64,000 nucleotides of DNA from a virus: positions 1-64,000 of the IMG/VR virus record IMGVR_UViG_3300046810_000256. One strand, written 5' to 3'. The position numbers and the translations under genes were made by a program. The notes under the pieces were generated by a model. It was not told where the DNA came from, did not search any database, and worked only from the letters and a program-made list of their open reading frames with translations. Below, piece by piece: positions 1 to 64,000 of the stretch (position 1 is the stretch's first letter; each line of letters opens with the position of its first letter).

Positions 1-262
1 CCACGGACTGGATCAACTGCCCCTTCAGATGCTCCTGATAGAACTGCCGCGCCTTCTCAAACGCGACTTGGCCAGCCTCCGCGTCTGGCTTCTGTGGCTG
101 GCCCAGCAGTGCGCGAATCGCCAGCCCGCGCGTGCTGGCGCGAATCTTCTCGATGGGCGACAGCGATTCACCGGTCAACCCGGCCCGGATCTGCAATAGC
201 TCAGCGCTCAGGCGTGCCCGCTCAATCGGCGACAGCACGCCCGGTTGGCTCAAGTCACTCAT
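1..262 (-). CDS. Partial protein with SPIE(K/R)-type helical repeats
   Basis: This gene runs off the left edge, so only its first 87 residues are visible. It starts with ATG at 262 inside the last codons of the preceding polyvalent-protein gene (8-bp overlap), which implies translational coupling. The visible part contains SPIERARLSAELLQIR near residues 11-26, followed by SPIEKIRAS and then LAIRALLG. The same arrangement opens the neighbouring 774-residue protein (SPIEKARLSSRLLALR, later LEKVRAS and LAIRSKLT), so the two share an N-terminal helical module. I infer that they belong to one set of phage polyvalent or co-injected proteins. The C-terminal function cannot be judged. Confidence 0.85.
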   Translation of the reverse strand, partial: MSDLSQPGVLSPIERARLSAELLQIRAGLTGESLSPIEKIRASTRGLAIRALLGQPQKPDAEAGQVAFEKARQFYQEHLKGQLIQSV

Positions 263-2579
263 CAAAACCCCCAAAAATCGAATCCAGCAATGCGGTGTTG
301 GCCAGCGCCTTCTCAAAGGTCTTGCCGTCGCGCAGCGTCTTGAAAAGCGCGTCGAACGCGGCGCCGATGCGCGCGCGCTCTTCTCCCTCCGGATAAGGCT
401 TGAATGGCAGGCCTTGCTCGGGGAAGTAGTGGTGTTTGTTGTCAGCCAGGCAGCTTAGGTAATCGTTCTGGCGATCCATGGCCGTCAGCTTGTCTTCCAG
501 ATAGGACTGGAACGCCCGCGCCGCCATTTCAGGGGTCGATGACCAGTATTTGCCTTCCTTGGAGTTGTCCAGCAGTGCCGCTTCGGCCATGTAGCGGGAG
601 ACGCCTTTTCCGGTGTTCAGGCGAACTTCTGTGGTGCCTTCTGGCGAGAAATACGCGGCGGCGATGGTGCGCCAGTTCTTTTTGTACTTGAGCGACCGGG
701 CGTCATTGCGCTTGCCAAAATAGGCGTCGACCGCCAGCACAGCCGCTTCAGCATTTCCGGCAGCCTTGATGCGTTGGGCAATGTCATTGCGCGGGGTGTC
801 GACGTTCAAGCGGGCATTGCCGAACGTGCGGGGCGTGAACTTGATTGTCTCGGGTAGCCGGTGATCGCCTTCGGTCAGTGCCTGCTTGAGCCCAACAAAG
901 GCGTTTCGGATTGGCCCCTCCGGCAGCAGATCGGGCTTTTCGACTCCAAACTCATCAGCTGCGCCCGCCTCGCCGCGTAGCAAGCCCGGCAGGATGTTGT
1001 CCATCGCGTGGAAGTGCTCGTGACCCAAGCCACCGCCGCCGTTCATTTTGGTGATGTTGATCGCACGTAGCACCGGTTCGTACTGCGCAGTGGCGGCGCC
1101 CTTCCCGCCCTTGCCACGGGCGCCGAACGCCAGCCCCAGGCGCCCATCGAAACCCAGGTGCTTCTCGTCGATGCCGAGGACGTCGGCCATGTCCATCATG
1201 GCGCCCGCTGACTGCTCTACGTGCCATTTGGAGCTGTCGCGGTCATCCAGTACCCAGTTGCCAGACTGCACCGCCCGGAAGCCGCACAGCTGCTGCAACG
1301 AGCGCGTAGAGTTGACGGCCACCGGACGCCCGCCTTTGCGGTCGAACTTGTCCACCACCTTGAGCGCGAAGGTCTGGCGCTTTTTGGTCGGTGCCTTGGG
1401 CGCGCCCTCGATCACGTCGCCGCCCTTCTTGTCCGCCCACTCCCATTCCTTCGGGTCACCGGTCAGTGCGTTGGACACATGCCGGGCGAACGTCTCAGAA
1501 CCCGAACGGCTGCGGAACATCAGCGCTTTGACGAACTTATCGCCCATGGACATCCATGCGCGATTGACTGGCGAGTTCAGGTTGCGGGCCTTGGCCACGC
1601 CCATGATCTCGGCCCGCTCCTGATAGAGCGCGGTGCGCGCCGCCGTCAGCTGCTCAATGGCGGGCTTGTTCTTCTCCAGAAGAGCGGCCCACGCTTTCAT
1701 CGCCTCGTTGTAGGCTTTCTTGGCGTCACGCGCCGCTTGCTCGTGTTCCGGACGAATGCCCCAGCCACGGCTCACACGGTTTTCGAGGTCGCGCTGCGCC
1801 TTGTTGTTCTGGCTGCTCGCCGTGTACATGGCGGTTTGCAGAGTGTTCTGATCGGCTTCCAGCGTGCGGATCTGCTCCGTCATGCCTCGGGCGCGGTCAG
1901 TAACGTCGCCGTAGCGCTCCGCTTCGTCCGCATCCAGCTGCGAGCCCAGCAGCTCGTCGCGGATCTCGTCCAGGGTGGCCACAACCTCTTTCGGGGTCTG
2001 GCACAGCTCCAGGCGCGTGCGCAGCGTCTCCAGACCCAGCACGTAGGCACGGCGCGCCGCCGGGCTGTCTTCGGTCGGTTCCTTGGCAATGGCGGCGTAA
2101 ACACGATCCATCAGGAACGCGGCGGCGGGCTCGGTACCGCCTGCTTTCATCGCATCCCAGTCGACCACGCCGAACAGGTTGGACTTGACCACCAGCGCAC
2201 GCGCTTCGCGTGGCGTTTCTTCAATGGCGTCGAAGTCGATATCGGTAGCGCGCAGCATGCGGCCTTCGGCGCGGGCTTTGCGGATCGCGCCCGCGGCCTC
2301 TTCTTTGCGGCTACCGGGGATATAACCGACGTCGGCATAGCGGTAGTTGGGACTGTTGGGATCGTCGCTCAGGCCGTCGTCTGCGGCTTGCTCAGCGGCA
2401 GTCACCGGGTCGACTTCCGGCGCCGACACCGGCTTACCGGTCAGTTTGCTGCGGATGGCGAGCGCTTCGGCGCTGGCGCGGACTTTCTCAAGTGCCTTGA
2501 GCGCACCGCTGATCAACATCTGGCGCAGGGCCAGAAGCCGCGAACTCAGGCGGGCTTTCTCGATGGGGGAAATTTGCAT
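255..2579 (-). CDS. Polyvalent protein with HEHFH zincin-like domain (LPD1-type)
   Basis: This is a 774-residue protein. Residues about 4-48 carry the SPIEKARLS module shared with the next gene. The middle (about 210-330) is charged and helix-rich. The C-terminal half holds LGHEHFHAMDN near residues 517-527, preceded by LAFGARGKGG. HExxH-type motifs in this setting are typical of large polyvalent protein-associated domains (LPD1, zincin-like) in proteins of phages and conjugative elements, which often enter the cell with the DNA and counter host defences. A metallopeptidase-like role is therefore likely but inferred. The gene follows a 93-bp gap and leads an operon with the gene at the left edge. 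Confidence 0.9.
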   Translation of the reverse strand: MQISPIEKARLSSRLLALRQMLISGALKALEKVRASAEALAIRSKLTGKPVSAPEVDPVTAAEQAADDGLSDDPNSPNYRYADVGYIPGSRKEEAAGAIRKARAEGRMLRATDIDFDAIEETPREARALVVKSNLFGVVDWDAMKAGGTEPAAAFLMDRVYAAIAKEPTEDSPAARRAYVLGLETLRTRLELCQTPKEVVATLDEIRDELLGSQLDADEAERYGDVTDRARGMTEQIRTLEADQNTLQTAMYTASSQNNKAQRDLENRVSRGWGIRPEHEQAARDAKKAYNEAMKAWAALLEKNKPAIEQLTAARTALYQERAEIMGVAKARNLNSPVNRAWMSMGDKFVKALMFRSRSGSETFARHVSNALTGDPKEWEWADKKGGDVIEGAPKAPTKKRQTFALKVVDKFDRKGGRPVAVNSTRSLQQLCGFRAVQSGNWVLDDRDSSKWHVEQSAGAMMDMADVLGIDEKHLGFDGRLGLAFGARGKGGKGAATAQYEPVLRAINITKMNGGGGLGHEHFHAMDNILPGLLRGEAGAADEFGVEKPDLLPEGPIRNAFVGLKQALTEGDHRLPETIKFTPRTFGNARLNVDTPRNDIAQRIKAAGNAEAAVLAVDAYFGKRNDARSLKYKKNWRTIAAAYFSPEGTTEVRLNTGKGVSRYMAEAALLDNSKEGKYWSSTPEMAARAFQSYLEDKLTAMDRQNDYLSCLADNKHHYFPEQGLPFKPYPEGEERARIGAAFDALFKTLRDGKTFEKALANTALLDSIFGGFDE

Positions 2580-2672
2580 GGTGTACAGGCCTGATCATTT
2601 GCAGGCCCGTATTTTGGGGCGCCAACGGTGGGCGCCCCGGAGGGTATTTGCGTGATTACGGGGTGTGGACGA

Positions 2673-3077
2673 TCAAACCTCACCAGCAACGAAATGCGGC
2701 GCGCCGTCGACGTCCTTGACCACGCCAGCCGCATACAGCACCAGCTCAATGCGGCGGGCGGCGGATCCTTGCACGAACGCAGCAATGGCGCTCATGTCGG
2801 CCCGGCCACCTTCAGGCAACACGGTTTTGTAGAAAGACTCCCAGGCCTTGGCCAGCGCCCCACGCACGTCCGAGTAGGTCGAAACAGCAAAGCGGCGCTT
2901 GAACACGCCCCCGCCGATATCGACCGTGTGCAGGTGCGTGTAGCCCTTCTGGCTTCCATCGTCATCCAGGCAACGGATGCAGCCGCACGGCCCGGCGACA
3001 AAAGCGCCCATCAGGCAGTCGGCGAAGGCCAGCACAGGCTTGAGGAATAGGCGCTTGTCATCTTCGAACAAATCCAC
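2673..3077 (-). CDS. Hypothetical protein, 134 aa
   Basis: The family is not recognised. The protein has a Cys cluster (CGCIRC, about residues 31-36) and a DDDGSQKGYTHLHT segment, and otherwise looks like a compact alpha/beta protein without membrane segments or signal peptide. It starts 3 bp downstream of the stop of the parB-position gene, so it is probably the third gene of the par operon. Reading-frame length and tight spacing support that it is real; its function is unknown. Confidence 0.75.
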   Translation of the reverse strand: MDLFEDDKRLFLKPVLAFADCLMGAFVAGPCGCIRCLDDDGSQKGYTHLHTVDIGGGVFKRRFAVSTYSDVRGALAKAWESFYKTVLPEGGRADMSAIAAFVQGSAARRIELVLYAAGVVKDVDGAPHFVAGEV

Positions 3078-3080
3078 GGC

Positions 3081-3449
3081 TTACTCCTTGTTTTCGGCGG
3101 CCTTGGCTTCTTTCTCTTCGAGCGCATCCAGCGCATTGCCCAGCAGCTCGTGCAACACCTTAATGCCGCGCTCTTCTGCCATGCGGTAGTACCGATCATG
3201 CATCGGAATAGGGATCTTGATGTTCAGCTGCTTTTTCGGCTCCGCGGCGTTGAAACGCTTTGTTTTCGCGGTCTGCTCGGGCTTGGCTTCGCGGGAATGG
3301 AAGCCGTTATCTTTAGCTACCTGCGAGATATCTTGTTCTATCTCTTTGGTAACTACTGGCGCAGCAGTAGCGGATTTGGGCTTGAAGTCGTCGAGCATTG
3401 CAAAGGCATTCGCGGCCTCGGTTGGTTCTTTTGGTTGATCTCCGCTCAC
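3081..3449 (-). CDS. Partition accessory DNA-binding protein (ribbon-helix-helix type)
   Basis: This 122-residue protein is encoded directly after parA with a GTGA overlap (GTG start at 3449, parA stop at 3446-3448). The N-terminal about 75 residues are polar and probably flexible. The C-terminal part, KKQLNIKIPIPMHDRYY then an amphipathic helix ending ELLGNALDALE, fits a ribbon-helix-helix fold: a beta strand followed by two helices. In small type Ib partition systems the second gene is a short RHH centromere-binding protein with a flexible N-terminus that stimulates ParA. Gene order, size and fold prediction all agree with that role. The phased GATATC boxes upstream of parA are its likely target. 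Confidence 0.75.
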   Translation of the reverse strand: MSGDQPKEPTEAANAFAMLDDFKPKSATAAPVVTKEIEQDISQVAKDNGFHSREAKPEQTAKTKRFNAAEPKKQLNIKIPIPMHDRYYRMAEERGIKVLHELLGNALDALEEKEAKAAENKE

Positions 3450-4141
3450 GATGCGGGCTCCTGAATAGATTTGAGTTTCATCAGCAGTTCAGCGGTTACG
3501 GCTTCAGCGTTGACGATTGCGGTTGCAACGCCTGGAACAAGCGCCGGATCCAGAGTTTCCAGCGGGCGCTGGTACTTGAACATCGACTTGAAAGCATCGC
3601 GATCTTTCATTTCTGTTTCGAACATCGGAATTTCAAGCTTTTGCAGATCCTCGCGCAGCCCTGCGGTATTGCGAGTTTCGTAGGCAGCGGAGGTACAGGT
3701 GAACAGGATGGAGTAAGGCAGGCTGTAGTTCGGTACGTGACGGCGAACTGCTTTTTCCTGATCCGTAACCAGCTTGATTGCCTTGCCTGCCTCTTTGGCA
3801 TCCAGATGCGAGCCACGCATAGGGATCAACACGTAATCCGCCTGTTGAAGCGCGTTGACCACGATCTTCGCCGCGGTGCCCTCCAGATCCACCAGAACGA
3901 ACGGCACTTTCTCCGCCGCCTCACGGATCTTGTCACCGATGTTGTCCTCGTTGACGTCCGGAATGATCAGCAGGTTGTCCGGGCAGTGGCCACCAGATGC
4001 AAAATCCTTGAGCGGGTTGTTTGGGTCAGCATCCAGCAAAGCCACTTGGGCGCCCTTCTTGGCCAGTTGCAGCGCCAAATTGAGCATGGTCGTTGTTTTC
4101 CCTGCGCCGCCCTTGGGGCTCACTGCAACTGTTGTAGGCAT
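3446..4141 (-). CDS. parA: ParA-family partition ATPase
   Basis: This is a 231-residue ParA/MinD-type P-loop ATPase for segregation of the plasmid form. The deviant Walker A motif SPKGGAGKTT lies at about residues 8-17, ALLDADPNNP follows at about 35-44, and a Walker B-like VPFVLVDLEG lies near residues 80-90. No N-terminal DNA-binding extension is present, as in type Ib ParA proteins. I chose ATG 4141 rather than the in-frame GTG at 4150 because AAGG sits 8 nt upstream of it. The intergenic region upstream is packed with phased GGTATC/GATATC boxes, a probable centromere and operator. Confidence 0.93.
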   Translation of the reverse strand: MPTTVAVSPKGGAGKTTTMLNLALQLAKKGAQVALLDADPNNPLKDFASGGHCPDNLLIIPDVNEDNIGDKIREAAEKVPFVLVDLEGTAAKIVVNALQQADYVLIPMRGSHLDAKEAGKAIKLVTDQEKAVRRHVPNYSLPYSILFTCTSAAYETRNTAGLREDLQKLEIPMFETEMKDRDAFKSMFKYQRPLETLDPALVPGVATAIVNAEAVTAELLMKLKSIQEPAS

Positions 4142-4221
4142 ATCCGACACCTTAAATAGAAGAAGATAGAAAGAGTTATCTCTCGATACTGCGAGGTACG
4201 ACTGTATATCCCTACCAATCT

Positions 4222-4377
4222 GGTATCAATGGATATCTTTAGATATCCATAAATATTATTGGTTATATCTTGGTATCACTTGATTTCTTTTTTCTGCCTA
4301 CCTTGTGATATCAGTGGATATCTCTCGGTATCCGCTGCCCTGCAATGGCTGGATATCGCTTAGTACTAATTCGTATC
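4222..4377. repeat. Helically phased GRTATC boxes; candidate parS centromere/operator
   Basis: Upstream of parA the hexamer GGTATC or GATATC recurs at 4222, 4232, 4242, 4272, 4307, 4317, 4327 and 4352, with a CGTATC at 4372. Two clusters of three boxes have exact 10-bp spacing, which puts all boxes on one face of the helix. The region is AT-rich and has no gene. This is the arrangement expected of an RHH partition-protein binding array that serves as both centromere and parA promoter operator. Binding is inferred. Confidence 0.7.
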
Positions 4378-4391
4378 TTTTGTTAGCCCAT

Positions 4392-4414
4392 GAAAAAGCC
4401 CGCACGCGGCGGGC
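4392..4414 (-). terminator. Rho-independent terminator
   Basis: Read on the minus strand, GCCCGC-CGCGT-GCGGGC is followed by TTTTTC. It lies just after the stop of the small HTH gene (4432) and insulates the par region. The same 23-bp sequence occurs again at 48959-48981. Confidence 0.85.
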
Positions 4415-4431
4415 CTTTGAGGGGAGGTCGG

Positions 4432-4659
4432 TCATTCAGCGTCAGCGAATGCTGCCAAGCACTCAAGCGCGTATTGCGCCGGGTATGACCATTGGTGCGT
4501 GCCTGCTATCCAGTTCTTGAGCGTGGCGTGCGACACGCCGACACGAGCAGCACAAGCGCGCTGACTCATGCCGGTACGCTTGATCACCTGGGAGACGTAA
4601 GCGGCGTCGGTGTTGTGCTGTGAGGCGTCTGGCGGATTGAGCTTGATTGTGCGTGCCAT
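4432..4659 (-). CDS. Small helix-turn-helix (XRE-like) regulator
   Basis: This 75-residue protein contains a helix-turn-helix read as YVSQVIKRTGMSQRACAARV followed by GVSHATLKNWIAG, the usual recognition-helix layout of XRE/Cro-like proteins. The remainder (HQWSYPAQYALECLAAFA) gives one further helix. ATG 4659 is chosen over the in-frame TTG at 4668. The gene follows the zinc-ribbon gene with almost no gap and is closed by a strong terminator. It may regulate the surrounding small-gene operon or the TCTAG-palindrome promoter near 6580; that is inference. Confidence 0.75.
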   Translation of the reverse strand: MARTIKLNPPDASQHNTDAAYVSQVIKRTGMSQRACAARVGVSHATLKNWIAGTHQWSYPAQYALECLAAFADAE

Positions 4660-4664
4660 GCTTC

Positions 4665-4880
4665 TCAATCGGCCTTCTTGATCTGGTCGGTAATATCCTT
4701 ATGGCATGACGCACAGTAGCGACGTTCGCCGCCGCGCACTCGCTCCATGTTCGATGCATCTACAGCGGTACCATCGACTTCGAACAGCTGAACGTACTTA
4801 CACACGCGCTTCTCATACCACCCGGACAGCTCGCCACATCGTGGACAGGGCTCAACCTGTTTCAACATTCGTAAATCCAT
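4665..4880 (-). CDS. Small zinc-ribbon protein
   Basis: This 71-residue protein has CPRC near its N-terminus (about residues 11-14) and CASC near the C-terminus (about 59-62), spaced as in a zinc ribbon. A start at 4880 is supported by AGGAG about 10 nt upstream. No catalytic motif is visible. Small treble-clef or zinc-ribbon proteins are common in phage early regions; the role here is unknown. Confidence 0.7.
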   Translation of the reverse strand: MDLRMLKQVEPCPRCGELSGWYEKRVCKYVQLFEVDGTAVDASNMERVRGGERRYCASCHKDITDQIKKAD

Positions 4881-4912
4881 CGCCTGAATGCTCCTTGGGT
4901 AATAACAGCCCA

Positions 4913-4930
4913 ACCCCCAATCAAGGGGGT
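4913..4930 (-). terminator. Hairpin ACCCCC-AATCAA-GGGGGT, weak terminator or attenuator
   Basis: A 6-bp GC stem with a six-base loop sits just after the stop of the gene at 4948. Sister hairpins occur at 6022-6041 and 6305-6324, each also directly behind a minus-strand gene. Only two or three T residues follow, so read-through is likely. Confidence 0.5.
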
Positions 4931-4947
4931 GGGAATATGAACCTCGT

Positions 4948-5199
4948 TTACGCGCCTACAGCTTCTTCTACAACAGGAGTGCAGTGGTCAAGGCTGACAC
5001 AGCCGCTCTTACCCTCCAGCCAGATGACAGCACTATGCCCACTGAGCACCTGCGCTTCGGACTTGGACTTGCCGCGGAAAGTCTCGCCATCACCGCGGAT
5101 CTCTTCATAGGACACGGTGGTACCGACGCCGTGGGAGGCGTTCCATTCGGCACATTGTTTTTCGAGCTGGGCAAGGGTAGGGCGTTTAGGTGCTGGCAT
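4948..5199 (-). CDS. Hypothetical small phage protein, 83 aa
   Basis: The family is not assigned. The protein reads LAQLEKQCAEWN near the start and GKSKSEAQVLSGHSAVIWLE in the middle, then GCVSLDHC near the C-terminus. The ATG at 5199 has GGAG 8 nt upstream. The compact beta-rich C-terminal half looks like a small stand-alone domain. It sits between the PAPS-reductase-like gene and the zinc-ribbon gene in a probable operon. Confidence 0.7.
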   Translation of the reverse strand: MPAPKRPTLAQLEKQCAEWNASHGVGTTVSYEEIRGDGETFRGKSKSEAQVLSGHSAVIWLEGKSGCVSLDHCTPVVEEAVGA

Positions 5200-5219
5200 G
5201 GGTGAATCTCCTTTTGGTG

Positions 5220-5987
5220 TTAGGCGGCCAATTCGACCAGGGGTATACGGCTCATGTGCATGGTGTAACCGGTGTGTTTCTCAAGCTCGACGTATTGGGC
5301 GAACAGCTCCGGGCGCTGCTCTCGTCCGTTCCGCAAGTCTCGTTTGTTGGCCATGATGCAGAACACACAGCTCAGGCGATCATTGCCGAGCGCGTAGGCG
5401 TAGTGCGGCTCCTGGCCAGCCTGCTCGATGATCCCAAAAATCTCAGCCGACGACAGGTCGTGAACCGGCAACCATTCGTACCATGTGTTGACGCTGTTCG
5501 AATCGCGCTCATTTAGCCGAAGCGGCACCCGCTTCGCCCGTCCTGGCGACTCCTGAGCGCGCAAGCCGAGGCAGTTCACAATGACTTTGTATCCGTTGGC
5601 CTTGGCGTAGCGGCGAACCTCACGCTGAATCGGGCCGCGTTTCAGGTCGCTGGTGCATTGGCGGGTAGACGCGGATGGCCAGCTTGGAACCTCGGGGCGC
5701 CCCTCGAAACGCCGCGTCACCATTTCCAGCAACGTCTTGCTTGCGGTCGCCACGATGAACGGAAGGCCAGCTGCTGCCGCTTGGTCGCGTGCCAGCTCCA
5801 TTGCGCCAGGCCACTCCATTGCGCCCAGCGAGGCATGCACGACAACCATTTGCGCAGCCGGTACCCGCTCAAGCAAGCGGATCAGCTGCGCCTGCGAATC
5901 CTTGCCGCCCGAGTGATTGGCAACGAATAGCGCGCCTTCGGCTATCAGGCGGTCAATCTGGCTTGCATCGGCTTGAGTGCTATTCAT
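5220..5987 (-). CDS. PAPS-reductase-fold (PP-loop) protein
   Basis: This is a 255-residue protein of the adenine nucleotide alpha-hydrolase superfamily. The PP-loop SGGKDS is at residues 26-31. The family signature QCTSDLKRGPI lies in the middle and a C-terminal Cys pair occurs in RLSCVFCIMANKRD. Phages and plasmids often encode such stand-alone domains. Relatives include PAPS reductases and DndC-like sulfur-modification enzymes, so both assimilatory reduction and nucleic-acid modification remain open. No neighbouring dnd or sulfur-assimilation gene is present. The gene is followed by the conserved 83-residue small gene and preceded by a hairpin. Confidence 0.88.
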   Translation of the reverse strand: MNSTQADASQIDRLIAEGALFVANHSGGKDSQAQLIRLLERVPAAQMVVVHASLGAMEWPGAMELARDQAAAAGLPFIVATASKTLLEMVTRRFEGRPEVPSWPSASTRQCTSDLKRGPIQREVRRYAKANGYKVIVNCLGLRAQESPGRAKRVPLRLNERDSNSVNTWYEWLPVHDLSSAEIFGIIEQAGQEPHYAYALGNDRLSCVFCIMANKRDLRNGREQRPELFAQYVELEKHTGYTMHMSRIPLVELAA

Positions 5988-6021
5988 TTGTGGCGTCTCT
6001 GACTGAGTTTCTGTACTGGCG

Positions 6022-6041
6022 AAGCCCCAGTGAAGGGGCTT
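6022..6041 (-). terminator. Hairpin AAGCCCC-AGTGAA-GGGGCTT
   Basis: A seven-base stem lies between the stop at 6060 and the start of the PP-loop gene at 5987. It is followed on the plus strand by TGAGGTAGGG, nearly identical to the flank of the copy at 6305. It is probably a weak terminator or attenuator. Confidence 0.5.
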
Positions 6042-6059
6042 GAGGTAGGGCAGTGGCGG

Positions 6060-6269
6060 TCAGATGAACCGACGGTCAATCTCGTCCACGGCTGCGCGGT
6101 GTGCGGTTGCCCAGCCCTGCCTGTCAGAACAGTCAGCCATCAAGCGCAGATCTCTATCAGTCACCTCTTTGAAGGTGTAGTTATGGCCGGCCTCGATTGC
6201 ATAAATCATGCGCTGAACTTTGCTGTCTGCTGGGCAGCGGTCAAAGGCGCGCTGTGCTGGTGTGGTCAT
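6060..6269 (-). CDS. Hypothetical protein, 69 aa
   Basis: This small soluble protein begins MTTPAQRAFDRCPADSK and ends AVDEIDRRF. The start at 6269 has AGGAG nine bases upstream. An upstream in-frame start at 6305 falls inside the AAGCCCC hairpin and is less likely. Its function is unknown. Confidence 0.65.
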   Translation of the reverse strand: MTTPAQRAFDRCPADSKVQRMIYAIEAGHNYTFKEVTDRDLRLMADCSDRQGWATAHRAAVDEIDRRFI

Positions 6270-6304
6270 GCTGACGTGCTCCTGGCTGGTATCTGGTACT
6301 GCCA

Positions 6305-6324
6305 AAGCCCCAATTAAGGGGCTT
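6305..6324 (-). terminator. Hairpin AAGCCCC-AATTAA-GGGGCTT
   Basis: A seven-base stem lies between the stop of the 6342 gene and the start at 6269. It is the best-conserved member of a three-copy hairpin family (4913, 6022, 6305). On the minus strand it is followed by TTTGG. Confidence 0.55.
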
Positions 6325-6341
6325 GAGGTGGGTGAGGTTGG

Positions 6342-6536
6342 TTAGGCCTTTAATGCGGCTTCGACCTTCGCAATCAGCGGCTTGATGCCGGAAGCGTAAG
6401 CAGCGTTCTCCCATGGCGCCTTTTGGTTTTTGCGAGTCTGGTACAAGGTCGGCTTGTTGCCCTTGACTACACGGCTATTGCCGAACTGCCAGACCATTTC
6501 GCTGCCGTTGTTGATGCTGTAGGTGGATGCGCTCAC
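6342..6536 (-). CDS. Hypothetical protein, 64 aa
   Basis: This is a small basic protein with the segment VVKGNKPTLYQTRKNQKAPW. I place the start at GTG 6536, preceded by GGAG nine bases upstream, because the longer frame (GTG 6572) would begin almost inside the predicted -10 element. The promoter is a TTGACG/TAAAGT pair whose spacer is a palindrome, so expression is probably repressed by a DNA-binding protein. The function is not recognised. Confidence 0.65.
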   Translation of the reverse strand: MSASTYSINNGSEMVWQFGNSRVVKGNKPTLYQTRKNQKAPWENAAYASGIKPLIAKVEAALKA

Positions 6537-6571
6537 TTCGTCTTGCTCCGTTTCCCGTTCAGATGCGCCCA

Positions 6572-6599
6572 CTTTATGGGCTAGTTTCTAGCCCGTCAA
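6572..6599 (-). promoter_or_regulatory. Sigma70-like promoter with operator palindrome in its spacer
   Basis: On the minus strand TTGACG is followed after 17 bases by TAAAGT. A perfect inverted repeat GGGCTAG-AAA-CTAGCCC (6578-6594) fills the region between the two hexamers. This drives the 64-residue gene downstream and is well placed for repression. Confidence 0.6.
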
Positions 6600-6657
6600 G
6601 CACTTTCTGACATAACATCATAACAACATCTCCAGCAGCCTCACCTGCCTTATCGCG

Positions 6658-6690
6658 GACAAAAAAAAGCCCGCTCGCAGGCGGGCTCTA
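6658..6690 (-). terminator. Rho-independent terminator
   Basis: The minus-strand reading is GAGCCCGCCTGCGAGCGGGC followed by TTTTTTTT. It terminates the 1296-residue polyvalent-protein operon and its 46-residue companion. Confidence 0.9.
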
Positions 6691-6695
6691 CTACT

Positions 6696-6743
6696 TTCTA
6701 GAATGTTCTACCAAAAGATATCTAGTGATAGATCATTCTAGAA
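6696..6743. repeat. Paired TTCTAGAA palindromes
   Basis: TTCTAGAA occurs at 6696-6703 and 6736-6743 with further TCTAG copies at 6721 and 6753 and in the promoter palindrome at 6578-6594. The cluster lies between a terminator and a small gene. It could be an operator array for a HTH protein such as that at 4432; no evidence beyond the repeats. Confidence 0.4.
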
Positions 6744-6753
6744 TCTTACATCT

Positions 6754-6894
6754 CTAGGCTGGAAGGCAGCGATTTTGTGCCGCTTCCCCGGCGTGCGGCG
6801 CCATCGGATCACACGCCGCCATCGCCACCTGGCATTGCAGCACCATTGCCAGCAGCGCCCCCAGCATCATCCGCTTCATCAACTTCTGGTTCAT
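6754..6894 (-). CDS. Small secreted or lipoprotein-like peptide, 46 aa
   Basis: This open frame begins 2 bp after the stop of the polyvalent gene with GGAGG about 10 nt before ATG 6894 and ends with TAG at 6754-6756. It encodes a basic start (NQKLMKR), a hydrophobic stretch MMLGALLAMVLQCQVAMAA and then a short polar tail with two Cys residues. This is a convincing signal peptide with an AMA-A cleavage site, leaving a mature peptide of about 20 residues. An export or envelope role, for example in exclusion or lysis, is possible; none can be assigned. The terminator at 6660 lies downstream. Confidence 0.7.
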   Translation of the reverse strand: MNQKLMKRMMLGALLAMVLQCQVAMAACDPMAPHAGEAAQNRCLPA

Positions 6895-6896
6895 GG

Positions 6897-9800
6897 TTAG
6901 AAGGCCTCCGCCGTGGCTTTGAGTGCGTGCTGGCTGTACGCCTCGGCTGCATCGGCAAACAAGCCGCTCAGCTCGCCCTCACCGTAGGCCGCGTAGATAC
7001 GCTCCAGCTCTTTCATCACGCTGTCAGGGTCGCCCAGGTCGGCGGAACCATCAATGATGCTGTCAAGGTAGGCTTTGGCTTTCTGCAAGGCGGTGTCCTT
7101 TTCGTCGGTGGTCTGCTCAGCCGTCTGTGCCGGGGGCTGGCTGAAGAGGTCATTCTGCTCGATGGCGAACACACCTTCACCGAATTCCTTTTCAAGCTCG
7201 GTGTTGGCGGCCTTGACGATATCGGCAAAGGTGGCGGGCTCATCACCGAACAGACCGGCAGTCTGCTTGCGACGTGCTTCCGACTCCACGAACTGCGCCA
7301 TGGCCTTGAACGCGGCGCCGAGGCGCTTGGCGCTACGGTTGTTCTTGCTGATGAACATCGCCATTGCAGCCACGGACGGATCGACGTCACCGAACATATC
7401 GCTTTGGCGCAGGAACTCGTCCAGGCCCATCCCGCTGTCCTTGGCTTTACGCAACACGTTGGTGGCGTTGATGATCGCGTTTACCGCTTCCTGATCCAGC
7501 GACAGTTCCAGAGAGTCGGTCACCTTCTCGCCAGCGGCCTCGGCGCCTACCGCGTCCAGTTCCTTGGCGCGCATGAAGTCAGGCGCGGCCATGTTCAGCG
7601 CGCTGACGATGTTGGCAATCTCGGGCTTGCTGGAATCGGCGGTGAGCTCCAGCAGGCGGTCGTCGGAATAGGCGCCAGCAAAGAGCGCGGCCTGCACGCG
7701 GTTGACCAGACTGGCGGTCGGGCGCCCGTCGGTGGTCATGTACTGAGCCGCTTCAGCATCGCCCAGGCTTTGCAGGAACGCGCTGACAAAATCGCGGTTC
7801 GCGGCACTGGTGAGGTCGCCGTCGGCCAGCTTCGCCATCATGGCAGTGTCGAGGCGCTTGGCATCGCTGCGGGCCTTCTCAGTCGCAGTCATGGCCAGCT
7901 TGTCGTCTTGGTTGGCTTCTACGGCGAACTCAGCGCGATCCACGGCACTGACGCGCACACGCACCAGCACCGGGGCTTTCATGCTCTCGATTTTGCTGGC
8001 GCTGACTTTGAAGTAGTCGGCGTGCTCCAGCAGCCACTGGCGGTATTCGTCGGCCTGGCCAATGCGGTATGCCTCACGGATGGCCATGGCGCGACCGTTA
8101 CCGGATTCCACCACGCGGTCTTTACCGACGATAGGCGCGCCACTGTCGGCACGGTTGGTGCGCCCCAGGCTGTCCGGATCAAGATTGCGGGCCGTCTTCT
8201 GCACCCACGCCTGAGACGTCGCACGCGCACGGTCACGCGGTTGCAGCTCGCTCGGGTAGTCCGGGTTCGCGGTACCGTCGGATTCGTGGCTGATGATCAG
8301 GTTTTTAGCGTCAATCACCTTGAAGCCGGTGACAACCTTCGTCCCCTTGGCGGTTTTAACGGTGTTCTCGCGGCCTTCGGGTTCAATCTCGCCAGAGTCG
8401 TCGTTATTGGCAGGGTCAGATACACCAGACAGGTCAACAACCTCGCCAACCTTCGATTCGAAGTCATCGGTATTCAGCAGCTTCGTCATGTACTGCTTGC
8501 CGTCTTTGTCGAAGTACACGTTTTCGGCGCCGACACTCAGAACCGTTGCAGAACCTAATGCAGCAACGTCCTTGTAGTCCTCCAGAATCGTGCTGCTGGT
8601 CGACACTGCCGGGATTGTCTCCTGAGCCTTTTTCAGATCGCGCAGACCGAATCCGTCTACCTTGGCCTTGGCAGCGCTCACGAGGTCACGCCCGATACCG
8701 GCCAGAATTTCGTCTTTGGTGCCGCTGGCGCCCAAGCTGAAGCCAGCTTTCAGCACGAGCTCACGCAGCGCATCAACATCGTCGATTGCATCCAGCACAC
8801 CCAGCGCACCCATCGCGTTACCGGCGACCAGCGCCGCGGTCAGCTTCTCCAGATCGGTGCGGTTGTCCCGCAGGCTTGGGTCATCGCCGAGCATGTCCGG
8901 CTGCGCGTCAGGCTTCAGCGATGCCGCTTGCTCGCTGACTTCTGATGCTTCCGGCCCACGATACCCGGCGTCCCACAGCTGTTTCGCCATGTCGGCGATG
9001 TCTTTGACCAGATTCCCGTAATACGCATCGTCTGACGACATGTCGGCGAGTCTGGCGCGAGCACCCGCCAGCATTTCCAGCAAACGTGCGATCTTCTGCG
9101 CCTCAGGATCGTCGGCGCCGTTGCCATGGTCTTGATTGTCCAGGCCAGCGGTCTGTTGCGCTTCCAGCGTGCGCAGCATTTCGGAAACGTCCGCCAAGTA
9201 ATTGCTGGCGTTGATGGTGGCGAGAATGCCGCCGCTGTCGATGGCCGCCTGAGTCTCGGCGATAGTGGTGGTCAGCCAGGCAATGGCGTTTTTCTTGTTG
9301 CCACCCTTACCGACAATCGAACGCCCGGTTTTCTTGCCGGACTGGACGGCGACCAGATCCGCTTTGTGCTCTGCGAGCTTGGTGGTCAGTGTGTCGACGG
9401 TGAAGCCTTTCTGCTCGCCGCTCGCCACCTGCGCCATGAACTCTTCGCGAGTGAGTGGCGTGCCGCCCAGCGCTTTGATCTTCTCCGCGATGCCATCGGC
9501 TTGCGCCAGGTACTGCTCGGCGTATTCGGATGCCTTGGCCGCAATGCCTTCTGGCGTGGTTTCCGTGCTAGCGACCGGCGCGGGGAGCTTGTCGACTTTG
9601 GCTTGCAGATCCGCAACCTGCTCATCAAGGCTTTGCAGCTCGGCGACCTTGCTCTGCACCTGGCCCTTGAGTTCTTCGATTTTGGCGGCGCTCTCAGCAC
9701 TGGCGCCGCTGGCCTTGATGAACTTCGCGCTGTTCTTCTCCACCAGCGTCATGATGCGGCGGGCCACTTGCCGCGGGCTGATGTCCTGGCCGCGCTCGGG

Positions 9801-10787
9801 CGCCACTACAACGGTGATGTCTTTCTTGTTCAGCACCCACTTCCAGCTGATCAGTTCGTCCGTGGCCGTGAGCCGGTTGGGCGTGCTGTCTGGATTGTGA
9901 AAGAACACCGACACGGTCTGGCCGTCGCTCATCGTGAACAGCATAGCCACCTGAGTGGTGCCGCGATTCTTGAATGGCTGGCTGACTTCTACGGCGTCGA
10001 CCTTGACCGTGCTGGCCGCGGCCTTCATCACGCGCAGCAGCTGGTTTGCCTTGCGGTCAAACTGGGCGTACTCGATCACCATGGCATCGAGCATGTGCCC
10101 ATCACTCAGCAGCTCGGTGATGTCGGCCATCGTTGCGCTGTCGAGCAGCAGTTTGTCGGGATCGCTCCGGCGCAGGCCATACATCACCTCACCCAAGGTC
10201 ATGCCCGCGGGCAGATTGTCCTCGCCCCAGGCCACTACGGCGCCGGTCATAGGTGTCACCTCATCATCAATCAGGTCGGCGGCCTCAAGTGGCCGGGTTA
10301 GATCGCCTGACTTGAGCCAGGCCTTGAACTGTTTCACGGAGCACACCACGTAGCTGCCCATGCCCTGCCAGCCGCGCTCATAGCTATTGCTGTAGGCCGA
10401 GAGAGCGCCGTCGACGTCGTGAAAGCCCAGCACTGCCTTGTGCTCATCAAAGGTGCGGTCTTTCTTCACCTGATTCACAACGACCACCAGCGTACTTTCA
10501 GGGGTCGGCCCCACGTACACGTCAAACGCATCACCGTCGGCGCCGGTATAGCCGTTGAGGTAGCCGTAGTTCGCCATGCAGACAATCGACCACGGCTCGC
10601 CGTCAGCCTTGCCTGTGCGCGGGGTGAACATCGGGGTTTCAATGGTGAAGTTCATGCCGTGCAGGCGCACGCTGCCCTTCGGGTAGTTGCCCGCCCGGAC
10701 TTGTGCCGGGGTCGGCGCGCGTTTTACGCCAAGGCCGAACGCACCGCTATGCGCGGCGGCGTTCAACTTTGCATAGGGATCAGTCAT
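6897..10787 (-). CDS. Large polyvalent protein with InPase-like and DdrB/ParB-like domains
   Basis: This 1296-residue protein has an N-terminal region (about 15-190) with ADGDAFDVYVGP near residues 82-93. That matches the inorganic-pyrophosphatase-like domain found in phage polyvalent proteins. A coiled-coil stretch near 350-400 follows. The segment VVESGNGRAMAIREAYRIG near residue 895 is characteristic of the ddrB-like ParB superfamily domain of phage P1 DdrB and relatives. Such proteins are thought to travel with the DNA and protect it from host restriction. The multi-domain length is normal for the group. The gene is preceded by an independent unit ending in a terminator at 10868 and is followed by a signal-peptide peptide gene. 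Confidence 0.92.
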   Translation of the reverse strand: MTDPYAKLNAAAHSGAFGLGVKRAPTPAQVRAGNYPKGSVRLHGMNFTIETPMFTPRTGKADGEPWSIVCMANYGYLNGYTGADGDAFDVYVGPTPESTLVVVVNQVKKDRTFDEHKAVLGFHDVDGALSAYSNSYERGWQGMGSYVVCSVKQFKAWLKSGDLTRPLEAADLIDDEVTPMTGAVVAWGEDNLPAGMTLGEVMYGLRRSDPDKLLLDSATMADITELLSDGHMLDAMVIEYAQFDRKANQLLRVMKAAASTVKVDAVEVSQPFKNRGTTQVAMLFTMSDGQTVSVFFHNPDSTPNRLTATDELISWKWVLNKKDITVVVAPERGQDISPRQVARRIMTLVEKNSAKFIKASGASAESAAKIEELKGQVQSKVAELQSLDEQVADLQAKVDKLPAPVASTETTPEGIAAKASEYAEQYLAQADGIAEKIKALGGTPLTREEFMAQVASGEQKGFTVDTLTTKLAEHKADLVAVQSGKKTGRSIVGKGGNKKNAIAWLTTTIAETQAAIDSGGILATINASNYLADVSEMLRTLEAQQTAGLDNQDHGNGADDPEAQKIARLLEMLAGARARLADMSSDDAYYGNLVKDIADMAKQLWDAGYRGPEASEVSEQAASLKPDAQPDMLGDDPSLRDNRTDLEKLTAALVAGNAMGALGVLDAIDDVDALRELVLKAGFSLGASGTKDEILAGIGRDLVSAAKAKVDGFGLRDLKKAQETIPAVSTSSTILEDYKDVAALGSATVLSVGAENVYFDKDGKQYMTKLLNTDDFESKVGEVVDLSGVSDPANNDDSGEIEPEGRENTVKTAKGTKVVTGFKVIDAKNLIISHESDGTANPDYPSELQPRDRARATSQAWVQKTARNLDPDSLGRTNRADSGAPIVGKDRVVESGNGRAMAIREAYRIGQADEYRQWLLEHADYFKVSASKIESMKAPVLVRVRVSAVDRAEFAVEANQDDKLAMTATEKARSDAKRLDTAMMAKLADGDLTSAANRDFVSAFLQSLGDAEAAQYMTTDGRPTASLVNRVQAALFAGAYSDDRLLELTADSSKPEIANIVSALNMAAPDFMRAKELDAVGAEAAGEKVTDSLELSLDQEAVNAIINATNVLRKAKDSGMGLDEFLRQSDMFGDVDPSVAAMAMFISKNNRSAKRLGAAFKAMAQFVESEARRKQTAGLFGDEPATFADIVKAANTELEKEFGEGVFAIEQNDLFSQPPAQTAEQTTDEKDTALQKAKAYLDSIIDGSADLGDPDSVMKELERIYAAYGEGELSGLFADAAEAYSQHALKATAEAF

Positions 10788-10867
10788 TTACGGGGCTCCG
10801 CTGGAAAGCCTCACGATACCCCGGCATAAAACGACGGCTCGGCGCTGGTTTTCACAATCTGCGGGCA

Positions 10868-10893
10868 CAAAAAAGGCGCCGCGGGGCGCCTTT
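10868..10893 (-). terminator. Rho-independent terminator
   Basis: The minus strand reads AAAGGCGCCCCGCGGCGCC then TTTTTT. It closes the tandem RHH gene at 10909. Confidence 0.85.
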
Positions 10894-10908
10894 CGTACAG
10901 CTCGGGGA

Positions 10909-11325
10909 TCAGCCTGCTGTCATTTGCGGGTCAGGCGTTGGCGCCTGCTCCAAAAGGTCACTGGCGATCTTCGAATGCGGCACATGGGCTGCGAACGCCA
11001 TCGCCCGCACCTTATGGGCAAGTGCGGGCTCCATCCAGAGTGTCACCCGTTCCTTGTCGACGTTACTTTGATCGGCACGGGAATATTTGGGCGCCGATTC
11101 GTCAGTGCGTGCGCCTGGCTCTAGCTTCGGCACCGGCAGAGGACGAACCAAATCATTGAAAACAGCCGACTGAGGGGATTTCTTCTCAAACGCCAATGCA
11201 CGCAGCTTGAACGCCAGATTAGACGCGATATAGAACGTCATGCGCTCTTTCGGCTCAGCATTGGAGACAGGCCTGCCCATTTTCTTGCTGCGTTTAGGCG
11301 CCCGTTCTTGATCGGCTGCTGCCAT
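10909..11325 (-). CDS. Tandem ribbon-helix-helix-like DNA-binding protein
   Basis: This 138-residue protein is built from two copies of one segment. KERMTFYIASNLAFKLRALA begins at residue 26 and KERVTLWMEPALAHKVRAMA at residue 91, an exact 65-residue offset. Each copy has a strand followed by two helices as in RHH or Arc/MetJ-like proteins, so one chain could form an intramolecular RHH dimer. The basic N-terminus (RAPKRSKKMGRP) may add minor-groove contacts. It is probably a regulator. It is transcribed alone, from a promoter related to those at 48878, 52984 and 62306, and ends at a strong terminator. Confidence 0.75.
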   Translation of the reverse strand: MAAADQERAPKRSKKMGRPVSNAEPKERMTFYIASNLAFKLRALAFEKKSPQSAVFNDLVRPLPVPKLEPGARTDESAPKYSRADQSNVDKERVTLWMEPALAHKVRAMAFAAHVPHSKIASDLLEQAPTPDPQMTAG

Positions 11326-11350
11326 GTCTAGCCCTGCACTGTGGATATGG

Positions 11351-11370
11351 TGACATTATGATAAGGCACT
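11351..11370 (-). promoter_or_regulatory. Divergent member of the CATTATGTC promoter family
   Basis: On the minus strand TTTTGT is followed after 16 bases by CATAAT, 25 bp upstream of the RHH gene. On the plus strand GACATTATGATAAGGCACTT resembles GACATAATGACATAAAGGCA at 48879. Confidence 0.5.
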
Positions 11371-11445
11371 TTGCCCACAAAACGAAATCGCCCAAAAAAT
11401 CAGAGAAAATGGTACGGGGATAGTTTTATATTTATCCAAAACGCA

Positions 11446-11471
11446 CAAAACCCCGTTTTTCGGGGCTTTGT
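11446..11471 (-). terminator. Rho-independent terminator
   Basis: A CCCCG-TTTTT-CGGGG hairpin follows the small membrane-protein gene at 11484; on the minus strand it continues TTTTGTG. Confidence 0.8.
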
Positions 11472-11483
11472 GAGGGTTTCGCG

Positions 11484-11708
11484 TCACAAGTTAGCGAGGT
11501 GTAGCCCAGGCTCTGCGTCGGGCGCCGGGCAGTTGAGCTCCGGTCGGGGCGGCCACAGTTTCTTCGCCGACATTTCACAATACCGCTCGGCGCTGGCGAT
11601 CTGTTCCTGATAGTCAGACTCGCCTACCCAGCCATAAGCACCAACAGCAGAAGCGATCAGCAAACCCGCCAGAAACGGCTTGGGCACACACTCGATAATC
11701 TTGCGCAT
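11484..11708 (-). CDS. Small membrane protein, 74 aa
   Basis: Residues about 10-28 (KPFLAGLLIASAVGAYGWV) form one transmembrane helix or an uncleaved signal. A short soluble tail with two Cys residues (YCEMSAKK, ELNCPAP) follows. The gene lies back to back with the plus-strand gene at 11819 and ends at a terminator. Membrane-anchored small proteins in such regions include Rz-like spanins and exclusion proteins, but no specific hallmark is visible. Confidence 0.65.
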   Translation of the reverse strand: MRKIIECVPKPFLAGLLIASAVGAYGWVGESDYQEQIASAERYCEMSAKKLWPPRPELNCPAPDAEPGLHLANL

Positions 11709-11749
11709 AACTTTTTCCCTTTCGTTTAGGCCGTAACCTTCGGCAAGAG

Positions 11750-11806
11750 AAACATTATAATTTTATTGTTTACTTCACAAGCAAAACATTAGCGTTTTAT
11801 TGTTTA
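11750..11806. repeat. Two AAACATTA-N6-TATTGTTT operator-like repeats
   Basis: AAACATTA-N6-TATTGTTT occurs at 11750 and again at 11784, a 34-bp offset, in the divergent promoter region between 11708 and 11819. The arms are near-palindromic (seven of eight). A perfect version lies at 18010-18031 and a weaker one at 38992-39011, so this may be a dispersed operator. Confidence 0.6.
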
Positions 11807-11818
11807 TTTGAGGTTTCT

Positions 11819-12262
11819 ATGCAAATCATGGCTTCAGTCAGCGGGTACACCGGGGGAAGCGTCACGCTCGTGGGATTCATTGATCCTGCTACGGGAGTCC
11901 TGGCAATCGTCAAAAGCGTGAAGTTTCGGGAGGTGGCCGATGATGGATTCGCCTTCGTCACCAACACAAAGACAGAGGCCTACGATTGCCTCTTCACTGA
12001 AGAACACTGGGCCCAAGCGATTCGCGATTACATGATCGCCGAAGGAAGTCAGACGCTGGCTATCGCCGATGATGCTACGCGCTGGGCGCCCCGGCTTGAA
12101 ACGGATGGTGTCGATGAGAAGGGGCAGAAATATCGCCTGCCCGCGGACTTGCAGAATGGTGAGGTGGCTGTGCTGGCCATGGTGCATTTCCAGCAGCGCC
12201 AGAAAGCGCTAACCATCGCAGATGACGCGATGGATGAATGGTTTGACCTTGTGATGATTTAA
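11819..12262 (+). CDS. Hypothetical protein, 147 aa (plus strand)
   Basis: This is one of only two supported plus-strand genes. It has GAGG five bases before ATG 11819 and a dedicated promoter region with the AAACATTA repeats. The sequence is acidic and beta-rich (GGSVTLVGFIDPATGVLAIV), with no membrane segment. It converges with repA: its stop at 12260-12262 overlaps the repA stop by 4 bp. The opposite orientation and the AT-rich operator suggest a separately regulated gene, possibly one expressed in the plasmid state. The family is not recognised. Confidence 0.8.
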   Translation: MQIMASVSGYTGGSVTLVGFIDPATGVLAIVKSVKFREVADDGFAFVTNTKTEAYDCLFTEEHWAQAIRDYMIAEGSQTLAIADDATRWAPRLETDGVDEKGQKYRLPADLQNGEVAVLAMVHFQQRQKALTIADDAMDEWFDLVMI

Positions 12263-13284
12263 GGCGCGGGGTCTTTCCACTTGTCGCCCTGGGAACGGTG
12301 AACCATCCGCAACATTGGCCCTTCTTTGCCGGGCTCTTCTGCAAGGGAATACTCCGGCAAGTCGTTATCCGTAATCAGCTCCCTGAGCAGCCGATTGAAT
12401 TCCTTGAGCGTGCCGTTGCTCCCGCTGCGCTCATATATCGTTTTGAACCCCCACAAAGCGGAATCTTTGCCCGCGGCCTTGCGCGCTAGCCGGTAGACAA
12501 AACGACCTATGCCTGACTCACGCAGGAAGTAGTCCGGATGCACTGTCAGTACGTCCGGTTTCGTCCCCTTTGTGATTTCGTCATACATCCAGTCGGCCAG
12601 CTTGATTTCGATATATTCGATTTTCTTGGTCTTGGCGTTACTGATAATTTTGCTCGGGCCTATCAGGTTCTCGCCTTCCGTCACCGTGCGCATTTCACCG
12701 CGCAACATGTTCGTGCGCTCGATGCCCACATACGTCGTCTGTAGCCGTTGGAGCGCTCCAGCAACGGCATCCTTCTGATTGCCACCGTTATCCTTGCGGC
12801 AAAACTTCAGCACGTCCCCAATATGAGGGCGGAAGATTTGCGAAGGCTTTTCACCTTTGCCGTCTCGATATCGGTTCATGGCTTCGGTTAAGTGCGATAC
12901 CGCCATCAGAACTATGTCGTAGTCCCATACCGAGGCCATGCCATACGGGCCGGAAGACACTTCGACAAAGCCGTCAGGGAGGTCATACCGGATGACTGAG
13001 TTTGCGCGCTTATCTTTCTTCGACAACCTGAACACCGCCACGTCCATGGTGCCGCGATTGTCGCGAGCGCCAACGTCGTACAGCAGAGGCGTGAAGAAGT
13101 CGCCTTGGACGGCGGGGATAGATTTCTTGCGCCGGTCAGGTTTGACAGGCTGACTCACTGGCTCCGCGGGGGGCGCGGGTGGGTAAATTACGGGATTCTG
13201 ATCATCGGACGGGAGCAGATCCGCCTGGGCCGCTCTGGCCTGCATATCCGCGATTTTCTGCGCAATTTTGTTCGGCGCGGCCAT
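12259..13284 (-). CDS. repA: Replication initiator protein RepA
   Basis: This 341-residue protein resembles the plasmid replication initiator protein A family, with the segments GDFFTPLLYDVGARDNRGTM, SVWDYDIVLMAVSHLTEAMN and IGRFVYRLARKAAGKD arranged as two winged-helix domains. The N-terminal 50 residues are Pro-rich and probably flexible. The gene starts just downstream of an array of 21-bp-phased iterons and a further iteron lies inside its coding sequence (13177-13194, residues about 31-36), so RepA probably autoregulates by binding there. It initiates replication of the plasmid form at the adjacent origin. Confidence 0.92.
   Translation of the reverse strand: MAAPNKIAQKIADMQARAAQADLLPSDDQNPVIYPPAPPAEPVSQPVKPDRRKKSIPAVQGDFFTPLLYDVGARDNRGTMDVAVFRLSKKDKRANSVIRYDLPDGFVEVSSGPYGMASVWDYDIVLMAVSHLTEAMNRYRDGKGEKPSQIFRPHIGDVLKFCRKDNGGNQKDAVAGALQRLQTTYVGIERTNMLRGEMRTVTEGENLIGPSKIISNAKTKKIEYIEIKLADWMYDEITKGTKPDVLTVHPDYFLRESGIGRFVYRLARKAAGKDSALWGFKTIYERSGSNGTLKEFNRLLRELITDNDLPEYSLAEEPGKEGPMLRMVHRSQGDKWKDPAP
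13177..13194 (-). repeat. Iteron copy inside the repA coding sequence
   Basis: GGGTGGGTAAATTACGGG is the reverse complement of the oriV iterons. It encodes part of the VIYPP segment of RepA. Confidence 0.8.
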
Positions 13285-13354
13285 GAAATCCCCCGTCGTA
13301 GTCGATCCGTAGGGCGATAATACGGGTTTTGTGGAACGCTCGCCCTTCTGTTGT

Positions 13355-13372
13355 GGGTGGGTAAATTACGGG
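13355..13372 (-). repeat. Iteron copy in inverted orientation upstream of repA
   Basis: GGGTGGGTAAATTACGGG is identical over 18 bp to the copy inside repA and inverted relative to the main array. It lies 71 bp upstream of the repA start and is a likely autoregulatory operator. Confidence 0.85.
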
Positions 13373-13435
13373 AATGATGCCCCTAAAGCGCTCGGGAGCC
13401 CCGAACGATAGGGACGGGCGGTGCAGTTGGTACGG

Positions 13436-13690
13436 TTGTCCACAGGCAAAACCCCTTAAAACCGTAATTTACCCACCCAACTGTACCGACCGCGTAATTC
13501 ACCCACCCAAAGCAGTAATTTACCCACCAACCCAAGTAATTCACCCACCCGATTCAGTAATTCACCCACCCGCCCACAAGTTTGTACACAGCCGCAAATA
13601 CAACTGGCACAAGGCCCAAGCCCGCTTATTCACAATGCCCAAATCTTAAATTCAAAGCCGGTTAAAGCTCATAAATCCGGATGGAGCATT
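13436..13690. other. Candidate replication origin oriV
   Basis: This 250-bp region holds five direct iterons flanked by DnaA-box-like sites. TTGTCCACA (13436-13444) and TTGTACACA (13582-13590) each differ at one position from the TTWTNCACA consensus, and TTATTCACA (13626-13634) matches it. An AT-rich stretch runs from about 13634 to 13675. The pattern of initiator sites, DnaA sites and an AT-rich unwinding region next to repA is that of an iteron-controlled theta origin. Function is inferred from architecture. Confidence 0.8.
13462..13571 (+). repeat. Iteron array, five direct copies
   Basis: The 17-bp unit NNGTAATTYACCCACCC begins at 13462, 13492, 13513, 13534 and 13555. The last four are exactly 21 bp apart (two helical turns); the first gap is 30 bp. 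The third copy has CCACCA at its end. These are the predicted RepA binding sites. Confidence 0.9.
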
Positions 13691-13697
13691 TTGAGTG

Positions 13698-13742
13698 ATG
13701 AGCTAGGGGTAGGTCATAGCTGTTGAGCTACCCCTAGCTCAT
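13698..13742. repeat. Perfect 15-bp inverted repeat beside oriV
   Basis: ATGAGCTAGGGGTAG and CTACCCCTAGCTCAT form a 15-bp stem around a 15-base loop. The TAG stop codon of the 42-residue gene lies in the right arm. No T tract follows on either strand, so a simple terminator is unlikely. A role in origin structure, priming or RNA control is possible. Confidence 0.65.
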
Positions 13743-13862
13743 TGGCTTGGAACGACCCGCGGCAGTGGTTGGCTTCGGTTTGAGTTCGGTCGGGCGACAA
13801 CGATAACAGGCGCAGCTGCCAACGCGCTGACCATTGGTGCGGCAGTAGACGGGTGCCTTCAT
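13734..13862 (-). CDS. Small Cys-rich protein, 42 aa
   Basis: This open frame overlaps the end of the ASCH gene by an ATGA junction (ATG 13860-13862, ASCH stop TGA 13859-13861). It encodes a basic peptide with Cys at residues 7, 17, 19 and 22 (CRTN, then CACYRC), enough for one zinc site. The C-terminus is Lys/Pro-rich and the stop codon falls in the 15-bp inverted repeat. The coupled start supports translation; its function is unknown. Confidence 0.6.
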   Translation of the reverse strand: MKAPVYCRTNGQRVGSCACYRCRPTELKPKPTTAAGRSKPMS

Positions 13863-14257
13863 TGTGCGGGGTTTTCCTTGTTGGGTGTCATTGGATAAGG
13901 GCAGTCGAACAATCCCAACCGCCCGTTGATGCTGAAGAACGGCAGCGGGCGCGGATCTCGCAGCACCATTGCTTTGTTGCCGTCCATGTACCAGGGCGAG
14001 CGGTGCTGTTCCACGCTGTCGACCACTTCAACTGACCCGATAACGCCACCGCGTAGCAGCTCAGCAGCTGGTGGCACAGTTACGCCAATGCTCTGCGCGA
14101 ACTCAGCAGCAAAGGCGTATTCCTGTTTCGTCATGCCTTTCGAAGCGTGAACCAACAACCGTCCGCGGAACTTGGTAAGCCAGCTGCGATTCTCGATATC
14201 CTTGCCGCCGTGGATGATCAGCCACGCCCACGGCTGGCGAATGCTCAGTGTTTTCAT
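13859..14257 (-). CDS. ASCH domain protein
   Basis: This 132-residue protein opens with TLSIRQPWAWLIIHGGKDIE, followed by NRSW and GRLLVHASKGM. These are hallmarks of the ASCH (PUA-like) fold, which binds RNA or modified bases and in some members acts as an N4-acetylcytidine amidohydrolase. Later GVIGSVEVVDSV gives the core beta-strand. It overlaps the SNF2-like helicase gene by ATGA at its start. Phage ASCH proteins are common; substrate unknown. Confidence 0.88.
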   Translation of the reverse strand: MKTLSIRQPWAWLIIHGGKDIENRSWLTKFRGRLLVHASKGMTKQEYAFAAEFAQSIGVTVPPAAELLRGGVIGSVEVVDSVEQHRSPWYMDGNKAMVLRDPRPLPFFSINGRLGLFDCPYPMTPNKENPAQ

Positions 14258-16002
14258 ACCAGCTCCAATTGCTTGCGAATGTGCGTTGCAGGTTCAGCGA
14301 CCGGCAGCACCACGTTGTTGTCCTTGAGGTATTTTTCAGCCAGCGATCTCAGGTGGTTCTCGCCCACGTCGAGGCGTTGCAGAAGATCGTCAGTAGGGTT
14401 GCGCACGCCCTCGATCTGCTCGCGCTTGATGCCCAGCACGTCAGACACAATCGGGTCGCTTCCTTCGTTGGAAAGCAGGTAGTACGCCATCACCCGGTCA
14501 ATCTGGCCATCACGGTGCAGGCGGCCCATGCACTGCTCATGCACTCCCGGTGACCAATCCAGCTCACCGAATACTGCTGAACTGCACCCATGCTGCAACC
14601 CGTCAACGCCAGCGCCAGCGCGCAGACTGATCAGCATCACACGGCTATTCCCACTGACAAATGCGTCTTTGGAGGCCTGTTTCTGGCTGGGTGACTCGCT
14701 ACCGGTGTACATAACCGGGTTGTACGCGGCCAGTTTCTCTTTCCAGATTTCGTAAACGTCGCGGTGCCATCCGAAAAGCAGAACGCGCTCTTCCGTCTCC
14801 AGCAGCAACTTCACGAACTCGGCAACGTAAGGCGCTTTGGCCACGCCGGTCGCATGACGTACCAGCAAGTCCAGCTCACCCGCCGCTTTCATCTTCTGGC
14901 CACGGTGCTGTTCGTTGGCGGCCATGATGGTTTTCGCCAGCGCTACAGCGTCCCCGGTGATGCTCTCCATCACCTTGGCGTCAAACTCGATCTCGTGGGC
15001 AATCTTCGACAGGGCTGGCAGCTCGCGGCCTACCTCGCGACGGGTACGGCGCAGCATCAGCCCTTCGCGGCGCAGGTATTCACCGAACGCTATGGAATCC
15101 TTGAGTCGAGGTTTTCCGTCATTCCCACGGTCACACCATTCGCGCAGGAATTCGTCCCAACCGCCCAACGCATCAGGGGTCAGCACGTTCACGACAAAGA
15201 AGAACTCGCCGCCGTAGTTATAGATCGGCGTGGCCGTGAGCCCCATTCTCAGATCGACCTTTTCAGCCAGGTACTTACACGCCGTATAGATTTCGCTGCC
15301 TGGGTTGCGCAGCTGCTGACACTCTTCGAATACGGCATATTGCGCGATCTCGCCCAGCACTTCCGCCCAGCCGCGCAGCTTGTGGTAACTGACCAGAATC
15401 ACGTCTGGCAGTGTGTCCCACAGGTCTTTTCGGCGTTGGCCAGACTTCTTGATCAGGTCATACGGCTTGCCGCTGTTGACGTGATGCACGCGCAGGTTTG
15501 GCAGGAACTCCGCCAGTTTCTCGGGCCAGTGGTTTGGGAGTGACGCCGGATACACGACAACGGCGGGCAAGTTGCCCTTGGCCGCCATCAGACACATGGC
15601 GGTGATGGTCTTGCCCAGTCCGAGGTCATCGGCCACCAGCAGCCCGCCGCGGATGCCTGTTTGAGCCGCTGCGAAGCGTTGGTATTCACGCGCAGGCTTT
15701 GCCAGTTCGAAGGGAGGCAGCTCTACGCGCCCAGCCAGCAGCTCGGCCAAGCTCGATTCCATGTTTACGTGCTCGGACGCCAGCTGATCCAACTTGTTGG
15801 CAGTCTCCGGCGGCATCGTCATTGGATAGCGCTGAAGAAACCACAGCAGCTCTCGGCTGTTTTCCGCGGTGGCCATCAACTTGATCGTCTCGGCAGCCTC
15901 TTGCGGGGCGCGCGGAAACACTCGCTTGAGTCGCGCCCGTACTTGCGGCTCACATTTGACATGCCAATAGCGCCCTTCGAAGGCTACTTGTCCGTAGCTC
16001 AT
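14254..16002 (-). CDS. SNF2-family DNA-dependent ATPase/helicase
   Basis: This 582-residue superfamily 2 protein has Walker A DDLGLGKT near residue 127 and motif III LTATPIYNYGGE near 255. The C-terminal helicase lobe includes LFGWHRDVYEIW near 413, and motif VI CMGRLHRDGQIDRV lies near 495. At the motif II position, usually DEAH or DEGH, it reads FEECQQLRN. The Asp is therefore replaced by Glu, and Cys-Gln follows, although related phage proteins also vary here. It probably remodels or unwinds DNA during replication or recombination. It is coupled to the PD-(D/E)XK nuclease upstream and the ASCH gene downstream by 4-bp overlaps, so the three probably act together. Confidence 0.92.
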   Translation of the reverse strand: MSYGQVAFEGRYWHVKCEPQVRARLKRVFPRAPQEAAETIKLMATAENSRELLWFLQRYPMTMPPETANKLDQLASEHVNMESSLAELLAGRVELPPFELAKPAREYQRFAAAQTGIRGGLLVADDLGLGKTITAMCLMAAKGNLPAVVVYPASLPNHWPEKLAEFLPNLRVHHVNSGKPYDLIKKSGQRRKDLWDTLPDVILVSYHKLRGWAEVLGEIAQYAVFEECQQLRNPGSEIYTACKYLAEKVDLRMGLTATPIYNYGGEFFFVVNVLTPDALGGWDEFLREWCDRGNDGKPRLKDSIAFGEYLRREGLMLRRTRREVGRELPALSKIAHEIEFDAKVMESITGDAVALAKTIMAANEQHRGQKMKAAGELDLLVRHATGVAKAPYVAEFVKLLLETEERVLLFGWHRDVYEIWKEKLAAYNPVMYTGSESPSQKQASKDAFVSGNSRVMLISLRAGAGVDGLQHGCSSAVFGELDWSPGVHEQCMGRLHRDGQIDRVMAYYLLSNEGSDPIVSDVLGIKREQIEGVRNPTDDLLQRLDVGENHLRSLAEKYLKDNNVVLPVAEPATHIRKQLELV

Positions 16003-16376
16003 AGGGATTGCCTCGCCAGCCTGAGCATCTGAAACGGCTTATCCAGCCATACCGGCGGCGACTGCAACTCTTCGCCAGCCCAGCGCGGCGTCCCGGCAAG
16101 GATCACGCCGGTCACGTCAGGCAACTTGATGTATCGCCCTACTTGGTGCAGCGCCTCGGACAGCCCACCCCCTACCTTGACCTCGATCACCAGGCCATCC
16201 AGCCAGAAGTCGGCACGATTGCGCGCATCCAGCACGCGCTCACGTTCGAACTCAATACCGTGCAGGGTCAGAACCTGTGCAATGCGCTCATGCAGCTGGA
16301 TCTCGTCGCTGTAGCGGTAGGCGTACCGGCTCAGGTGATTGGTCACCGCGCTCAGGATGAAAAGTGGATCAGCCAT
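15999..16376 (-). CDS. PD-(D/E)XK-type nuclease
   Basis: This 125-residue protein reads HERIAQVLTLHGIEFERE, then NRADFWLDGLVIEVKVGG. The D...EVK pattern with the preceding helix (E in the LHERI region) is the active-site layout of small PD-(D/E)XK nucleases such as resolvase-like and VRR-NUC-like proteins. Start ATG 16376 has GAGG six bases upstream. It overlaps the SNF2-like gene by 4 bp, so a helicase-nuclease pair that processes recombination or replication intermediates is a reasonable inference. Confidence 0.8.
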   Translation of the reverse strand: MADPLFILSAVTNHLSRYAYRYSDEIQLHERIAQVLTLHGIEFERERVLDARNRADFWLDGLVIEVKVGGGLSEALHQVGRYIKLPDVTGVILAGTPRWAGEELQSPPVWLDKPFQMLRLARQSL

Positions 16377-16701
16377 GGCAGCCCTCAATCGTCAGCGGGG
16401 TGGTGTTCCACAGAGTTACGATGCGCCCGACAGACTTGCATTCGCTCTTGGCCAGCGGCACGTCTCGATTGCAAACCTTGCAGATCATCGTTTGCTGAAA
16501 AGTCCCGCGCACATTCTTCACGCCGTACTCCGTGGTGCCGTAGGTCGGGTCTTGGCCGCAGCCGCGGCACTCGCGCAGAAGGGAGAACAGCAGCTGCCGC
16601 TTACCCTCTGTCCCCAAGGCTTTTGCCACTTGGTCGACGTCTCGCTCAAACTCCGAATCGTTTTCGTAATTGGCGCGCATCAAAACCCGCTTCCGTTGCA
16701 T
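16369..16701 (-). CDS. Lar-like zinc-finger protein
   Basis: This 110-residue protein has CRGCG at about 46-50, CKVC near 74-77 and a C-terminal VTLWNTTP. The combination of two CxxC pairs and a terminal WNT resembles Lar-family restriction-alleviation zinc proteins of phages. The N-terminal 40 residues form a helical extension not present in minimal Lar. The start could be ATG 16701 or ATG 16680. It leads an operon with the nuclease and the SNF2-like helicase, and a CGGGGATA motif lies upstream at 16749. Confidence 0.65.
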   Translation of the reverse strand: MQRKRVLMRANYENDSEFERDVDQVAKALGTEGKRQLLFSLLRECRGCGQDPTYGTTEYGVKNVRGTFQQTMICKVCNRDVPLAKSECKSVGRIVTLWNTTPLTIEGCHG

Positions 16702-16748
16702 AAAACCCCCAAAAAACCGCCAAAAACGCGAAAACCACGGATAAATAA

Positions 16749-16760
16749 CTATCCCCGGAC
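16749..16760 (-). promoter_or_regulatory. CGGGGATA upstream motif
   Basis: The minus strand reads GTCCGGGGATAG, 48 bp upstream of the Lar-like gene. It is one of at least seven intergenic copies of this core. Confidence 0.45.
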
Positions 16761-16813
16761 ATCATAGGCAAAGATTACCAGCTATTCGCTATTGTTTTGA
16801 GTGTTATTTGTAG

Positions 16814-16846
16814 GCCAGAAACACAAACGGCGCCGAGGGCGCCGTG
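16814..16846 (-). terminator. Probable terminator hairpin
   Basis: On the minus strand ACGGCGCCCTCGGCGCCGT is followed by TTGTGTTTC. It sits 15 bp after the ParB-like gene at 16862. Confidence 0.65.
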
Positions 16847-16861
16847 TGTTTTGCGGGATGG

Positions 16862-17200
16862 TCATGCAGCCGCCAGAAGCTCGGTTACCGGCAGGCCGGA
16901 ATCGACGAAATACCAGTCGCTGTCTGTCAGGTTGTTGATCATGAACTGCGCCAGCTGCGCCTTGTTCATGCTCTGAAGCAAGCGCCGCATCTTGAGTGAA
17001 GGGCCGCGCCATTCAGGCTCTACGCCTGCCAGTTTGGCCGCAGCCAAGTTATGGTGCCCGTCGAGCATCACCCGGTACTTTGCGCCACGCAGCTCAATGG
17101 TCAGCGTGCTGACAATGAACTTCTTGAACGTCGAGGCCTTGCGCTGCACTTTCTTCGGGTTCAGGAAGCGCTGCGAGCTGATCAGGGGCGGCAAGGTCAC
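16862..17200 (-). CDS. ParB/Srx-like domain protein, 112 aa
   Basis: The segment RVMLDGHHNLAAAKLAGVEP near residues 43-62 is the GxxR/H-type nucleotide-binding signature of ParB N-terminal and sulfiredoxin-like domains. No HTH or dimerisation domain follows. It is therefore a minimal ParB-like domain rather than a centromere-binding ParB, and parA has its own RHH partner elsewhere. Such single domains occur in phages as CTPase or nuclease-like accessory proteins. It overlaps the following 64-residue gene by ATGA. Confidence 0.75.
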   Translation of the reverse strand: MTLPPLISSQRFLNPKKVQRKASTFKKFIVSTLTIELRGAKYRVMLDGHHNLAAAKLAGVEPEWRGPSLKMRRLLQSMNKAQLAQFMINNLTDSDWYFVDSGLPVTELLAAA

Positions 17201-17391
17201 GGGTTCACCTTCTCTTCAGGATCAAGTTGGAACTCTTTGCACATGGCGTAGGCGGCCATTGAGCCAAGGCCAAAAGCATCGCGCACCAGCGCCCACCGCA
17301 CGCGCACTGGTTGGTGCTTGGTTGGGCGAAGGTTGCGCAGCGCCTTTTCGAGCAGTGAGCGCTCGTCGAATTGCTGACCGGCCAGAATCAT
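17197..17391 (-). CDS. Hypothetical protein, 64 aa
   Basis: This short helical protein (SLLEKALRNLRPTKHQPVRV) is linked to both neighbours by 4-bp stop/start overlaps. No known domain is visible. Confidence 0.65.
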   Translation of the reverse strand: MILAGQQFDERSLLEKALRNLRPTKHQPVRVRWALVRDAFGLGSMAAYAMCKEFQLDPEEKVNP

Positions 17392-17978
17392 TGCACACCC
17401 CCATGGGCACCGGAACGCACCATTACGCCCTTGTGAGTGCTGGTGCCGTTTATGGCCATCACTGTGATGAAATACTGATTGCGCCGCCGACGGTAGATGA
17501 TTTCCTCACGGTCGGTACCGGGAAATAGAATCTCTTTGGCCTTCACGCATAGCGGCGTTCGGCCCACGGTGAAGCTCAGGTAGTCGCCAGGCTGAACTTG
17601 CCCAGGCGCAGCCAGTGCCGTCCATCCGCTGACCTTGGCCTGCTCGGCGTCGTGCAACGCCTGCACCAGACGCGGATGAAGCTCAAGAACATCGGAATCC
17701 GGCGCCAGCACAGCGCTACGTGGGTCGAACAGCTGGCGCATGCCCATCACCGCCCGGCCCACACTGCCCTTACTCGCCACGGCCAGCAGATGCCGCACCA
17801 CACGCTGACACTGAGCAGCGTCCTCAACGTCGAACGCTTCGCCGACTTCCTCCAAGCAGATTTCATCCGGAAGGAAACCACGCTCGATTGCCTCCATGGT
17901 GAAGGCGATCTGATCGGCACACTGCAAATCTTCCTCGCTGGCCTTGGCTGCGAGCATCAACCCTATTCTTCCCTGCAT
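17388..17978 (-). CDS. Hypothetical protein, 196 aa
   Basis: This is an acidic soluble protein. The N-terminal half is helical (EEDLQCADQIAFTMEAIERG), and the C-terminal half is beta-rich and ends in a basic RRRRNQYFITVMAI stretch, possibly nucleic-acid binding. ATG 17978 is preferred over the TTG at 17996. It heads a three-gene operon and sits behind the best AAACATTA palindrome (18010). The family is not recognised. Confidence 0.7.
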   Translation of the reverse strand: MQGRIGLMLAAKASEEDLQCADQIAFTMEAIERGFLPDEICLEEVGEAFDVEDAAQCQRVVRHLLAVASKGSVGRAVMGMRQLFDPRSAVLAPDSDVLELHPRLVQALHDAEQAKVSGWTALAAPGQVQPGDYLSFTVGRTPLCVKAKEILFPGTDREEIIYRRRRNQYFITVMAINGTSTHKGVMVRSGAHGGVQ

Positions 17979-18009
17979 AAAATAATCCCCGTACAAGACG
18001 AGGATTATT

Positions 18010-18031
18010 AAACATTAATTTTATAATGTTT
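18010..18031. promoter_or_regulatory. Perfect AAACATTA-N6-TAATGTTT palindrome
   Basis: The arms are exact reverse complements. The site lies 32 bp upstream of the 17978 start and matches the repeats at 11750 and 11784, so it is a likely operator of a shared regulator. Confidence 0.6.
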
Positions 18032-18061
18032 TGTAGCGCTAAATTGGATCAAATACGCCGG

Positions 18062-19258
18062 TTATTCGTTGAAGGGTTCGCCGTAAGCGTCCATGCCGTT
18101 GTCATTGAGGTGCTGGCGGCCCTTCTCAGACAGGAAGTAGATACCCTCGGCCACGTCGAGCATCGACTGCGCCAGCAGAGTGGCCAGCGCATCGTGGTCG
18201 GTGATTTCGTCCTCAGACGCTGCGTCCGCCTTTGCGATGGCCACCAACTGATCCAGCGCCTTGTCATCCATCTGGCGGTCTTTCGCGCTGTCGAGCAGCG
18301 CGATGGCCGTCCGGAAGGATTCGGCCATACGCATTTCGTGCAGTGCCTGCTCTACGTTGCCTTCTGCCAGGTTGATTGGGCCATTGTTCTCGACCACCTC
18401 AAGGCCGACTTGCAAGTGGGCGATTGCGCCAGCTGTAGCTGCGTCGTCGAGCATGGTGCCGCTAGCGGCGACAATTTCCCGCGCCGCCACGTAGGCGCTG
18501 GCCAGCGATAAACCCTTCGGCGCTTCTTCAGTCGCTTGGGGTGCCGCGTCGAGCATGGCAGCGCACGCGCGGCCTTTGTCGTTGAGTACGTTGGCGCCCT
18601 TGTTGGTGTAACGGTCGATCAAACCGAGATCGATAAGCGAGTCACGCCCGGCCTTGCTCGGCACGTCGCCATCTTCAAGCACCTGGCCTTCAGCTTTGGC
18701 CAACTTGGTCAGCACGTCGCGGGCCGCATCGTCCAGGCTGGCCAGCTCCGTCGGTACCGAATCGGTCATTGCGCCGCCCAGCTTCGATACCAGTTCAGCA
18801 ATAGTCGACTTGCGGGCGCTGATTTGAGTGTCGAGCTCACTCACCTGTTGCGCCAGTGCGTCGACCTGCTTGGGCTTTGGCGTGGACATACCACGAGGCA
18901 ACGCTACAGCCTTGCGGGCCTGAGCTTTCTGGAAGGGAACCTGATTCTTTTCAGCCATGGCAGCAATCTCGCCCACTGCCTTTTCAACGTCGGAATGTTC
19001 CTTGAGTGGCTTCACCGATCCATTGAGCAGCACCTGATAGATATCACCGGTACTGTTCACTCGCAGGGTGACGGTCTGGCCACTGGCAAGCATCAACATG
19101 GCTTCGCGGTAGGTCGTATCGGAACTGCGGCGAGGTTTCTGACTGAATTCAGACGAAACAACGGATTGTCCCGCACGCCCCATCTGCTGACTGATCAGTT
19201 TGATTGCCTTGTCAGCACCAGCGGGCGAAGAGAAGTCCAGGGTATTGGTTTTGGGCAT
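18062..19258 (-). CDS. Polyvalent-like protein of unknown function, 398 aa
   Basis: I use ATG 19258 (MPKTNTLDFSSPAGADKAIK); the open frame extends to 19504, but the extension is low-complexity and lies over a hairpin. An N-terminal domain of about 110 residues contains YREAMLMLASGQTVTLRV and GDIYQVLLNGSVKPL. A coiled-coil (QVDALAQQVSELDTQISARK) follows, then a long helical C-terminus ending EGIYFLSEKGRQHLNDNGMD, which looks like a winged-helix. The build resembles accessory proteins that accompany DdrB-type genes on phage-plasmids. The function is not established. Confidence 0.75.
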   Translation of the reverse strand: MPKTNTLDFSSPAGADKAIKLISQQMGRAGQSVVSSEFSQKPRRSSDTTYREAMLMLASGQTVTLRVNSTGDIYQVLLNGSVKPLKEHSDVEKAVGEIAAMAEKNQVPFQKAQARKAVALPRGMSTPKPKQVDALAQQVSELDTQISARKSTIAELVSKLGGAMTDSVPTELASLDDAARDVLTKLAKAEGQVLEDGDVPSKAGRDSLIDLGLIDRYTNKGANVLNDKGRACAAMLDAAPQATEEAPKGLSLASAYVAAREIVAASGTMLDDAATAGAIAHLQVGLEVVENNGPINLAEGNVEQALHEMRMAESFRTAIALLDSAKDRQMDDKALDQLVAIAKADAASEDEITDHDALATLLAQSMLDVAEGIYFLSEKGRQHLNDNGMDAYGEPFNE

Positions 19259-19350
19259 GGGGCGAATACTCGGGAGTGTGTGGAAATACCCGATATTTTG
19301 AAGCGGAAAAGCGCGGGCGTAATGTGGCGCTTTGCGCCGCAAACCCTCCC

Positions 19351-19389
19351 GCTTGCCTGTTCTTTCGCTGCGCTTCAGAACAGGCAAGC
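19351..19389. repeat. Long perfect hairpin, 13-bp stem
   Basis: GCTTGCCTGTTCT pairs perfectly with AGAACAGGCAAGC around a 13-base loop. The sequence on both sides reads CCCTCCCG, giving a symmetric flank. Confidence 0.65.
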
Positions 19390-19919
19390 CCTCCCGGCCC
19401 CGTAAAGGTTTCGAGTGGTTCGCCTTGCTACTCACTTTTGGAAGAATCGGCGAGATTCCTGCCCCCATTGCCCGCTGAGTAGACACTTCATAGACCTGCT
19501 GCATTACCGGATCTTGTCCTGTGGGACGATCCCCGCGGCGTTTTTAACGTGGTGCCGGTCTATTCCCCTTGCCCACATGGTAATGCCCCCAGGTTGCGAG
19601 CCTGGGAAGGCGTGAAGCGCGTCGCACGGTCGGCCCTGTGCAATGAATCCCCATTGGGCCGTACAGTCGCAAAGACGGGTAACAATCGCTTGATATCCAA
19701 CCCCATCTATCGCATACGCTTACGTCCATTTCGGGCGCACGAAAACAACTCGGGCGCGCGAAAAAGCGCGACTGCTCGATGAGTGAGGGGGCGAATCTGT
19801 AGACAAGGACGCGAGATCGCGCCAGAATTGACCTACAGAGTCGAGTTCCCCCGCCGCCAAAGCAAAGGATTCCCCTCGACTCAAGGCTAAAGGAGTTTGC
19901 ACCTCCGCATTAGCCCTTC

Positions 19920-19942
19920 AAGACCCGCTTATAGCGGGTCTT
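19920..19942. terminator. Terminator-like stem
   Basis: AAGACCCGC-TTATA-GCGGGTCTT is a 9-bp perfect stem. The T content after it is poor on both strands, so efficiency is uncertain. Confidence 0.45.
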
Positions 19943-20024
19943 GTCGTATCTGGCGCGCAGAATAACCGCGAGAATCATCAATACGCCATAGTGGCCATTT
20001 GTACAGCCTGTATAAAAACACAAG

Positions 20025-20048
20025 TCTATCCCCGTTTATCCCCGGACA
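20025..20048 (-). promoter_or_regulatory. Tandem CGGGGATA motifs
   Basis: On the minus strand TGTCCGGGGATAAACGGGG then ATAGA gives two copies in direct succession, downstream of the baseplate spike gene. Confidence 0.45.
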
Positions 20049-20106
20049 AACGGGGGCGCTGAAGCCCCCTATCTGCGCCGTCTCCCGACGAACGGTCGTC
20101 CTCTCC

Positions 20107-20637
20107 TTAACTCGGCAATGGCTCACTGGTAGGCGCGTTCAAGCTGTCCTTGTGCGTATGGCGCTGCACGCTGATCCCGTCGCTGGTGATGTCTCCGCCG
20201 GTCTGCGTTACCGGCCCTTTGATGCTCAATGCGGTTGCAATGGCTGCTATTGACTCAGGTGTCAGCACCAGACTGGTACCGCCGACGACAAGCGCAATTT
20301 TCTCGCCCGCGTTGATGGTGAATACCTTGTCGGCGTTGAATTCGAAGTTATCGTGGTTCCAGCGCCGGGTTGATTGCTCGTTGCCGGTGTTCACCGGGCG
20401 GTGTCCCACGATGATCGGGTAACGCTGATCACCGTTGCGGAACGCCACCCACACCGGCATGCCAACAACCACGCGGATTTCCGTGTTGGTTGAGTCGCAG
20501 CCAATCGGGTAGCACATTTCGGCGAGCGGGAACGTCGAGGCGCCGTCGGTGTAGGGCGGGATCTCCACGCGGATCTCCCGGCGTTCACGGTTGGCGTCCA
20601 CTGAGCGAACAAAGCCCGGCGCGTAATTAGGTAGCAT
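20107..20637 (-). CDS. Baseplate spike protein (gpV-like)
   Basis: This 176-residue protein begins MLPNYAPGFVRSVDANRERR, typical of the OB-fold start of phage baseplate assembly protein V. It continues with GMPVWVAFRNGDQRYPIIVG and GEKIALVVGGTSLVLTPESI, as in needle-forming beta-helix tips. C-terminal H-T-H near RHTHKD may bind a metal at the spike apex. ATG 20637 overlaps the hub gene by 11 bp. It punctures the outer membrane as part of a contractile-type baseplate. Confidence 0.85.
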   Translation of the reverse strand: MLPNYAPGFVRSVDANRERREIRVEIPPYTDGASTFPLAEMCYPIGCDSTNTEIRVVVGMPVWVAFRNGDQRYPIIVGHRPVNTGNEQSTRRWNHDNFEFNADKVFTINAGEKIALVVGGTSLVLTPESIAAIATALSIKGPVTQTGGDITSDGISVQRHTHKDSLNAPTSEPLPS

Positions 20638-21526
20638 TGACCAGTTTCCCCATCCACAGGCGGCTGGTGCTCTCCATCGCGCCGGTTTTCTGCATAGCCG
20701 CGTGTGCGGCGGTGATGACCACAAGATTCTCCCCGCCTACCGACAGCACACTACCGGCCTGAATCTGCTGGCACTGCTGGGAGTCGACGGTCTTGGTACG
20801 CACGAGCACGCACGAGGCGTTGCGCAGCTGGCGCTGATCGCCGCGCGGCATCAGATTGATTACCCTCGACTCGCCCATCTGCCCGGTGACGATAGCCCCG
20901 GTGTCGCCCACGCTGTAGAAGCTCGGGACTTGCTGAAGCTCAAGAAACTCGCTGTCCACCTTTGCACTTGAGTCCACCTGGCCGATATCGTCCATCGGTG
21001 CCTGCTTGGCGAGGTCGGTCAAGCGCACAACCTGCAACTTGCCACCGACCAGCACCAGCGCGGCGCCTTCTTCTTGCAGCACCCTGGCCACTCCGTAACT
21101 CGGTTGAGTGCCACGAAAGCAGCTGAAGCGCGGTACCGAAAAGTCGCTACCAATGCGCAGATAGGCGCCGCAACTGCGCAGGATGGCGGAGAATGCCGCG
21201 TCCTCCATCACCACGGCCTGCGCCAGCGGTTCGGCCAACGGTGCGCAGCTGGCCAGCAACGCGATAACACTCATTGCTTGCTGCTGGTCTTTGCCCTGCA
21301 CTTCACCCAACGGCGGCGCCTTCTGAGTTTTGACGATCTTGTAAGCCAGATTCTCCCGGCCAGACCAGACAGTGACGCCCCGCTTCAGCTTGGCTTCCAA
21401 GCCGTCGATCAGCTTCACTGTGAACTCCAGGCTGCGTGGGATCGGCGTCAAGTCCGACCGGCTCACCCACCGAATAACCACGTCGGTGGGCAGCTGGTCG
21501 CCGCTCTCACTTAAGTAGACGTTCAT
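20627..21526 (-). CDS. Baseplate hub protein (gpD-like)
   Basis: This 299-residue protein lies immediately before the gpV-like spike in transcription order. The segments EFTVKLIDGLEAKLKRGVTV and QVPSFYSVGDTGAIVTGQ, with overall size and position, fit hub proteins that trimerise under the spike. Similarity is by organisation more than by a strict motif. ATG 21526 overlaps the gene upstream by 20 bp. Confidence 0.65.
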   Translation of the reverse strand: MNVYLSESGDQLPTDVVIRWVSRSDLTPIPRSLEFTVKLIDGLEAKLKRGVTVWSGRENLAYKIVKTQKAPPLGEVQGKDQQQAMSVIALLASCAPLAEPLAQAVVMEDAAFSAILRSCGAYLRIGSDFSVPRFSCFRGTQPSYGVARVLQEEGAALVLVGGKLQVVRLTDLAKQAPMDDIGQVDSSAKVDSEFLELQQVPSFYSVGDTGAIVTGQMGESRVINLMPRGDQRQLRNASCVLVRTKTVDSQQCQQIQAGSVLSVGGENLVVITAAHAAMQKTGAMESTSRLWMGKLVNAT

Positions 21527-22268
21527 TGCCGTCCACCATGTGTTCGAAGTCGTGGCCAATGCGCTGACGCATGTTCACCGTCTGAATGGTTGGGTAGCCT
21601 GGCGGTACGTTGGTGCTGCCGTCGTTTGGCTCGCCTTCAGCTGGCGCCCGGAAGATCGGTACAACGCACTTGAGCGCGACGTCGGCGGCCAGGATCTTGA
21701 TGTTCTTCTGATCGACGTCCACCTTCATCCAGTCGATACGCTTCGTCTCCAGCTGCATCGGCGCCGGAACTTCGTATTGGCCGAACTTGTATTTGGCATC
21801 CATGTAGCGGCGATGCGGTTCCTGCATGAAAGCGCTCAGCTGCGCCGCCAGCGACTTGGCCGAGTCGCCGTCGCTGGCGACGATCACAAGCTGAATACGT
21901 CGGTCGTGCATGTCTTGCCGGTAGTCGTACCACGAACCGCCTTCAAGGATCTGCACGCGCTCAAAGCCGGTGTGGTGGCCGCCCCAATCGGCGCCGGTAC
22001 CCAAAAAATCATCATCGGTGGCCAGCAGCAGCACCGGCAGTTTCGTCGTCGCGCCTGGCGGGCCGTTTTCGTTCTTGCGGTACTGCGCCAGCATGGCTTC
22101 AACCTTGTCCAGCATCCGCCCGGACGCCCATTGCATGGCTTGAGCCGGGCGGCGCTCTTTGAAGTCCCTGACTGCCGAAGTATCCGCGTAAATCGCCTTA
22201 AACCAGTCGAGCAGGTACCAGCCAAACGCCTCCTTTTGCTGGATAAAGCTGCCGTTCATTTCGTTCAT
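21507..22268 (-). CDS. Tail/baseplate protein, 253 aa
   Basis: This soluble protein starts MNEMNGSFIQQKEAFGWYLL. It contains KLPVLLLATDDDFLGTGADW and ends RIGHDFEHMVDGNERLLK. It sits between the NlpC/P60-like gene and the hub gene, so it is probably a tail completion or baseplate component. I do not recognise the family. Confidence 0.7.
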   Translation of the reverse strand: MNEMNGSFIQQKEAFGWYLLDWFKAIYADTSAVRDFKERRPAQAMQWASGRMLDKVEAMLAQYRKNENGPPGATTKLPVLLLATDDDFLGTGADWGGHHTGFERVQILEGGSWYDYRQDMHDRRIQLVIVASDGDSAKSLAAQLSAFMQEPHRRYMDAKYKFGQYEVPAPMQLETKRIDWMKVDVDQKNIKILAADVALKCVVPIFRAPAEGEPNDGSTNVPPGYPTIQTVNMRQRIGHDFEHMVDGNERLLK

Positions 22269-22279
22269 TGCGAACCTCG

Positions 22280-22762
22280 TTAAGCCACGTCGAGCAGCGT
22301 GATGGGATGGCCGGACGTCTGCGCAGCGCCTGGCAGCATCCAAAGGTGCTGGGGCGTGATGCGCGCCCCCAGCTCAGACCGTAACAACGGTGTGCCGCCT
22401 TCGTTGAACGCCCAGGCCACGAACTCGGAACAGAAGAATCGATCTTTCGATTGCAGGCGCTTGGAGTGCAGGAGGATCCCCAACAGCCCCAGGTAGTCGT
22501 AACCGGCGCCGATCTTGCTCAGGGCGGCGTCTTTGACTGCCTGAGCGCTGGCACAGGGCATGTTGACCCGAGCGGCGTAGCTGGACTTTGCCAGCCGTTC
22601 CTTGAGCGGTGTCAGCGTCACGCCGCCGAACATGTTGGCGCCAATGACCTGATCGCCAAGAACAATTTCGACATGGCTGAACGCCGACCATGTAACACCA
22701 CGAATCAGCAGACTGCCGATCAAGCTGCGCCGGGTGAACAGCACCTGCACCGTTTGCGTCAT
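22280..22762 (-). CDS. Permuted NlpC/P60-like protein (YiiX/YaeF type)
   Basis: This is a 160-residue papain-like protein with a His-containing SHVEIVLGDQVIGAN near residues 29-43, then GYDYLGLLGILLH and the Cys-containing DRFFCSEFVAWAFNEGG near 107-123. In circularly permuted NlpC/P60 proteins His precedes Cys, as here. It may act as a tail-associated amidase/peptidase or a structural remnant. It lies between the fibre-associated gene and the tail genes. Confidence 0.8.
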   Translation of the reverse strand: MTQTVQVLFTRRSLIGSLLIRGVTWSAFSHVEIVLGDQVIGANMFGGVTLTPLKERLAKSSYAARVNMPCASAQAVKDAALSKIGAGYDYLGLLGILLHSKRLQSKDRFFCSEFVAWAFNEGGTPLLRSELGARITPQHLWMLPGAAQTSGHPITLLDVA

Positions 22763-23595
22763 TGAGCACCTTCCTCTGTAGGTTCCGGCTCAGTGTCTGG
22801 TACTGGCTCGGGCGGAGGAATTATCTCAGGCGTCTCGGCCTCGCTTTGCGCCCACTCTGCATAGGTTTGTGGCCAGCCGGTGGCGTAGTCGTAGGCGGCT
22901 GGATCGTCGACGACACGCATGGCGCGGTTGTGCGCCTCGGCGACTGTGTAAATGGCCATATCGGAGCGAGTGACCGCGGCCACCACGTCGAATGCCAGCT
23001 GCGCCGTTACCGGAGTAAATGAGCCATCCAGCATTTTCCACACAATGGGTTTGTCTTCACTGTCACGCAGCGCGGTGGCCATCGTGCCGCCAGCCGCCAG
23101 TGCGTCACGGGCGTTGTCTTTCAGACCGAGCCACTGGCTTCGGCTGAACAGATCGGAATGCACCCACTCTGTACCGACGTGAAACCCCGCCAGCACGCGC
23201 TGATCGCGCTCGGCCTTGATCCGCTCCCACGCGAGGTTCTGCGCGTCCTTGTGCAGCTTGGCCACCAGTACCGGGTCAAGCTGCCATGCGCCGTCAGTCC
23301 AGCTATGTCCAAGCGATGGGCGCGGTTCGCTGGTGAAACCGTCAGGGAGTTCGCCCAACGCAATATGCTCTTGAGGCTCGCCGGTCGCGGTGCTGTAGAT
23401 CTTGCCGCGGTAGTCGACCAACTGGCCGGGCGCGCCGTCAACGAGCGCCCACACCTTGCCTTCGTCGGGCGGCAGTAACTTCCCAGGCAACTCAATGGCA
23501 TCGCTGGGCAGCTGGGGGCCCACTCCCGGCACTACAGGGAAACTCACAGGGCCAGACAATGCGCCGCAATCGGTGATTAGATAAATCGCAGTCAT
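22759..23595 (-). CDS. Tail fibre assembly-type protein (DUF4376-like)
   Basis: This 278-residue protein has a C-terminal region with DQRVLAGFHVGTEWVHSDLF and a helix rich in Trp. This arrangement is typical of DUF4376 proteins, which accompany tail fibres and are often called tail fibre assembly proteins. The extreme C-terminus is Pro/Glu-rich (PPPEPVPDTEPEP). It follows the smaller fibre gene directly and is probably its chaperone or tip protein. Confidence 0.75.
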   Translation of the reverse strand: MTAIYLITDCGALSGPVSFPVVPGVGPQLPSDAIELPGKLLPPDEGKVWALVDGAPGQLVDYRGKIYSTATGEPQEHIALGELPDGFTSEPRPSLGHSWTDGAWQLDPVLVAKLHKDAQNLAWERIKAERDQRVLAGFHVGTEWVHSDLFSRSQWLGLKDNARDALAAGGTMATALRDSEDKPIVWKMLDGSFTPVTAQLAFDVVAAVTRSDMAIYTVAEAHNRAMRVVDDPAAYDYATGWPQTYAEWAQSEAETPEIIPPPEPVPDTEPEPTEEGAQ

Positions 23596-23602
23596 AGACA
23601 CC

Positions 23603-24487
23603 TCAGATCAGTTTCAGTCGGCCAGGGTAGGCAATGTTTTTTGGGCGAGTATCGCTGGCCGGGGTGATTACTTGGGACAGCAAGTAGCTGTTAACCATCG
23701 TGCCCGCGGCAGCCCCAGTGGCGGTAAGCGTGCCATTCAGAACCGAACCGCCTAGCGAGGTCGTTGTTTGCGGGCCACCGTTATTAACCGCTAGTAGCGC
23801 CATCTTGATGTCGCCCACACCGTCAGACTGATAGCTACCCGCCGTTCGCGAGGCGTCTAAGCCACGGGCTTCATCAAGAATTCGGATAAACACGCCTCGC
23901 CCTTCTGGCGCTCGGAAAGTCGTCGCACCATCACCGGATGTCCAGCAGCCCTCTTTACCGGCGCGTGCCGCTTCGGTAGTGAGCAATCCAGATTGCTGTG
24001 CGTGATCCCATACCCAAGGCCATTCAGATCGCACATACAAAAGGCCTGTATGTGCAACCCAGCCGCCTGGCGAAAACGCCATGGTGGTTTCGAACACCGG
24101 GCGCCCCAGCGGCGTGGCGTCCATGCGATCAATCACCCGCCAGTTGCCATTACCGTCACTGCGCAGATGCCAGAAGTCCCCGGCGCCCATCAGAACGAAG
24201 AATGGATAACCCTCGGGGCGCAGATGGGTGTGGAACAGCACTTTTTCGGCGCCAGCTGCTTGTACCACCAGACGGTTACCGCTGTTGTCCACCCGCTGCA
24301 CCCGGATATCCATCGAGCGGGTCGCGGGCGGCAACGTGAGCGTAAAACCCGCCGCTGTAGCATCCACCAGCAGGAAACCCGTCTCGCTGTCTGTGAGCGC
24401 CTTGGCGGCGGTGATTACTGCATTGTTCATCCCGCGCATGGCGAGCAGGCCGCTTTCGATATCGGCCAAATCATCAGAACGGCTCAT
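23603..24487 (-). CDS. Tail fibre protein with collar-like C-terminal domain
   Basis: This 294-residue protein starts at 24487 with an ATGA overlap to the chaperone gene. The N-terminal half is beta-rich (SETGFLLVDATAAGFTLTLP). The C-terminal half contains FRAPEGRGVFIRILDEARG then SYQSDGVGD, the tail-collar motif that is also in the large fibre. It is probably a second, shorter receptor-binding fibre or distal segment. Confidence 0.8.
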   Translation of the reverse strand: MSRSDDLADIESGLLAMRGMNNAVITAAKALTDSETGFLLVDATAAGFTLTLPPATRSMDIRVQRVDNSGNRLVVQAAGAEKVLFHTHLRPEGYPFFVLMGAGDFWHLRSDGNGNWRVIDRMDATPLGRPVFETTMAFSPGGWVAHTGLLYVRSEWPWVWDHAQQSGLLTTEAARAGKEGCWTSGDGATTFRAPEGRGVFIRILDEARGLDASRTAGSYQSDGVGDIKMALLAVNNGGPQTTTSLGGSVLNGTLTATGAAAGTMVNSYLLSQVITPASDTRPKNIAYPGRLKLI

Positions 24488-24921
24488 TGAGCATTTTCCT
24501 GTGCGATGGAGAGCCATTGCGGAGCGACTGGGCGCTCTTCTTCGGCGGGGAACGTCGACGATTGAGGCCAATCACGCAGCGCTTTGATATACGCCAACAG
24601 TTCGACGTATTGCTCTGTGGTGATTGTGGTTTCAGCGGACATTTCGAGTTCGTCCCGGTGCCGGTCGCGCAACCACGCAATACGCGCAATCTCAGCATCA
24701 CGCCATGCGCGGGCATCCGCGTCGGGAAACACTAGGGCTTCGGGCAGTGGCTGCTTGACTAGCTCACCGTCAACCAATCGCCAAACGCCATCCGTATCAT
24801 TCAGCGTTGAATTCCAAAGCGTTTCTGTGATGCGGATTGCGCCCTTAGGAATGACTGCGTGAAAGCTTGAGTCAAACCGCCCAATGATTTCCCCTGCATC
24901 GTTAACGACTACGTATTTCAT
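24484..24921 (-). CDS. Tail fibre assembly chaperone
   Basis: This 145-residue protein has a C-terminal DRHRDELEMSAETTITTEQY and LLAYIKALRDWPQ. This is the helical pattern of phage tail fibre assembly (APC-like) proteins, which end with a YxxALR(D/N)WP stretch. Start ATG 24921 has GAGG five bases upstream. It sits directly after the 668-residue fibre gene, the usual position of its chaperone. Confidence 0.85.
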   Translation of the reverse strand: MKYVVVNDAGEIIGRFDSSFHAVIPKGAIRITETLWNSTLNDTDGVWRLVDGELVKQPLPEALVFPDADARAWRDAEIARIAWLRDRHRDELEMSAETTITTEQYVELLAYIKALRDWPQSSTFPAEEERPVAPQWLSIAQENAQ

Positions 24922-24928
24922 GCTCACC

Positions 24929-26935
24929 TCAGCGACCGATGGCCAGATAGACGAACGGAATGGCTAGACTTCCCGAAGAACGCACATGCACTACCGACCA
25001 GTTGAGGACGTTCGCCGCAAAAAAATGATCGGTTGTAATGCTGTTGCTGTTCTGCAATTCGGAACTCCGGTAACCCAAAATTCGGAAAACTTGATTTGGA
25101 AAGGCCATCGGGAATGCGTAGGTATTGGTCACAATCGTCGTGCCCACCTGCGCCGTCTGCTGCCCCCACTGGATAATCACGCCGCCCAGCCACGACGGCA
25201 GTGCAAGCCAGCCGTTGACGCCGAAGTTCCAAGACACACCCATGCGTAGCTTTTTCGGCGTAACGATGGTGGCGTCATCAGCACCTGCATCTGTTAGAGA
25301 TTGAGTTGCGATTTTTGCGGTGCCTTGATTTTGTTCAGAGGCTTGCGCTGCGAGATACGCCAATGCTGCGATATCAATCTGCCCCTGATTGACCGGCGCG
25401 TTCCAGGCCTTGATGCACCACATCACCGCCAAGTTGCGCGGGCGCACAGTTCGCCAATATGCCGTGCCAAAGGAACCGGACTGCATCCCTGTCGCCGTGT
25501 AGTTGATATCCGCAGCGAATCCCGGCGCAGGATCAGCATCAATCTGCGCAACGTTGGCAATTCCTTGAACCGTTGGGCCGACACCGTCGTCACCTTGAAC
25601 TTTAGTGCCGACTTGATAACTGCCAACCGCACGTCCGGCATCAACCCCGCGCCCATGATCCCAGCCACGCAGGAACTCGGCGCGCGATTCTGGCAGGCGA
25701 AAGTTACCTGCGCCCTCATCGCCCTTGTTGAAGATCATGCCCAGGTACGCAGCCAAATCCGGATATGCCGCAATGCTTTGCACGCTGCCATCCACCTCCA
25801 AATAGCCCGGCGGAACGGTGGCGTTCGGCATTGGAAGCATGCTGCCTACTGGCAAGCCAGAAGAGGTTTTAAGCAATTCCAACACTTCGGCTTTGGTGTA
25901 GCTGTCTGCCACCTTGAACGACTTGAACGCGAGGAATTCCATGCGGTCATCGACGTTGCAAGGAATCGCCAACGTGACCTTTGAGCCGTCGGCAGCCGAT
26001 GCGAAGTCGTAAACCTCCCGACCGTTACGCAGCGCGATGATGCTGCCGGGAACGTGCGGGAAGGTGAACACTGACTGAGCAACTGCCGCCGTGAAGGAAA
26101 ACCGCTCGAAAGCCTTGCCGCTGCCCACGCCGCCGCCCAGCTGGAACACTGCGCCGTCGTAGTTGAGGTCGTACAGCGATCCGGCTTTGATATCGCCCGC
26201 ATCCAGATCCACTAGGCCGGTATCACCGCCCCGCTTCACTGCCTTGACGCCAAGCCCTTCGATGTTGACGGTTACCGGCGTTGTGTTGGTGCTGGCGGCC
26301 ACGAACTGGAAGCGCTGGAATTTCGCCAGCGTAGGCAAAGCCGACTCGGGCGCGTCCAGCTCCAGCAGCAGCGCATTCGCCGCACTACCAGCAGAATGCT
26401 TCAGCCCCATCAGCGGGCCTGCATCCTTCGCCACGTCTGCACGCAACAGGTATTGCGGGTGCGCGTTCGCGGCCCCCTCATGTTCGGACAGGGCTGCCAG
26501 CGCCGCACTTTGGTCGGGATCGATGACGATGGTAATGCTGTTCGCCGGTACCTGTGCAAAGGCCAGATCCGCGAACATGACGTAGGCCACGCCATTGGTT
26601 TTGTAGGACGCGATTTGTCCGTTGGCTTTCGACCAGACAAACGCAAGGGTATCGCCAGCCCAGAATGCAATCTCGCCAATCGGAACGTCGCCTACGTCCT
26701 CTTTCCATGCGGCGCTGATCCGCAGCTGGTAAGGCGTAGGGCGGCTACCGCCAGCAAAGGGAACACGGCTACCCACTGGACTGACCAACGCCACCTCGGT
26801 GCCGTCAGGGTCGTAGTGGGCCAAGCCGAACGAAACGCTGTCTACGATGAGTTCAATCCTGGTATTGCTGGCGTTGAACGCCGCAGCCTGACCGGCGAGC
26901 GTCAGCGTGGGATTGAGAATTAAAGGATCTGCCAT
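24929..26935 (-). CDS. Main tail fibre protein
   Basis: This 668-residue protein has an N-terminal attachment domain (ISAAWKEDVGDVPIGEIAFW and the GVAYVMFADLAF region), typical of collar-fibre N-termini. Its central collar domain reads LPVGSMLPMPNATVPPGYLE then RAEFLRGWDHGRGVDAGRAV near residues 355-440. The C-terminus, WLALPSWLGGVIIQWGQQTA, resembles fibre tips that bind host receptors. It is probably the primary receptor-binding protein. Confidence 0.92.
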   Translation of the reverse strand: MADPLILNPTLTLAGQAAAFNASNTRIELIVDSVSFGLAHYDPDGTEVALVSPVGSRVPFAGGSRPTPYQLRISAAWKEDVGDVPIGEIAFWAGDTLAFVWSKANGQIASYKTNGVAYVMFADLAFAQVPANSITIVIDPDQSAALAALSEHEGAANAHPQYLLRADVAKDAGPLMGLKHSAGSAANALLLELDAPESALPTLAKFQRFQFVAASTNTTPVTVNIEGLGVKAVKRGGDTGLVDLDAGDIKAGSLYDLNYDGAVFQLGGGVGSGKAFERFSFTAAVAQSVFTFPHVPGSIIALRNGREVYDFASAADGSKVTLAIPCNVDDRMEFLAFKSFKVADSYTKAEVLELLKTSSGLPVGSMLPMPNATVPPGYLEVDGSVQSIAAYPDLAAYLGMIFNKGDEGAGNFRLPESRAEFLRGWDHGRGVDAGRAVGSYQVGTKVQGDDGVGPTVQGIANVAQIDADPAPGFAADINYTATGMQSGSFGTAYWRTVRPRNLAVMWCIKAWNAPVNQGQIDIAALAYLAAQASEQNQGTAKIATQSLTDAGADDATIVTPKKLRMGVSWNFGVNGWLALPSWLGGVIIQWGQQTAQVGTTIVTNTYAFPMAFPNQVFRILGYRSSELQNSNSITTDHFFAANVLNWSVVHVRSSGSLAIPFVYLAIGR

Positions 26936-26984
26936 AAAGCCCCCGGCGGTTATTTATGGCAAAGCGTAAGGCCGAAAAACGGCC

Positions 26985-27710
26985 CTACTTGGTGAAGGTT
27001 TGCATGTCCAAGCGGTCGCGCGAACTGAACAGCAGGTTCGAACCGCCGACCTTGATGCCTGGACCAATGCGGGTATAGGCGCCGACGTCGCGCGGGTGAA
27101 ATTGCGACGTCCCGGAAATGCGGCCTACGTTGAAGCCATAGGCGATACACGCAATCGGGATTGCCAAAGCTGCCCGGCGGGCGGCGCGCAGATCCAGCAC
27201 GAACCGCGCAGCCACTGCTGTACGGGCGGCGGTCAGAATCCGCTCCGGAACGATTTCCGTCTCGATGTCCACGCGCAAGCGGCTGGTGAGGAAGTAGTCG
27301 GTCAGCTCCAGCCCGGCCAGCTCAATCTCATGTTCCGTCATCAGGTCGACCGGGTACACGCCCTCCTTTTCAGGCTTCAGGCACCACATCTGATCAATGG
27401 TGAAGACGTCGCCGAACAGCGCCCGCAGGTAGAATTTCAGGAAGTGCGTGCCACGCTGGGGATTGAGATAGCGCCAGGCCTTGAACAGCATGCGGGTCTT
27501 GTCGCTGGTGGTGTCGTTGAGCAGCGCCAGCCCGTCGTTGTTCAGCCCGCGACTGATAAAGGCGTCCGGCCCAAGGTGCGGCATCCCGAGGGTGTTGGCG
27601 TCAATGACGTCGCCCGCCAGATTTTTGCGGTAGAGGCTGACAAACAGCGCCTTGAACTCGGATTCAATGGCGTCATATTCGGCGCTGCGCAGTAATGGCT
27701 TGAGTTCCAT
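26985..27710 (-). CDS. Baseplate/tail protein (gpI position)
   Basis: This 241-residue protein lies between baseplate J and the tail fibre, the place of gpI-type proteins that link fibres to the baseplate. It contains KTRMLFKAWRYLNPQRGTHF and LKFYLRALFGDVFTID. Motif-level identity is not visible, so the assignment rests on position. It overlaps the J gene by 1 bp. Confidence 0.65.
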   Translation of the reverse strand: MELKPLLRSAEYDAIESEFKALFVSLYRKNLAGDVIDANTLGMPHLGPDAFISRGLNNDGLALLNDTTSDKTRMLFKAWRYLNPQRGTHFLKFYLRALFGDVFTIDQMWCLKPEKEGVYPVDLMTEHEIELAGLELTDYFLTSRLRVDIETEIVPERILTAARTAVAARFVLDLRAARRAALAIPIACIAYGFNVGRISGTSQFHPRDVGAYTRIGPGIKVGGSNLLFSSRDRLDMQTFTK

Positions 27711-29095
27711 CAGTTCGCTGTCTCCGTGACGACTTCCAGGCTCTCTTCAGTCACGTACCGGAAGTGTTCGGGTAAGTCCGCCGTGTCGTCGCCGATCATG
27801 TCGACAGAGATATCAGCAACGCGCTGTGTCAGCGCCGGAATGTTCTTGCGCAGCAGGTCGTAGATGTCTTTCTTAAGCATCTTCGCTTCGCCGCGCTTGG
27901 CCCAGTCAGATTCGCGCCCGTAATTCTCAAGGATCAGCGCTCGCACGGCCTGCATCGTTGCCGCAGAGTCATATGTCGAGGGAACGTAGAGGGTGAGCTT
28001 GAGCGGTACCGCCTTCTCAATCGCGTCCACGAACTTGATGCGGTAGCTGTTATCGGCAGTGGTGATGATCAGCCTGATTTCGCTTTGCAGCGCGCTCGGG
28101 GTTACGCCGTTCTTCAACACGGACACGAACAGCTTGTTCATGTTCTCGACGCTGGCGGGCCGCACCGATTCCTCTTTCAGCTCGTTCCACACGTTGAGGA
28201 ACGTGACAGCGCCAAGCTTTTTGCGCACCAGAAAGTCGAAGTTGGCCCGGTAAACGGCGTTCTCGCTGTAGATGCCCGGAAACGAGCAGATTTCCCGCAT
28301 GGTCGTGACGCTCATGGGCGCCTCACCCGCCTGGCTCACGTCAGACAGCACCATGGTCGCCTTCTCCGTGGCATCGGTGTATTCGAAGTAAAACGCCATG
28401 CCCACGCTCGGGCTGATTTCGCCCTCGGTGTCATAGATGGAGATATTGAGCTTTGTGCCTGTGGCTGGCTGTGTCCCGGCCAGACCGGTAACGCCGAACA
28501 CCAGACTGAGCACCTGATTTTCATCGGTCTGAATGTGATAGACCAGATCGCCATCCAGCACGTTGCAGAACTCGGGGGCGTACTCCCAACCGGTCACAGT
28601 TACTTCAGCGATATAGCCAATATCAGGCTCTGCCAGTTCGACAGGATAAAACGGCTGATTCTGCGCCACCGCATGCGTCACGGTTCGCAGCTCCACCTGG
28701 CGGGCGACGATGGTGCCAGTGCCACCAGCTGCTACTTGGGCGCCGGTCGTAACCCGCCACATACGCCCATTCTGATCGCGCAGCACGCGCCCGCCGAGGA
28801 TCTTCAGCAGTTTCGTGCCGCCGTTCGTGACGGTAATGGCGGCGATGCACGGGCGACCGAATGGCAGAACACCCTTTACCGAGGCGTCCGCCAGCACTGT
28901 CACGTCGCGCGCCTTCAGGTAAGTCTCACCCGCTGTTACCTCCACCTGATTGGCCACGTCGGCGAGCATGGCCGCCATGGACGCCAGCCCTTGCGTAATC
29001 AGCGGATCACCGATCTGGAAGCGCTTGGTCAAGGTCGGGTAATTGGTGATTTCGTCTACGGCGCTCTGTAGGAACTGGTCTTTAGTAATTGCCAC
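27710..29095 (-). CDS. Baseplate J-like protein
   Basis: This 461-residue protein has the features of baseplate wedge protein J. The N-terminus has LASMAAMLADVANQVEVTAG then ETYLKARDVTVLADASVKG, a long central beta region follows, and a C-terminal helical domain has KKDIYDLLRKNIPALTQRVA. It forms the inner wedge of a contractile-tail baseplate and argues for myovirus morphology. It overlaps the preceding small wedge gene. Confidence 0.85.
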   Translation of the reverse strand: MAITKDQFLQSAVDEITNYPTLTKRFQIGDPLITQGLASMAAMLADVANQVEVTAGETYLKARDVTVLADASVKGVLPFGRPCIAAITVTNGGTKLLKILGGRVLRDQNGRMWRVTTGAQVAAGGTGTIVARQVELRTVTHAVAQNQPFYPVELAEPDIGYIAEVTVTGWEYAPEFCNVLDGDLVYHIQTDENQVLSLVFGVTGLAGTQPATGTKLNISIYDTEGEISPSVGMAFYFEYTDATEKATMVLSDVSQAGEAPMSVTTMREICSFPGIYSENAVYRANFDFLVRKKLGAVTFLNVWNELKEESVRPASVENMNKLFVSVLKNGVTPSALQSEIRLIITTADNSYRIKFVDAIEKAVPLKLTLYVPSTYDSAATMQAVRALILENYGRESDWAKRGEAKMLKKDIYDLLRKNIPALTQRVADISVDMIGDDTADLPEHFRYVTEESLEVVTETAN

Positions 29096-29429
29096 GGGAT
29101 ACCTCTGACAAGTCGGAAAGGCTCAGCATCTGCCCGGCCACTTCGATATGAACGTTTTTGATCTCGATGCCCTCGGACGTGGCATACAGGTTGATCGTCC
29201 CCGGCGGGAACGCGCCCAACACAGGAATGTCTTTGAGCAGCTTGGCCAGGAACCAATCGGCCAACGGCGAGTTGAGCGGCTTTTGCAGCATTTCCTCGAC
29301 GGGGTTGCCGTAGGTGCTGCCGTAGTAGGTGTTCGGCTTGGTCGCCCACCAGTGCGCGATCATGCGAAAAATCAGGTCAGTGTTTAACGTTTCGGCCATG
29401 ACGGGCGCGCTCAGAATGCTTTGCGGCAT
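29082..29429 (-). CDS. Small baseplate protein (gpW/gp25 position)
   Basis: This protein of about 115 residues lies immediately upstream of J, where gpW/gp25-like wedge proteins are normally encoded. It contains RMIAHWWATKPNTYYGSTYG and IKNVHIEVAGQMLSLSDLSE. The start is uncertain: GTG 29450, ATG 29429 and ATG 29399 are possible and none has a good ribosome binding site. Function is inferred from position. Confidence 0.6.
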   Translation of the reverse strand: MPQSILSAPVMAETLNTDLIFRMIAHWWATKPNTYYGSTYGNPVEEMLQKPLNSPLADWFLAKLLKDIPVLGAFPPGTINLYATSEGIEIKNVHIEVAGQMLSLSDLSEVSRGNY

Positions 29430-29471
29430 CTTGGCAAAGAAAACCGCCACCTTTCGGCAGCGGTTTGCGGG

Positions 29472-32069
29472 TTACAACTGCATGCCAATCCCGCCAGCGG
29501 AGACGTGAGCAATGCTCCTATCCTGTACGTTTTGCGATAGCGGCGTTTCAAGGTTCACCGTCGTAGGGCCTTCTTTGCCCCCACCAGATCCCGGCGGTGG
29601 CGCTTTCACCTCGGCCATGCTTGGAATCTTCACTTGGCTGGCGTCTGCCGCTGCTGGCGCATAGCTCGCCACTTTGGGGGCCGCCAGCGTTGCCGGTATC
29701 GCGTTGTTTGCCACGGACACCGGGCGAACCTGTGAGGGGGCCATGATGCCGATTGGCGTAGCGGCCTGGGCCCCGGCAAGGCTTTTGGGTGACGCCACCG
29801 CCGCCATGGTGCTGGCCACCGCCGTGCCGACTGCCGCGGGCGCCGCTACCTTCATTTCGTCCGCGCGCCGGGTAGGCGTCAGATCGCCCGCCTTGGCTTG
29901 CGCCAGATAGGTTTCTTCGTACTTCTTCTGCACGTCGGCCAGGCCGTTGGTGCCGCCGTTCGTGAGCTTGCGCGCCTTGACCATGTCCCCGGCCTGAGCC
30001 GCCTTGTCGGCGCCGGAGCTTTTCCAGTGCTGCACCGCGATCTGCGCCGAATACTTCGGATCCGCCGCCAGCTCAGGGTTGTTCACAAGGTCTACGCCCA
30101 GCTTCTTGCCCATTTCCTCATACTGGGCGCGCCCGGTCAGCTGCAACGCCCCACGCCCGCGAAACTTGTAGCCGTCGCCGGGATCCTTGTTCCCCATACG
30201 CCCGCCATAGACCTTGTTGGCGATAGCCTCGGGGTTGTTGGCGTCGGCGCGGGCTGACTCGGCATCCTTGTAGTATTTGGGGAAAACCTCCTGCAAGCGC
30301 TTGGCGCTGTAGTTCAGGTTCTCTTCTTTCTTCGTGAAACCGCCCGACTCGTGGTCAACGTTGGCCATCAGCATGGCCTTGGATTTAGGGTCTGTAATGC
30401 CGCCCGCGTCCATGGCCTGAATCAGCTGATCCTTGGCGGCGTTGGAACTGCTCGATCCAAACTTCCCGCCCGTTGCCTTGTAGAGCATGTTTGAACCGGC
30501 GTCAGCGACACTGCTCGCCTTGTCGGCCACGTAATCCTTGCCGTCCTGCACCTTGTCCATCACGGTGTCTTTAACGCCCAGCACCGCATCGGTGGCCTTG
30601 TTCCAGGCGTCTTTGATCCACTGTCCAACAGCGGTGAAGGCTTTGGCCTGTACATCAAGGAAGCCCTTGAAGCCATCCGATACAAAGTTGAATGCAGCGG
30701 TGGCCGCTTCAAGTGCGCCATCCTTCAAGCTGTTGAAGGCATCACCGATCTTGCCCGGGATTGCATCCAAGTCCACGGTCGACAGCCACTCGCCGACCAA
30801 ACCGCCCAAGGCATCACCGATAATGCCGCCAGCGATGACGCCAGCAGGGCCGCCGAGCATGCCCACGAGGCCACCAACGATGCCGCCGACACCACTGCCG
30901 ACGTTGCCCCACTTGTTTTTCTTGTTCTCCTCGGGAGACAGGTTTGGATCGTCATCTGCCATCGCGTCGGACGCGAGCATTGCGCCACCGAACAAGGCGC
31001 CGATAAAGGGGATCTTTTTCAGCAGCCCCTTGCCCAACTTCGCCGCACCGCCACCCATACTTTTCAGCAGCCCCTTAAGGCCGCCGCCTTTCGTTGCGGA
31101 TGCGGCTTTGGCTGCGTTTTTTGCGTCTTTCGCAGCCGCCGCGGCAGCTTTCCCCTTGCCATCAATTGGTGAGCCGTCTGCGCTCAAGGCATTACGGGAG
31201 TGGGAGTTGTCCCGCCCTCGCCCACTGCGCCCACCGACATCCCCACCACGAGAAGAGCGACGGGAGCGACGGCCCGGCAGGAGGCTGCTGGCAGCCTTCA
31301 ATAGCCGAGAAGCACCCAAGAGCCGCCCCAGCGCTTTGAACGGCGCCAGCACAGCGCCAACGAGCGCCAGCAGCATCCCGAGCATGCCGCCCATCCCACC
31401 ACGGCCCTTACCCTTGTTCGCGTCTTCCTGGCCTCGCCAGATGCGGCGCAGCCAGGTGACGTTCTCCCGGTGCTCTTTGGTTTGCTTGGCGTCCTTGTCG
31501 CGCCCGAACAGGCGCCCCAGCGGCTTGAACAGTGACAGGGCTGGCGACAGCAGGCTGCTCACCTCTTTGGCCGCCTGAATAGCCGGGTCAACATTGTCGA
31601 CGTCGGCGGTCAGCTTGCTGCTCATGTCCTTGGCTGCGTCGACAATCGAACTGCCGATTGCCTGGGCGGCGCCTGGGCCCATTGATCCGTCTGCGCTGGC
31701 GCCCCTTGCCGAGCTGCTGCCACCCGTGAAGCGTCCGGAAGCGTCTCGTGTTCCCGCCTGGCGCGGTGTGGCCGCCATGCGCTCAGACACAGGACGGCCC
31801 GAACTCCCGCCACCGGAACGCGAAGGCGAACGCGGTGAGGCTGGATCGTTGGCGGCGGCGCTGGTGCTGATCGATGCGCGGCGAGCGCCAGCAGGTTCGG
31901 GCTGCACTGCCGGACGTCGCTGGCTCAGGCCGCCCAGGTGCTTGACGATAGCGCTGGTGTTGCTCTCGATCTGGCGCAGCAGCTTCAGCTCTTGCGCCAG
32001 CTGCTCAACCTCATCAGCAATACTCTCGCCGCGCAGAAAGCCGGTCGACGAATCATGTTCGATGGCCAT
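29472..32069 (-). CDS. Tape-measure-like protein with GH19-type lysozyme domain
   Basis: This 865-residue protein has an N-terminal coiled coil (VEQLAQELKLLRQIESNTSA, about 21-40), then a low-complexity Ser/Arg/Gly stretch. Hydrophobic Gly-rich helices follow (GGMLGMLLALVGAVLAPFKA; GSGVGGIVGGLVGMLGGPAG), as in tape measures and membrane-penetrating tail proteins. Residues about 555-700 form a chitinase GH19-like domain: MLMANVDHESGGFTKKEENL with the catalytic Glu, and YKFRGRGALQLTGRAQYEEM. It probably cuts peptidoglycan during DNA entry. The tail end is Ala/Pro-rich. Confidence 0.88.
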   Translation of the reverse strand: MAIEHDSSTGFLRGESIADEVEQLAQELKLLRQIESNTSAIVKHLGGLSQRRPAVQPEPAGARRASISTSAAANDPASPRSPSRSGGGSSGRPVSERMAATPRQAGTRDASGRFTGGSSSARGASADGSMGPGAAQAIGSSIVDAAKDMSSKLTADVDNVDPAIQAAKEVSSLLSPALSLFKPLGRLFGRDKDAKQTKEHRENVTWLRRIWRGQEDANKGKGRGGMGGMLGMLLALVGAVLAPFKALGRLLGASRLLKAASSLLPGRRSRRSSRGGDVGGRSGRGRDNSHSRNALSADGSPIDGKGKAAAAAAKDAKNAAKAASATKGGGLKGLLKSMGGGAAKLGKGLLKKIPFIGALFGGAMLASDAMADDDPNLSPEENKKNKWGNVGSGVGGIVGGLVGMLGGPAGVIAGGIIGDALGGLVGEWLSTVDLDAIPGKIGDAFNSLKDGALEAATAAFNFVSDGFKGFLDVQAKAFTAVGQWIKDAWNKATDAVLGVKDTVMDKVQDGKDYVADKASSVADAGSNMLYKATGGKFGSSSSNAAKDQLIQAMDAGGITDPKSKAMLMANVDHESGGFTKKEENLNYSAKRLQEVFPKYYKDAESARADANNPEAIANKVYGGRMGNKDPGDGYKFRGRGALQLTGRAQYEEMGKKLGVDLVNNPELAADPKYSAQIAVQHWKSSGADKAAQAGDMVKARKLTNGGTNGLADVQKKYEETYLAQAKAGDLTPTRRADEMKVAAPAAVGTAVASTMAAVASPKSLAGAQAATPIGIMAPSQVRPVSVANNAIPATLAAPKVASYAPAAADASQVKIPSMAEVKAPPPGSGGGKEGPTTVNLETPLSQNVQDRSIAHVSAGGIGMQL

Positions 32070-32072
32070 GGC

Positions 32073-32984
32073 TTACTGCCCACCGAGGACGGAACCAACA
32101 ACCGACAGGACTTTCTTGACGCCGCTGGTAACGGTGGCCATGGCGCCCTTGTCGTCTTCCTTCTCCGGCTCAGGCTGGTAGCCGGGCAGCTCAGTGCGGG
32201 CCATGAATCGGTTCGCGCTGTCGAGCATTGCGGTGCCCGGATCCATGTTGATACCGCGCTCCATCACCGCCGGTGCGCTGTCGAGCATGGGCGCCTCGAT
32301 CTTCGCCTGGCGCAGACGTTCCAGCAGCCTGGCGTTGTACTCAGTCAGTTCATCGTTGATTTTGTATTGCTTCAAGATGTCGTTACTGAGCCCTTCGGCG
32401 AAGGCGTCAGACTCTTTGATCATGTTGTCGACCGAATCCAGCAGCGCGGCGCTTTCCGTTGGGAAGGTGTCGACCGGCGCGAATACGCCCGGCGTCACAC
32501 TGTCCAGCATCACCGCATAGCCGCGGTTGTTGTCGTAGTTCGGCGCACGCACCAGATCCATGCCGAAATACCCCTTGGGCACGCGCAGGCCGTTCTCTTC
32601 AGGCGCGTAGATTGCCGAACTGAAGCCATAGGCCTTGCTGTCCCACAGACGCGCGCCAACACGCCCCGGCGCGGTATCAAGAAACTCTTGCTCGTGCTCC
32701 ACGTCACCATTTGGGTAGCACTTGAGGTAGAGCGTGCGGCACGTCGGCTCAAGCACTACAGGCACGTTGTCCACCATGACGGTTTCCGGAACGTCCAGCC
32801 CGTATTTCTCCCGGTACTGGTGGCCGATAAAGCCATAGATGTCACCCTTGCGGATCGACTCCTGAAGCGCCGCACCGTTGAACAAGCGCATGGCGGCATC
32901 AATGTCGATTGCGCGCTTCTGCCCGGTGAAGCTGCGCTTGATGTCGTTCAGGTTGTAGCGGATCACGCCCGTGCGCTTACTCAT
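32073..32984 (-). CDS. Head morphogenesis protein, possible prohead protease
   Basis: This 303-residue protein is encoded directly after the portal with an 8-bp overlap. It contains DIYGFIGHQYREKYGLDVPE and LDTAPGRVGARLWDSKAYGF, and the C-terminal half is rich in LLDS repeats (ALLDSVDN, PMLDSAP, AMLDSAN). Portal-adjacent proteins are often prohead proteases or scaffold/protease fusions, and the GH...VGARL pattern is compatible with one. No catalytic triad is certain. The repeated LDSA segments could be self-cleavage or scaffold elements. Confidence 0.55.
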   Translation of the reverse strand: MSKRTGVIRYNLNDIKRSFTGQKRAIDIDAAMRLFNGAALQESIRKGDIYGFIGHQYREKYGLDVPETVMVDNVPVVLEPTCRTLYLKCYPNGDVEHEQEFLDTAPGRVGARLWDSKAYGFSSAIYAPEENGLRVPKGYFGMDLVRAPNYDNNRGYAVMLDSVTPGVFAPVDTFPTESAALLDSVDNMIKESDAFAEGLSNDILKQYKINDELTEYNARLLERLRQAKIEAPMLDSAPAVMERGINMDPGTAMLDSANRFMARTELPGYQPEPEKEDDKGAMATVTSGVKKVLSVVGSVLGGQ

Positions 32985-34602
32985 CTAGATTGTCCTCGTT
33001 GTCTTTGTTGCCGCCAGCGTTCGCGCCTGGTGGTAGATCCATGTCGAAGTCGCCGCCACCGCCTGGCTGTACCGGTGGTTTCGCGTTGGCCAGCCCCTTG
33101 GCGAACATTTCCGCGCCCTCTGTGTCCATTTCCGCGACCTTGGCCAGCATGTACACCACGACGTCTTCCGGCAGACCCAGCTCACGCAGCTGCGCAAGGA
33201 TCTGCACGAGAATCGCGGCCTTGTTCATCGCTTTTTCGGAGCTCGACTGTTTCTCGGCCTCAAGCGCCGCGATACCGCCGTAGAAATTGATCGTGTAAGG
33301 GCGTTCGGTGTCCGGCCAGCACTTGCCGTACTTGGCCATCATGTGGCGGTCGATGGTGTCGTTGCAGGTCTTGGTGTAGCTGGTGCGCATCATCCGAGCG
33401 CGTTCGGCGCCCATGGCGCTGGTGCGGTTCGATCCGCCGTCGCCCAGGCCGCCCGACAACTGATCAGCGAAACCCATTTGGGAAATATCGGTACCGAGCG
33501 TGCCCGCCAGCTTCTTGGCGTGAAACATCACGTCTTCAATGCCGAGGTTCTGGCCGTTGGCGCCGGAAGCAATGCTGCTCACTTGGGTCAGCTGCTTGTT
33601 GTTGGAAACCGGAATAACGTTGAAATTACGGGACGTCGAATAAACGCCTTCCTGAATCTGCTTGTGCGCCCGCTCTTTCATGGCGGTGAGCATTTTGGTC
33701 AGGTTCTCGATGGTCTTGGCGCGCTGTTCCTTGGTGGTGTCGGCCAGGTCAATCGTCAGCAGAACCTCTTCGATAGAGCTAGCGATACGCTGCCCCACCA
33801 GACCGCGCAGCGCCGAATACAGGTTGTCAAAGTCCTGCTCAGCGGCCTCCAGCAACGAACCGCCCACCAACCCCGGGAGCGGCATGACATCGCGCAGGTT
33901 GACGGCTTCAAGATTGATCTTCTGCGCGTTCTCAATGATTTTCGTCTGAGGCAGCACCAGCATGCGCGGCATTTTCCAGCGCACGATATCCATGTGGCTG
34001 AGCTTGCTCTGCATCTTCTCGCCCAAGCTCACTACATAACCAACTGTGCGGCCCAGTTCTTCATAGGGCTGCACCAGCGGTGTCCAGAGCGTTTCATGGT
34101 CGAACGCCACAAGCCCTTCGCCCTTGATGGTGTACGCGCGAGCGTAGGAGTCGCCAAACCCGGCAGCGTTGAAACCCATGGAGTGGCAGCTGTCGTTCAG
34201 CATCTTGATGACTGGCGCCAGCTCGTCGACCATCTTCTGATCAGCACGACTGATATGCGGCTTCGCCTCAAGGAAAACGGTTTCCCCGGTGGTTTCGTGC
34301 CCGCCAAGTGCCATCTGGACGTTGTTGCGCAGGGCCGTGGAGATAAGCCCTTCCTGCATCATGAAATGGTATTTCATGTAAATCTGCGAGCGGGTGCGCA
34401 CCGGCTTGCCGGAGTTGCCCAGCAACATCTCGACGCCGACATAATCCGCATCGAAGGTGTCCACTTGATCCAGTCGCCGCATCGCGTGCTGATTGGCTTC
34501 GCTGGCGCTCATGTCGGAGAGTTGGCCGCCCATGATCAGGTCACGGGCGCCACCAATGAATCGCGACACCAGCCCTTTTTGGGGTTCAGTTGAATTAGCC
34601 AT
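32977..34602 (-). CDS. Portal protein
   Basis: This 541-residue protein resembles portal vertex proteins of large myoviruses. The N-terminal part has YVGVEMLLGNSGKPVRTRSQ. The clip and stem regions contain KMPRMLVLPQTKIIENAQKI and GQRIASSIEEVLLTIDLADT. The C-terminus is a disordered Gly/Asp-rich tail (GGGGDFDMDLPPGANAGG). It is the DNA gate and terminase docking site of the capsid. The neighbouring protease-like gene and the upstream terminase genes support the assignment. Confidence 0.8.
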   Translation of the reverse strand: MANSTEPQKGLVSRFIGGARDLIMGGQLSDMSASEANQHAMRRLDQVDTFDADYVGVEMLLGNSGKPVRTRSQIYMKYHFMMQEGLISTALRNNVQMALGGHETTGETVFLEAKPHISRADQKMVDELAPVIKMLNDSCHSMGFNAAGFGDSYARAYTIKGEGLVAFDHETLWTPLVQPYEELGRTVGYVVSLGEKMQSKLSHMDIVRWKMPRMLVLPQTKIIENAQKINLEAVNLRDVMPLPGLVGGSLLEAAEQDFDNLYSALRGLVGQRIASSIEEVLLTIDLADTTKEQRAKTIENLTKMLTAMKERAHKQIQEGVYSTSRNFNVIPVSNNKQLTQVSSIASGANGQNLGIEDVMFHAKKLAGTLGTDISQMGFADQLSGGLGDGGSNRTSAMGAERARMMRTSYTKTCNDTIDRHMMAKYGKCWPDTERPYTINFYGGIAALEAEKQSSSEKAMNKAAILVQILAQLRELGLPEDVVVYMLAKVAEMDTEGAEMFAKGLANAKPPVQPGGGGDFDMDLPPGANAGGNKDNEDNLDE

Positions 34603-34689
34603 TCACGTACACACTGAGGCTTGAATTAACCCCCAGCGTACAGGCGCAAAAACGCCTTCCCCGGCGCCGGTTTGCGCGTCAATCGGACA

Positions 34690-34722
34690 CAAAAAAGCCC
34701 CGGCGCAATGGCGTCGAGGCTT
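34690..34722 (-). terminator. Rho-independent terminator
   Basis: The minus strand reads GCCTCGACGCCATTGCGCC then GGGGC and TTTTTTGTG. It ends the unit of the 138-residue gene at 34747 just before the portal gene. Confidence 0.8.
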
Positions 34723-34746
34723 ATCGATTTTGCATTGGTCGGCGGT

Positions 34747-35160
34747 CTATCGGGCGCCCTTGCTGTGCTTCTGCCAAGCCTGTAGCGGTGTGGTCACGCC
34801 TTCATGCGTGGTCAACCACTGGTACCGCTCTTGCTCGCTCAGGTCTTGCCACCATTCCGCCGCTTCATCACCGCCTTCCATGGTCAGGTCAATGATCGTC
34901 TCTAAGGTGGGTTCGCCCGGCTCGCGGTGCTCGTTGTACATTTCAAACAACACTTCCGGCGTCATCGGCTTGCGCGGCAGGTTGTCGACAACCTCATAGG
35001 TGTAACTGCCTTTCCCGCCCAGCAGTGTGCCATTGCCACGCGCGGAACCAAACTTGATGGCATCGACGGCGTTGTCGATCATGTCGCCGATATCCTTTGT
35101 CTCGATGGCCTCAATCTCAATAACGATCTTCACCTTGAGGCGTTCTTGTTCCGGGGGCAT
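34747..35160 (-). CDS. Hypothetical protein, 138 aa
   Basis: This protein begins MPPEQERLKVKIVIEIEAIE (start 35160). It is acidic, with EAAEWWQDLSEQERYQWLTT near the C-terminus, and has no transmembrane segment. It is encoded in the head module, downstream of the 169-residue gene, and is followed by a terminator. Its function is unknown; a head or head-tail accessory role fits its location. Confidence 0.65.
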   Translation of the reverse strand: MPPEQERLKVKIVIEIEAIETKDIGDMIDNAVDAIKFGSARGNGTLLGGKGSYTYEVVDNLPRKPMTPEVLFEMYNEHREPGEPTLETIIDLTMEGGDEAAEWWQDLSEQERYQWLTTHEGVTTPLQAWQKHSKGAR

Positions 35161-35213
35161 GGGGCGCTCTCCAATGAGCCACAATAATGCGCCCACCATG
35201 CCACCGGCTGGCT

Positions 35214-35723
35214 TTACTCGTCTAGATCCTCGCTCGCCTCTTCGTCTGGCCGAGGGTTCAGCAGGTATTTGCGGGTGTATGGAAAAATGTTCACGTTGCC
35301 GGTGACGTCGACAATCTCAAAGTTGACGATCACCCCGCCCCCCATCAGCACTGATACCAGCATGCGCTTACCGGGCTGCACATAACCTTCGGTACCGGGA
35401 TCCGCCAGCGGCTCAATAGACGCCTCAAGGATGCCATCCGCGTAATCCATCCGGCTATTGTCGTCGGAGGTGTTACCCAAGGGCGCGGCGTACCCTTGGG
35501 AAAAGTGAATCATCGCCTCGCCCGTCTCAACCCACTCGTAAGCCGTTTCGTCCTCATCGCTCATCACGCCCAGCGGGCCGATGGTTGGATAGCCGTCTGC
35601 GGTCGCGTCGTCGCTGGTACGGGTCACCTTCTTGTCGAAGAGCACGCAGGGGATGGCATTGGGTTCGCGCAGCGTGCGCTGGCGGTTTGCCCGGTTGATT
35701 TGAATGGCCACGTTATGAAGCAT
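35214..35723 (-). CDS. Head/tail structural protein candidate, 169 aa
   Basis: This beta-rich protein contains ETAYEWVETGEAMIHFSQGY and VLMGGGVIVNFEIVDVTGNV. It resembles the small structural or completion proteins that follow portal-region genes, but no family is recognised. It lies in the run of overlapping genes 34747-37551. Confidence 0.65.
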   Translation of the reverse strand: MLHNVAIQINRANRQRTLREPNAIPCVLFDKKVTRTSDDATADGYPTIGPLGVMSDEDETAYEWVETGEAMIHFSQGYAAPLGNTSDDNSRMDYADGILEASIEPLADPGTEGYVQPGKRMLVSVLMGGGVIVNFEIVDVTGNVNIFPYTRKYLLNPRPDEEASEDLDE

Positions 35724-35732
35724 GTTTTACCC

Positions 35733-36836
35733 CTAAGTCTTTTCTACGGCGCTGAGCGCTGCGGCGATCTGTTTCGCGCTGAAGCCTTGAGCCTTCATGG
35801 CCGCGGTCAGTGCCTGGTGCTGGACGGCTGAAACCTTCCTGTTCACCTTGTCGGGCTTGCTGGCACGTAACTTGTCATTGGCAGCCTTCACCCTGCGCGC
35901 TTCCTGCTGGCGCTGGTACGACGGCTGCGCCTGGCGCTGGGCCTTCTTCTCTTCAGACGTGCGGATCACTGAGCCGCGCTTACCCTTTTTGACGTCCTTC
36001 AGGGCCTGCTCAACGAACTGTTGCTGCTCGGCCACGGTGACCAGCGACTTCTTGTTGCTGAGTGTCCGGCGCCCGCGCTCGATCATCGACTTGGCGTAAA
36101 GGTTGAAGGTCGCCCCGGCGGTGATGGTCGCCATCACACGAATGACGTGCTTGCAGGCGATACCCTTCATTGTCGGGTTTCGGATGCGCGGAAAACCGTC
36201 CTCGGGCCGCCCGTAGTTGAAGTTGCCGATGCTCGCGATATAGCGGTACCAGTAGGTGTGACGGCCACAGTCACAGTCAAACTTCAGTTTGCCCGCCAGC
36301 ATTCGGCGCGCAGCCTCAAGCGCGTTGTTGCCGTCGGCCAGCACCATGTCGTAGTCGAGGAACTGCACATAGACGTGGTGCCTGGCCACGTCGGACTTTG
36401 CGCTGGCGTTGGTCTGGATATGCACCACGCCGCCGCTGTTGCTGACGGGAATGATTCGGTGAATCTCGCGGGTGGCGCGCGCCCGGTCGTCTGGCGATGA
36501 CAGGTTGATCACTTGCTTGGCCAGGATGCCGCCGCTGGCGCCAGACACCGGCACGTTGCCTTTGCGCTGACCGTGACGGCGCTGAATGTCGTGTACTGCC
36601 GCCCGGAATGCGATCAGGTCGTCAACGGTCAGCGGCCTGAACTCACCGCCGAGTGTGGTGAACAGCCCCCGCTTGTGGTCGTACAGCCCCGCCATGTCGT
36701 CGGCGGACAGAATCGCGCTCTGATCACCGATCCGCTGCTTGCGGTCAGCCTCAAAGCTTTTGCGCGCCTCGGCACTCAACTTGTTCGCTGCTACCACCAG
36801 CGGGTCGCGGGCGCTCGGCCCCTTCTTGGCAGCCAT
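35733..36836 (-). CDS. Structural-module protein with SWIM-like zinc motif
   Basis: This 367-residue protein (start 36836) has KFDCDCGRHTYWYRYIASIG and, after a spacer, KGIACKHVIRVMATI. The CxC...CxH pattern (Cys 188, 190, 228 and His 230) matches SWIM-type zinc fingers. The N-terminal half contains TLGGEFRPLTVDDLIAFRAA. The C-terminus is very basic with a KKGKRG stretch, which would suit DNA contact in the head or packaging vestibule. It overlaps the 98-residue gene by 1 bp. I do not assign it to a named structural family. Confidence 0.75.
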   Translation of the reverse strand: MAAKKGPSARDPLVVAANKLSAEARKSFEADRKQRIGDQSAILSADDMAGLYDHKRGLFTTLGGEFRPLTVDDLIAFRAAVHDIQRRHGQRKGNVPVSGASGGILAKQVINLSSPDDRARATREIHRIIPVSNSGGVVHIQTNASAKSDVARHHVYVQFLDYDMVLADGNNALEAARRMLAGKLKFDCDCGRHTYWYRYIASIGNFNYGRPEDGFPRIRNPTMKGIACKHVIRVMATITAGATFNLYAKSMIERGRRTLSNKKSLVTVAEQQQFVEQALKDVKKGKRGSVIRTSEEKKAQRQAQPSYQRQQEARRVKAANDKLRASKPDKVNRKVSAVQHQALTAAMKAQGFSAKQIAAALSAVEKT

Positions 36837-37132
36837 CAGCGCACCGACCTTGTAGCGGTAACGATGCCGCATTTCTGCTTGAGGTAGGCCAAGTGCTCTC
36901 TGGTAGGCAGCACCACGTCTTTTTCGATCAGCTCAGAGTCAACCGTCGACAGCCCGGCTGCCGCCATGATCGCCAGCGTCTCAGTGGCGTCACCGTACAC
37001 GCGCAGCGCCATCATGGGCAGGTGATAGCGCTCGCTCGGGAAACTGCGCACCACTTGGCGACGGGATGAATACGACGGCTCAGTCAGTGCGAACTTGCGC
37101 ACCTCCAGATAAAACCGGGCTTCGGGGATCAT
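36836..37132 (-). CDS. Hypothetical protein, 98 aa
   Basis: This small soluble protein has a basic SSRRQVVRSFPSERYHLPMM and an acidic centre. It is linked to the neighbouring genes by 1-bp and 4-bp overlaps, and is presumably part of the head module. The family is not recognised. Confidence 0.65.
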   Translation of the reverse strand: MIPEARFYLEVRKFALTEPSYSSRRQVVRSFPSERYHLPMMALRVYGDATETLAIMAAAGLSTVDSELIEKDVVLPTREHLAYLKQKCGIVTATRSVR

Positions 37133-37551
37133 GGGATTTCAACTGCCTGTGATGCTAACGCTTTGGTTCGATCCTTAGCGCCCACCGCGACCTCAACCCG
37201 CTCAGCGCTATCCCAGCGCAACCGCGCCGTCACAGTCATCAATGCCGAAGTGTCCCCCCAGTCATAGAACGCGCCAGGCTCACTAATAACAACCCCGCTG
37301 AGCGTGTACAAGACAATGCCTTTTGCGCCCGAAACGATCTTCGCCGTGAGCTTCTTCCCGTGGACGGCCTCAAGGAATTTCCACGCGTGCCCGGCTTCCG
37401 TTTCATACATGGCGAACGGCCCGCTATTGCTACCCGGCATCGGAATAGGCGCCTTGAAGCAAAGCAAGCCGATATCTTCGAAGCCATCAATAACAATCAT
37501 CATGTCCACCGCTACATGCCGAGGCCTGCAATTGCATTTCAATCCAGTCAT
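37129..37551 (-). CDS. Hypothetical protein, 140 aa
   Basis: This beta-rich protein contains AGHAWKFLEAVHGKKLTAKI and SALMTVTARLRWDSAERVEV. A start at 37551 is supported by GGAG about nine bases upstream; ATG codons at 37569 and near 37503 are alternatives. It is the first gene of the run down to 35733, after a terminator. It may be a minor structural protein; that rests on context. Confidence 0.6.
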   Translation of the reverse strand: MTGLKCNCRPRHVAVDMMIVIDGFEDIGLLCFKAPIPMPGSNSGPFAMYETEAGHAWKFLEAVHGKKLTAKIVSGAKGIVLYTLSGVVISEPGAFYDWGDTSALMTVTARLRWDSAERVEVAVGAKDRTKALASQAVEIP

Positions 37552-37635
37552 TACACGGGGCTCCATCAATTGATGGCGGATTATCGCGGCGCCAGCGCTG
37601 GCGCTTACGGGGCACTTTGCATGCTCCGGACAAAA

Positions 37636-37664
37636 TAAACCCCGCTCGGGGGCGGGGTTACTGG
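37636..37664 (-). terminator. Rho-independent terminator
   Basis: The minus strand reads AACCCCGCCCCCGAGCGGGGTT then TATTTTG. It ends the LytTR/271-residue gene unit. Confidence 0.8.
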
Positions 37665-37676
37665 TTGCTGGTGATT

Positions 37677-38492
37677 CTAGAAATTTCCGTACGTGCCGGG
37701 CCGGAAATAGGTGTCGCGCGGAAAACCTAAACGTTCATCTTCTTCATCAGCGCTCAGCAGACATATGGCTTCAAGCTCTCGCTCCACTCGTGGGTTCTTT
37801 GCTGCGAGCTCTACAAGGCCTTCGCTATCAACACTCATGTTCAGTGTTGAAACCTGAGACAGCCCTTCCATAGACGGACATTTGATGTCTTTGGTGATAA
37901 TCCCCTGCTTGTATCGGTCGATGTATGGTGCGTAGCAGTCCCGATACGTCGCACGCAACAACTCACAGGCGGGACGTGTCTGAAGACAGATTTTACTAAA
38001 AAGCATGCTTGAGCCCATTTTCCGGAACTCACGCGGCAAAGCGCAGTTAAACGAATGATCTAGGATCATGATCCGAGGGGAGCCCAGCTCGCTGGCGTAC
38101 GCTTCAAGGCGCTGCGCGTACTCTCTTTCCTTTCCATGATCGGTGCTGCCGTGAAGTGTGCGCTCACTCAACAGAATTGCCCGACGCCGCCCGCCAGCTT
38201 GCCGAGAGGCGGCGACGATGAAGTGATAGGTGTGGAATCGGTAGTTGTCGCAAACAACCGCCAGAAAGTGTTCAAACGCCTCGCCGTGCTTAATCGGGCC
38301 ATCACCAGCCAGCGCATTCTCAACCAACTGAGGGATTTCACTTGCCTTGAGTGAGGCACCGGGATGGCGGATTTTAGTGTTGCCAGAATTCCAAATCTTC
38401 ACCGTGGATACGGAATAAGCTGCTTTGCTCAGCTGCCCCATCCGCGCACGGTATTCAAGATTCTCATCGTGACGACTGCGCTTGATAGTCAT
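37677..38492 (-). CDS. Unrecognised 271-aa protein coupled to a LytTR regulator
   Basis: The N-terminal part (RMGQLSKAAYSVSTVKIWN) looks like a short HTH, followed by FLAVVCDNYRFHTYHFIVAA and several spread Cys residues (CLQTRPACELLRATYRDC). I considered similarity to FlhC-like flagellar regulators from the HTH-then-Cys layout, but the typical CxxC pair is not there. It is coupled by ATGA to the LytTR gene upstream and followed by a terminator, so the two form a dedicated bicistronic unit. It is a candidate co-activator of late transcription by position only. Confidence 0.7.
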   Translation of the reverse strand: MTIKRSRHDENLEYRARMGQLSKAAYSVSTVKIWNSGNTKIRHPGASLKASEIPQLVENALAGDGPIKHGEAFEHFLAVVCDNYRFHTYHFIVAASRQAGGRRRAILLSERTLHGSTDHGKEREYAQRLEAYASELGSPRIMILDHSFNCALPREFRKMGSSMLFSKICLQTRPACELLRATYRDCYAPYIDRYKQGIITKDIKCPSMEGLSQVSTLNMSVDSEGLVELAAKNPRVERELEAICLLSADEEDERLGFPRDTYFRPGTYGNF

Positions 38493-38887
38493 GCTGCCAC
38501 CGCAGACGGCAGTTCTTGCTGGCCGAGGTAGGCGGCATAGCGCGGGTAGATGTCGATTTTCCCTCGGCGGGAGACGGAGAACTCGCGCCCGCCTACCAGA
38601 CAGAAGTGGTCACGGGTGAAGGACGATTGATTCTTGCGCCGCTCATTACGGGATGTCAGCCCCTCAACCGCTTCAACCCGCACCAGGCTGGCGCGATGGA
38701 TACGCACAAGGCCCGAATCACCGGCCTCGATATCTTTGAGCGTGTGCTTTCCGGTCAGCAGCCACTCAACGCCGTCGGCATCCAGCGCCGACACAAACTT
38801 CTGATCAGCCCAAAACGCAACGAACACAGATGAGTCGACTTTCTCAGGGCGGCGGTGCCAGTTCTTTCTGTAGCGGCGCAGTTGCAT
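38489..38887 (-). CDS. LytTR-type DNA-binding regulator
   Basis: This 132-residue protein has the LytTR pattern in residues about 43-112. GKHTLKDIEAGDSGLVRIHR corresponds to the hallmark 'F.RIHRS..VN' strand-helix, then SLVRVEAVEGLTSRN and SVSRRGKIDIYPRY fit the family. No receiver domain precedes it, so it is a stand-alone regulator. LytTR domains are common in bacterial two-component systems but unusual in phage head modules. It probably controls late or packaging genes, and its own promoter region carries an AAACAATA repeat and a CGGGGATA motif. Confidence 0.72.
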   Translation of the reverse strand: MQLRRYRKNWHRRPEKVDSSVFVAFWADQKFVSALDADGVEWLLTGKHTLKDIEAGDSGLVRIHRASLVRVEAVEGLTSRNERRKNQSSFTRDHFCLVGGREFSVSRRGKIDIYPRYAAYLGQQELPSAVAA

Positions 38888-38900
38888 AGCATTACCTCAA

Positions 38901-38915
38901 TCTATCCCCGGACAA
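38901..38915 (-). promoter_or_regulatory. CGGGGATA upstream motif of the LytTR gene
   Basis: The minus strand reads TTGTCCGGGGATAGA, 14 bp upstream of ATG 38887. GAGG lies between motif and start. Confidence 0.5.
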
Positions 38916-38991
38916 TAAAAGGCGCTTTTGTGCGCATAAATGGCCGAAAACACGGGGTTTGTTCTCTGCTTTCCGCAGAATATACAACAAC

Positions 38992-39011
38992 AAACAATAA
39001 AATGTATGTTT
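38992..39011. promoter_or_regulatory. Weak AAACATTA-type palindrome
   Basis: AAACAATA-N4-GTATGTTT lies directly behind the terL stop and 105 bp upstream of the LytTR gene. It is a degenerate match to the palindrome at 18010. Confidence 0.35.
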
Positions 39012-40562
39012 TTAAGCGACGTCGGCGAGAAGGTCAGCTGCTTTGCTTAGAGTCGCCTGGGCCCGCGAAGACTGAGCCGCCTCGGTTTCTTCACTGCACG
39101 CGATGTAGTTGACGTCCTCAAGGAAGACCATGCAGATGGTGTCAAACAAGTCCGGGGATGACAGGCCATCGGCGGCCATGCTCTCTTTGCTGGCGATCTT
39201 GTAGCGCCCCAGCTCATCGAACGAATACGGCAGTCGTGAGCCTTGGTCGATCAGGTCGCGCTTGTGCTTCTTGCCCAGCTTGACCACGCCGTCTTTGATT
39301 GCCTCGGTGGCATGCACGGTGCATTGCGCGCGCTGGTTGATGAATCGCTTGCGGTTCTCGTTGGAATGCGGCTTGGCGCCCCACAGAACGCCCTGAATGA
39401 TCATGCTGCCCTCTTGCAGCTCTTCCAGTCGGCGCTGGAACTGCTTACCCATGGCCGAGACGTCGATAACGATGGTGACGTTTGGCAGGCGCATGGCGTA
39501 ATCGCGCAGCTTGACCGCCAGCGGCGTCCAGTCCTCAGTTGCGCTGTAGATCGGCACGTCGACCACCTCCACCCGGCGGCGGCGCTCGTTCGCCATCCGG
39601 TCGCCCTTGCCGGTGACGCGGAAGTGGGTGGCCACGGTCTTGTCTCGCCCAACGCCAGCCGCGACGTCGACAACGATAATGTGGCCCCACTCTTCGCCTG
39701 GCAGGATCGGGCTCGCCTGCTCTATCGCCCGTTCGATCAGCACCGAACTCAGCAGGTATTTGCTGAGGTTGGTCGGGAACATGCCCCGCACCTTGATCTG
39801 ATATTCCGGCTCCATCGTGCCGCCGTACTGGAGCCGCTTTTCCTTGATGAACTTGAGGCTGACAATCGGGCTTTCTTCGGAGTTGAATACCAGCGGTACC
39901 CAGCCACCGCCGCGGTAGATGGACTGGCCGTGGTGCGTCTCCCAAAAGAAACCGGTAGAGCGCGTCGGCTGGCTGGCCATGATGAAGCGGTTGCGCTCGT
40001 CGGTCAGTGCGCCACCGATTACGCCAAAGTTCTCGTCTGGAATGCCGGACGCTTCGTCCGCCAGCCATAGCAGGTACTCGCCGTGGGTACCGGCCAAGTT
40101 CTCAGGCGAGCCGCGTGGAGCGGTACGGGTGGTGACGTACCATGTGGCGCTGTTACCGACCACATAGACTTTCTCAGCTTGGATAACCACGTAGTCAGCG
40201 ATCCACGCATGCGGCCCTTTGCGGATCTCCGCCAGCATGGTGGTGATTTCCTTCCACACACCCTCTCGCACCGTCTTGAGCTTCGGCGCGGTTACATAGG
40301 TGTTGGAATTGAGATAGCACAGCAGGTGCCAGAGGCAGATGACCCCGAAGCTGCGGGTTTTACCAGTACCGTGGCCAGACGATACCGACACCCGACAGCC
40401 GTAGACTGAGGATTCATCAAAGAGCTCTTGTTGTTGCGGTGTGACATCCATCAAACACGCTTCAACCGCAAAGGCGTACAGGTTGAAGGCGTAGCGTTCG
40501 ATGAAAGCGGGCCACCTCGGGTCTGTTTCTAAGCGCAGACGCTGGGCTTTCGGCTTGGCCAT
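39012..40562 (-). CDS. terL: Terminase large subunit (ATPase and nuclease)
   Basis: This 516-residue packaging motor subunit has both domains. The ATPase half has Walker A SSGHGTGKT (residues 61-69) and Walker B YLLWLADEAS with Asp169-Glu170. The nuclease half has acidic residues in IIVVDVAAGVGRDK (Asp299), TIVIDVSAMG (Asp367) and LSSPDLFDTICM (Asp471/474). ATG 40562 has AAGGA four bases upstream; an upstream GTG is weaker. It lies directly after the terminase-like pseudo-ATPase gene, separated by a hairpin. Length is normal for the family. Confidence 0.95.
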   Translation of the reverse strand: MAKPKAQRLRLETDPRWPAFIERYAFNLYAFAVEACLMDVTPQQQELFDESSVYGCRVSVSSGHGTGKTRSFGVICLWHLLCYLNSNTYVTAPKLKTVREGVWKEITTMLAEIRKGPHAWIADYVVIQAEKVYVVGNSATWYVTTRTAPRGSPENLAGTHGEYLLWLADEASGIPDENFGVIGGALTDERNRFIMASQPTRSTGFFWETHHGQSIYRGGGWVPLVFNSEESPIVSLKFIKEKRLQYGGTMEPEYQIKVRGMFPTNLSKYLLSSVLIERAIEQASPILPGEEWGHIIVVDVAAGVGRDKTVATHFRVTGKGDRMANERRRRVEVVDVPIYSATEDWTPLAVKLRDYAMRLPNVTIVIDVSAMGKQFQRRLEELQEGSMIIQGVLWGAKPHSNENRKRFINQRAQCTVHATEAIKDGVVKLGKKHKRDLIDQGSRLPYSFDELGRYKIASKESMAADGLSSPDLFDTICMVFLEDVNYIACSEETEAAQSSRAQATLSKAADLLADVA

Positions 40563-40580
40563 ATGATCCTTAAACACAAA

Positions 40581-40601
40581 GGGGCCAGTTCCCCGGCCCC
40601 T
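40581..40601 (-). terminator. Hairpin between pseudo-ATPase and terL genes
   Basis: The minus strand reads GGGGCC-GGGGAACT-GGCCCC then TTTGTG. It may partly terminate transcription and set the ratio of the two terminase-like proteins. Confidence 0.5.
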
Positions 40602-40613
40602 GTCACTCTACGT

Positions 40614-41333
40614 CTACGCCGTTCGCACTTTCAGAGACGGTTTGCGGTCTTGCGTGGCGTTCAGAACGAACGCTTTCCAGCTGCTGCCAGACGCCCAGCA
40701 GCTCAACGTGGTTTGTGTCGCCCGGAAAAATCCTTTGCGTCGACCTTGGCCAGAGTGCAACACCATGCCGCCACCGCTGCGGGCAAGCCCTTCACGCGCC
40801 ACCTGAAAGCTCACCTCCGGCATGGTGCTGGCGTCCTCCATCAACCACATGGGATCGCGCCCACCGAAACCGGCCATGTGTTCCGGGGAATGCGCGCTGG
40901 CGGCCAGAAAGAGCACGCCACAGCCTGAATACTCTGCCTGCTGGCGAAGTCTGATGCTTCTGATGGTGATTCGCAGGTAACCGACCAACCATGCGTGCTC
41001 GCCCTCAATACGCTTGACCAACTTGCTGTATTGCTCACAGCAGCGAAGCATGTCGCCGAAGGGCACGGCCACCATAGTCATCGACTCGGGGCGGCACAGC
41101 AGGCGCCAGAACGCGATAGGCGCCAGCGGGCTGATCATTCCCCGCTCCATCGGATTCATGTCTGACGCCATCGACACCTGGCAGTCAGGCAGCTGCACAC
41201 TTTCGAAGGCTCGCGCCAGTTGATCGTCCACTACCATCCCGCACACCTCACGCGCGAACGCGGCCAGGTCGTTGGCGTAGCGCCGGACGAAAGCGGGCCA
41301 GCGCTCGTCATCTTGAATCAGGCTCGTGCTCAT
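40614..41333 (-). CDS. TerL ATPase-domain paralogue lacking Walker A
   Basis: This 239-residue protein aligns over its whole length with the ATPase half of TerL. RWPAFVRRYANDLAAFAREV matches RWPAFIERYAFNLYAFAVEA, FWRLLC matches LWHLLC, EHAWLVGYL matches PHAWIADYV and GFFRATQ matches GFFWETH. Where TerL has SGHGTGKT this protein has ASDMNPMERG, so the phosphate loop is gone. At Walker B it has MEDAS instead of ADEAS, with the acidic pair swapped. It ends exactly where the nuclease domain of TerL begins. An inactive regulatory or structural subunit of the motor is the most likely role. ATG 41333 overlaps the upstream gene by ATGA. Confidence 0.85.
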   Translation of the reverse strand: MSTSLIQDDERWPAFVRRYANDLAAFAREVCGMVVDDQLARAFESVQLPDCQVSMASDMNPMERGMISPLAPIAFWRLLCRPESMTMVAVPFGDMLRCCEQYSKLVKRIEGEHAWLVGYLRITIRSIRLRQQAEYSGCGVLFLAASAHSPEHMAGFGGRDPMWLMEDASTMPEVSFQVAREGLARSGGGMVLHSGQGRRKGFFRATQTTLSCWASGSSWKAFVLNATQDRKPSLKVRTA

Positions 41334-41929
41334 GCTGCGGCCTCGCTGGCCAGCTGCGCCAACTCGCGCTCGTGTTCGGCGATCAGCAGCGCGCCAGCCT
41401 TCTCGATGGCGCGAAGTCGTGACTCTTGTTTCATGGGGGCGTGAGGCCATGGCCAGACGGTTGGCGCGAAGTCCGGCACCAGCAGCTGAAGCAAGTAACC
41501 CGCCGCCGCGCGCAGCAGCTCGTCATCGCGATAGCGCAGGTCGCGTTCCGGGTGATACCCCTTCACCAGCAGCTGGCGCTGGCGCTCGCTCAGAATGGCG
41601 TTCTCGCTCGGGCCGGTGATTGGCATGGATGACCACAGCGCCAGCGGCTGCTCCCATCCATTGGCGGCCTTCTGCGCCCATTCAGTTGTGGTCATGCGCG
41701 CATATGGCCGCGTCACGGAAATACCCTGATCACGCCCACGGCGCACCAGAAGCCACGCTTTTGGCTGCTGAGTGGCGTGGCGAGACTGCGCCAGCGATTC
41801 CCACACCAGAAACGTCTTCTGTGTGTGGGCGTTCACGTACTCGCCCGTCTCGGTGTTGAATGCCAGGTCACTGATACCCGCATGCCGACACGAGCGCTCA
41901 AAATGTTCGCGACTGAAAAAGAGGGTCAT
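41330..41929 (-). CDS. Packaging-operon protein, 199 aa, function unknown
   Basis: This protein starts MTLFFSREHFERSCRHAGIS and contains QKTFLVWESLAQSRHATQQP. A C-terminal helical region follows (RLRAIEKAGALLIAEHEREL). It is joined by 4-bp overlaps to the 86-residue gene and the pseudo-ATPase gene, so the products may interact. No family is recognised. Confidence 0.75.
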   Translation of the reverse strand: MTLFFSREHFERSCRHAGISDLAFNTETGEYVNAHTQKTFLVWESLAQSRHATQQPKAWLLVRRGRDQGISVTRPYARMTTTEWAQKAANGWEQPLALWSSMPITGPSENAILSERQRQLLVKGYHPERDLRYRDDELLRAAAGYLLQLLVPDFAPTVWPWPHAPMKQESRLRAIEKAGALLIAEHERELAQLASEAAA

Positions 41930-42186
41930 GGTGTTGTTCCCGCCGCTGCTGGCTTGAATTGAAAGAGTTCGACAGGCGCCGCCGGTAAGTCGAATACGGC
42001 GGCGAGCCATGGGTGGATAGCATCCGGATCGCTGGCGCCGTCGAAGCGCCAGCGTTCTGCCGGGAAGTGTTCGCGCAGTGCGTGCTCGATCTCGCCCGCG
42101 CCATTGCGCAACCACAACTCATTCCCGCACTCACGCTCAACTGACAGCGTTTCGCCGGTCACAAGGTTCGTCACGGTCTGGCTCAC
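41926..42186 (-). CDS. Packaging-operon protein, 86 aa
   Basis: This acidic protein contains GETLSVERECGNELWLRNGA and AIHPWLAAVFDLPAAP. It overlaps both neighbours by 4 bp. Its function is unknown. Confidence 0.75.
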   Translation of the reverse strand: MSQTVTNLVTGETLSVERECGNELWLRNGAGEIEHALREHFPAERWRFDGASDPDAIHPWLAAVFDLPAAPVELFQFKPAAAGTTP

Positions 42187-42674
42187 TTCATTTCCCCGGT
42201 CTTGCGGTTGATCTCGGTTGGCTTGGTGAAAGCGCGGGAGAATCGGAATTCAGCAATGACCTGATTGAAACTGTGTTCTACCCGGTCGAAATACTGATTC
42301 CCTTCGGCCATCAACGCCTGCGCCAGCCACGCGGCGGGGACGCTGCGCCCCTCTTCCACGTAGGTGGCCAGGCTCCGCACCAGCCGCTGCTCGGCGTAGG
42401 TACCGCTGAAGCCCGGCAGCAAGCGGCCCTTGCCGCGAACCGTCGTCGCCAGATCCACCGGGCGAGCGTCCGCGGTCGGCAGCACCAGATAGAACCCGCC
42501 GAGGCGCTTGGGCTCCAGGCGTGCAACACGGTCTTTTCTGCCAAAGATGCGCAACCCCGCCAGCGCCAGCGAATTGAAAATCAGGTTCGCGGTGTCCAGT
42601 CGGTGCTGCTGGCGCTCAGTCAGCGCGATTGCCGCGGGCGGTGTCAGTTGCACGGGTGCTGCTTGCATATCCAT
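42183..42674 (-). CDS. Packaging-operon protein, 163 aa
   Basis: This soluble helical protein contains LTERQQHRLDTANLIFNSLA and TYAEQRLVRSLATYVEEGRS. It is coupled to the next gene by ATGA. It could be a second small subunit or a bridging protein in the terminase complex; that is context only. Confidence 0.7.
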   Translation of the reverse strand: MDMQAAPVQLTPPAAIALTERQQHRLDTANLIFNSLALAGLRIFGRKDRVARLEPKRLGGFYLVLPTADARPVDLATTVRGKGRLLPGFSGTYAEQRLVRSLATYVEEGRSVPAAWLAQALMAEGNQYFDRVEHSFNQVIAEFRFSRAFTKPTEINRKTGEMK

Positions 42675-42677
42675 CCC

Positions 42678-42848
42678 CTAAATCTTGAGCCGCATCTGTG
42701 CGCGGTCACATTCGTTTTCACCGTGCGGGAGCTTGTGGGCCAAGGCTTCACAGTTCCTGCGCCCACAATCACGGCAGTAGGTGTAGGCGGGGGCGCTTCG
42801 TGGCCTCCGCCAGATGACGCGATTGCTTTCGCAAAAACGGCAGTTCAT
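42678..42848 (-). CDS. Small zinc-ribbon protein, 56 aa
   Basis: This open frame starts ATG 42848 and ends TAG 42678-42680, 3 bp before the next gene. Cys pairs NCRFCESN (residues 3, 6) and YCRDCGRRNC (25, 28) make a zinc ribbon. Basic residues lie between the pairs (RRPRSAP), favourable for nucleic-acid contact. It lies between the nuclease-type paralogue and the 163-residue gene and may belong to the packaging complex. Confidence 0.7.
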   Translation of the reverse strand: MNCRFCESNRVIWRRPRSAPAYTYCRDCGRRNCEALAHKLPHGENECDRAQMRLKI

Positions 42849-42862
42849 CAGTCCTGTCCCGG

Positions 42863-42875
42863 TCTATCCCCGGAC
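42863..42875 (-). promoter_or_regulatory. CGGGGATA motif upstream of the zinc-ribbon gene
   Basis: The minus strand reads GTCCGGGGATAGA; its first base is part of the stop codon of the nuclease-type paralogue. It may provide an internal start for the second half of the packaging operon. Confidence 0.45.
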
Positions 42876-44161
42876 TAGGCGGGACGCGCTTCGATCATCG
42901 CCTGCGCGTACACCCATCGGCGATTAGCAAAGGCGGCCATGCTTTCGTCTGATTTTTGCTTCAGCGGGCAGTTGATGGCGAAGTCATCGCGCAGCTCTGT
43001 CAGGTACAGACCCAGCTTCTTCTCTGGCGCTTTCGGCGCGGTGGCCGGGTCGGCGTAGGCTGGCACGGGTTTTTCGACCGCCAGCGGCAGTTCAACGCTG
43101 TGATACGCCATGCAGAAGGCATCAAACAGGTCGGCGGCTGGGAGTTGGGCGGCTGCGATGTGCGAAGGCTTGGCCACGAGATAGCGATTCTCGGCGCTCA
43201 ACTCATAAGGGATCTTTGAGCCCAACAGCACCAGCGGATCACTCAAGCCGCAATCGGATGGCAGCAGCAGCTTCAGGTTTTTATTCCGAATCGCCTCGGC
43301 AGTCAGAACACTGCATTCAGTGCGGCGGTTCACGAAACGCTTGCCGTTGCCACCTTTTGGCAGCGCTTGACCCATCGTCATTCCGTAACACCTGACATGG
43401 GGACTCACAACGTCTTGAAGGTACTTGAGCAACTGCACGCCATCGCCGAAGGCATCCACGAGAATCGTCGTAGGGGCTGATAGCGCATTGACGTGCCGCA
43501 GCAACGCATCGCCGTAGGACTTCAGATCACCGCCGTCTGTGAGGATTGGATAGCTGGCCACCTCGACCAGTCGGCGGGCGTCAGGGCTGTCATACACGCG
43601 CATGTGGGCGGCAACAGTCATTCCTCCACGACCAGCACCGCCGAGACGGACACCGATTACATGCTTCGCCTCGACACCCTCGGGAATCGGGCTTTCGATG
43701 GTCAGCGCCAGGGCGATATCGGCGTCACTGAGCAGGTAGCCGCGACGATCCTGATTCTGCGCCCGAAGAATCGCGGGGACTTCGTTGTTCGAAGCCATCA
43801 ATGCAGGCTGTACCTTGCCTTTGACCACCACTTGCAGCTGGCCAGATGAATTAGGACGAACGATGTCTTTGATGGCCGTCGCCACCGGGGAGGCCAGGTA
43901 ACTGGTCAGCAGCGGGCGCAGGCGGTAGTGGGTTTGTGCGAATCGCTGTTTACGGCCAAAGCCTTCCTGAACCGACACGGGCTTACAGTTCGGAACATCT
44001 ACCCAGTAATGCACACCACGGGCGGCATTAGCGCGATCCGGCGCCGATACCTTGTAACCTTGGGTGATGAGCCATTGCTTGAAGGACGTCACGTTGCACG
44101 CCAACAGCAGATCGGTGTCGTGCGATTGTCCTTTCGGTTTTACTGCGGGGTTCGACATCAT
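42875..44161 (-). CDS. TerL nuclease-domain paralogue
   Basis: This 428-residue protein has a C-terminal half (about 165-360) that aligns with the nuclease half of TerL. TVAAHMRV matches TVATHFRV, TTILVDAFGDG matches TIVIDVSAMG, GKRFVNRRTECSVLTAEAIR matches RKRFINQRAQCTVHATEAIK and LPAADLFDAFCMAY matches LSSPDLFDTICMVF. The second and third acidic sites (Asp236, Asp344/347) are kept. The first is lost: VRLGGAGR replaces DVAAGVGR, putting Val where TerL has Asp299. The N-terminal about 160 residues are unique and lack an ATPase motif. It may be an inactive or altered nuclease subunit. It starts inside the HTH gene stop. Confidence 0.85.
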   Translation of the reverse strand: MMSNPAVKPKGQSHDTDLLLACNVTSFKQWLITQGYKVSAPDRANAARGVHYWVDVPNCKPVSVQEGFGRKQRFAQTHYRLRPLLTSYLASPVATAIKDIVRPNSSGQLQVVVKGKVQPALMASNNEVPAILRAQNQDRRGYLLSDADIALALTIESPIPEGVEAKHVIGVRLGGAGRGGMTVAAHMRVYDSPDARRLVEVASYPILTDGGDLKSYGDALLRHVNALSAPTTILVDAFGDGVQLLKYLQDVVSPHVRCYGMTMGQALPKGGNGKRFVNRRTECSVLTAEAIRNKNLKLLLPSDCGLSDPLVLLGSKIPYELSAENRYLVAKPSHIAAAQLPAADLFDAFCMAYHSVELPLAVEKPVPAYADPATAPKAPEKKLGLYLTELRDDFAINCPLKQKSDESMAAFANRRWVYAQAMIEARPA

Positions 44162-44448
44162 TCAGCTCCTAGCGGGTTGGCCGTGAACGGCCTCAGATTT
44201 TTTGTGTTCCCGCGGCGGATGGCCGAGGGACGTTTTTCAACAACAGGCTTGATCCACAGCTGCCCTGTTTTGAACAGGAACAGCTCCCACAGCCCAAGCT
44301 TGATTTTGGTGTCACCCTTCTCGTACAGACGCCACGATTCGCGGCTCACGTAGATCAGCTCCCCCGCAGCGGTTTCGCTCAGGCTCGCGTTCTTGCGGGC
44401 TTGCCGGATGTTTTTTGGGGTCGGTTCGCGGTCGGCGGGGAGCGTCAT
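44158..44448 (-). CDS. HTH regulator of phage/plasmid type
   Basis: This 96-residue protein has TPKNIRQARKNASLSETAAG, then VSRESWRLYEKGDTKIKLGL and WELFLFKTG. This is the well-known small HTH family of phages and plasmids, with a recognition helix ending in SW. It is flanked by 4-bp overlaps with terS and the nuclease-type paralogue, so it is translated with the packaging proteins. It may regulate the operon from within. Confidence 0.85.
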   Translation of the reverse strand: MTLPADREPTPKNIRQARKNASLSETAAGELIYVSRESWRLYEKGDTKIKLGLWELFLFKTGQLWIKPVVEKRPSAIRRGNTKNLRPFTANPLGAE

Positions 44449-45572
44449 GCGTCACCGCCGTTATCATCCAGCCCGGCGATATCGGCCATACGCTGGGCCA
44501 TCGCGTCTCTCTGCGCTTGTGTGGCCTGCATGCCTTTCGCGTAGGCGTCATTCAGCGCAACCGTATCTACAACGGCCACAGGCGCCTGCGCCGGTTCGAT
44601 ATTCATGTTGAAGATGCGGCCCAGCATTTCGAGGTAAGGGCGGGCGTCGTGGATCTTCATTTCCAGCCCATCTTTGGTTTCCTTCACGCCGCCGTACAGA
44701 GCCAGCGCGCCAGGCGAAAGGTGCCGGGTGTCTTTGAGCACGAGCTGGCCAATGCCATTGCCATTGCACTCAGGGCATTCCGGGTTAGGGTCGAGGTTGG
44801 CGTCGAAGCCCAGGCCGCCCAGCTCGTCGAGCACCGGTAACGGCTTGCGCTTCGCGGCCTTGGCTTCGGCCAGCGCCTCAGCATGGCGCGCCTTGCGCTC
44901 TTCCAGCTGACGCGGGGTCATCTGGTACCGGAAATCTTTGCCGTGGCAGCACCGGCAGCAGCGGTAAACGTATTCGACCAACTCCCGAGGGTCTGCCATC
45001 GCCGCGCCGTAGATGCGCTGAATGACTCGCCCGGTGATTTCCTCAGTCTTGGCAAACAGCTCCGCACGCTTGGCCAGCGTGTATGGGTGTTCCTTAACCT
45101 TCTTTAACAGGCGACTGGCTGCTGCTGCCGCCACTGCATCGGATTTGCACTCGTAGCCTGCATCGAGATAGGACTGAGTGCCGTTTTGTGTGACCAGCCA
45201 AAGGTCGACAAACTTCGCCTGACGGGCGTCGAGATCGTGCAGACTCCCGGCCTGCAAGGCTTCCAGCTCTTTCGGTTTCAGCTTGACCGCTTTCTTCACT
45301 CGGGTGCTGCCGCCTGTTCCGCGAGGCGTTTTTGCTTGCGCCGGAGCACCCGGTACCGCCGCAGCAGGTTTTGCAGCACGGGGCTTTCGGGCTAAAGTAG
45401 CAGGCTTTTTAGGTGTCTTTGGAGAGGTGGCTTTTTGAACGCGGCCAGCACTCACCTTAACTTCTGGCTTTTTAGGGGGTGCAAACACAGGTTTGCCAGC
45501 CTTGTCCGGGGATTGATTATCCTCGGCTGGCTTAGCGCGCTCTTCGATACCCTCGATCTTTTTCCGTGCCAC
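44445..45572 (-). CDS. terS: Terminase small subunit
   Basis: This 375-residue protein has a long basic Pro/Lys/Ala-rich N-terminal tail (1-100). The small-terminase HTH core follows, LDARQAKFVDLWLVTQNGTQ then SYLDAGYECKSDAV and RVIQRIYGAAMADPRELVEY. C-terminal to this is a Cys-rich zinc-binding insert (YRCCRCCHGKDF, then CPECNGNG), which makes it much longer than usual TerS (about 150-200 residues). GTG 45572 is preceded by AAGG. It recognises the packaging site and heads the operon of the other terminase-like genes. Confidence 0.88.
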   Translation of the reverse strand: MARKKIEGIEERAKPAEDNQSPDKAGKPVFAPPKKPEVKVSAGRVQKATSPKTPKKPATLARKPRAAKPAAAVPGAPAQAKTPRGTGGSTRVKKAVKLKPKELEALQAGSLHDLDARQAKFVDLWLVTQNGTQSYLDAGYECKSDAVAAAAASRLLKKVKEHPYTLAKRAELFAKTEEITGRVIQRIYGAAMADPRELVEYVYRCCRCCHGKDFRYQMTPRQLEERKARHAEALAEAKAAKRKPLPVLDELGGLGFDANLDPNPECPECNGNGIGQLVLKDTRHLSPGALALYGGVKETKDGLEMKIHDARPYLEMLGRIFNMNIEPAQAPVAVVDTVALNDAYAKGMQATQAQRDAMAQRMADIAGLDDNGGDA

Positions 45573-45926
45573 TGGTCATCAACCTTAAATGCAAAGTCTT
45601 TTGGCTATCGGCCACGTAAAAAACGCCAACTTTCTGCGCGTTCGGCGCAAAAAAACCCGCAACTGCGGGCCGGATCCTGAAAGGACTAGCCCGCCGAAAC
45701 GGGCTCCCCAATACCGTACAGGGGCCGCCACGGCTGGCGCTGCAATGGTGTCGAGACCATTTCCCCAATTTTGACCGTTATCCAACTCCGAATGCCTGAT
45801 GGTGGCTCCCTGTCAGAAGCCCCCAATAACGGCGGAACCGTGTGAACAGCCCCCTCCGCCCAGCACCTAGCGCACGACAGCCCGGCATGGCCACCCTATG
45901 CCGGGTGGCTGGCTTACAAGCCGGTG
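45573..45926. other. 354-bp intergenic region upstream of terS
   Basis: The region contains the terminator at 45650-45675, a GCCAACTTTCTG motif at 45625 and a hairpin CCCGGCAT/ATGCCGGG at 45881-45905 behind the repressor gene. Open frames in it have no support. It should hold the promoter of the packaging operon, and possibly the packaging (pac) site recognised by TerS; no pac repeat was identified. Confidence 0.5.
45650..45675 (-). terminator. Rho-independent terminator
   Basis: The minus strand reads GGCCCGCAGTTGCGGG followed by TTTTTTTG. It separates the XRE regulator unit from terS. Confidence 0.85.
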
Positions 45927-46676
45927 TTAAAACAGGGCGTGTTGTACCGCTTCTCTCACCTGCTGCACCGTGCAGACAGGATGCTCGAATTCAATCAGGG
46001 CAGATTCGCGATGTTTGCGCGAAATGTGGTCTTTCATCACCACCGAAAACTCAGAAATAAGGCGCTCAAGACCTGCTCCGCCACGCAACCCCTCAAAAAC
46101 AGCGCCGTGATGCTTGCGGATGACCCCCAGCGAATCGCTCAGCTCAATGGAGAGGCCTGCCAACTTACCCAGCAGCACCCGATCCATGCTCGCGCCTTCG
46201 ACGCTCACGGCCATCACCTGGGCCAAGCCTTCCATATAACGCTGGTTGTATTTGGTGAGCACACCCGTGAGCACGCCGGTGATCAGCGCCTGATTACCCT
46301 CTTCAGGCGCAAGGCCGAGATCGTCAGTGCGGCCCAGCAGGTAGTCAGTGGTGACGCTGTAAAGGTCGGCCAGGATCTGAAGGTTCTTCAGACTTGGCGA
46401 GCGGTGACCGTTTTCAAAGAGGCTGATCATGGTCAGATTGGAATGACCGAGGCGCATAGCTACTTCAAGATCCTTGAGGCCCGCGGCGCGGCGGGCTTTC
46501 ACAAGGCGAGCCGCAACGACATCACGCAGCGCTTGCTCTTCTTCCTTGGAACGGCTGGCCGGGCTCATGCCCTCCCCGCATTCCTCAGAATCGAACATCA
46601 GCATGCTTTCAGGCGCCGCTGCTTGCGCACCTTCCACCGGCATTACCGCGTTTTCGTTATCACCGATATCAGACAC
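45927..46676 (-). CDS. XRE-family transcriptional regulator, probable phage repressor
   Basis: This 249-residue protein has an HTH_3-type domain at about 53-115: RLVKARRAAGLKDLEVAMRL then GHSNLTMISLFENGHRSPSL and LQILADLYSVTTDYLLGRT. This is the canonical XRE/Cro-C1 layout. The C-terminal 130 residues are helical and resemble an oligomerisation domain without a LexA-type Ser-Lys peptidase. It is transcribed alone, between a terminator downstream and a CGGGGATA/TACAAT promoter region upstream. It could be the lysogeny repressor or the switch regulator of the packaging operon. Confidence 0.82.
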   Translation of the reverse strand: MSDIGDNENAVMPVEGAQAAAPESMLMFDSEECGEGMSPASRSKEEEQALRDVVAARLVKARRAAGLKDLEVAMRLGHSNLTMISLFENGHRSPSLKNLQILADLYSVTTDYLLGRTDDLGLAPEEGNQALITGVLTGVLTKYNQRYMEGLAQVMAVSVEGASMDRVLLGKLAGLSIELSDSLGVIRKHHGAVFEGLRGGAGLERLISEFSVVMKDHISRKHRESALIEFEHPVCTVQQVREAVQHALF

Positions 46677-46722
46677 TTTGACGTCACCCTTACGACCACT
46701 GCTGTCAGAGCGCCATTAGATT

Positions 46723-46735
46723 GTATCCCCGTACC
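46723..46735 (-). promoter_or_regulatory. CGGGGATA motif with TACAAT -10-like element
   Basis: The minus strand reads GGTACGGGGATACAATC, so a near-consensus -10 element overlaps the motif 47 bp upstream of the XRE gene. GCCAACTTCTG at 46787-46797 lies further upstream and matches a motif at 45625. Confidence 0.5.
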
Positions 46736-46924
46736 ATTCGCAACCCCGGAACGCCCAAAAAGTTCCCAGTCACCCACGCGAAAATTGCCAACTTCTGGAT
46801 TATTGGCCTGAACTGTTTTGGGAATTAACCGCCTTTTTAACGATGTTTCCGCGTGGATCCAATCAAATAGCACCTAATGACCGTCTGTCAGCACATCGGC
46901 GCACAATTCAGCATGTAACCGGTT

Positions 46925-47209
46925 TTATGCCGCATTTTCAGCGCTCTCCAGCGATTGAGCGCGCTCGTGAATCGCCAGCATTACGACCTTTAGCGCCTCA
47001 CAGCGTGCGCGGTTAACCGTTTCCAGGCGTGCAAGGTAGGTACGCCGGGCGTGAAGGTCTTGGCTCATCAGGTACTGGCCGACATACTGGTCATGTAACC
47101 CCAAGCCATTCCAACAATAGCGATTTGTTGGCGGATAGCATGAACCGCAACGAAGTACGTGATTCATGTATCCCTCATGCGCTTGAAACGTGGCGTCGTC
47201 GAGCTGCAC
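46925..47209 (-). CDS. Cys-containing hypothetical protein, 94 aa
   Basis: The GTG at 47209 has GGAGG eight bases upstream, overlapping the stop of the nuclease-type gene. A CGSCYPPTNRYC stretch (about 21-32) could bind a metal; the C-terminal half is one long helix. No known family. Confidence 0.7.
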   Translation of the reverse strand: MQLDDATFQAHEGYMNHVLRCGSCYPPTNRYCWNGLGLHDQYVGQYLMSQDLHARRTYLARLETVNRARCEALKVVMLAIHERAQSLESAENAA

Positions 47210-47713
47210 TTAGAATTCCTCCACGCTCCACGTAGGATCCCGGCCTTTGCTACCGGCCACCTTCTTCACAGCGATGAACTTGAATACCGGGAACATCCGC
47301 GCGGCCACCTTGATTTTCACCCGAGCGTCATCCATCCAGACGCCCTTTACCTCATGCACCTCCAAGTGCCCACTGGCGAGCTGTACGAGGAAATCCGGTG
47401 CATATGTGGTCTTTTCTGCCAACGTCAGACGGAACGGTTCAAACTGGTACCAAACAATCTCACCAGCCATACGGCGCACTTCAAGGTGCGCCCGATAAGC
47501 CTCTTCGGTCTTGTTCAGCTCGCCTTTCTCCAGGCGCCCCAACGCCTGCATAGCCTTCATGCCCCCGCCACGGGCTGGCTTCTTCGCCTCATCGCCCGCC
47601 ATGCGCAAGTGCTCCGGAACCGACTTGCTCCCGGTCTGCTTGCCCAGCGCCCGGCGCGTCATGTCCGGTGGCAGCCTGGCCAGATCCTCTTCTGAGAAAA
47701 TGCGCTTGCTCAT
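47210..47713 (-). CDS. DUF1064-like PD-(D/E)XK nuclease
   Basis: This 167-residue protein carries KTTYAPDFLVQL then HLEVHEVKGVWMDDARVKIK, the Asp-Glu-x-Lys core of small RecB-like phage nucleases (DUF1064). The preceding region RLEKGELNKTEEAYRAHLEV supplies the helix and Glu. It probably resolves or trims DNA during replication or recombination. It overlaps the 66-residue gene upstream by 1 bp. Confidence 0.85.
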   Translation of the reverse strand: MSKRIFSEEDLARLPPDMTRRALGKQTGSKSVPEHLRMAGDEAKKPARGGGMKAMQALGRLEKGELNKTEEAYRAHLEVRRMAGEIVWYQFEPFRLTLAEKTTYAPDFLVQLASGHLEVHEVKGVWMDDARVKIKVAARMFPVFKFIAVKKVAGSKGRDPTWSVEEF

Positions 47714-47913
47714 CAGGCCACCGCACCGCTACAGCAATGACAGGAACGCACAGAGCCACGCGCCCGCAGCCAGATCATGTATTCGCGCTGCACCCGTTCA
47801 TCCATGTAGTCGTCGAGGTCGCGCCCCATCGGGCCTTTCTTGCGTTCAAACGGGCCTTCGTTGTCACTCTCAAAATCACTGCGAGCCTCATCGGCCACTT
47901 CAAACACGCTCAC
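47713..47913 (-). CDS. Hypothetical protein, 66 aa
   Basis: GTG 47913 has GGAGG six bases upstream. An acidic N-terminus, then DDYMDERVQREYMIWLRARG and a terminal CHCC. Possibly a small metal-binding accessory to the nuclease gene directly downstream. Confidence 0.65.
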   Translation of the reverse strand: MSVFEVADEARSDFESDNEGPFERKKGPMGRDLDDYMDERVQREYMIWLRARGSVRSCHCCSGAVA

Positions 47914-48045
47914 TGCACAGCCTCCAGATGATCAAACGGGGTACGGAACTGGCCCCTGAATGGCGTCAGCCAATGTAATGGCGCGCACGGCGGCGCCACC
48001 CGCAGGGTTTGCAGGTGTTCGCATCAATCAGGGAGAGATTCCGGG

Positions 48046-48846
48046 TCAGGCTTGCAGCTGCTGCTCGGGCTGCTTGTCTACTTGACGGCGCAGGTAGAGC
48101 GCGGCCAGATCCATTGGGTACAAGGATCGCTCACCGGCCTGAATCGCGGTGTCGAGCGTCCACTGGCTGGTGCTCGCATTCAGGCGGTGCCAACCGGTGT
48201 TTGGGAAGTAGCCGAAGTAGGAAAGCTCTTCAGTGGCTTCGCACAGCAGGAAGTGAGTCGCCATCGACTCCGCGCCCATCATTTGCTGAATCTCGTCCAA
48301 GTGGTGCGGACGCAACGCGCCGGGCAGTGCATGGCCGTTGTAGTCGATTGGACGCTCCAGTCCCATGGATTCGCTGCGCTCCAGATGAAACGCCAGTGAC
48401 CGCACCGGGCCTGCATCATCGTTTACGGCGAATGCTGCATGCTTGAACAGACGTCGCGCCCGCGGCAAACGCTCTTCTGTCGGCTCTTCTACCGGAACCC
48501 GTGGCCTTGCCACCAGTTTCGGGTGAAACACGCCAGCAGCGGCATCAGAGGGGCTTTGCGCAGGATCGCCAGCAGTTGACGCAGGTGCTTGCCGTGCTCT
48601 GGATGGCTTCAGCAGCTCGGGACGCTCACGCAGCGGCAGAAACTCGTCTTCGCCGACGATCACACTCCCCACCACACGCCCGAGGTCGACTTGATCCAGT
48701 ACGAACTCAACCAGCGCCAGCCCGCGCGCCAGCAACAGATTCAAGTTCTGATGCCCGCAACGCTTCAGCAGACTCTCGACCCGCGCCAAGCTGTTTGGCG
48801 TCATAGAAAACGTAATGTCGTGCCGCTGTAGTGCCTGACCGGTCAT
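48046..48846 (-). CDS. Ribbon-helix-helix-like hypothetical protein, 266 aa
   Basis: The N-terminus MTGQALQRHDITFSMTPNSLA then RVESLLKRCGHQNLNLLLAR is compatible with a strand-helix-helix DNA-binding element. A disordered Pro/Ala linker (RQAPASTAGDPAQSPSDAAA) and a C-terminal domain with HFLLCEATEELSYFGYFPNT follow. ATG 48846 lies just downstream of the promoter-like element at 48878; the frame upstream overlaps that promoter and is not used. It is probably a regulator or DNA-associated protein. Confidence 0.7.
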   Translation of the reverse strand: MTGQALQRHDITFSMTPNSLARVESLLKRCGHQNLNLLLARGLALVEFVLDQVDLGRVVGSVIVGEDEFLPLRERPELLKPSRARQAPASTAGDPAQSPSDAAAGVFHPKLVARPRVPVEEPTEERLPRARRLFKHAAFAVNDDAGPVRSLAFHLERSESMGLERPIDYNGHALPGALRPHHLDEIQQMMGAESMATHFLLCEATEELSYFGYFPNTGWHRLNASTSQWTLDTAIQAGERSLYPMDLAALYLRRQVDKQPEQQLQA

Positions 48847-48877
48847 AGAAACCTCTGAACGTGTTGAATTGATATGC

Positions 48878-48914
48878 GACATAATGACATAAAGGCACTG
48901 TATCACAATAGCGT
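48878..48914 (-). promoter_or_regulatory. CATTATGTC-type promoter
   Basis: On the minus strand TTGTGA is followed after 16 bases by CATTAT and then GTCG. It stands 32 bp before the 48846 start. Sister elements at 52984 and 62306 share ATAGCG and CGACATAATGACA. Confidence 0.65.
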
Positions 48915-48958
48915 TTCTGTGTTTTTGTGCTGTTTGCGCTCTCCCGGTAGCCAGACAC

Positions 48959-48981
48959 GAAAAAGCCCGCACGCGGCGGGC
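48959..48981 (-). terminator. Rho-independent terminator, duplicate of 4392
   Basis: GAAAAAGCCCGCACGCGGCG plus GGC is identical over 23 bases to the terminator near the par locus. It closes the small-gene operon at 49005. Confidence 0.85.
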
Positions 48982-49004
48982 TCTTCAGCGGACGGTATAG
49001 CGGC

Positions 49005-49250
49005 CTACCCTGCTGCGGCTTCTTCGGCCTCAGCGTCCAGTACCAGCTTGTTCACGCCCCCGATCAACTCACCCACGGCGGTGTTGTAGGCCTGCTCAGC
49101 CTGGGCGCACTCGCGCAGCACCTTGTTGCGCTGCCGGGTTGTCATGCTGGTCAGCTGCTCCAGTGGCTTCATGGCCTTGCGGTGCTCGGCGCTGGCGTCG
49201 TTCACCGGGTTGATGAATTGGCGCAGGGCCACAGTGTCAATCTTTGCCAT
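49005..49250 (-). CDS. Hypothetical helical protein, 81 aa
   Basis: ATG 49250 has AGGA nine bases upstream and overlaps the preceding gene by 14 bp. The protein is mostly helix (LEQLTSMTTRQRNKVLRECA; QAEQAYNTAVGELIGGVNKL). It is the last gene before a strong terminator. Confidence 0.7.
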   Translation of the reverse strand: MAKIDTVALRQFINPVNDASAEHRKAMKPLEQLTSMTTRQRNKVLRECAQAEQAYNTAVGELIGGVNKLVLDAEAEEAAAG

Positions 49251-49467
49251 GTCGGGTTTGTCCTGGCTCATCGAATTTGTGGGTTTGCACGTACCGGGCA
49301 AGATCGATGCAGGCCGGACAGTCCACCAACGCATCCGTGGGCAGCCCCTGCTCGATGTCGCCATGCTTCACGCCGCACAGCGTCACGTATCCCTTGCGGC
49401 CAACGTAATGCGTCTGGTCACGCTCAGGGTGATAGGTCTTTTCAGCCAACGGCAATTGCTTGGCCAT
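49237..49467 (-). CDS. Small Cys/His protein, 76 aa
   Basis: It has LCGVKHGD near residue 30 and VDCPACIDLARYV near residue 50, a possible zinc site. No family is recognised. Confidence 0.65.
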   Translation of the reverse strand: MAKQLPLAEKTYHPERDQTHYVGRKGYVTLCGVKHGDIEQGLPTDALVDCPACIDLARYVQTHKFDEPGQTRHGKD

Positions 49468-49509
49468 CTGTCTCTACCTGTCATGTCATTAACTACGATA
49501 ACGGCGCGG

Positions 49510-49740
49510 TCAGTACGCCCCGCCGCCTGCCTTGTGCCAATAGGCGCCATTCGCATCGGGCACCATCGGGTGCCGATCCATACTTGATGGCCAGCTTGCA
49601 TACAGTGCTGGGTTACCGTCCTCAAGGAACACCACTGCATCCGGATGGCCACCTTCGTGCAGCTCGTTGATCAGGTCGGCCATGTCCTGACAGATGCTCT
49701 CAAAGCGCCTGATTTGCTTGGCGGTCAGTTTCTTTGCCAT
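49510..49740 (-). CDS. Hypothetical protein, 76 aa (MAKKLTA family)
   Basis: It opens MAKKLTAKQIRRFESICQDM, and its first eight residues match the gene at 51838 (MAKKLTARQ), suggesting a duplicated small-gene module. The remainder is Gly/Pro-rich. Confidence 0.65.
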   Translation of the reverse strand: MAKKLTAKQIRRFESICQDMADLINELHEGGHPDAVVFLEDGNPALYASWPSSMDRHPMVPDANGAYWHKAGGGAY

Positions 49741-49754
49741 GGTGGGTATTCCTT

Positions 49755-50033
49755 TCAGTTGCGGCTCACGGCGCGGTACGCCTCATAGGCTTCGAATTGC
49801 TCGTTGAAAGCGTCGGCCAGATCACATTCGGCGGAGACGGGCGCCATGACGTGCTGCACTGCTCGGGCAAAAGTGTCGCCCAGCTCCCGACGAGCCTCGC
49901 GGGCCTCTTTCTTCTCTGGCTGGCCGTTGGCCGGGTGCATCGCTTTGGCATCGGCGCGCAACCAGTCGGCCAGGATGTCCACCACGTAGCCGGGCAGCTC
50001 AATCGGGAACGGGTTGTTCTTGGCGTCGGTCAT
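49755..50033 (-). CDS. Hypothetical protein, 92 aa
   Basis: It contains ELPGYVVDILADWLRADAKA and a helical, acidic C-terminus with DLADAFNEQFEAYEAYRAVS. The spacing of 15-20 bp to neighbours fits a small-gene operon. No family is recognised. Confidence 0.65.
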   Translation of the reverse strand: MTDAKNNPFPIELPGYVVDILADWLRADAKAMHPANGQPEKKEAREARRELGDTFARAVQHVMAPVSAECDLADAFNEQFEAYEAYRAVSRN

Positions 50034-50048
50034 CGTGGGATTCCTTTT

Positions 50049-50312
50049 CTACTCAAAGCCCAATGGGACGGTTTCAATTTCGAAGCGGTTGGCAGATCCA
50101 TGACCTGGCGCCGGGTGCTTGTCCTCCCACTGGCGTAAAAGGCTTTCCCAATCGTCAACCACGTCATCAGCCAGGGTCAGCACGCTTGGCCGCGTGCGGT
50201 GATGCGCCTCTACCACGGCCAGATACGCCTTGGCCTGTTCTGGCGTAGTAAAGGCCCGCACCGGGTCGCGACCTTCATAGTCAACCACCGCCATCACCAG
50301 ATGAATCAGCAT
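50049..50312 (-). CDS. Hypothetical protein, 87 aa
   Basis: ATG 50312 has AAAGGA upstream. The protein begins MLIHLVMAVVDYEGRDPVRA and continues FTTPEQAKAYLAVVEAHHRT; a short beta-alpha protein. Confidence 0.65.
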   Translation of the reverse strand: MLIHLVMAVVDYEGRDPVRAFTTPEQAKAYLAVVEAHHRTRPSVLTLADDVVDDWESLLRQWEDKHPAPGHGSANRFEIETVPLGFE

Positions 50313-50326
50313 GGTGTGCATTCCTT

Positions 50327-50545
50327 TCAGTGCCGCACAGGCGCTGGAATGCCGCCTATGTTCTGCGCCAGCGCGTCGACGCTTTCCAGCGTTTCTTTGA
50401 TGGCGGCCAGCACCTTTGCCTTGGCCTCGCTTTCGCGCACGCCCGGTTTCGTTGGGGCTAGCTCAAGCAGCGCCAGTGTGTTTTCTAAGCGCCTTCTGAC
50501 TAAGGCCAGATCCTCGCGCGCCTCATCAAGCCCGTCACCATTCAT
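50327..50545 (-). CDS. Hypothetical protein, 72 aa
   Basis: It overlaps the 87-residue gene upstream by ATGA. It is a coiled helix (EDLALVRRRLENTLALLELA) and may form a dimer. Confidence 0.65.
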   Translation of the reverse strand: MNGDGLDEAREDLALVRRRLENTLALLELAPTKPGVRESEAKAKVLAAIKETLESVDALAQNIGGIPAPVRH

Positions 50546-50805
50546 TGCGGCTCTCCAGGGGTTGTCGACTTTGGTGGGTGCCGGACACAGAACGGACATA
50601 CCCAACCGGCGCGCTTTTTCAGCCATCCGCCATCGCGGGCGTCCTGCTCCAGAGAGCGCATTAACTCCAGCAGGTCAGCCCGGTTGTCGTCGGCCATTCC
50701 CATCGGCCCGGCGTTGTCCGCTGTAAAGCAGCGCTCACCAATATTGCCGACTCCCTCGACTTCATCGCTGCGCTCTTCACAACGCAATTCAACCCATGTG
50801 CCCAT
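50542..50805 (-). CDS. Hypothetical protein, 87 aa
   Basis: It begins MGTWVELRCEERSDEVEGVG and ends with a WVCPFCVRHP stretch, so the two Cys groups may form a zinc site. It is the first gene of the minus operon here and diverges from the plus-strand gene at 50897. Confidence 0.65.
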   Translation of the reverse strand: MGTWVELRCEERSDEVEGVGNIGERCFTADNAGPMGMADDNRADLLELMRSLEQDARDGGWLKKRAGWVCPFCVRHPPKSTTPGEPQ

Positions 50806-50896
50806 TCTTGATTCCTTACTGGTGGGCTGCGCAGATTGGCAATCTCAGCCGCTCGCCAGCATACTGGTTATACATACAGCTTTAAGGCATTCATCC

Positions 50897-51145
50897 ATGC
50901 CCCAGGTACTACCACCGTTCATTCCGGTGACCCAAGACGAATTGCGCACTCTGTGGGTCAAGTATCCCGCCCCCGAGGTTCGCCGGTTGGCGCTTGAGGT
51001 TGCCCGGTACCGCAACGTGCTGGCCGAGATCGATCGGCTTTACAGAATCACCCATCAAGCTTGGCGGGACACGCAGGGCGGCAACCTCACGGCTCTGCAC
51101 GAGCTCCAAGCGCTTATGTATGCAGAGCGCGAGCGGCTTCCTTGA
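50897..51145 (+). CDS. Hypothetical protein, 82 aa (plus strand)
   Basis: It encodes MPQVLPPFIPVTQDELRTLW then VKYPAPEVRRLALEVARYRN and LIYR-like helical repeats, a soluble helical protein. It is one of two supported plus-strand genes and diverges from the 50805 gene, with TTATACAT about 25 bp upstream as a possible -10 element. A longer plus frame from 50684 lacks support. Confidence 0.7.
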   Translation: MPQVLPPFIPVTQDELRTLWVKYPAPEVRRLALEVARYRNVLAEIDRLYRITHQAWRDTQGGNLTALHELQALMYAERERLP

Positions 51146-51148
51146 GCC

Positions 51149-51376
51149 TCAGCCGTCAGGACGATCAGTCAGCACTAGATGGCCAAGTTCGATCTGTACG
51201 AGGTTCCGACTGCGCAGACTGTCAAAATCTTTGCGGCGGGCAGGATTTGGAAGCCGTTCCGGAACCCAGCCATTGCGCCCCCAATAAACACCAATGGGCT
51301 GAGCCTCAAGGCGTTTCAGTATCGCCTTTTCGCCATCAGACAGCGGCGCTTCCCCAGCGCTTGCGGTGCGCGTCAC
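51149..51376 (-). CDS. Hypothetical winged-helix-like protein, 75 aa
   Basis: GTG 51376 overlaps the stop of the 51373 gene by GTGA and has GGGAAG upstream, so I prefer it to TTG 51409. LSDGEKAILKRLEAQPIGVY then LRSRNLVQIELGHLVLTDRP has the helix-helix-wing feel of a small HTH. Its stop converges with the plus-strand gene stop at 51143. Confidence 0.65.
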   Translation of the reverse strand: MTRTASAGEAPLSDGEKAILKRLEAQPIGVYWGRNGWVPERLPNPARRKDFDSLRSRNLVQIELGHLVLTDRPDG

Positions 51377-51618
51377 TGGTGCGCTTCCCACTGCGGGCGG
51401 CGCAGCCAAACGAATTCATGGCAGAACGTCACGAACTGCTGAAGCTCGCCATCTTGCTGGGCGGCCAGCACTTCGTCATAGCCGGTGGCCTTGTCGATCA
51501 TGGCGTCAAACGGGCTGCGCGCCAGCTTCTCGCCGAGGTGGCAGCCGGTCAGACGGTTGAAGCCCTGCACAAACTCAGGCATGCCAGCGCACGCCAGGAG
51601 GCAATCGTAGAAAGTCAT
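51373..51618 (-). CDS. Hypothetical protein, 81 aa
   Basis: It contains MTFYDCLLACAGMPEFVQGF and a FCHEFVWLRRPQW C-terminus. It is joined to both neighbours by 4-bp overlaps; family unknown. Confidence 0.65.
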   Translation of the reverse strand: MTFYDCLLACAGMPEFVQGFNRLTGCHLGEKLARSPFDAMIDKATGYDEVLAAQQDGELQQFVTFCHEFVWLRRPQWEAHQ

Positions 51619-51875
51619 GTCAGCTTCCGATTTGTTGGGTTGATTTCAGGCAGGTCGTCGACCTCGCTGCCGTGTACGTGGCCAAGGCCGACATCGACGC
51701 GCAGATCCAGAGCGCTGCCGGAATACCAGATTTCACTGCCTTGCACCCTCACCGAACGCTGGCGCAGCCAACGGTAGCGATCAGCGAACAGGCGCAGCTC
51801 CGCCAGTTCGTCCGCTGTCGGCAGTTCAGGCGCCAGCTCAATGGGTTTTTTCACTTTCGGCCTTCCGTGCTTCAT
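51615..51875 (-). CDS. Hypothetical protein, 86 aa
   Basis: It contains PTADELAELRLFADRYRWLR, a helix ending in Trp-Leu-Arg, then a beta-rich end. ATG 51875 lies within the end of the preceding gene (38-bp overlap). Confidence 0.65.
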   Translation of the reverse strand: MKHGRPKVKKPIELAPELPTADELAELRLFADRYRWLRQRSVRVQGSEIWYSGSALDLRVDVGLGHVHGSEVDDLPEINPTNRKLT

Positions 51876-52044
51876 CTGCTCGGGCCAACCATTTGCGGGC
51901 CTCTTTCTTCAGCCACTCAGACATCACCCGCCCTTCAGCGAATTCGCTGGGAACATTCGTCCAGCCCATCAGTAGGTGTTCTGCCGCTTCGTTCAAAGCC
52001 TCATAGCGGCCATCCATCTGTCTGGCGGTCAGCTTCTTGGCCAT
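51838..52044 (-). CDS. Hypothetical protein, 68 aa (MAKKLTA family)
   Basis: It begins MAKKLTARQMDGRYEALNEA and ends with basic helices; the first eight residues match the gene at 49510. The start ATG 52044 is preferred over the more distal one. Confidence 0.65.
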   Translation of the reverse strand: MAKKLTARQMDGRYEALNEAAEHLLMGWTNVPSEFAEGRVMSEWLKKEARKWLARADEARKAESEKTH

Positions 52045-52046
52045 GG

Positions 52047-52553
52047 CTACGCTTCCCCGGCGCATTTAAACGCCTTCGCATGCCCTACGCACACCTTCGT
52101 CGGGTTACCTCTGTCATCCGTCTCCGCGTGACACATGAACCCTTTCTGATCGAATGACATGTAAGCGGCGTCACTGGTGGCCATCGGCGATTGGTTCGCC
52201 ATTGAGCCGAGCCGGTAAGCGCAGCCTTCGCAGGCGCCAGCAGGATCACACTGGGCAGCAAGTGCCACACCCTGACACGCGCCCAATATTGTCGGCAGGT
52301 TCACGCTGTCGAACTTATCCGGATGCATTCCCAGCTCACTGATGAGCACCAAATCGGTCATGTCCCGGCAGTTGTCCGCGACAGAGTTCGCCATCCCAAT
52401 GAACTGGGCGAATAGCTCAACAAGGCTTTCAGCCCCGTACTGTTCCAGATAGTCACTCAGCCCGGAGATTCGCCCGGCCAGCGGCAGGTTGACCAGCGCG
52501 GCAACATCCTCAGCCTGGCGCGGGGTCATCGTGTAATCCGTGTGCCCGCTCAT
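52047..52553 (-). CDS. Cys-rich hypothetical phage protein, 168 aa
   Basis: It contains CDPAGACEGCAYRLGSMANQ near residues 102-121, then FMCHAETDDRG and VCVGHAKAFKCAG, giving up to eight Cys and His residues arranged as in a zinc- or iron-sulfur-binding protein. The N-terminal half is helical. No enzyme family is recognised. Confidence 0.7.
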   Translation of the reverse strand: MSGHTDYTMTPRQAEDVAALVNLPLAGRISGLSDYLEQYGAESLVELFAQFIGMANSVADNCRDMTDLVLISELGMHPDKFDSVNLPTILGACQGVALAAQCDPAGACEGCAYRLGSMANQSPMATSDAAYMSFDQKGFMCHAETDDRGNPTKVCVGHAKAFKCAGEA

Positions 52554-52795
52554 GCGCCACCACTGTCGAGATAGATGCCGTAACTTTTCACAGTGTCGGT
52601 GTCTTCGTGGCCAGTGTTGGCGCGCTCAAGAATAGCTTCACAGCTCGACCGGCGGCGGATTTCGTCTTGAAGTGAATCATCTGCAACGGTGACATGCAGG
52701 TTGCTATCAATGCCTACCAGTACCAGACCCGCCCGCTTGCAGCTCAGTAGCGCGGCTTCCAGCTTCTTGATTGCGGCCAACTGATTCTTCTTCAT
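52550..52795 (-). CDS. Hypothetical protein, 81 aa
   Basis: It begins MKKNQLAAIKKLEAALLSCK and continues VLVGIDSNLHVTVADDSLQD; start ATG 52795 lies 2 bp from the previous stop. Small soluble protein of unknown function. Confidence 0.65.
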   Translation of the reverse strand: MKKNQLAAIKKLEAALLSCKRAGLVLVGIDSNLHVTVADDSLQDEIRRRSSCEAILERANTGHEDTDTVKSYGIYLDSGGA

Positions 52796-52797
52796 CG

Positions 52798-52956
52798 CTA
52801 CTTCACTTCGTCGAAGTGCCACTGCACGCAGTCGAAGGCCGCTTGCTTAGCCTCTTCGTCAATCTGTTCTTGGGTCGCATCGTCCGGCACTTCAAACTCA
52901 AACTCTACTTCTGAGCCCTGGACGTCGGTTTTGATCGTGCCCTGAAAAGTACGCAT
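52798..52956 (-). CDS. Small acidic protein, 52 aa
   Basis: The residues MRTFQGTIKTDVQGSEVEFE then FEVPDDATQEQIDEEAKQAA are a short beta-helix protein. ATG 52956 stands directly downstream of the promoter at 52984; the longer frame would run through that promoter. Confidence 0.7.
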   Translation of the reverse strand: MRTFQGTIKTDVQGSEVEFEFEVPDDATQEQIDEEAKQAAFDCVQWHFDEVK

Positions 52957-52983
52957 CGAATCGCTTCCTGTGAAAATCATTAA

Positions 52984-53020
52984 CGACATAATGACACAAA
53001 AGCACTGCAACACAATAGCG
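52984..53020 (-). promoter_or_regulatory. CATTATGTC-type promoter
   Basis: On the minus strand TTGTGT is followed after 16 bases by CATTAT, 28 bp before the 52-residue gene. It shares with 48878 the blocks GACATAATGACA and CAATAGCG at the same spacing. Confidence 0.65.
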
Positions 53021-53047
53021 CTTTTGTGTTTGTCTGCCGGGCACTGA

Positions 53048-53698
53048 TCAGAACGATTCTTCAGCCTGAGCCGTCGCACCTGCATAGGTCACGTTCGGCG
53101 CTTCGAAGCGCACAATCAGATCCGTCGACTTGCCGTCATTGAACAGCCTCACTGACGCGCGCCGGACGTCTTCCTGCGCAGCCTTGAGAATGGCGTCGAT
53201 ATCGGCATACCCGAGGGTTTCAGGCACTTCAAGGTAGGTGTAGGTGATGTCACCGGTGGCAAGGGCAGCACTTTCGAAGGCCGCGAACTTCTGCACGTAC
53301 TCGTCTTGGCTCTTGGCTGTGTTGCGCAGCGTCACCATGTCGATAAACGACTTCGTGTTTTCCATCGAAATGATGTTGAAGGACTTCGACAGCGCGTCGG
53401 TAACACGCTGGTACATGGCTTGCTGGTACGGCGCGATCAGCGCAACGGCGTCCAGCTTGTTCTCACGGAAGAACAGCGCCACGGTGAATTTCTGGCCGAC
53501 GAACTCAAAGTTGTCAGTGCAGCGCCCGGTGTGCTCGGGGTTCGAACAGTCGTAATAGCCCGCCGAGCGCGTGTATTTATCGATGGGCGTGCCGTAGGTG
53601 TAGTCCTTGAAAAGACTCACGCCCGCCGATGCACTTGGAATGCCGGTGAGCAGGCCGAGGCCGGTGGTTAGCGCAAGCGCGATGAGCTTTTTAGACAT
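53048..53698 (-). CDS. Secreted protein, 216 aa
   Basis: It begins MSKKLIALALTTGLGLLTGI then PSASAG, a typical Sec signal peptide with cleavage after SASA. The mature protein contains YYDCSNPEHTGRCTDNFEFV with two Cys for a possible disulfide, and a helical C-terminal part. An exported, probably periplasmic, protein in a phage early region could act in exclusion or envelope modification, but homologues are not identified. ATG 53698 is preferred over the upstream frame to 53896, which overlaps the next gene. Confidence 0.8.
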   Translation of the reverse strand: MSKKLIALALTTGLGLLTGIPSASAGVSLFKDYTYGTPIDKYTRSAGYYDCSNPEHTGRCTDNFEFVGQKFTVALFFRENKLDAVALIAPYQQAMYQRVTDALSKSFNIISMENTKSFIDMVTLRNTAKSQDEYVQKFAAFESAALATGDITYTYLEVPETLGYADIDAILKAAQEDVRRASVRLFNDGKSTDLIVRFEAPNVTYAGATAQAEESF

Positions 53699-53772
53699 CA
53701 AGAAAGTCCCTTTCGGTATCAGTGTTGGCGGTATATCGCCGAACGATACTATGAAAGGGACAGGGCCGGTTA

Positions 53773-54138
53773 TCAGGCGCCTGCGGTGGGCCTGGGCTTC
53801 TTGGCGGTCTTGAGCCGGTAGTTTCGGCAGCAGCTGGTGCAGAACACACGCATGGCACCGGACCGGGTTTGCTTGAGCAGGCCGCCGCACTCGCACCGGT
53901 TAGTTTCCAGATACTTGGACACCGCGACGTTGATCGCGGCACCGTTGTTTCGCCTCGGGCGGGTAAGCCCCAGCGCCTTGCAAACCCGCCGGTAATCCTG
54001 CGCTATCCACTCTTCACCTGGCTCGTGGCCAAGGCCGTCGCCAAGCATGTCGCCCAGTTTGATCAGCTGGTCATACAGGTACTTATTTGGATCTTCCGGG
54101 GGCGTAGGCTTGTGCTCTTCAAACAGGTCTGACTGCAT
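53773..54138 (-). CDS. Zinc-ribbon protein, 121 aa
   Basis: The C-terminal half has ETNRCECGGLLKQTRSG then VFCTSCCRNYRLK, a four-Cys zinc ribbon. The N-terminal half contains WIAQDYRRVCKALGLTRPRR, HTH-like. It may bind nucleic acid. Confidence 0.7.
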   Translation of the reverse strand: MQSDLFEEHKPTPPEDPNKYLYDQLIKLGDMLGDGLGHEPGEEWIAQDYRRVCKALGLTRPRRNNGAAINVAVSKYLETNRCECGGLLKQTRSGAMRVFCTSCCRNYRLKTAKKPRPTAGA

Positions 54139-54538
54139 GGGCGGTCACCTCTTCCGGCGTCACCAGCACTGCCGGTACCAGCACTACGTCGCCACGGTGC
54201 AGCCTCACCAGCGCCCGGCAGAACGCTTGCAGGAGCGTGGAACCACCGGCAATTCGACAAAACCCCTCGGGGCTGTTTCTCTTGGCAAAGACGCGAAACT
54301 CAGCAGGATCGCTGTCGGTAACCATGCCGAAGCACTTCGCATACTTGTCCATCAACGGCCCGCCCTGATTCCAGTCCATCCAAGGCCGGAATGCGTAGCC
54401 GGTCGACGCTAGGGCAACACGCCAGTAGGTGCCGTTGTGCGGGGGCGACAACTTCACTTCAACCCCCAACACCTGCGCCACCGCCCAGCCTAGCGCCCAC
54501 CCTTCCAAGTCGCGCAGCGCCACCTCGACCATGTTCAT
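54119..54538 (-). CDS. DUF2591-like phage protein
   Basis: It begins with MVEVALRDLEGWALGWAVAQ and contains YAFRPWMDWNQGGPLMDKYA, a composition close to the DUF2591 family of phage proteins of unknown function. It overlaps the 226-residue gene by ATGA and the next gene by 20 bp. Confidence 0.75.
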   Translation of the reverse strand: MNMVEVALRDLEGWALGWAVAQVLGVEVKLSPPHNGTYWRVALASTGYAFRPWMDWNQGGPLMDKYAKCFGMVTDSDPAEFRVFAKRNSPEGFCRIAGGSTLLQAFCRALVRLHRGDVVLVPAVLVTPEEVTAHAVRPV

Positions 54539-55215
54539 GATTGGTCACCGGGTGCGCTGTAGTCCTTGATAACCGGCCATTGCGGTTCGCGGTACAGACC
54601 GTGCCCCTTGTAGAACTCAATTTCAGCCGGGGTTAGACGGTTGGCGTCACGTCCCATCATCGACACGATGCCTTCCAGCGCGGCGCGGGTTTGGTCAATA
54701 GCATCCGGCGCCGCAACCGCTGTACCAACCTGCCCCATCACTACCCAACCGCGTATCCAGTCCATCAACGTGTAAGGAATGGCGAAAGTTTTGCCCCCGT
54801 ATGAGAGCAGCGCTACCGGCTCGTGCTTTGGCTGCATTGGCGCTTTCCAAAGCAACACCGGCTTGACGTTACACTTTTCTACGGGGGCAGGCAGCTTGCG
54901 ATCTTCAGGCACCGGGGGGTGCGTGAAGGGCGTGAACAACTCGCTGTCCGACAGAGCGATTTGTATGTCCTTCACAAGATCATCCATGTTGCTGTATTCG
55001 TCCCGCATGCCGTCGCTTTCGTCGATGGCTCTTTGCAGCAGGATATCCCGCTCCGCGATCTTGGTAAGCAACTGCTTACGATCCAGCCATGGTGTCGGGC
55101 ACTCGCCAGGCGGGCGCGTTCCAAGCGCTCCGGACGCCTTGCACCCGAAGCATATGTGCCAACCGCCGTCATCCATCTCAACCACTTCCATGTGATGCTT
55201 GTCTGGCCCGTTCAT
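54535..55215 (-). CDS. Hypothetical protein, 226 aa
   Basis: An N-terminal GWHICFGCKASGALGTRPPG gives a CxxC zinc site; a coiled-coil follows (LLTKIAERDILLQRAIDESD) and the C-terminal part is alpha/beta. No family is recognised. Confidence 0.7.
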   Translation of the reverse strand: MNGPDKHHMEVVEMDDGGWHICFGCKASGALGTRPPGECPTPWLDRKQLLTKIAERDILLQRAIDESDGMRDEYSNMDDLVKDIQIALSDSELFTPFTHPPVPEDRKLPAPVEKCNVKPVLLWKAPMQPKHEPVALLSYGGKTFAIPYTLMDWIRGWVVMGQVGTAVAAPDAIDQTRAALEGIVSMMGRDANRLTPAEIEFYKGHGLYREPQWPVIKDYSAPGDQS

Positions 55216-55556
55216 TCGTTTGCACCCTCTGGCATCGTCTCCACCACAATCACGCCGTATTGCCTCAGCGCCTCGAATAGATCGCTCACATACGCTCCGC
55301 CATTGAATTCCGGCCCGCCGTCAACGTCCTCAAACGTCTCGTGGTACTTCGGATCATTCCGAGACGGCACGCGGACGTAGCGCAGGTAGGTGTCTGCTGG
55401 CCGGGCGTACAGCGGTGCTCCATCTGGCAACGCTCGCCCAGCAGTGTTGAGATAAGCCCGCACAGGTAGAGGATCGTGATAAACGCGCCCCACTGTCTGA
55501 TCAGGCACCAGCGCCAGCTTGCTCAGCGGCCCAGTACCGTCGCGTGCGGCGGTCAT
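55212..55556 (-). CDS. Hypothetical protein, 114 aa
   Basis: ATG 55556 gives MTAARDGTGPLSKLALVPDQ. It overlaps both neighbours by 4 bp. The C-terminus has VSDLFEALRQYGVIVVETMP. Its function is unknown. Confidence 0.65.
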   Translation of the reverse strand: MTAARDGTGPLSKLALVPDQTVGRVYHDPLPVRAYLNTAGRALPDGAPLYARPADTYLRYVRVPSRNDPKYHETFEDVDGGPEFNGGAYVSDLFEALRQYGVIVVETMPEGANE

Positions 55557-55846
55557 GACTTCACCTTCTTGTCTTGCGCACACTTCGGGCACCCGCCATC
55601 CGCTACAAAATCAAGAAAAGTGTGTGTGCAGTCAGACGCCAGCCAATCAGGAATAGTCAGTTCCGGCGTTCGCAGGTCAGGTGACGCAGGTATTTTCCCC
55701 GTCCCGTTGCAAGGGTCGCAAATAGTTGTAGGTGATTCTTCAATGCCGGTGCCGACCGTTCCGTAACCGCCGCAGCGTTTGCACAGAATATCCTTGCTCA
55801 TACATTGCTCCATGGGTACAGGCGAGATCCGCTTATTGTCGGTCAT
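55553..55846 (-). CDS. DnaJ-type zinc-finger protein, 97 aa
   Basis: The segment CKRCGGYGTVGTGIEES then TICDPCNGTGKIPA is a two-repeat CxxCxGxG zinc finger like that of DnaJ, with a third CPKC at the C-terminus. In phages such modules occur as stand-alone chaperone or RNA-binding proteins. Start at 55846 (the TTG 55852 is weaker). Confidence 0.75.
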   Translation of the reverse strand: MTDNKRISPVPMEQCMSKDILCKRCGGYGTVGTGIEESPTTICDPCNGTGKIPASPDLRTPELTIPDWLASDCTHTFLDFVADGGCPKCAQDKKVKS

Positions 55847-55848
55847 CG

Positions 55849-56703
55849 TCAAACATCCCCCTTGCCCTTGTTCGCTGATACGGCGGCGCTTATCAGATCG
55901 CGTAGATGCTCTATCAGTGGCTTGTGTTTACCCGGTCGCCAGTCGATTGCCCACTCGTTAATGGTGCCTCCGTTGTGCAGCATCCACTCACTGCGCGCGC
56001 GCTCCTTGGTCAGTTGTTCATGCAGATCGTCAATCAGGTGGAAGTCCGGCGCAGCGCCAACTGGCGGCTTCCACAGTTCGGCGCCGTTGTAGGTGTACCC
56101 CTTGGCCTCCAGCGTCCGGACGGCGGCCAGTGCCGCAGTAAATGTTTCGAGGGTATAGACCGGTGTTTTTTTGCACATGCGGTCAGTTATCTTTTCCGCC
56201 AAGTCGCGATCAAACACAGCCTTGCCGCCGCCACAAGCGGCGTAGTCGCCGATCCAGGCGAAAGGCTCTATGGCAGCAGCTCCACCAGAAACTGCTGCAT
56301 GGAATGCGGAGCTAACACACGCTGCCTCGGGGTCAATGATTTTCAATAGCTGTGAGTATTGAGCTTGGGTGATTGTCGCGTCTGCCGCCGAGCGCCCGTC
56401 TTTCCACAACACGTTCAGTTGGCAAAGCCCGGTACCGTGCTCGAGTTTTTTTCGCAGCTGCTGCACGTCGTCATCGTCGTTCGCAGCCGCTTGCATAGCC
56501 TCGACCAGCGCCAGCCCGGCATCCGTGAATTCGTAGCGACCGAAGCCGAGCGAGCGAACAAGGCCTACACGCGCCAGCGACTTCATACGCGCTTTGGGCA
56601 CGTCGTAGCCTTGGTCGTCTTCACAGGTTTCGTGGAACCGAAGGACGTCGGTACGCTGCTGCTCAGTGATCGCCAGCGGCAATTCGATTGTTTGCTCAGT
56701 CAT
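55849..56703 (-). CDS. Hypothetical protein, 284 aa
   Basis: It has a winged-helix-like N-terminus (SLARVGLVRSLGFGRYEFTD), an internal region with HAAVSGGAAAIEPFAWIGDY and a C-terminal helix with DDLHEQLTKERARSEWML. It overlaps the 239-residue gene by ATGA. The family is not recognised. Confidence 0.7.
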   Translation of the reverse strand: MTEQTIELPLAITEQQRTDVLRFHETCEDDQGYDVPKARMKSLARVGLVRSLGFGRYEFTDAGLALVEAMQAAANDDDDVQQLRKKLEHGTGLCQLNVLWKDGRSAADATITQAQYSQLLKIIDPEAACVSSAFHAAVSGGAAAIEPFAWIGDYAACGGGKAVFDRDLAEKITDRMCKKTPVYTLETFTAALAAVRTLEAKGYTYNGAELWKPPVGAAPDFHLIDDLHEQLTKERARSEWMLHNGGTINEWAIDWRPGKHKPLIEHLRDLISAAVSANKGKGDV

Positions 56704-57407
56704 ACCGCGCTCCCCGCGGACTGACCAACGTCGGCATCCGCAACCAGTTCAAATTCGTCGCCGTGCTCGTCGCAGCGGCATTCAACCTCATTCGTTTCGC
56801 CAACCGGCTCACACTCGCAAAACTGGGAAACCAGCTTTTCAAACAAGGTGTCCGCCATGTCTTCGGCAACTTCGGCTCTTGTCACACAGACGCTGCGCAG
56901 CTCGTTGGTAGATCGATGACGAAATTGGAAGGTCAGCGGGTCAGCGTGTGTTTTGAGGCGAAGGCCTTCTACCGCCTTGCTGTAAATGAACTTGATCTGA
57001 TCCCAGGAAATTGTGTGGCTCTGGCTGTACTCGCCTTCACCGTCGCAAATCTCGCAATACTGGTTCGGCTCATCAAGCTCGCCGCAGTCGGGGCATTCTT
57101 TGGTTGCCGTCACCTTGAATTCCCCCAGCAGCAGCGCTTTCGCTCCATTCTCAGCGGTCAGCCTTCTAGGCATGATGCAGTAGCCTTCAGGTATCGCGAC
57201 CGGATCTTGCCGGGCGGGCACAGGCGCATCGAGAAGAGCGCGCAGCTCCCGCGCAGTCGGGTCACCCGCCATCATGTATTCGGGCGTATCACTCTGGCCG
57301 CCCGCTTCTAGGATTCGGTCATAGCCCGCCTGATAAATTCGTTTCATGGCGAGCAGCGCTTGCTCAAGAGCATTCCGCGAAACACCGTCAATCGTTGGGT
57401 TATTCAT
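56700..57407 (-). CDS. Zinc-finger protein, 235 aa
   Basis: It starts MNNPTIDGVSRNALEQALLA. Its N-terminal 50 residues parallel those of the next gene (MNNSMIGNLSRDTLTTALRA, then EIRALL). A central CPDCGELDEPNQYCEICDGE zinc finger is present, with a C-terminal Cys cluster FCECEPVG and ECRCDEHGD. It is a probable paralogue with shared N-domain. Unknown role. Confidence 0.7.
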   Translation of the reverse strand: MNNPTIDGVSRNALEQALLAMKRIYQAGYDRILEAGGQSDTPEYMMAGDPTARELRALLDAPVPARQDPVAIPEGYCIMPRRLTAENGAKALLLGEFKVTATKECPDCGELDEPNQYCEICDGEGEYSQSHTISWDQIKFIYSKAVEGLRLKTHADPLTFQFRHRSTNELRSVCVTRAEVAEDMADTLFEKLVSQFCECEPVGETNEVECRCDEHGDEFELVADADVGQSAGSAV

Positions 57408-58377
57408 CAAGCTCACCATCCTGTTCGGGCGCTACGAACTCGCAGGAATCGCAGTGCCATGCGTAGTTGTTCTCTTTCAGGTTTCCGGCGTCGCAATTGG
57501 GGCACTTGTGGCCATCCGGCTTTTGAATAGACGCGGGCAACGCTTTCAGCCAGTTGCGCAGCGACTGATATTCCGCGTTCCGAAAGCTGCCGAATGCGTA
57601 GATGAATGGCTTAGTGTGGTTGTGGCCGTCACGAGCCAGGAAGTCGATACAGCCTTGCTCGGTAAAGCAGGCGGTTACGAACACGTCGATATCCTTCATC
57701 GCGTAGCGCTCCCAGTGGCTGGGATAGTCTTCGCTGGATTGATATTTCTGCTCCAGCGTTTTCGCGTATGACGGTGACGCCTTGTTGTAGTCTCCAGATT
57801 GCGTTTCGACCCACACAATGCGGTCATGGTCGTGCGTGTCCAATGTGACGAATTCGCGCTTTTCCATCACTGCGAACAAAGGCTGATCGGTGCCGCGGTT
57901 GTCTTGGGTGTTGATCAGTCGGCCAATCCCCGCAGGCAAGGCCAGCTGTGCGCGGAGGCTTTCACTCTCATCGCGCGCTGCGCTCACCCGGTTAACCGCA
58001 CGATCATACTCGCCCGTTGCTTGGCCAAGCTCGGCCCGCAGTCGCTCCACTTCGCTGGCTTCGGCGTAGGTGTAAAGCTTCCGGACTTCGTACTCAGCCG
58101 GATCTGCCTGACAGAGCTCAAGACTTTCGCCGCTGACCTCTTCCCAGCAGCTGGAGCCATGGGTGCGAACCATGTACACCGGCTGCGCATCAACTTGCGA
58201 TTTTGCGCAAGCTGCCATTTCCTCTTGGCTCTTCAGCAGCGCGCGGATTTCATCAGCAGCAACCTTATGACGCTGGATTGCTGCGCCATTGGCCAGCGTA
58301 TCCAAGTCTTGAGTGATAGCACGCAGGGCAGTGGTTAGGGTGTCTCGCGACAGGTTGCCGATCATTGAATTATTCAT
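57400..58377 (-). CDS. Hypothetical protein with shared N-domain, 325 aa
   Basis: The start ATG 58377 matches the N-domain of the neighbouring gene. A coiled-coil (EVERLRAELGQATGEYDRAV) follows, and a domain with TLDTHDHDRIVWVETQSGDY occupies the centre. The C-terminus has HKCPNCDAGNLKENNYAWHC then DSCEFV, a four-Cys zinc ribbon. Its function is unknown. Confidence 0.7.
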   Translation of the reverse strand: MNNSMIGNLSRDTLTTALRAITQDLDTLANGAAIQRHKVAADEIRALLKSQEEMAACAKSQVDAQPVYMVRTHGSSCWEEVSGESLELCQADPAEYEVRKLYTYAEASEVERLRAELGQATGEYDRAVNRVSAARDESESLRAQLALPAGIGRLINTQDNRGTDQPLFAVMEKREFVTLDTHDHDRIVWVETQSGDYNKASPSYAKTLEQKYQSSEDYPSHWERYAMKDIDVFVTACFTEQGCIDFLARDGHNHTKPFIYAFGSFRNAEYQSLRNWLKALPASIQKPDGHKCPNCDAGNLKENNYAWHCDSCEFVAPEQDGELDE

Positions 58378-59425
58378 GGCGGCCACTTCCCGCGGGTGCG
58401 TTGCTGAACTGGATAGGCGCATTACACGGGCAGCGGATCTCTTCGTGCATGATCGACATGCAGAAGCCTTCCCCGTGGCAGTCGTTGCACGGGCTTTGGG
58501 TGGACAGGGGATTCTTCAGCGCCTCGATCACTGCCTGTACGACCATCACGCCGCTGTCGCCGGTTGAGTCTGCGGAGAACCCCGCCAGCGCGTAATGAAC
58601 GCCGGGCTTATTGGCGATCCGCTGGAAGTCTTCCCACTGGAAGCCGGTGCCGTTACCAGACAACGCGTCGGCCATCGCAGCAGCTGCGAACTCGGCAATG
58701 GGCAATGTCACTGGCACCTGTCGGGCGGCGATTGTTTCCATGTCGGCAAGTAGTCGGTGATGACGGGCTTGAAGCTCAGCCAACGCGGTTTCGACCTCAC
58801 TGGCGACCGGTGCCACCGGCTGTTCGCCAACCTGCGCCAGCGAGTCGATAGCCTGGCGCCAAGTCCCGAAGGTCTGGCCGTCGTGTTGATCATGGTCTGC
58901 CGGTGGGATAAACCATTGGCCCACGCTGTCGTCGAAGTACGGCACCAGCGCGAATTCCTGCATGTGCAGGCGTTCGTACAAATCCACTCGGGCGGTGTCG
59001 ATCAAACCAATGGCCTTGATATCCACCCCCGGCGCTTCCGGGTTGTTGATGTAGTGGCTGGCCAGCAGATGCCAGCCCGACGTTTTTCCGTCTTGGCCAT
59101 CCATCAGGCGCCACGCTTCACGAATCAGCTCATCGGCCAGGTGCAGACGCCCCTGCAACTCATCGTTGTAGAGAGTGACCTGTGTGGTGTTCTTGTAATG
59201 CTCCGTGCGTGCCGTCTCGGCAGCGCCGCCAAATACCTTGGCCCGGATTTGCTCAAGCTGGCTAATCAGGAAGGCCAGGGATTGCAGGCCGACCAGCTTG
59301 GAGCGCTTGCCATTCAGGTGTACCCACAAAGCGCCGTCGCTGTGCTCGATCTTGTCCAACGTGCCGACGGCTTCAGGGTAGGCGTCGAGCGCGTCGATTG
59401 CGTAAAACTCTGGTTTCTGGCTCAT
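58370..59425 (-). CDS. Hypothetical protein, 351 aa
   Basis: It is a mixed alpha/beta protein with LADELIREAWRLMDGQDGKT and a C-terminal SPCNDCHGEGFCMSIMHEE then CPCN zinc site. It overlaps both neighbours by 4-8 bp. Family unknown. Confidence 0.7.
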   Translation of the reverse strand: MSQKPEFYAIDALDAYPEAVGTLDKIEHSDGALWVHLNGKRSKLVGLQSLAFLISQLEQIRAKVFGGAAETARTEHYKNTTQVTLYNDELQGRLHLADELIREAWRLMDGQDGKTSGWHLLASHYINNPEAPGVDIKAIGLIDTARVDLYERLHMQEFALVPYFDDSVGQWFIPPADHDQHDGQTFGTWRQAIDSLAQVGEQPVAPVASEVETALAELQARHHRLLADMETIAARQVPVTLPIAEFAAAAMADALSGNGTGFQWEDFQRIANKPGVHYALAGFSADSTGDSGVMVVQAVIEALKNPLSTQSPCNDCHGEGFCMSIMHEEIRCPCNAPIQFSNAPAGSGRHE

Positions 59426-59631
59426 AGGTGCAATCTTCCTTTGATCTCGGTGTACTGGTCGGCGCTGAGCTTGTTGTGGTGAATTGCGTCACGCAGCAGG
59501 GTTTGTGCTGCATCGACATGGGCAGCGGTCTGGCCTGCTGAGAGCTTTTCGACTGTCTGCTCAAGGTGGACGCGACTGGTGAAGACGATCCCGTGCGCCT
59601 TCCACGGGAATTTCTGTTGGCCGGTGCTCAC
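59422..59631 (-). CDS. Hypothetical protein, 69 aa
   Basis: A short helical protein (HLEQTVEKLSAGQTAAHVDA) linked to its neighbours by 4-bp overlaps. Confidence 0.65.
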   Translation of the reverse strand: MSTGQQKFPWKAHGIVFTSRVHLEQTVEKLSAGQTAAHVDAAQTLLRDAIHHNKLSADQYTEIKGRLHL

Positions 59632-60020
59632 TGGTCACCGCCTTGGCCTTGATTTGCGACGAGGAACGCGGCGACCGCGGGCGCAAGGGCGTCATTTGGG
59701 CGATCCAGACGCAGCAGGCACTTTTCCAGCAAGCGCAGAGCCTGGGCCAGCTCCGAATCATCATTGGCCGCTCGCTCCACCACTTGCGGAGTGTGGTGCG
59801 GCTTGCCGTATGCCAGCCCTTGAGCTTGGACGCAGCGCAGCGCCTCACGCACCGGCATGCGGCTGGTGCCGTAGTGATTGGCGATAGCCTGCTGATTCAG
59901 CTTGGTGCCGACCGGCAGTGTTCCGTCATTGATGACTTGGGCGAGTTGTGCAGCGATAAACAATCCATCTACAGGGCCATCCGGACGCGGCCCCAGCGCT
60001 TTCAGCAGAACTTCACACAT
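59628..60020 (-). CDS. GntR-type winged-helix protein
   Basis: It contains LPVGTKLNQQAIANHYGTSR then MPVREALRCVQAQGLAYGKP, the GntR winged-helix with its SRMPVREAL recognition segment. The C-terminal effector domain is short (about 55 residues), so this is a truncated GntR-family regulator. It may control the small-gene operon. Confidence 0.85.
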   Translation of the reverse strand: MCEVLLKALGPRPDGPVDGLFIAAQLAQVINDGTLPVGTKLNQQAIANHYGTSRMPVREALRCVQAQGLAYGKPHHTPQVVERAANDDSELAQALRLLEKCLLRLDRPNDALAPAVAAFLVANQGQGGDQ

Positions 60021-60067
60021 ACAACCTCCGTGTTGGCGCCGCCACCGTGCAGGCGGCGCCGCAATGA

Positions 60068-61075
60068 TCAGGCCTTGGCCCGCTTCAGTTGATCCAGCAA
60101 CACCGTCGGCAGACCTTTCAGGGTCAGCGTGCCGCTCTCTTCATCGAATTCGATCTTGGTGCCGAGCAGGTGCGCTTCGAAGCTGATCGACAGCCCCTCA
60201 GTGCGCCCGGTGAAGCGACGGAATTGATTGAGGGTGCGCTTGTCGGCGGGGATCTCAGGCGACAGGCCGTAAGCAGCGGCGCGGGCGAAGTCGGCGAAGG
60301 CCTTCGGGTTTTCTTCGTCGATCACCTCGGAAAGCTCGTCCAGCGTCACCAGCCCGCCGATCTTGGCTTGACTGCTGGCGTAGTCGAGCAGCGTGAGGGT
60401 CTTTTCCCTCACGCTTTCCTTGGGCAGATCCTCTTCTTTCACAAAGTCGGAAAACGCCTTGAGCAAGGTGCGGGTTTCGCCGGGGCCGTCGACGCCTTCC
60501 TGACAACCGATGAAGTCGCGGAAATAGTCCGTCGCCTTGCGCCCGTTCTTGCCCTTGATGAAGGAAATGTACTGCCTGGAATTCGGGTTGCTCTGCCACT
60601 CGGAAATATTGATCCGCGCCGCCAGGTGCAACTGGCCGAGGTCGAGGTGGCGCGATGGGGTTACGTCCAGTTCGTCGGTGACCGACACGCCGTCGCTGTG
60701 ATGCAGCAACGCGATGGCCAGATAGTCGGTCATGCCTTGCTGGTAGTGCGCGAACAGGGCGTGGCCACCCACGGACAGATTCGATTCTTCCATCAGTCGC
60801 GTTAAGTGCTCTACGGCGTCCCGAGAGAAGTCGACAAACCCATAACCGCCAGACAGGTAGCGTTTCAGCCAGCCACTGAACGGAAAGGCGCCAGACTCAG
60901 CATGGAACAACCCCCACGCCTTGCCCTGCTTGCCGTTGTAGGCCTCGTTCAAGTCGCCCAGCAGGTTCTCAGTGGCATCCGATACAACCAGCTCAGTGTC
61001 GCGCGTGTGCAGCATGGCCGGGGAGCCGTCCGGCTTCTTGTCGATGTGGTAAACGATGGCGTGGCGCAGTGGCAT
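60068..61075 (-). CDS. Nucleoid-associated protein, YejK/NdpA family
   Basis: This 335-residue protein begins [20 protein letters not shown]. It has [20 protein letters not shown] and a C-terminal [20 protein letters not shown], the layout of YejK/NdpA proteins, which bind nucleoid DNA; length matches the family. ATG 61075 has AAGGA about eight bases upstream. A phage-borne copy may shape the host nucleoid or the phage genome. Confidence 0.85.
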
Positions 61076-61123
61076 ATTCAGATTCCTTGATGGATGGCGC
61101 ACCTACAGCGGTGCGCCAGCGGC

Positions 61124-61897
61124 TCAGTGGCCGTAGGTGTGGTCGCCTTCACGGCAGTCGATGATCAGTTTCGCGGCGCCGAAATACATGGCTGCGATGT
61201 ACCGTTTCCACTTCGATGTCATGCCGAAGTGGCGACCGATTGGCTCGCCTTCCAGCAGAGCGGCGAACACCTCGCCGTACTCAAAGCCGCGGTCTGTGTG
61301 GCCGGTGATGCGGACGCTGATGCGGTTGGCATAGTCAAAATCTGAGCGCGGGCGCTCTTTCAGGCCATGCGCGGCTCGATAGCTGGTTTCTGGCTCGGCA
61401 TCGAAAAGGATGTGGATGTAGCGCTGACGAGTGCCGTCGCCTTCGGTGATGGTGATGTGGGGAACGTGCCAGCCCTTTTCGGTGGCCTTCTCCTGATTCA
61501 CTTCGACGAACGCATCCAGCAGCTGATTGAGGCTGATGAACTCCGGAATCATGTCGTCGTGCAGAACCTCATTAATCGCCTGCTCTGCGCGCCGAAGCAT
61601 GTCGCCGGTCACGCCTGCATCCATCCAGCGGTCTTTGAGCGCTGTAATGATTAGGTCGTTGTAACGCGGCAGCTCGATCACGCTGGCAATATTCGCCGGC
61701 AACGCATGGGCGATTTCTTCGCGCACTTTGCTGCTGAAGGAGCCGTGTGGGGCAAAAGCGTCTTTCAACACCTCAGTAAACAACCGCTCTACACACGACT
61801 GGATGATCTCGCCCGGGCGGTCGCTGGTAGCAAAGGCCGTGACATGTTCTGTCAGCACCTCTTCAAGCGTCTTTTTCTTCTTCACTGCTGCACACAT
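61124..61897 (-). CDS. Hypothetical protein, 257 aa
   Basis: It begins MCAAVKKKKTLEEVLTEHVT and contains ERLFTEVLKDAFAPHGSFSS and SFDYANRISVRITGHTDRG-like beta strands. A helical N-half and a beta C-half ending CREGDHTYGH. No family is recognised. Confidence 0.7.
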   Translation of the reverse strand: MCAAVKKKKTLEEVLTEHVTAFATSDRPGEIIQSCVERLFTEVLKDAFAPHGSFSSKVREEIAHALPANIASVIELPRYNDLIITALKDRWMDAGVTGDMLRRAEQAINEVLHDDMIPEFISLNQLLDAFVEVNQEKATEKGWHVPHITITEGDGTRQRYIHILFDAEPETSYRAAHGLKERPRSDFDYANRISVRITGHTDRGFEYGEVFAALLEGEPIGRHFGMTSKWKRYIAAMYFGAAKLIIDCREGDHTYGH

Positions 61898-61928
61898 AGT
61901 GCTACTCCCTACTTCACACTTGTGAAAA

Positions 61929-62276
61929 TCAGTCGGCGGCGTGGGCGATGTCGAGCATCACCCGGCGCCCTATGAACGGTTCCAGACGGCGCGCCAGCAG
62001 CGTGGCCAATTCCTGCCACCCCGCCTTTGTGCCGATCCGGCTGCCCTCCAGCGCCTCAACAAGAATCACCGTGTTGATTCGATCCATTTCCACCGCCAGA
62101 CCGCCTTCCAACCGCTGCGCAAGATCGGCAGCAGCGCACGCCCAAACATCAGCGCAAAACACCGGCTCTTCAGCCGCTTGAAAGGTTTCGAGCATCACCT
62201 GAGCGGTGGCCAAGAACCGAAGCCGGTCGAGCAGGACACCCGCTGCGACTCGGCTGATAAGCATTGGTGAATTCAT
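61929..62276 (-). CDS. Hypothetical helical protein, 115 aa
   Basis: It begins MNSPMLISRVAAGVLLDRLR and continues as amphipathic helices (LATAQVMLETFQAAEEPVFC). It stands directly downstream of the promoter at 62306. No family is recognised. Confidence 0.7.
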   Translation of the reverse strand: MNSPMLISRVAAGVLLDRLRFLATAQVMLETFQAAEEPVFCADVWACAAADLAQRLEGGLAVEMDRINTVILVEALEGSRIGTKAGWQELATLLARRLEPFIGRRVMLDIAHAAD

Positions 62277-62305
62277 CGTCAAAGCCCTGAATGGCTAACC
62301 GTCGA

Positions 62306-62342
62306 CGACATAATGACACAACATCACAATAACTCAATAGCG
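62306..62342 (-). promoter_or_regulatory. CATTATGTC-type promoter
   Basis: On the minus strand TTGAGT is followed after 16 bases by CATTAT then GTCGTCGAC, 30 bp before the 115-residue gene. It shares the CGACATAATGACACAA and CAATAGCG blocks with 52984. Confidence 0.65.
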
Positions 62343-62375
62343 TTTTTATGGTGTTGTGCGCCGACTACTGCGCAG

Positions 62376-62795
62376 TCAGGCCGCGCCCCGGTTCTCATGG
62401 CCCTGATACTGTTGGCTGGCGTACCACTTGCTCAGCAGCGCCCGAACTTCGCCAGGCACTTCCCGGCCCGCCACCTCAACCATCTGCACGCACGACTCCA
62501 GCAGCACAATCTCCCGGTCGTACTCGGCGATAAAGTCCGCCTTGTTGCCGTGAACCGCTTTCATCGACTTCAGTGGGCCGGTACCGGGCTGGTGATGACC
62601 GGCACAGAGCGGCAGCACGTACCAGTGCGCGTGCTTCTTCGTGCGTCCGTCACAGTGATGGATCGACACATACGCCTGTTCTTCGTAGTTGCGCGGCCTG
62701 CCGTCCAAGATGCAGCAGATACAGCCACACACGTCCGCCACGGTGTCATGCCACCGCTGTTCGCCCTTCGTCTTGCTTCTTCCGTCCATTGCCAT
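62376..62795 (-). CDS. Ref-family nuclease (phage P1 Ref-like)
   Basis: This 139-residue protein contains EQAYVSIHHCDGRTKKHAHW then YVLPLCAGHHQPG, the metal-binding His-rich core of phage P1 Ref, an HNH-like RecA-dependent nuclease that stimulates recombination. A Cys cluster (DVCGCICCILDG) lies N-terminal as in Ref. It is a common phage and phage-plasmid gene and supports a P1-like lifestyle. Confidence 0.85.
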   Translation of the reverse strand: MAMDGRSKTKGEQRWHDTVADVCGCICCILDGRPRNYEEQAYVSIHHCDGRTKKHAHWYVLPLCAGHHQPGTGPLKSMKAVHGNKADFIAEYDREIVLLESCVQMVEVAGREVPGEVRALLSKWYASQQYQGHENRGAA

Positions 62796-62807
62796 GTCTC
62801 ACCACCC

Positions 62808-63893
62808 CTACGCGGTCAGTCGCTCTTTCATCGGGCCGCCAACGAGTTTCCCGAGCAATACTCTGGCCTCTTTGGCAGCGTTGGTAATTTCGGGCTTGGC
62901 GCCAGTCTTTGGAGCGGGCGCGACAGGTTTGGGCGCGGCCTTGGCGGCGGCTTCCACAACTCGTTCGGCCTCTGCTCGGCGTGTGCGCTGCTTTTCCTGC
63001 GCCTGCGCTTTCACCACGTAGGATTCGCAGTGGCGAAGCAATGAGCTGACGGGATGGCAAGTGTCGACAATGGCGTGATGCGTCACAGCCTCGACGTAGT
63101 AGCGGACGGTGATGGGGGCGATGTCTTGCCCGATGCGCTCGACCACCTTGGCCATCTGGCCGCCGACGGTGGCGTTGTAGATCGGCCACTGGTGGTATTT
63201 GGCGTTGAATGCCATGGCGTAGGCCAGCCAGGTGCGGAATGTCTTGCTGGCTGGGTTTTGCGGGTAGTTGTCCGGCGCCAGCGACAAGGCTTTGCGCTCT
63301 ACGTCGCTCAGCGTAGCGGTCGCTCCCACAGGGTCACCCAATGGGGCCGGGGCGCTGGCCACCGAATGCGCAGGCTTCGCTCCCGCAGGATCGTCTGTGA
63401 GATTTTTAACTGCTCTTTGAATGCTAACTGCTTGTTTATTATTAACTAAAGCGTCGGGCTTTGCCGGATCCGGCTTAGCCGTATGCGGTGAATCCGTCCC
63501 CGGCGCCACCGTTTCCGGATTTGCCGTAAACGGTTTCTCTTTGTCCTTTTTCTGGCTGGCGATGAAGGCCGAGCCAGCGTCTAGATCAGGGGTTTCCGAC
63601 ACTTCGTAAGTCATGCCTTTGAATGAACCGCCCACGCGGTCGTACTGGCGCACCACGTAACCGGCCATTTGCAGCTCTTTGAGGATGCCGTAGACCTTGT
63701 CACGGCCCGAGCGCTTGCCCAGGCAATTGCGAGTGCGCGCCAGCAAATCCTCTACACGGACTTCCCAATGGTCGGGCTTGCTCAGCAGGTACACGAGCAT
63801 GCCGCGCGCCTCCCAACTCAGCCGGTTGTCTTCGATTGTTGTGGTCGGCAGGACGTAGAACTGGGTTTTGCGGACGGCGCGAATGATGCTCAC
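62808..63893 (-). CDS. Phage replication-type winged-helix protein
   Basis: I place the start at GTG 63893, overlapping the upstream stop by GTGA; ATG 63899 is the alternative. The N-terminal 90 residues (SWEARGMLVYLLSKPDHWEV and KLGYI-like GILKELQMAGYVVRQYDRVG) form a winged-helix as in phage replication initiators. A Pro/Ala-rich linker and a C-terminal helical domain with TFRTWLAYAMAFNAKYHQWP follow. It may load the replicative helicase in lytic growth. Confidence 0.78.
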   Translation of the reverse strand: MSIIRAVRKTQFYVLPTTTIEDNRLSWEARGMLVYLLSKPDHWEVRVEDLLARTRNCLGKRSGRDKVYGILKELQMAGYVVRQYDRVGGSFKGMTYEVSETPDLDAGSAFIASQKKDKEKPFTANPETVAPGTDSPHTAKPDPAKPDALVNNKQAVSIQRAVKNLTDDPAGAKPAHSVASAPAPLGDPVGATATLSDVERKALSLAPDNYPQNPASKTFRTWLAYAMAFNAKYHQWPIYNATVGGQMAKVVERIGQDIAPITVRYYVEAVTHHAIVDTCHPVSSLLRHCESYVVKAQAQEKQRTRRAEAERVVEAAAKAAPKPVAPAPKTGAKPEITNAAKEARVLLGKLVGGPMKERLTA

Positions 63894-64000
63894 AGGCATC
63901 CCCCGAATTGGCAGGTTGCATGGGCAATAGGCGAGCTGATTGCGTCGATCCGGCGCGAACGCCTCTCAAAAATCGCAAAAAGAAGGATTGCAAAGCACAG
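63890..64000 (-). CDS. Partial membrane-like protein (C-terminal end)
   Basis: Only the last 36 codons are in the window. The frame is open from the edge and begins with a hydrophobic LCFAILLFAIF stretch followed by basic ERRSRRID and a Cys-containing tail, ending TGA 63892-63890. The GTGA overlap with the next gene supports that it is coding. Confidence 0.55.
   Translation of the reverse strand: MCFAILLFAIFERRSRRIDAISSPIAHATCQFGGCL

What the first reader, a model, noticed from the sequence alone, without database searches (positions are those of the whole stretch)
1..2579. Shared SPIE(K/R) module in two overlapping polyvalent genes
The N-termini of the 774-residue zincin-type protein and of the next, edge-cut gene share a 45-residue helical module. 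Such a common tag could be a packaging or injection signal that targets proteins into the capsid or cell.
Basis: partly seen in the sequence, partly recalled or inferred. Interest (0 to 1): 0.5.

Follow-up and report, generated by a model that had tools for sequence, protein, structure and literature searches.

The report
Shared phage-head loading tag (DdrA module)
Two neighbouring genes of a P1-like bacterial virus begin with the same 45-residue helical hairpin, and what looks like a distant relative of it begins a protein known to travel inside phage P1's head, so it is probably a docking tag that loads different enzymes into the virus particle for delivery into the next cell.

Summary
The 774-aa LPD1 zincin (255-2579, minus) and the next gene, which overlaps it by 8 bp and crosses the record's circular junction (1027 aa, LPD3 plus methyltransferase), share an N-terminal ~45-residue module (49% identity, E 3.5e-8). 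The 82,879-bp circle belongs to a distant P1 relative; no third copy was found in it.

The module is a duplicated helix pair, remotely related to the N-terminal half of DdrA, a P1 virion protein. A module profile without DdrA has ddrA as its only hit in P1-like phage D6 (E 4.4e-5). In Xanthomonas phage Rb1 a strong copy is a small free-standing ORF after the DarA-type gene, as ddrA is in P1. In a Pseudomonas P1-like element it begins a DarB homologue, where P1 DarB has its demonstrated capsid-targeting segment. Other elements carry it on two or three neighbouring, different proteins.

Best reading: a portable virion-loading (Dar docking) tag. Virion incorporation and receptor are untested. Against: P1's own DdrA is missed by the genome scan, the DdrA link is marginal without intermediate sequences, and 13 of 34 testable zincin relatives lack the module (both DarA_N fusions among them).

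The parts
255..2579 (-). 774-aa LPD1 zincin-like polyvalent protein that carries the module
   Evidence: ORF; LPD1 PF18796 E 1e-20; one of 21 of 36 zincin-bearing loci that carry the module
2433..2570 (-). module copy 1 (zincin residues 4-49): two helices
   Evidence: alignments; AlphaFold2 helices 5-23 and 29-47
2379..2432 (-). fast-evolving, low-confidence linker between module and enzyme (residues 50-67)
   Evidence: pLDDT below 50 at residues 55-66; dN 0.238 (codons 49-66) versus 0.054 in the module (codons 1-48), against L009
1008..1022 (-). HEXXH zincin motif (H520-H524)
   Evidence: read from the sequence; H520, E521 and H524 invariant in the 16 sequences of A4
330..572 (-). LPD1 domain (residues 670-750)
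   Evidence: Pfam
1..262 (-). 5' part of the 1027-aa LPD3/methyltransferase gene; continues over the circular junction to record position 80058
   Evidence: LPD3 E 1.5e-14 and methyltransferase hits on the rest of the gene
98..235 (-). module copy 2 (methyltransferase residues 10-55)
1..127 (.). 127-bp exact terminal repeat of the record (repeated at 82880-83006): sign of a circular molecule
6897..10787 (-). InPase + DarA_N + ddrB-ParB fusion: counterpart of P1 DarA and DdrB
   Evidence: Pfam; P1 ddrB E 1.4e-97 and darA E 2.3e-21
18062..19504 (-). Hdf-like protein with a DarA_N domain
   Evidence: P1 hdf E 5.6e-12; phrog_1620 Hdf-like E 2.1e-32 and DarA_N E 1.7e-13
32073..34602 (-). portal (32977-34602) and prohead protease (32073-32984), P1-type
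   Evidence: P1 prt E 5e-36, pro E 2e-21; phrog_1497 portal

Best explanation
The module is a small helical-hairpin docking domain of the P1-type 'defence against restriction' (Dar) system, homologous to the N-terminal half of DdrA, that has been placed at the front of different enzymes so that each is loaded into the assembling phage head. In this phage it marks two overlapping genes, an LPD1 zincin and an LPD3 methyltransferase (adenine type, inferred from an NPPF motif), encoded directly upstream of the P1-gp23-type capsid gene. Proposed working: during late infection the hairpin binds one common receptor inside the prohead, most likely the DarA/Hdf-type proteins (here the 6897-10787 and 18062-19504 products) or the shell itself; a flexible linker leaves the enzyme free; the proteins leave with the DNA and act in the new cell, the methyltransferase on incoming DNA or restriction, the zincin as a self-processing or host-directed protease. 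Shown here: the module, its duplication, its relation to DdrA, its distribution, its position and the P1 kinship of the phage. Inferred: virion incorporation, receptor, ejection and enzyme targets.
For: (1) Relation to DdrA: a profile of 26 module rows with no DdrA, run on 16 whole records, has ddrA as the sole match at E 0.01 or better in phage D6 (28032-28166 minus, E 4.4e-5). Profile-profile score of 30 module rows versus 9 DdrA N-termini is 31.2 over 46 columns, against a maximum of 14.2 in 200 column permutations; of 303 windows of real Dar, zincin and methyltransferase alignments, the 8 over the module score 25.0-106.1 and the other 295 at most 15.2. In a scan of 38,880 PHROG families at E up to 10, phrog_1855 (DdrA-like) is hit by 6 of 19 module rows (best 0.02), as many as hit the zincin-type family phrog_29900 (best 0.0017); four other families are hit by one row each. 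A DdrA N-terminus profile, searched on 4,982 six-frame ORFs plus those of 11 loci, ranks two module genes of L094 first after DdrA (E 0.0057 and 0.044). (2) Models: DdrA helices 5-24 and 28-43 then a disordered linker 48-63; zincin helices 5-23 and 29-47 then linker 55-66. (3) Rb1: free-standing 158-codon ORF with the module (E 5.5e-12 among 1,347 ORFs) between an InPase+DarA_N gene and a gene annotated as a metallopeptidase, followed by a DarB homologue; in P1 ddrA follows darA in the same way. (4) L125: module at the N-terminus of a DarB homologue (P1 DarB E 9.4e-139, homology from P1 residue 41 = ORF residue 100; module at ORF residues 17-64), gene order hdf - darA/ddrB - darB - ulx - prt; in P1 the first 30 DarB residues suffice to bring a reporter into the capsid (PMC9024508, passages). 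(5) 7 of 16 records carry it on two neighbouring genes, and L094 and L103 on three. (6) Both DarA_N-LPD1 fusions seen (L015, L095) lack it. (7) The record has P1-type portal, protease, capsid, Hdf, DarA and DdrB genes.
Against: No virion proteomics or fusion assay for this phage. P1's own DdrA is not found by the genome-wide profile at E 0.01, where the only P1 hit is a chance-level one in ant1, E 0.0075. The full-length window zincin and the window part of the methyltransferase do not hit phrog_1855 at E 1. Without intermediate rows the match to DdrA is weak: 27% probability over 20 columns (19 rows against 3 DdrA) and score 21.5 over 20 columns against a permutation maximum of 18.6 (20 rows against 9). 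13 of 34 testable zincin relatives have no detectable module, and some of them, such as L113, are not visibly fused to another Dar domain. In L014, L019, L101 and L102 the module starts at residue 142-172 of the ORF, not at the extreme N-terminus. P1 DarB's own N-terminus does not match the module, so P1 uses at least one other signal. The methyltransferase copy evolves no more slowly than the stretch after it (dN 0.139 against 0.129, dN/dS 0.375 against 0.16).
Confidence: 0.76

Rival explanations
1. The hairpin is a pairing or oligomerisation module: the zincin and the methyltransferase bind each other, or form homo-oligomers, and reach the head by another route if at all.
For: Where there are two or three copies on large proteins they are on neighbouring genes; the hairpin is an internal duplication suited to self-association.
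Against: A free-standing copy in Rb1 lies in ddrA's place, and for L125, L014, L019 and L101 only one copy was found in the searched genome or record (in one search only 23 of 57 first-look candidates of that genome were scored), so no partner copy is evident there.
Confidence: 0.12
2. The hairpin is an active anti-restriction (effector) domain of DdrA that acts in the new host and was fused to other effectors.
For: The P1 proteome table describes DdrA as an antagonist of EcoA endonuclease (PMC9024508 table).
Against: Up to three copies per element on different enzymes is unexpected for an effector; no conserved polar cluster typical of an enzyme is seen, the invariant positions being mostly leucines; and it occupies the place of DarB's targeting segment in L125.
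Confidence: 0.08
3. The similarity to DdrA is convergence of two amphipathic helices, and the module is only a lineage-specific N-terminal domain with an unrelated role such as regulating the enzymes.
For: Individual scores to P1 DdrA are low (6.1 bits); permutation controls remove helix periodicity; the link is marginal without intermediates.
Against: Real-sequence controls stay at or below 15.2 against 31.2; sole hit in D6 is ddrA; syntenic free-standing copy; the module on DdrB-C-like and DarB proteins.
Confidence: 0.04

Closest known systems
DdrA of phage P1 (phrog_1855, DdrA-like anti-restriction)
   Same: ~47-residue N-terminal two-helix hairpin, linker, gene next to a DarA gene, P1-type phage; known virion protein (PMC9024508, passage)
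   Different: In P1 it is a free 121-aa protein with its own C-terminal domain; here the hairpin fronts a 774-aa zincin and a 1027-aa methyltransferase. Sequence identity is low (27% over 48 columns in the global alignment)
N-terminal capsid-targeting sequence of P1 DarB
   Same: N-terminal, similar size, on a DNA-methyltransferase polyvalent protein; shown in P1 to be enough to load a reporter (PMC9024508, passages seen)
   Different: P1's DarB has no match to the module; PMC9024508 states that BLAST shows no consensus among Dar N-termini
T4 capsid targeting sequence of internal proteins
   Same: A short transferable signal that loads different proteins into the head (as described in PMC9024508 passages)
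   Different: No homology claimed or tested
Polyvalent proteins with LPD1, LPD3, zincin and methyltransferase domains (PMC5512222)
   Same: Same enzyme domains and same predicted delivery with phage DNA
   Different: No Pfam or NCBIfam model covers the module; I saw no mention of it in the passages read (peptidase, methylase and LPD sections, and a term search)

Membership tests
DdrA N-terminal domain (phrog_1855) | Sequence similarity above chance along the whole ~47-residue domain | tested here: met
   D6 ddrA sole record hit, E 4.4e-5; hhalign 31.2 over 46 columns versus controls at most 15.2; weak without intermediates and P1 DdrA itself missed
DdrA N-terminal domain (phrog_1855) | Two helices of about 20 residues followed by a disordered linker | tested here: met
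   (mean pLDDT 73.7 and 76.7, pTM 0.43 and 0.45; alignments of 6 and 16 sequences)
DdrA N-terminal domain (phrog_1855) | C-terminal DdrA domain (residues ~65-118) | tested here: not met
   The zincin and the close homologue L009 of the methyltransferase show other domains and no phrog_1855 hit at E 1; hence only the N-terminal domain is claimed, not 'a DdrA'
DdrA N-terminal domain (phrog_1855) | Presence in the virion | not testable with these tools
   needs mass spectrometry; known for P1 DdrA (PMC9024508, passage)
P1-type phage with Dar system | Homologues of P1 portal, protease, capsid, Hdf, DarA and DdrB | tested here: met
   11 of 23 P1 query proteins match an ORF of the record at E 0.1 or better; no match at that level for ddrA, darB, ulx, S, R, gp16, pmgA, sit, pmgB, pmgC, simC or gp22 (a sheath is recognised by phrog_1036)
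Capsid targeting sequence (functional class) | Sufficient to bring a heterologous protein into the head | not testable with these tools
   needs a reporter fusion
Capsid targeting sequence (functional class) | Same tag on several unrelated cargo proteins at or near their N-termini | tested here: met
   LPD1 zincin, LPD3-methyltransferase, DdrB-C-like protein, DarB-like protein
Zincin-like metallopeptidase of polyvalent proteins | HEXXH motif | tested here: met
   H520, E521 and H524 invariant in the 16 sequences of A4

The most novel reading that the evidence does not exclude
P1-type phages own a dedicated, portable docking domain (the DdrA hairpin) that is the common loading address for their injected proteins: it exists as free DdrA, as a tag near the front of two or three enzymes per phage, and in place of DarB's private targeting segment, and it becomes dispensable when an enzyme is fused directly to DarA_N. 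This would be the shared Dar targeting signal that the P1 work looked for by BLAST and did not find.
Probability: 0.55. Interest if true: 0.78.

Novelty: new variant of a known kind. Interest (0 to 1): 0.68.

Why it matters
How phages choose which large proteins to load into the head is, to my knowledge, worked out for few cases. PMC9024508 (passages) suspected a common signal for the P1 Dar proteins but found none by BLAST. A small domain shared by DdrA, a DarB homologue and several enzymes gives that search a concrete object: it can be deleted, transplanted and looked for in the unassigned density beside DarA in the P1 head map (PMC12810830, section 8). It would also allow prediction, from sequence alone, of which polyvalent proteins are virion cargo in P1-like phage-plasmids.

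Tried and rejected
Chance or low complexity: rejected (E 3.5e-8; conserved in both genes of relatives). Recent gene conversion between the two genes: not favoured, because the zincin copies of three close relatives are 82-92% identical to the window's zincin copy while the methyltransferase copies are 35-49%; more distant zincin copies are 43-61%, so old divergence leaves little signal, and no tree was built. A third copy in the record: none found. Five P1 Dar proteins (Ulx, DarB, DdrB, DdrA, DarA) searched with the module profile: only DdrA reached the inclusion threshold, weakly. tblastn of two single module peptides against phages: no match, yet Rb1 does hold the module, so such searches are blind to it. 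A solved structure: no significant match for the module (best E 0.16, bacteriophytochromes) or DdrA (best E 0.32); DarA is solved (9ukm). Psychrobacter zincins: L111 has a module-like N-terminus by eye, but its scores (16.1 and 18.2) and those of L109, L114 and L115 are not convincing; not counted. A scan of 369 genomes of the class of G012 found nothing and held no positive control. In some searches part of the first-look candidates was not scored, so their absences are soft. The comparison of the rest of the zincin gene with L007 is out of register and is not used. The 'joint' profile was not built because of a script error (its output equals the module profile); redone. In one search the profile was built from module rows that include many of the loci counted, and loci were not de-duplicated (L007 and L008 carry the same zincin stretch; L014 and L101 the same module stretch). 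Interpretation of P1 work rests on passages of PMC9024508, PMC12810830 and PMC12707154; Piya et al. 2017 was not readable and is cited only through them.
Full report
What is there. The window is the first 64,000 bp of an 83,006-bp virus record. The record ends in an exact 127-bp copy of its start, so it closes to 82,879 bp. The zincin gene (255-2579, minus, 774 aa) has HEXXH and an LPD1 domain. The edge-cut gene starts at 262, overlaps the zincin by 8 bp, and reads through the junction to record 80058: 1027 aa, module, LPD3 (residues about 69-174), and a C-terminal methyltransferase with an NPPF motif. Downstream on the same strand the next large ORF, 78261-79943, is the major-capsid (P1 gp23) homologue.

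The module. A search of the record with the zincin gives, besides itself, only the neighbour's N-terminus: 49% identity, E 3.5e-8. Fifteen relatives of the zincin came from viral contigs. Two-row and twenty-row profiles find the module at or near the N-terminus of both adjacent genes in 10 of these 15 (L005-L013 and L017; L007 and L008 have the same zincin stretch) and of the second gene in L018, whose zincin is cut off by the contig edge; they did not find it clearly in L014, L015, L016 and L019, of which a later profile recovers L014, L016 and L019. In the record no third copy was found. The two halves of the module match each other (score 28.1; permutation maximum 15.2 of 200), so it is a duplicated helix. 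Between the record and L009 the zincin module changes slowly (dN 0.054, dN/dS 0.053) and the following linker about four times faster (dN 0.238); for the methyltransferase copy the module is not slower than what follows (dN 0.139 against 0.129, dN/dS 0.375 against 0.16).

The phage. P1 proteins searched against the record's ORFs give ddrB 1.4e-97, portal 5e-36, protease 2e-21, darA 2.3e-21, gp21, bplA, tub, hdf 5.6e-12, gp23 (C-terminal part) 8.9e-12, pmgG and bplB (11 of 23 queries match at E 0.1). DarA and DdrB counterparts are one 1296-aa fusion with an inorganic-pyrophosphatase domain; an Hdf-like protein with a DarA_N domain is at 18062-19504. RPA-type replication and ParA-type genes fit a phage-plasmid; the best plasmid relatives are Pseudomonas plasmids of 81-114 kb. 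No free DdrA was found.

The link to DdrA. P1 DdrA begins MTLSAIELMDLSDKLDALM..., resembling the module. Tests: (a) 6 of 19 module rows hit phrog_1855, DdrA-like, among 38,880 families at E up to 10 (best 0.02), as many as hit the zincin-type family phrog_29900 (best 0.0017), while four other families were hit by one row each; two full-length relatives hit it at their N-termini (L017, E 0.025; L103, E 0.01), but the full-length window zincin and the window part of the methyltransferase did not. (b) Profile-profile score 31.2 over 46 columns against a maximum of 14.2 in 200 column permutations; of 303 real-sequence windows the 8 over the module score 25.0-106.1 and the other 295 at most 15.2. 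The three L094 copies alone score 38.9 against DdrA. (c) A profile of nine DdrA N-termini ranks L094's two module genes (E 0.0057 and 0.044) directly after DdrA. (d) A 26-row module profile without DdrA, on 16 whole records, finds ddrA alone in phage D6 (E 4.4e-5), but in P1 itself only a chance-level hit in ant1 (E 0.0075). With the first rows only, before intermediates, the evidence was marginal (score 21.5 against 18.6 over 20 columns; 27% probability). AlphaFold2 gives the same layout in both: helices 5-24 and 28-43 with linker 48-63 in DdrA, helices 5-23 and 29-47 with linker 55-66 in the zincin; both models are of moderate confidence (pTM 0.43 and 0.45).

Cargo and context. The module fronts (1) LPD1 zincins; (2) LPD3-methyltransferases; (3) in L094 and L103, a 620-652-aa protein matching the C-terminal part of phrog_2299, the family of P1 DdrB (E 1.1e-13 and 2.3e-14); (4) in L125, found by scanning 298 genomes of the genus of G009, a 2150-aa DarB homologue (E 9.4e-139), homology starting at P1 DarB residue 41, with the module ahead of it, in gene order hdf - darA/ddrB - darB - ulx - prt; and (5) it stands in a small free ORF in Xanthomonas phage Rb1, unannotated, between an InPase+DarA_N gene and a gene annotated as a metallopeptidase (no Pfam match at 0.01), where P1 has ddrA after darA. 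In L126 a short, early-ending module ORF directly follows an InPase+DarA_N gene. L094 and L103 have three copies on neighbouring genes, in L094 with one small gene between the second and third. The profile is specific as far as tested: genomes with a hit were 3 of 5, 2 of 298 and 2 of 300, the seed genomes included, and 0 of 369 (no positive control); part of the first-look candidates was not scored.

Absences. Of 36 zincin-bearing loci, 21 have the module, two (L018, L107) are cut before it, and 13 lack it (loci not de-duplicated). Among the 13, L015 and L095 are fusions of DarA_N with the zincin, L104 is fused to a methyltransferase, L105 to ddrB-ParB and helicase domains and L108 to InPase; L113 is not visibly fused. 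That both DarA_N fusions lack the module is what one would expect if the module's job is to reach DarA, but two cases are few. Of the 16 records, G006 (L015), W04 (L095) and W06 have no match.

Mechanism. From the literature passages seen: the six Dar proteins are in the P1 head; DarB's first 30 residues suffice to bring TetR-mCherry into the capsid; the authors suspected a common signal but BLAST showed none (PMC9024508, passages). DarA and Hdf line the inner shell, and without them DdrA, DdrB, DarB and Ulx are not packaged, according to the discussion in PMC12810830 (abstract, passages and section 8). The module's likeness to DdrA's N-terminal half, and its standing where DarB's targeting segment stands, make a docking function inside the prohead the simplest account. 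Receptor (DarA/Hdf or shell), ejection and enzyme targets are inference.

Novelty. No Pfam or NCBIfam model covers the module and no solved structure matches it. Searches of the paper library, with passages or sections of four papers seen (PMC9024508, PMC12810830, PMC5512222, PMC12707154), showed no description of a domain shared by DdrA and other Dar or polyvalent proteins; most subscription papers are not held, and the main 2017 P1 Dar paper could not be read. Targeting sequences for phage heads are a known kind; a shared, portable one across Dar cargo appears to be new.

Noticed in passing
14254-16002: A separate SNF2-type helicase gene on the same strand as the Dar genes; in P1 DarB the methyltransferase and helicase are one protein, so here the two halves may be separate proteins.
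   Followed up: no
18062-19504: The Hdf-like protein contains a DarA_N domain, suggesting that Hdf and DarA are themselves related.
   Followed up: partly
L116:7394-7540: Xanthomonas phage Rb1 has a second module near the C-terminal end of an unannotated 164-codon ORF, far from its Dar genes (E 5.4e-8).
   Followed up: partly
L014, L019, L101, L102 (zincin ORFs): About 135-170 residues without a module precede it (no Pfam match there in L019 and L102), so the tag is not always at the extreme N-terminus.
   Followed up: partly
L016:7442-10273: This relative of the zincin carries an added C-terminal PBECR1 nuclease domain (E 9.4e-12).
   Followed up: no
5220-5987: A PAPS-reductase-family gene lies among the plasmid-maintenance and Dar genes.
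   Followed up: no
L126:9345-9602: A module ORF directly after a DarA-like gene stops after 86 codons with stops in all three frames beyond: a decayed or truncated cargo gene.
   Followed up: partly
L118, L119 (Acinetobacter phage ABMM1, W06): A portal relative of this group (27.7% identity) in which no module was found.
   Followed up: partly
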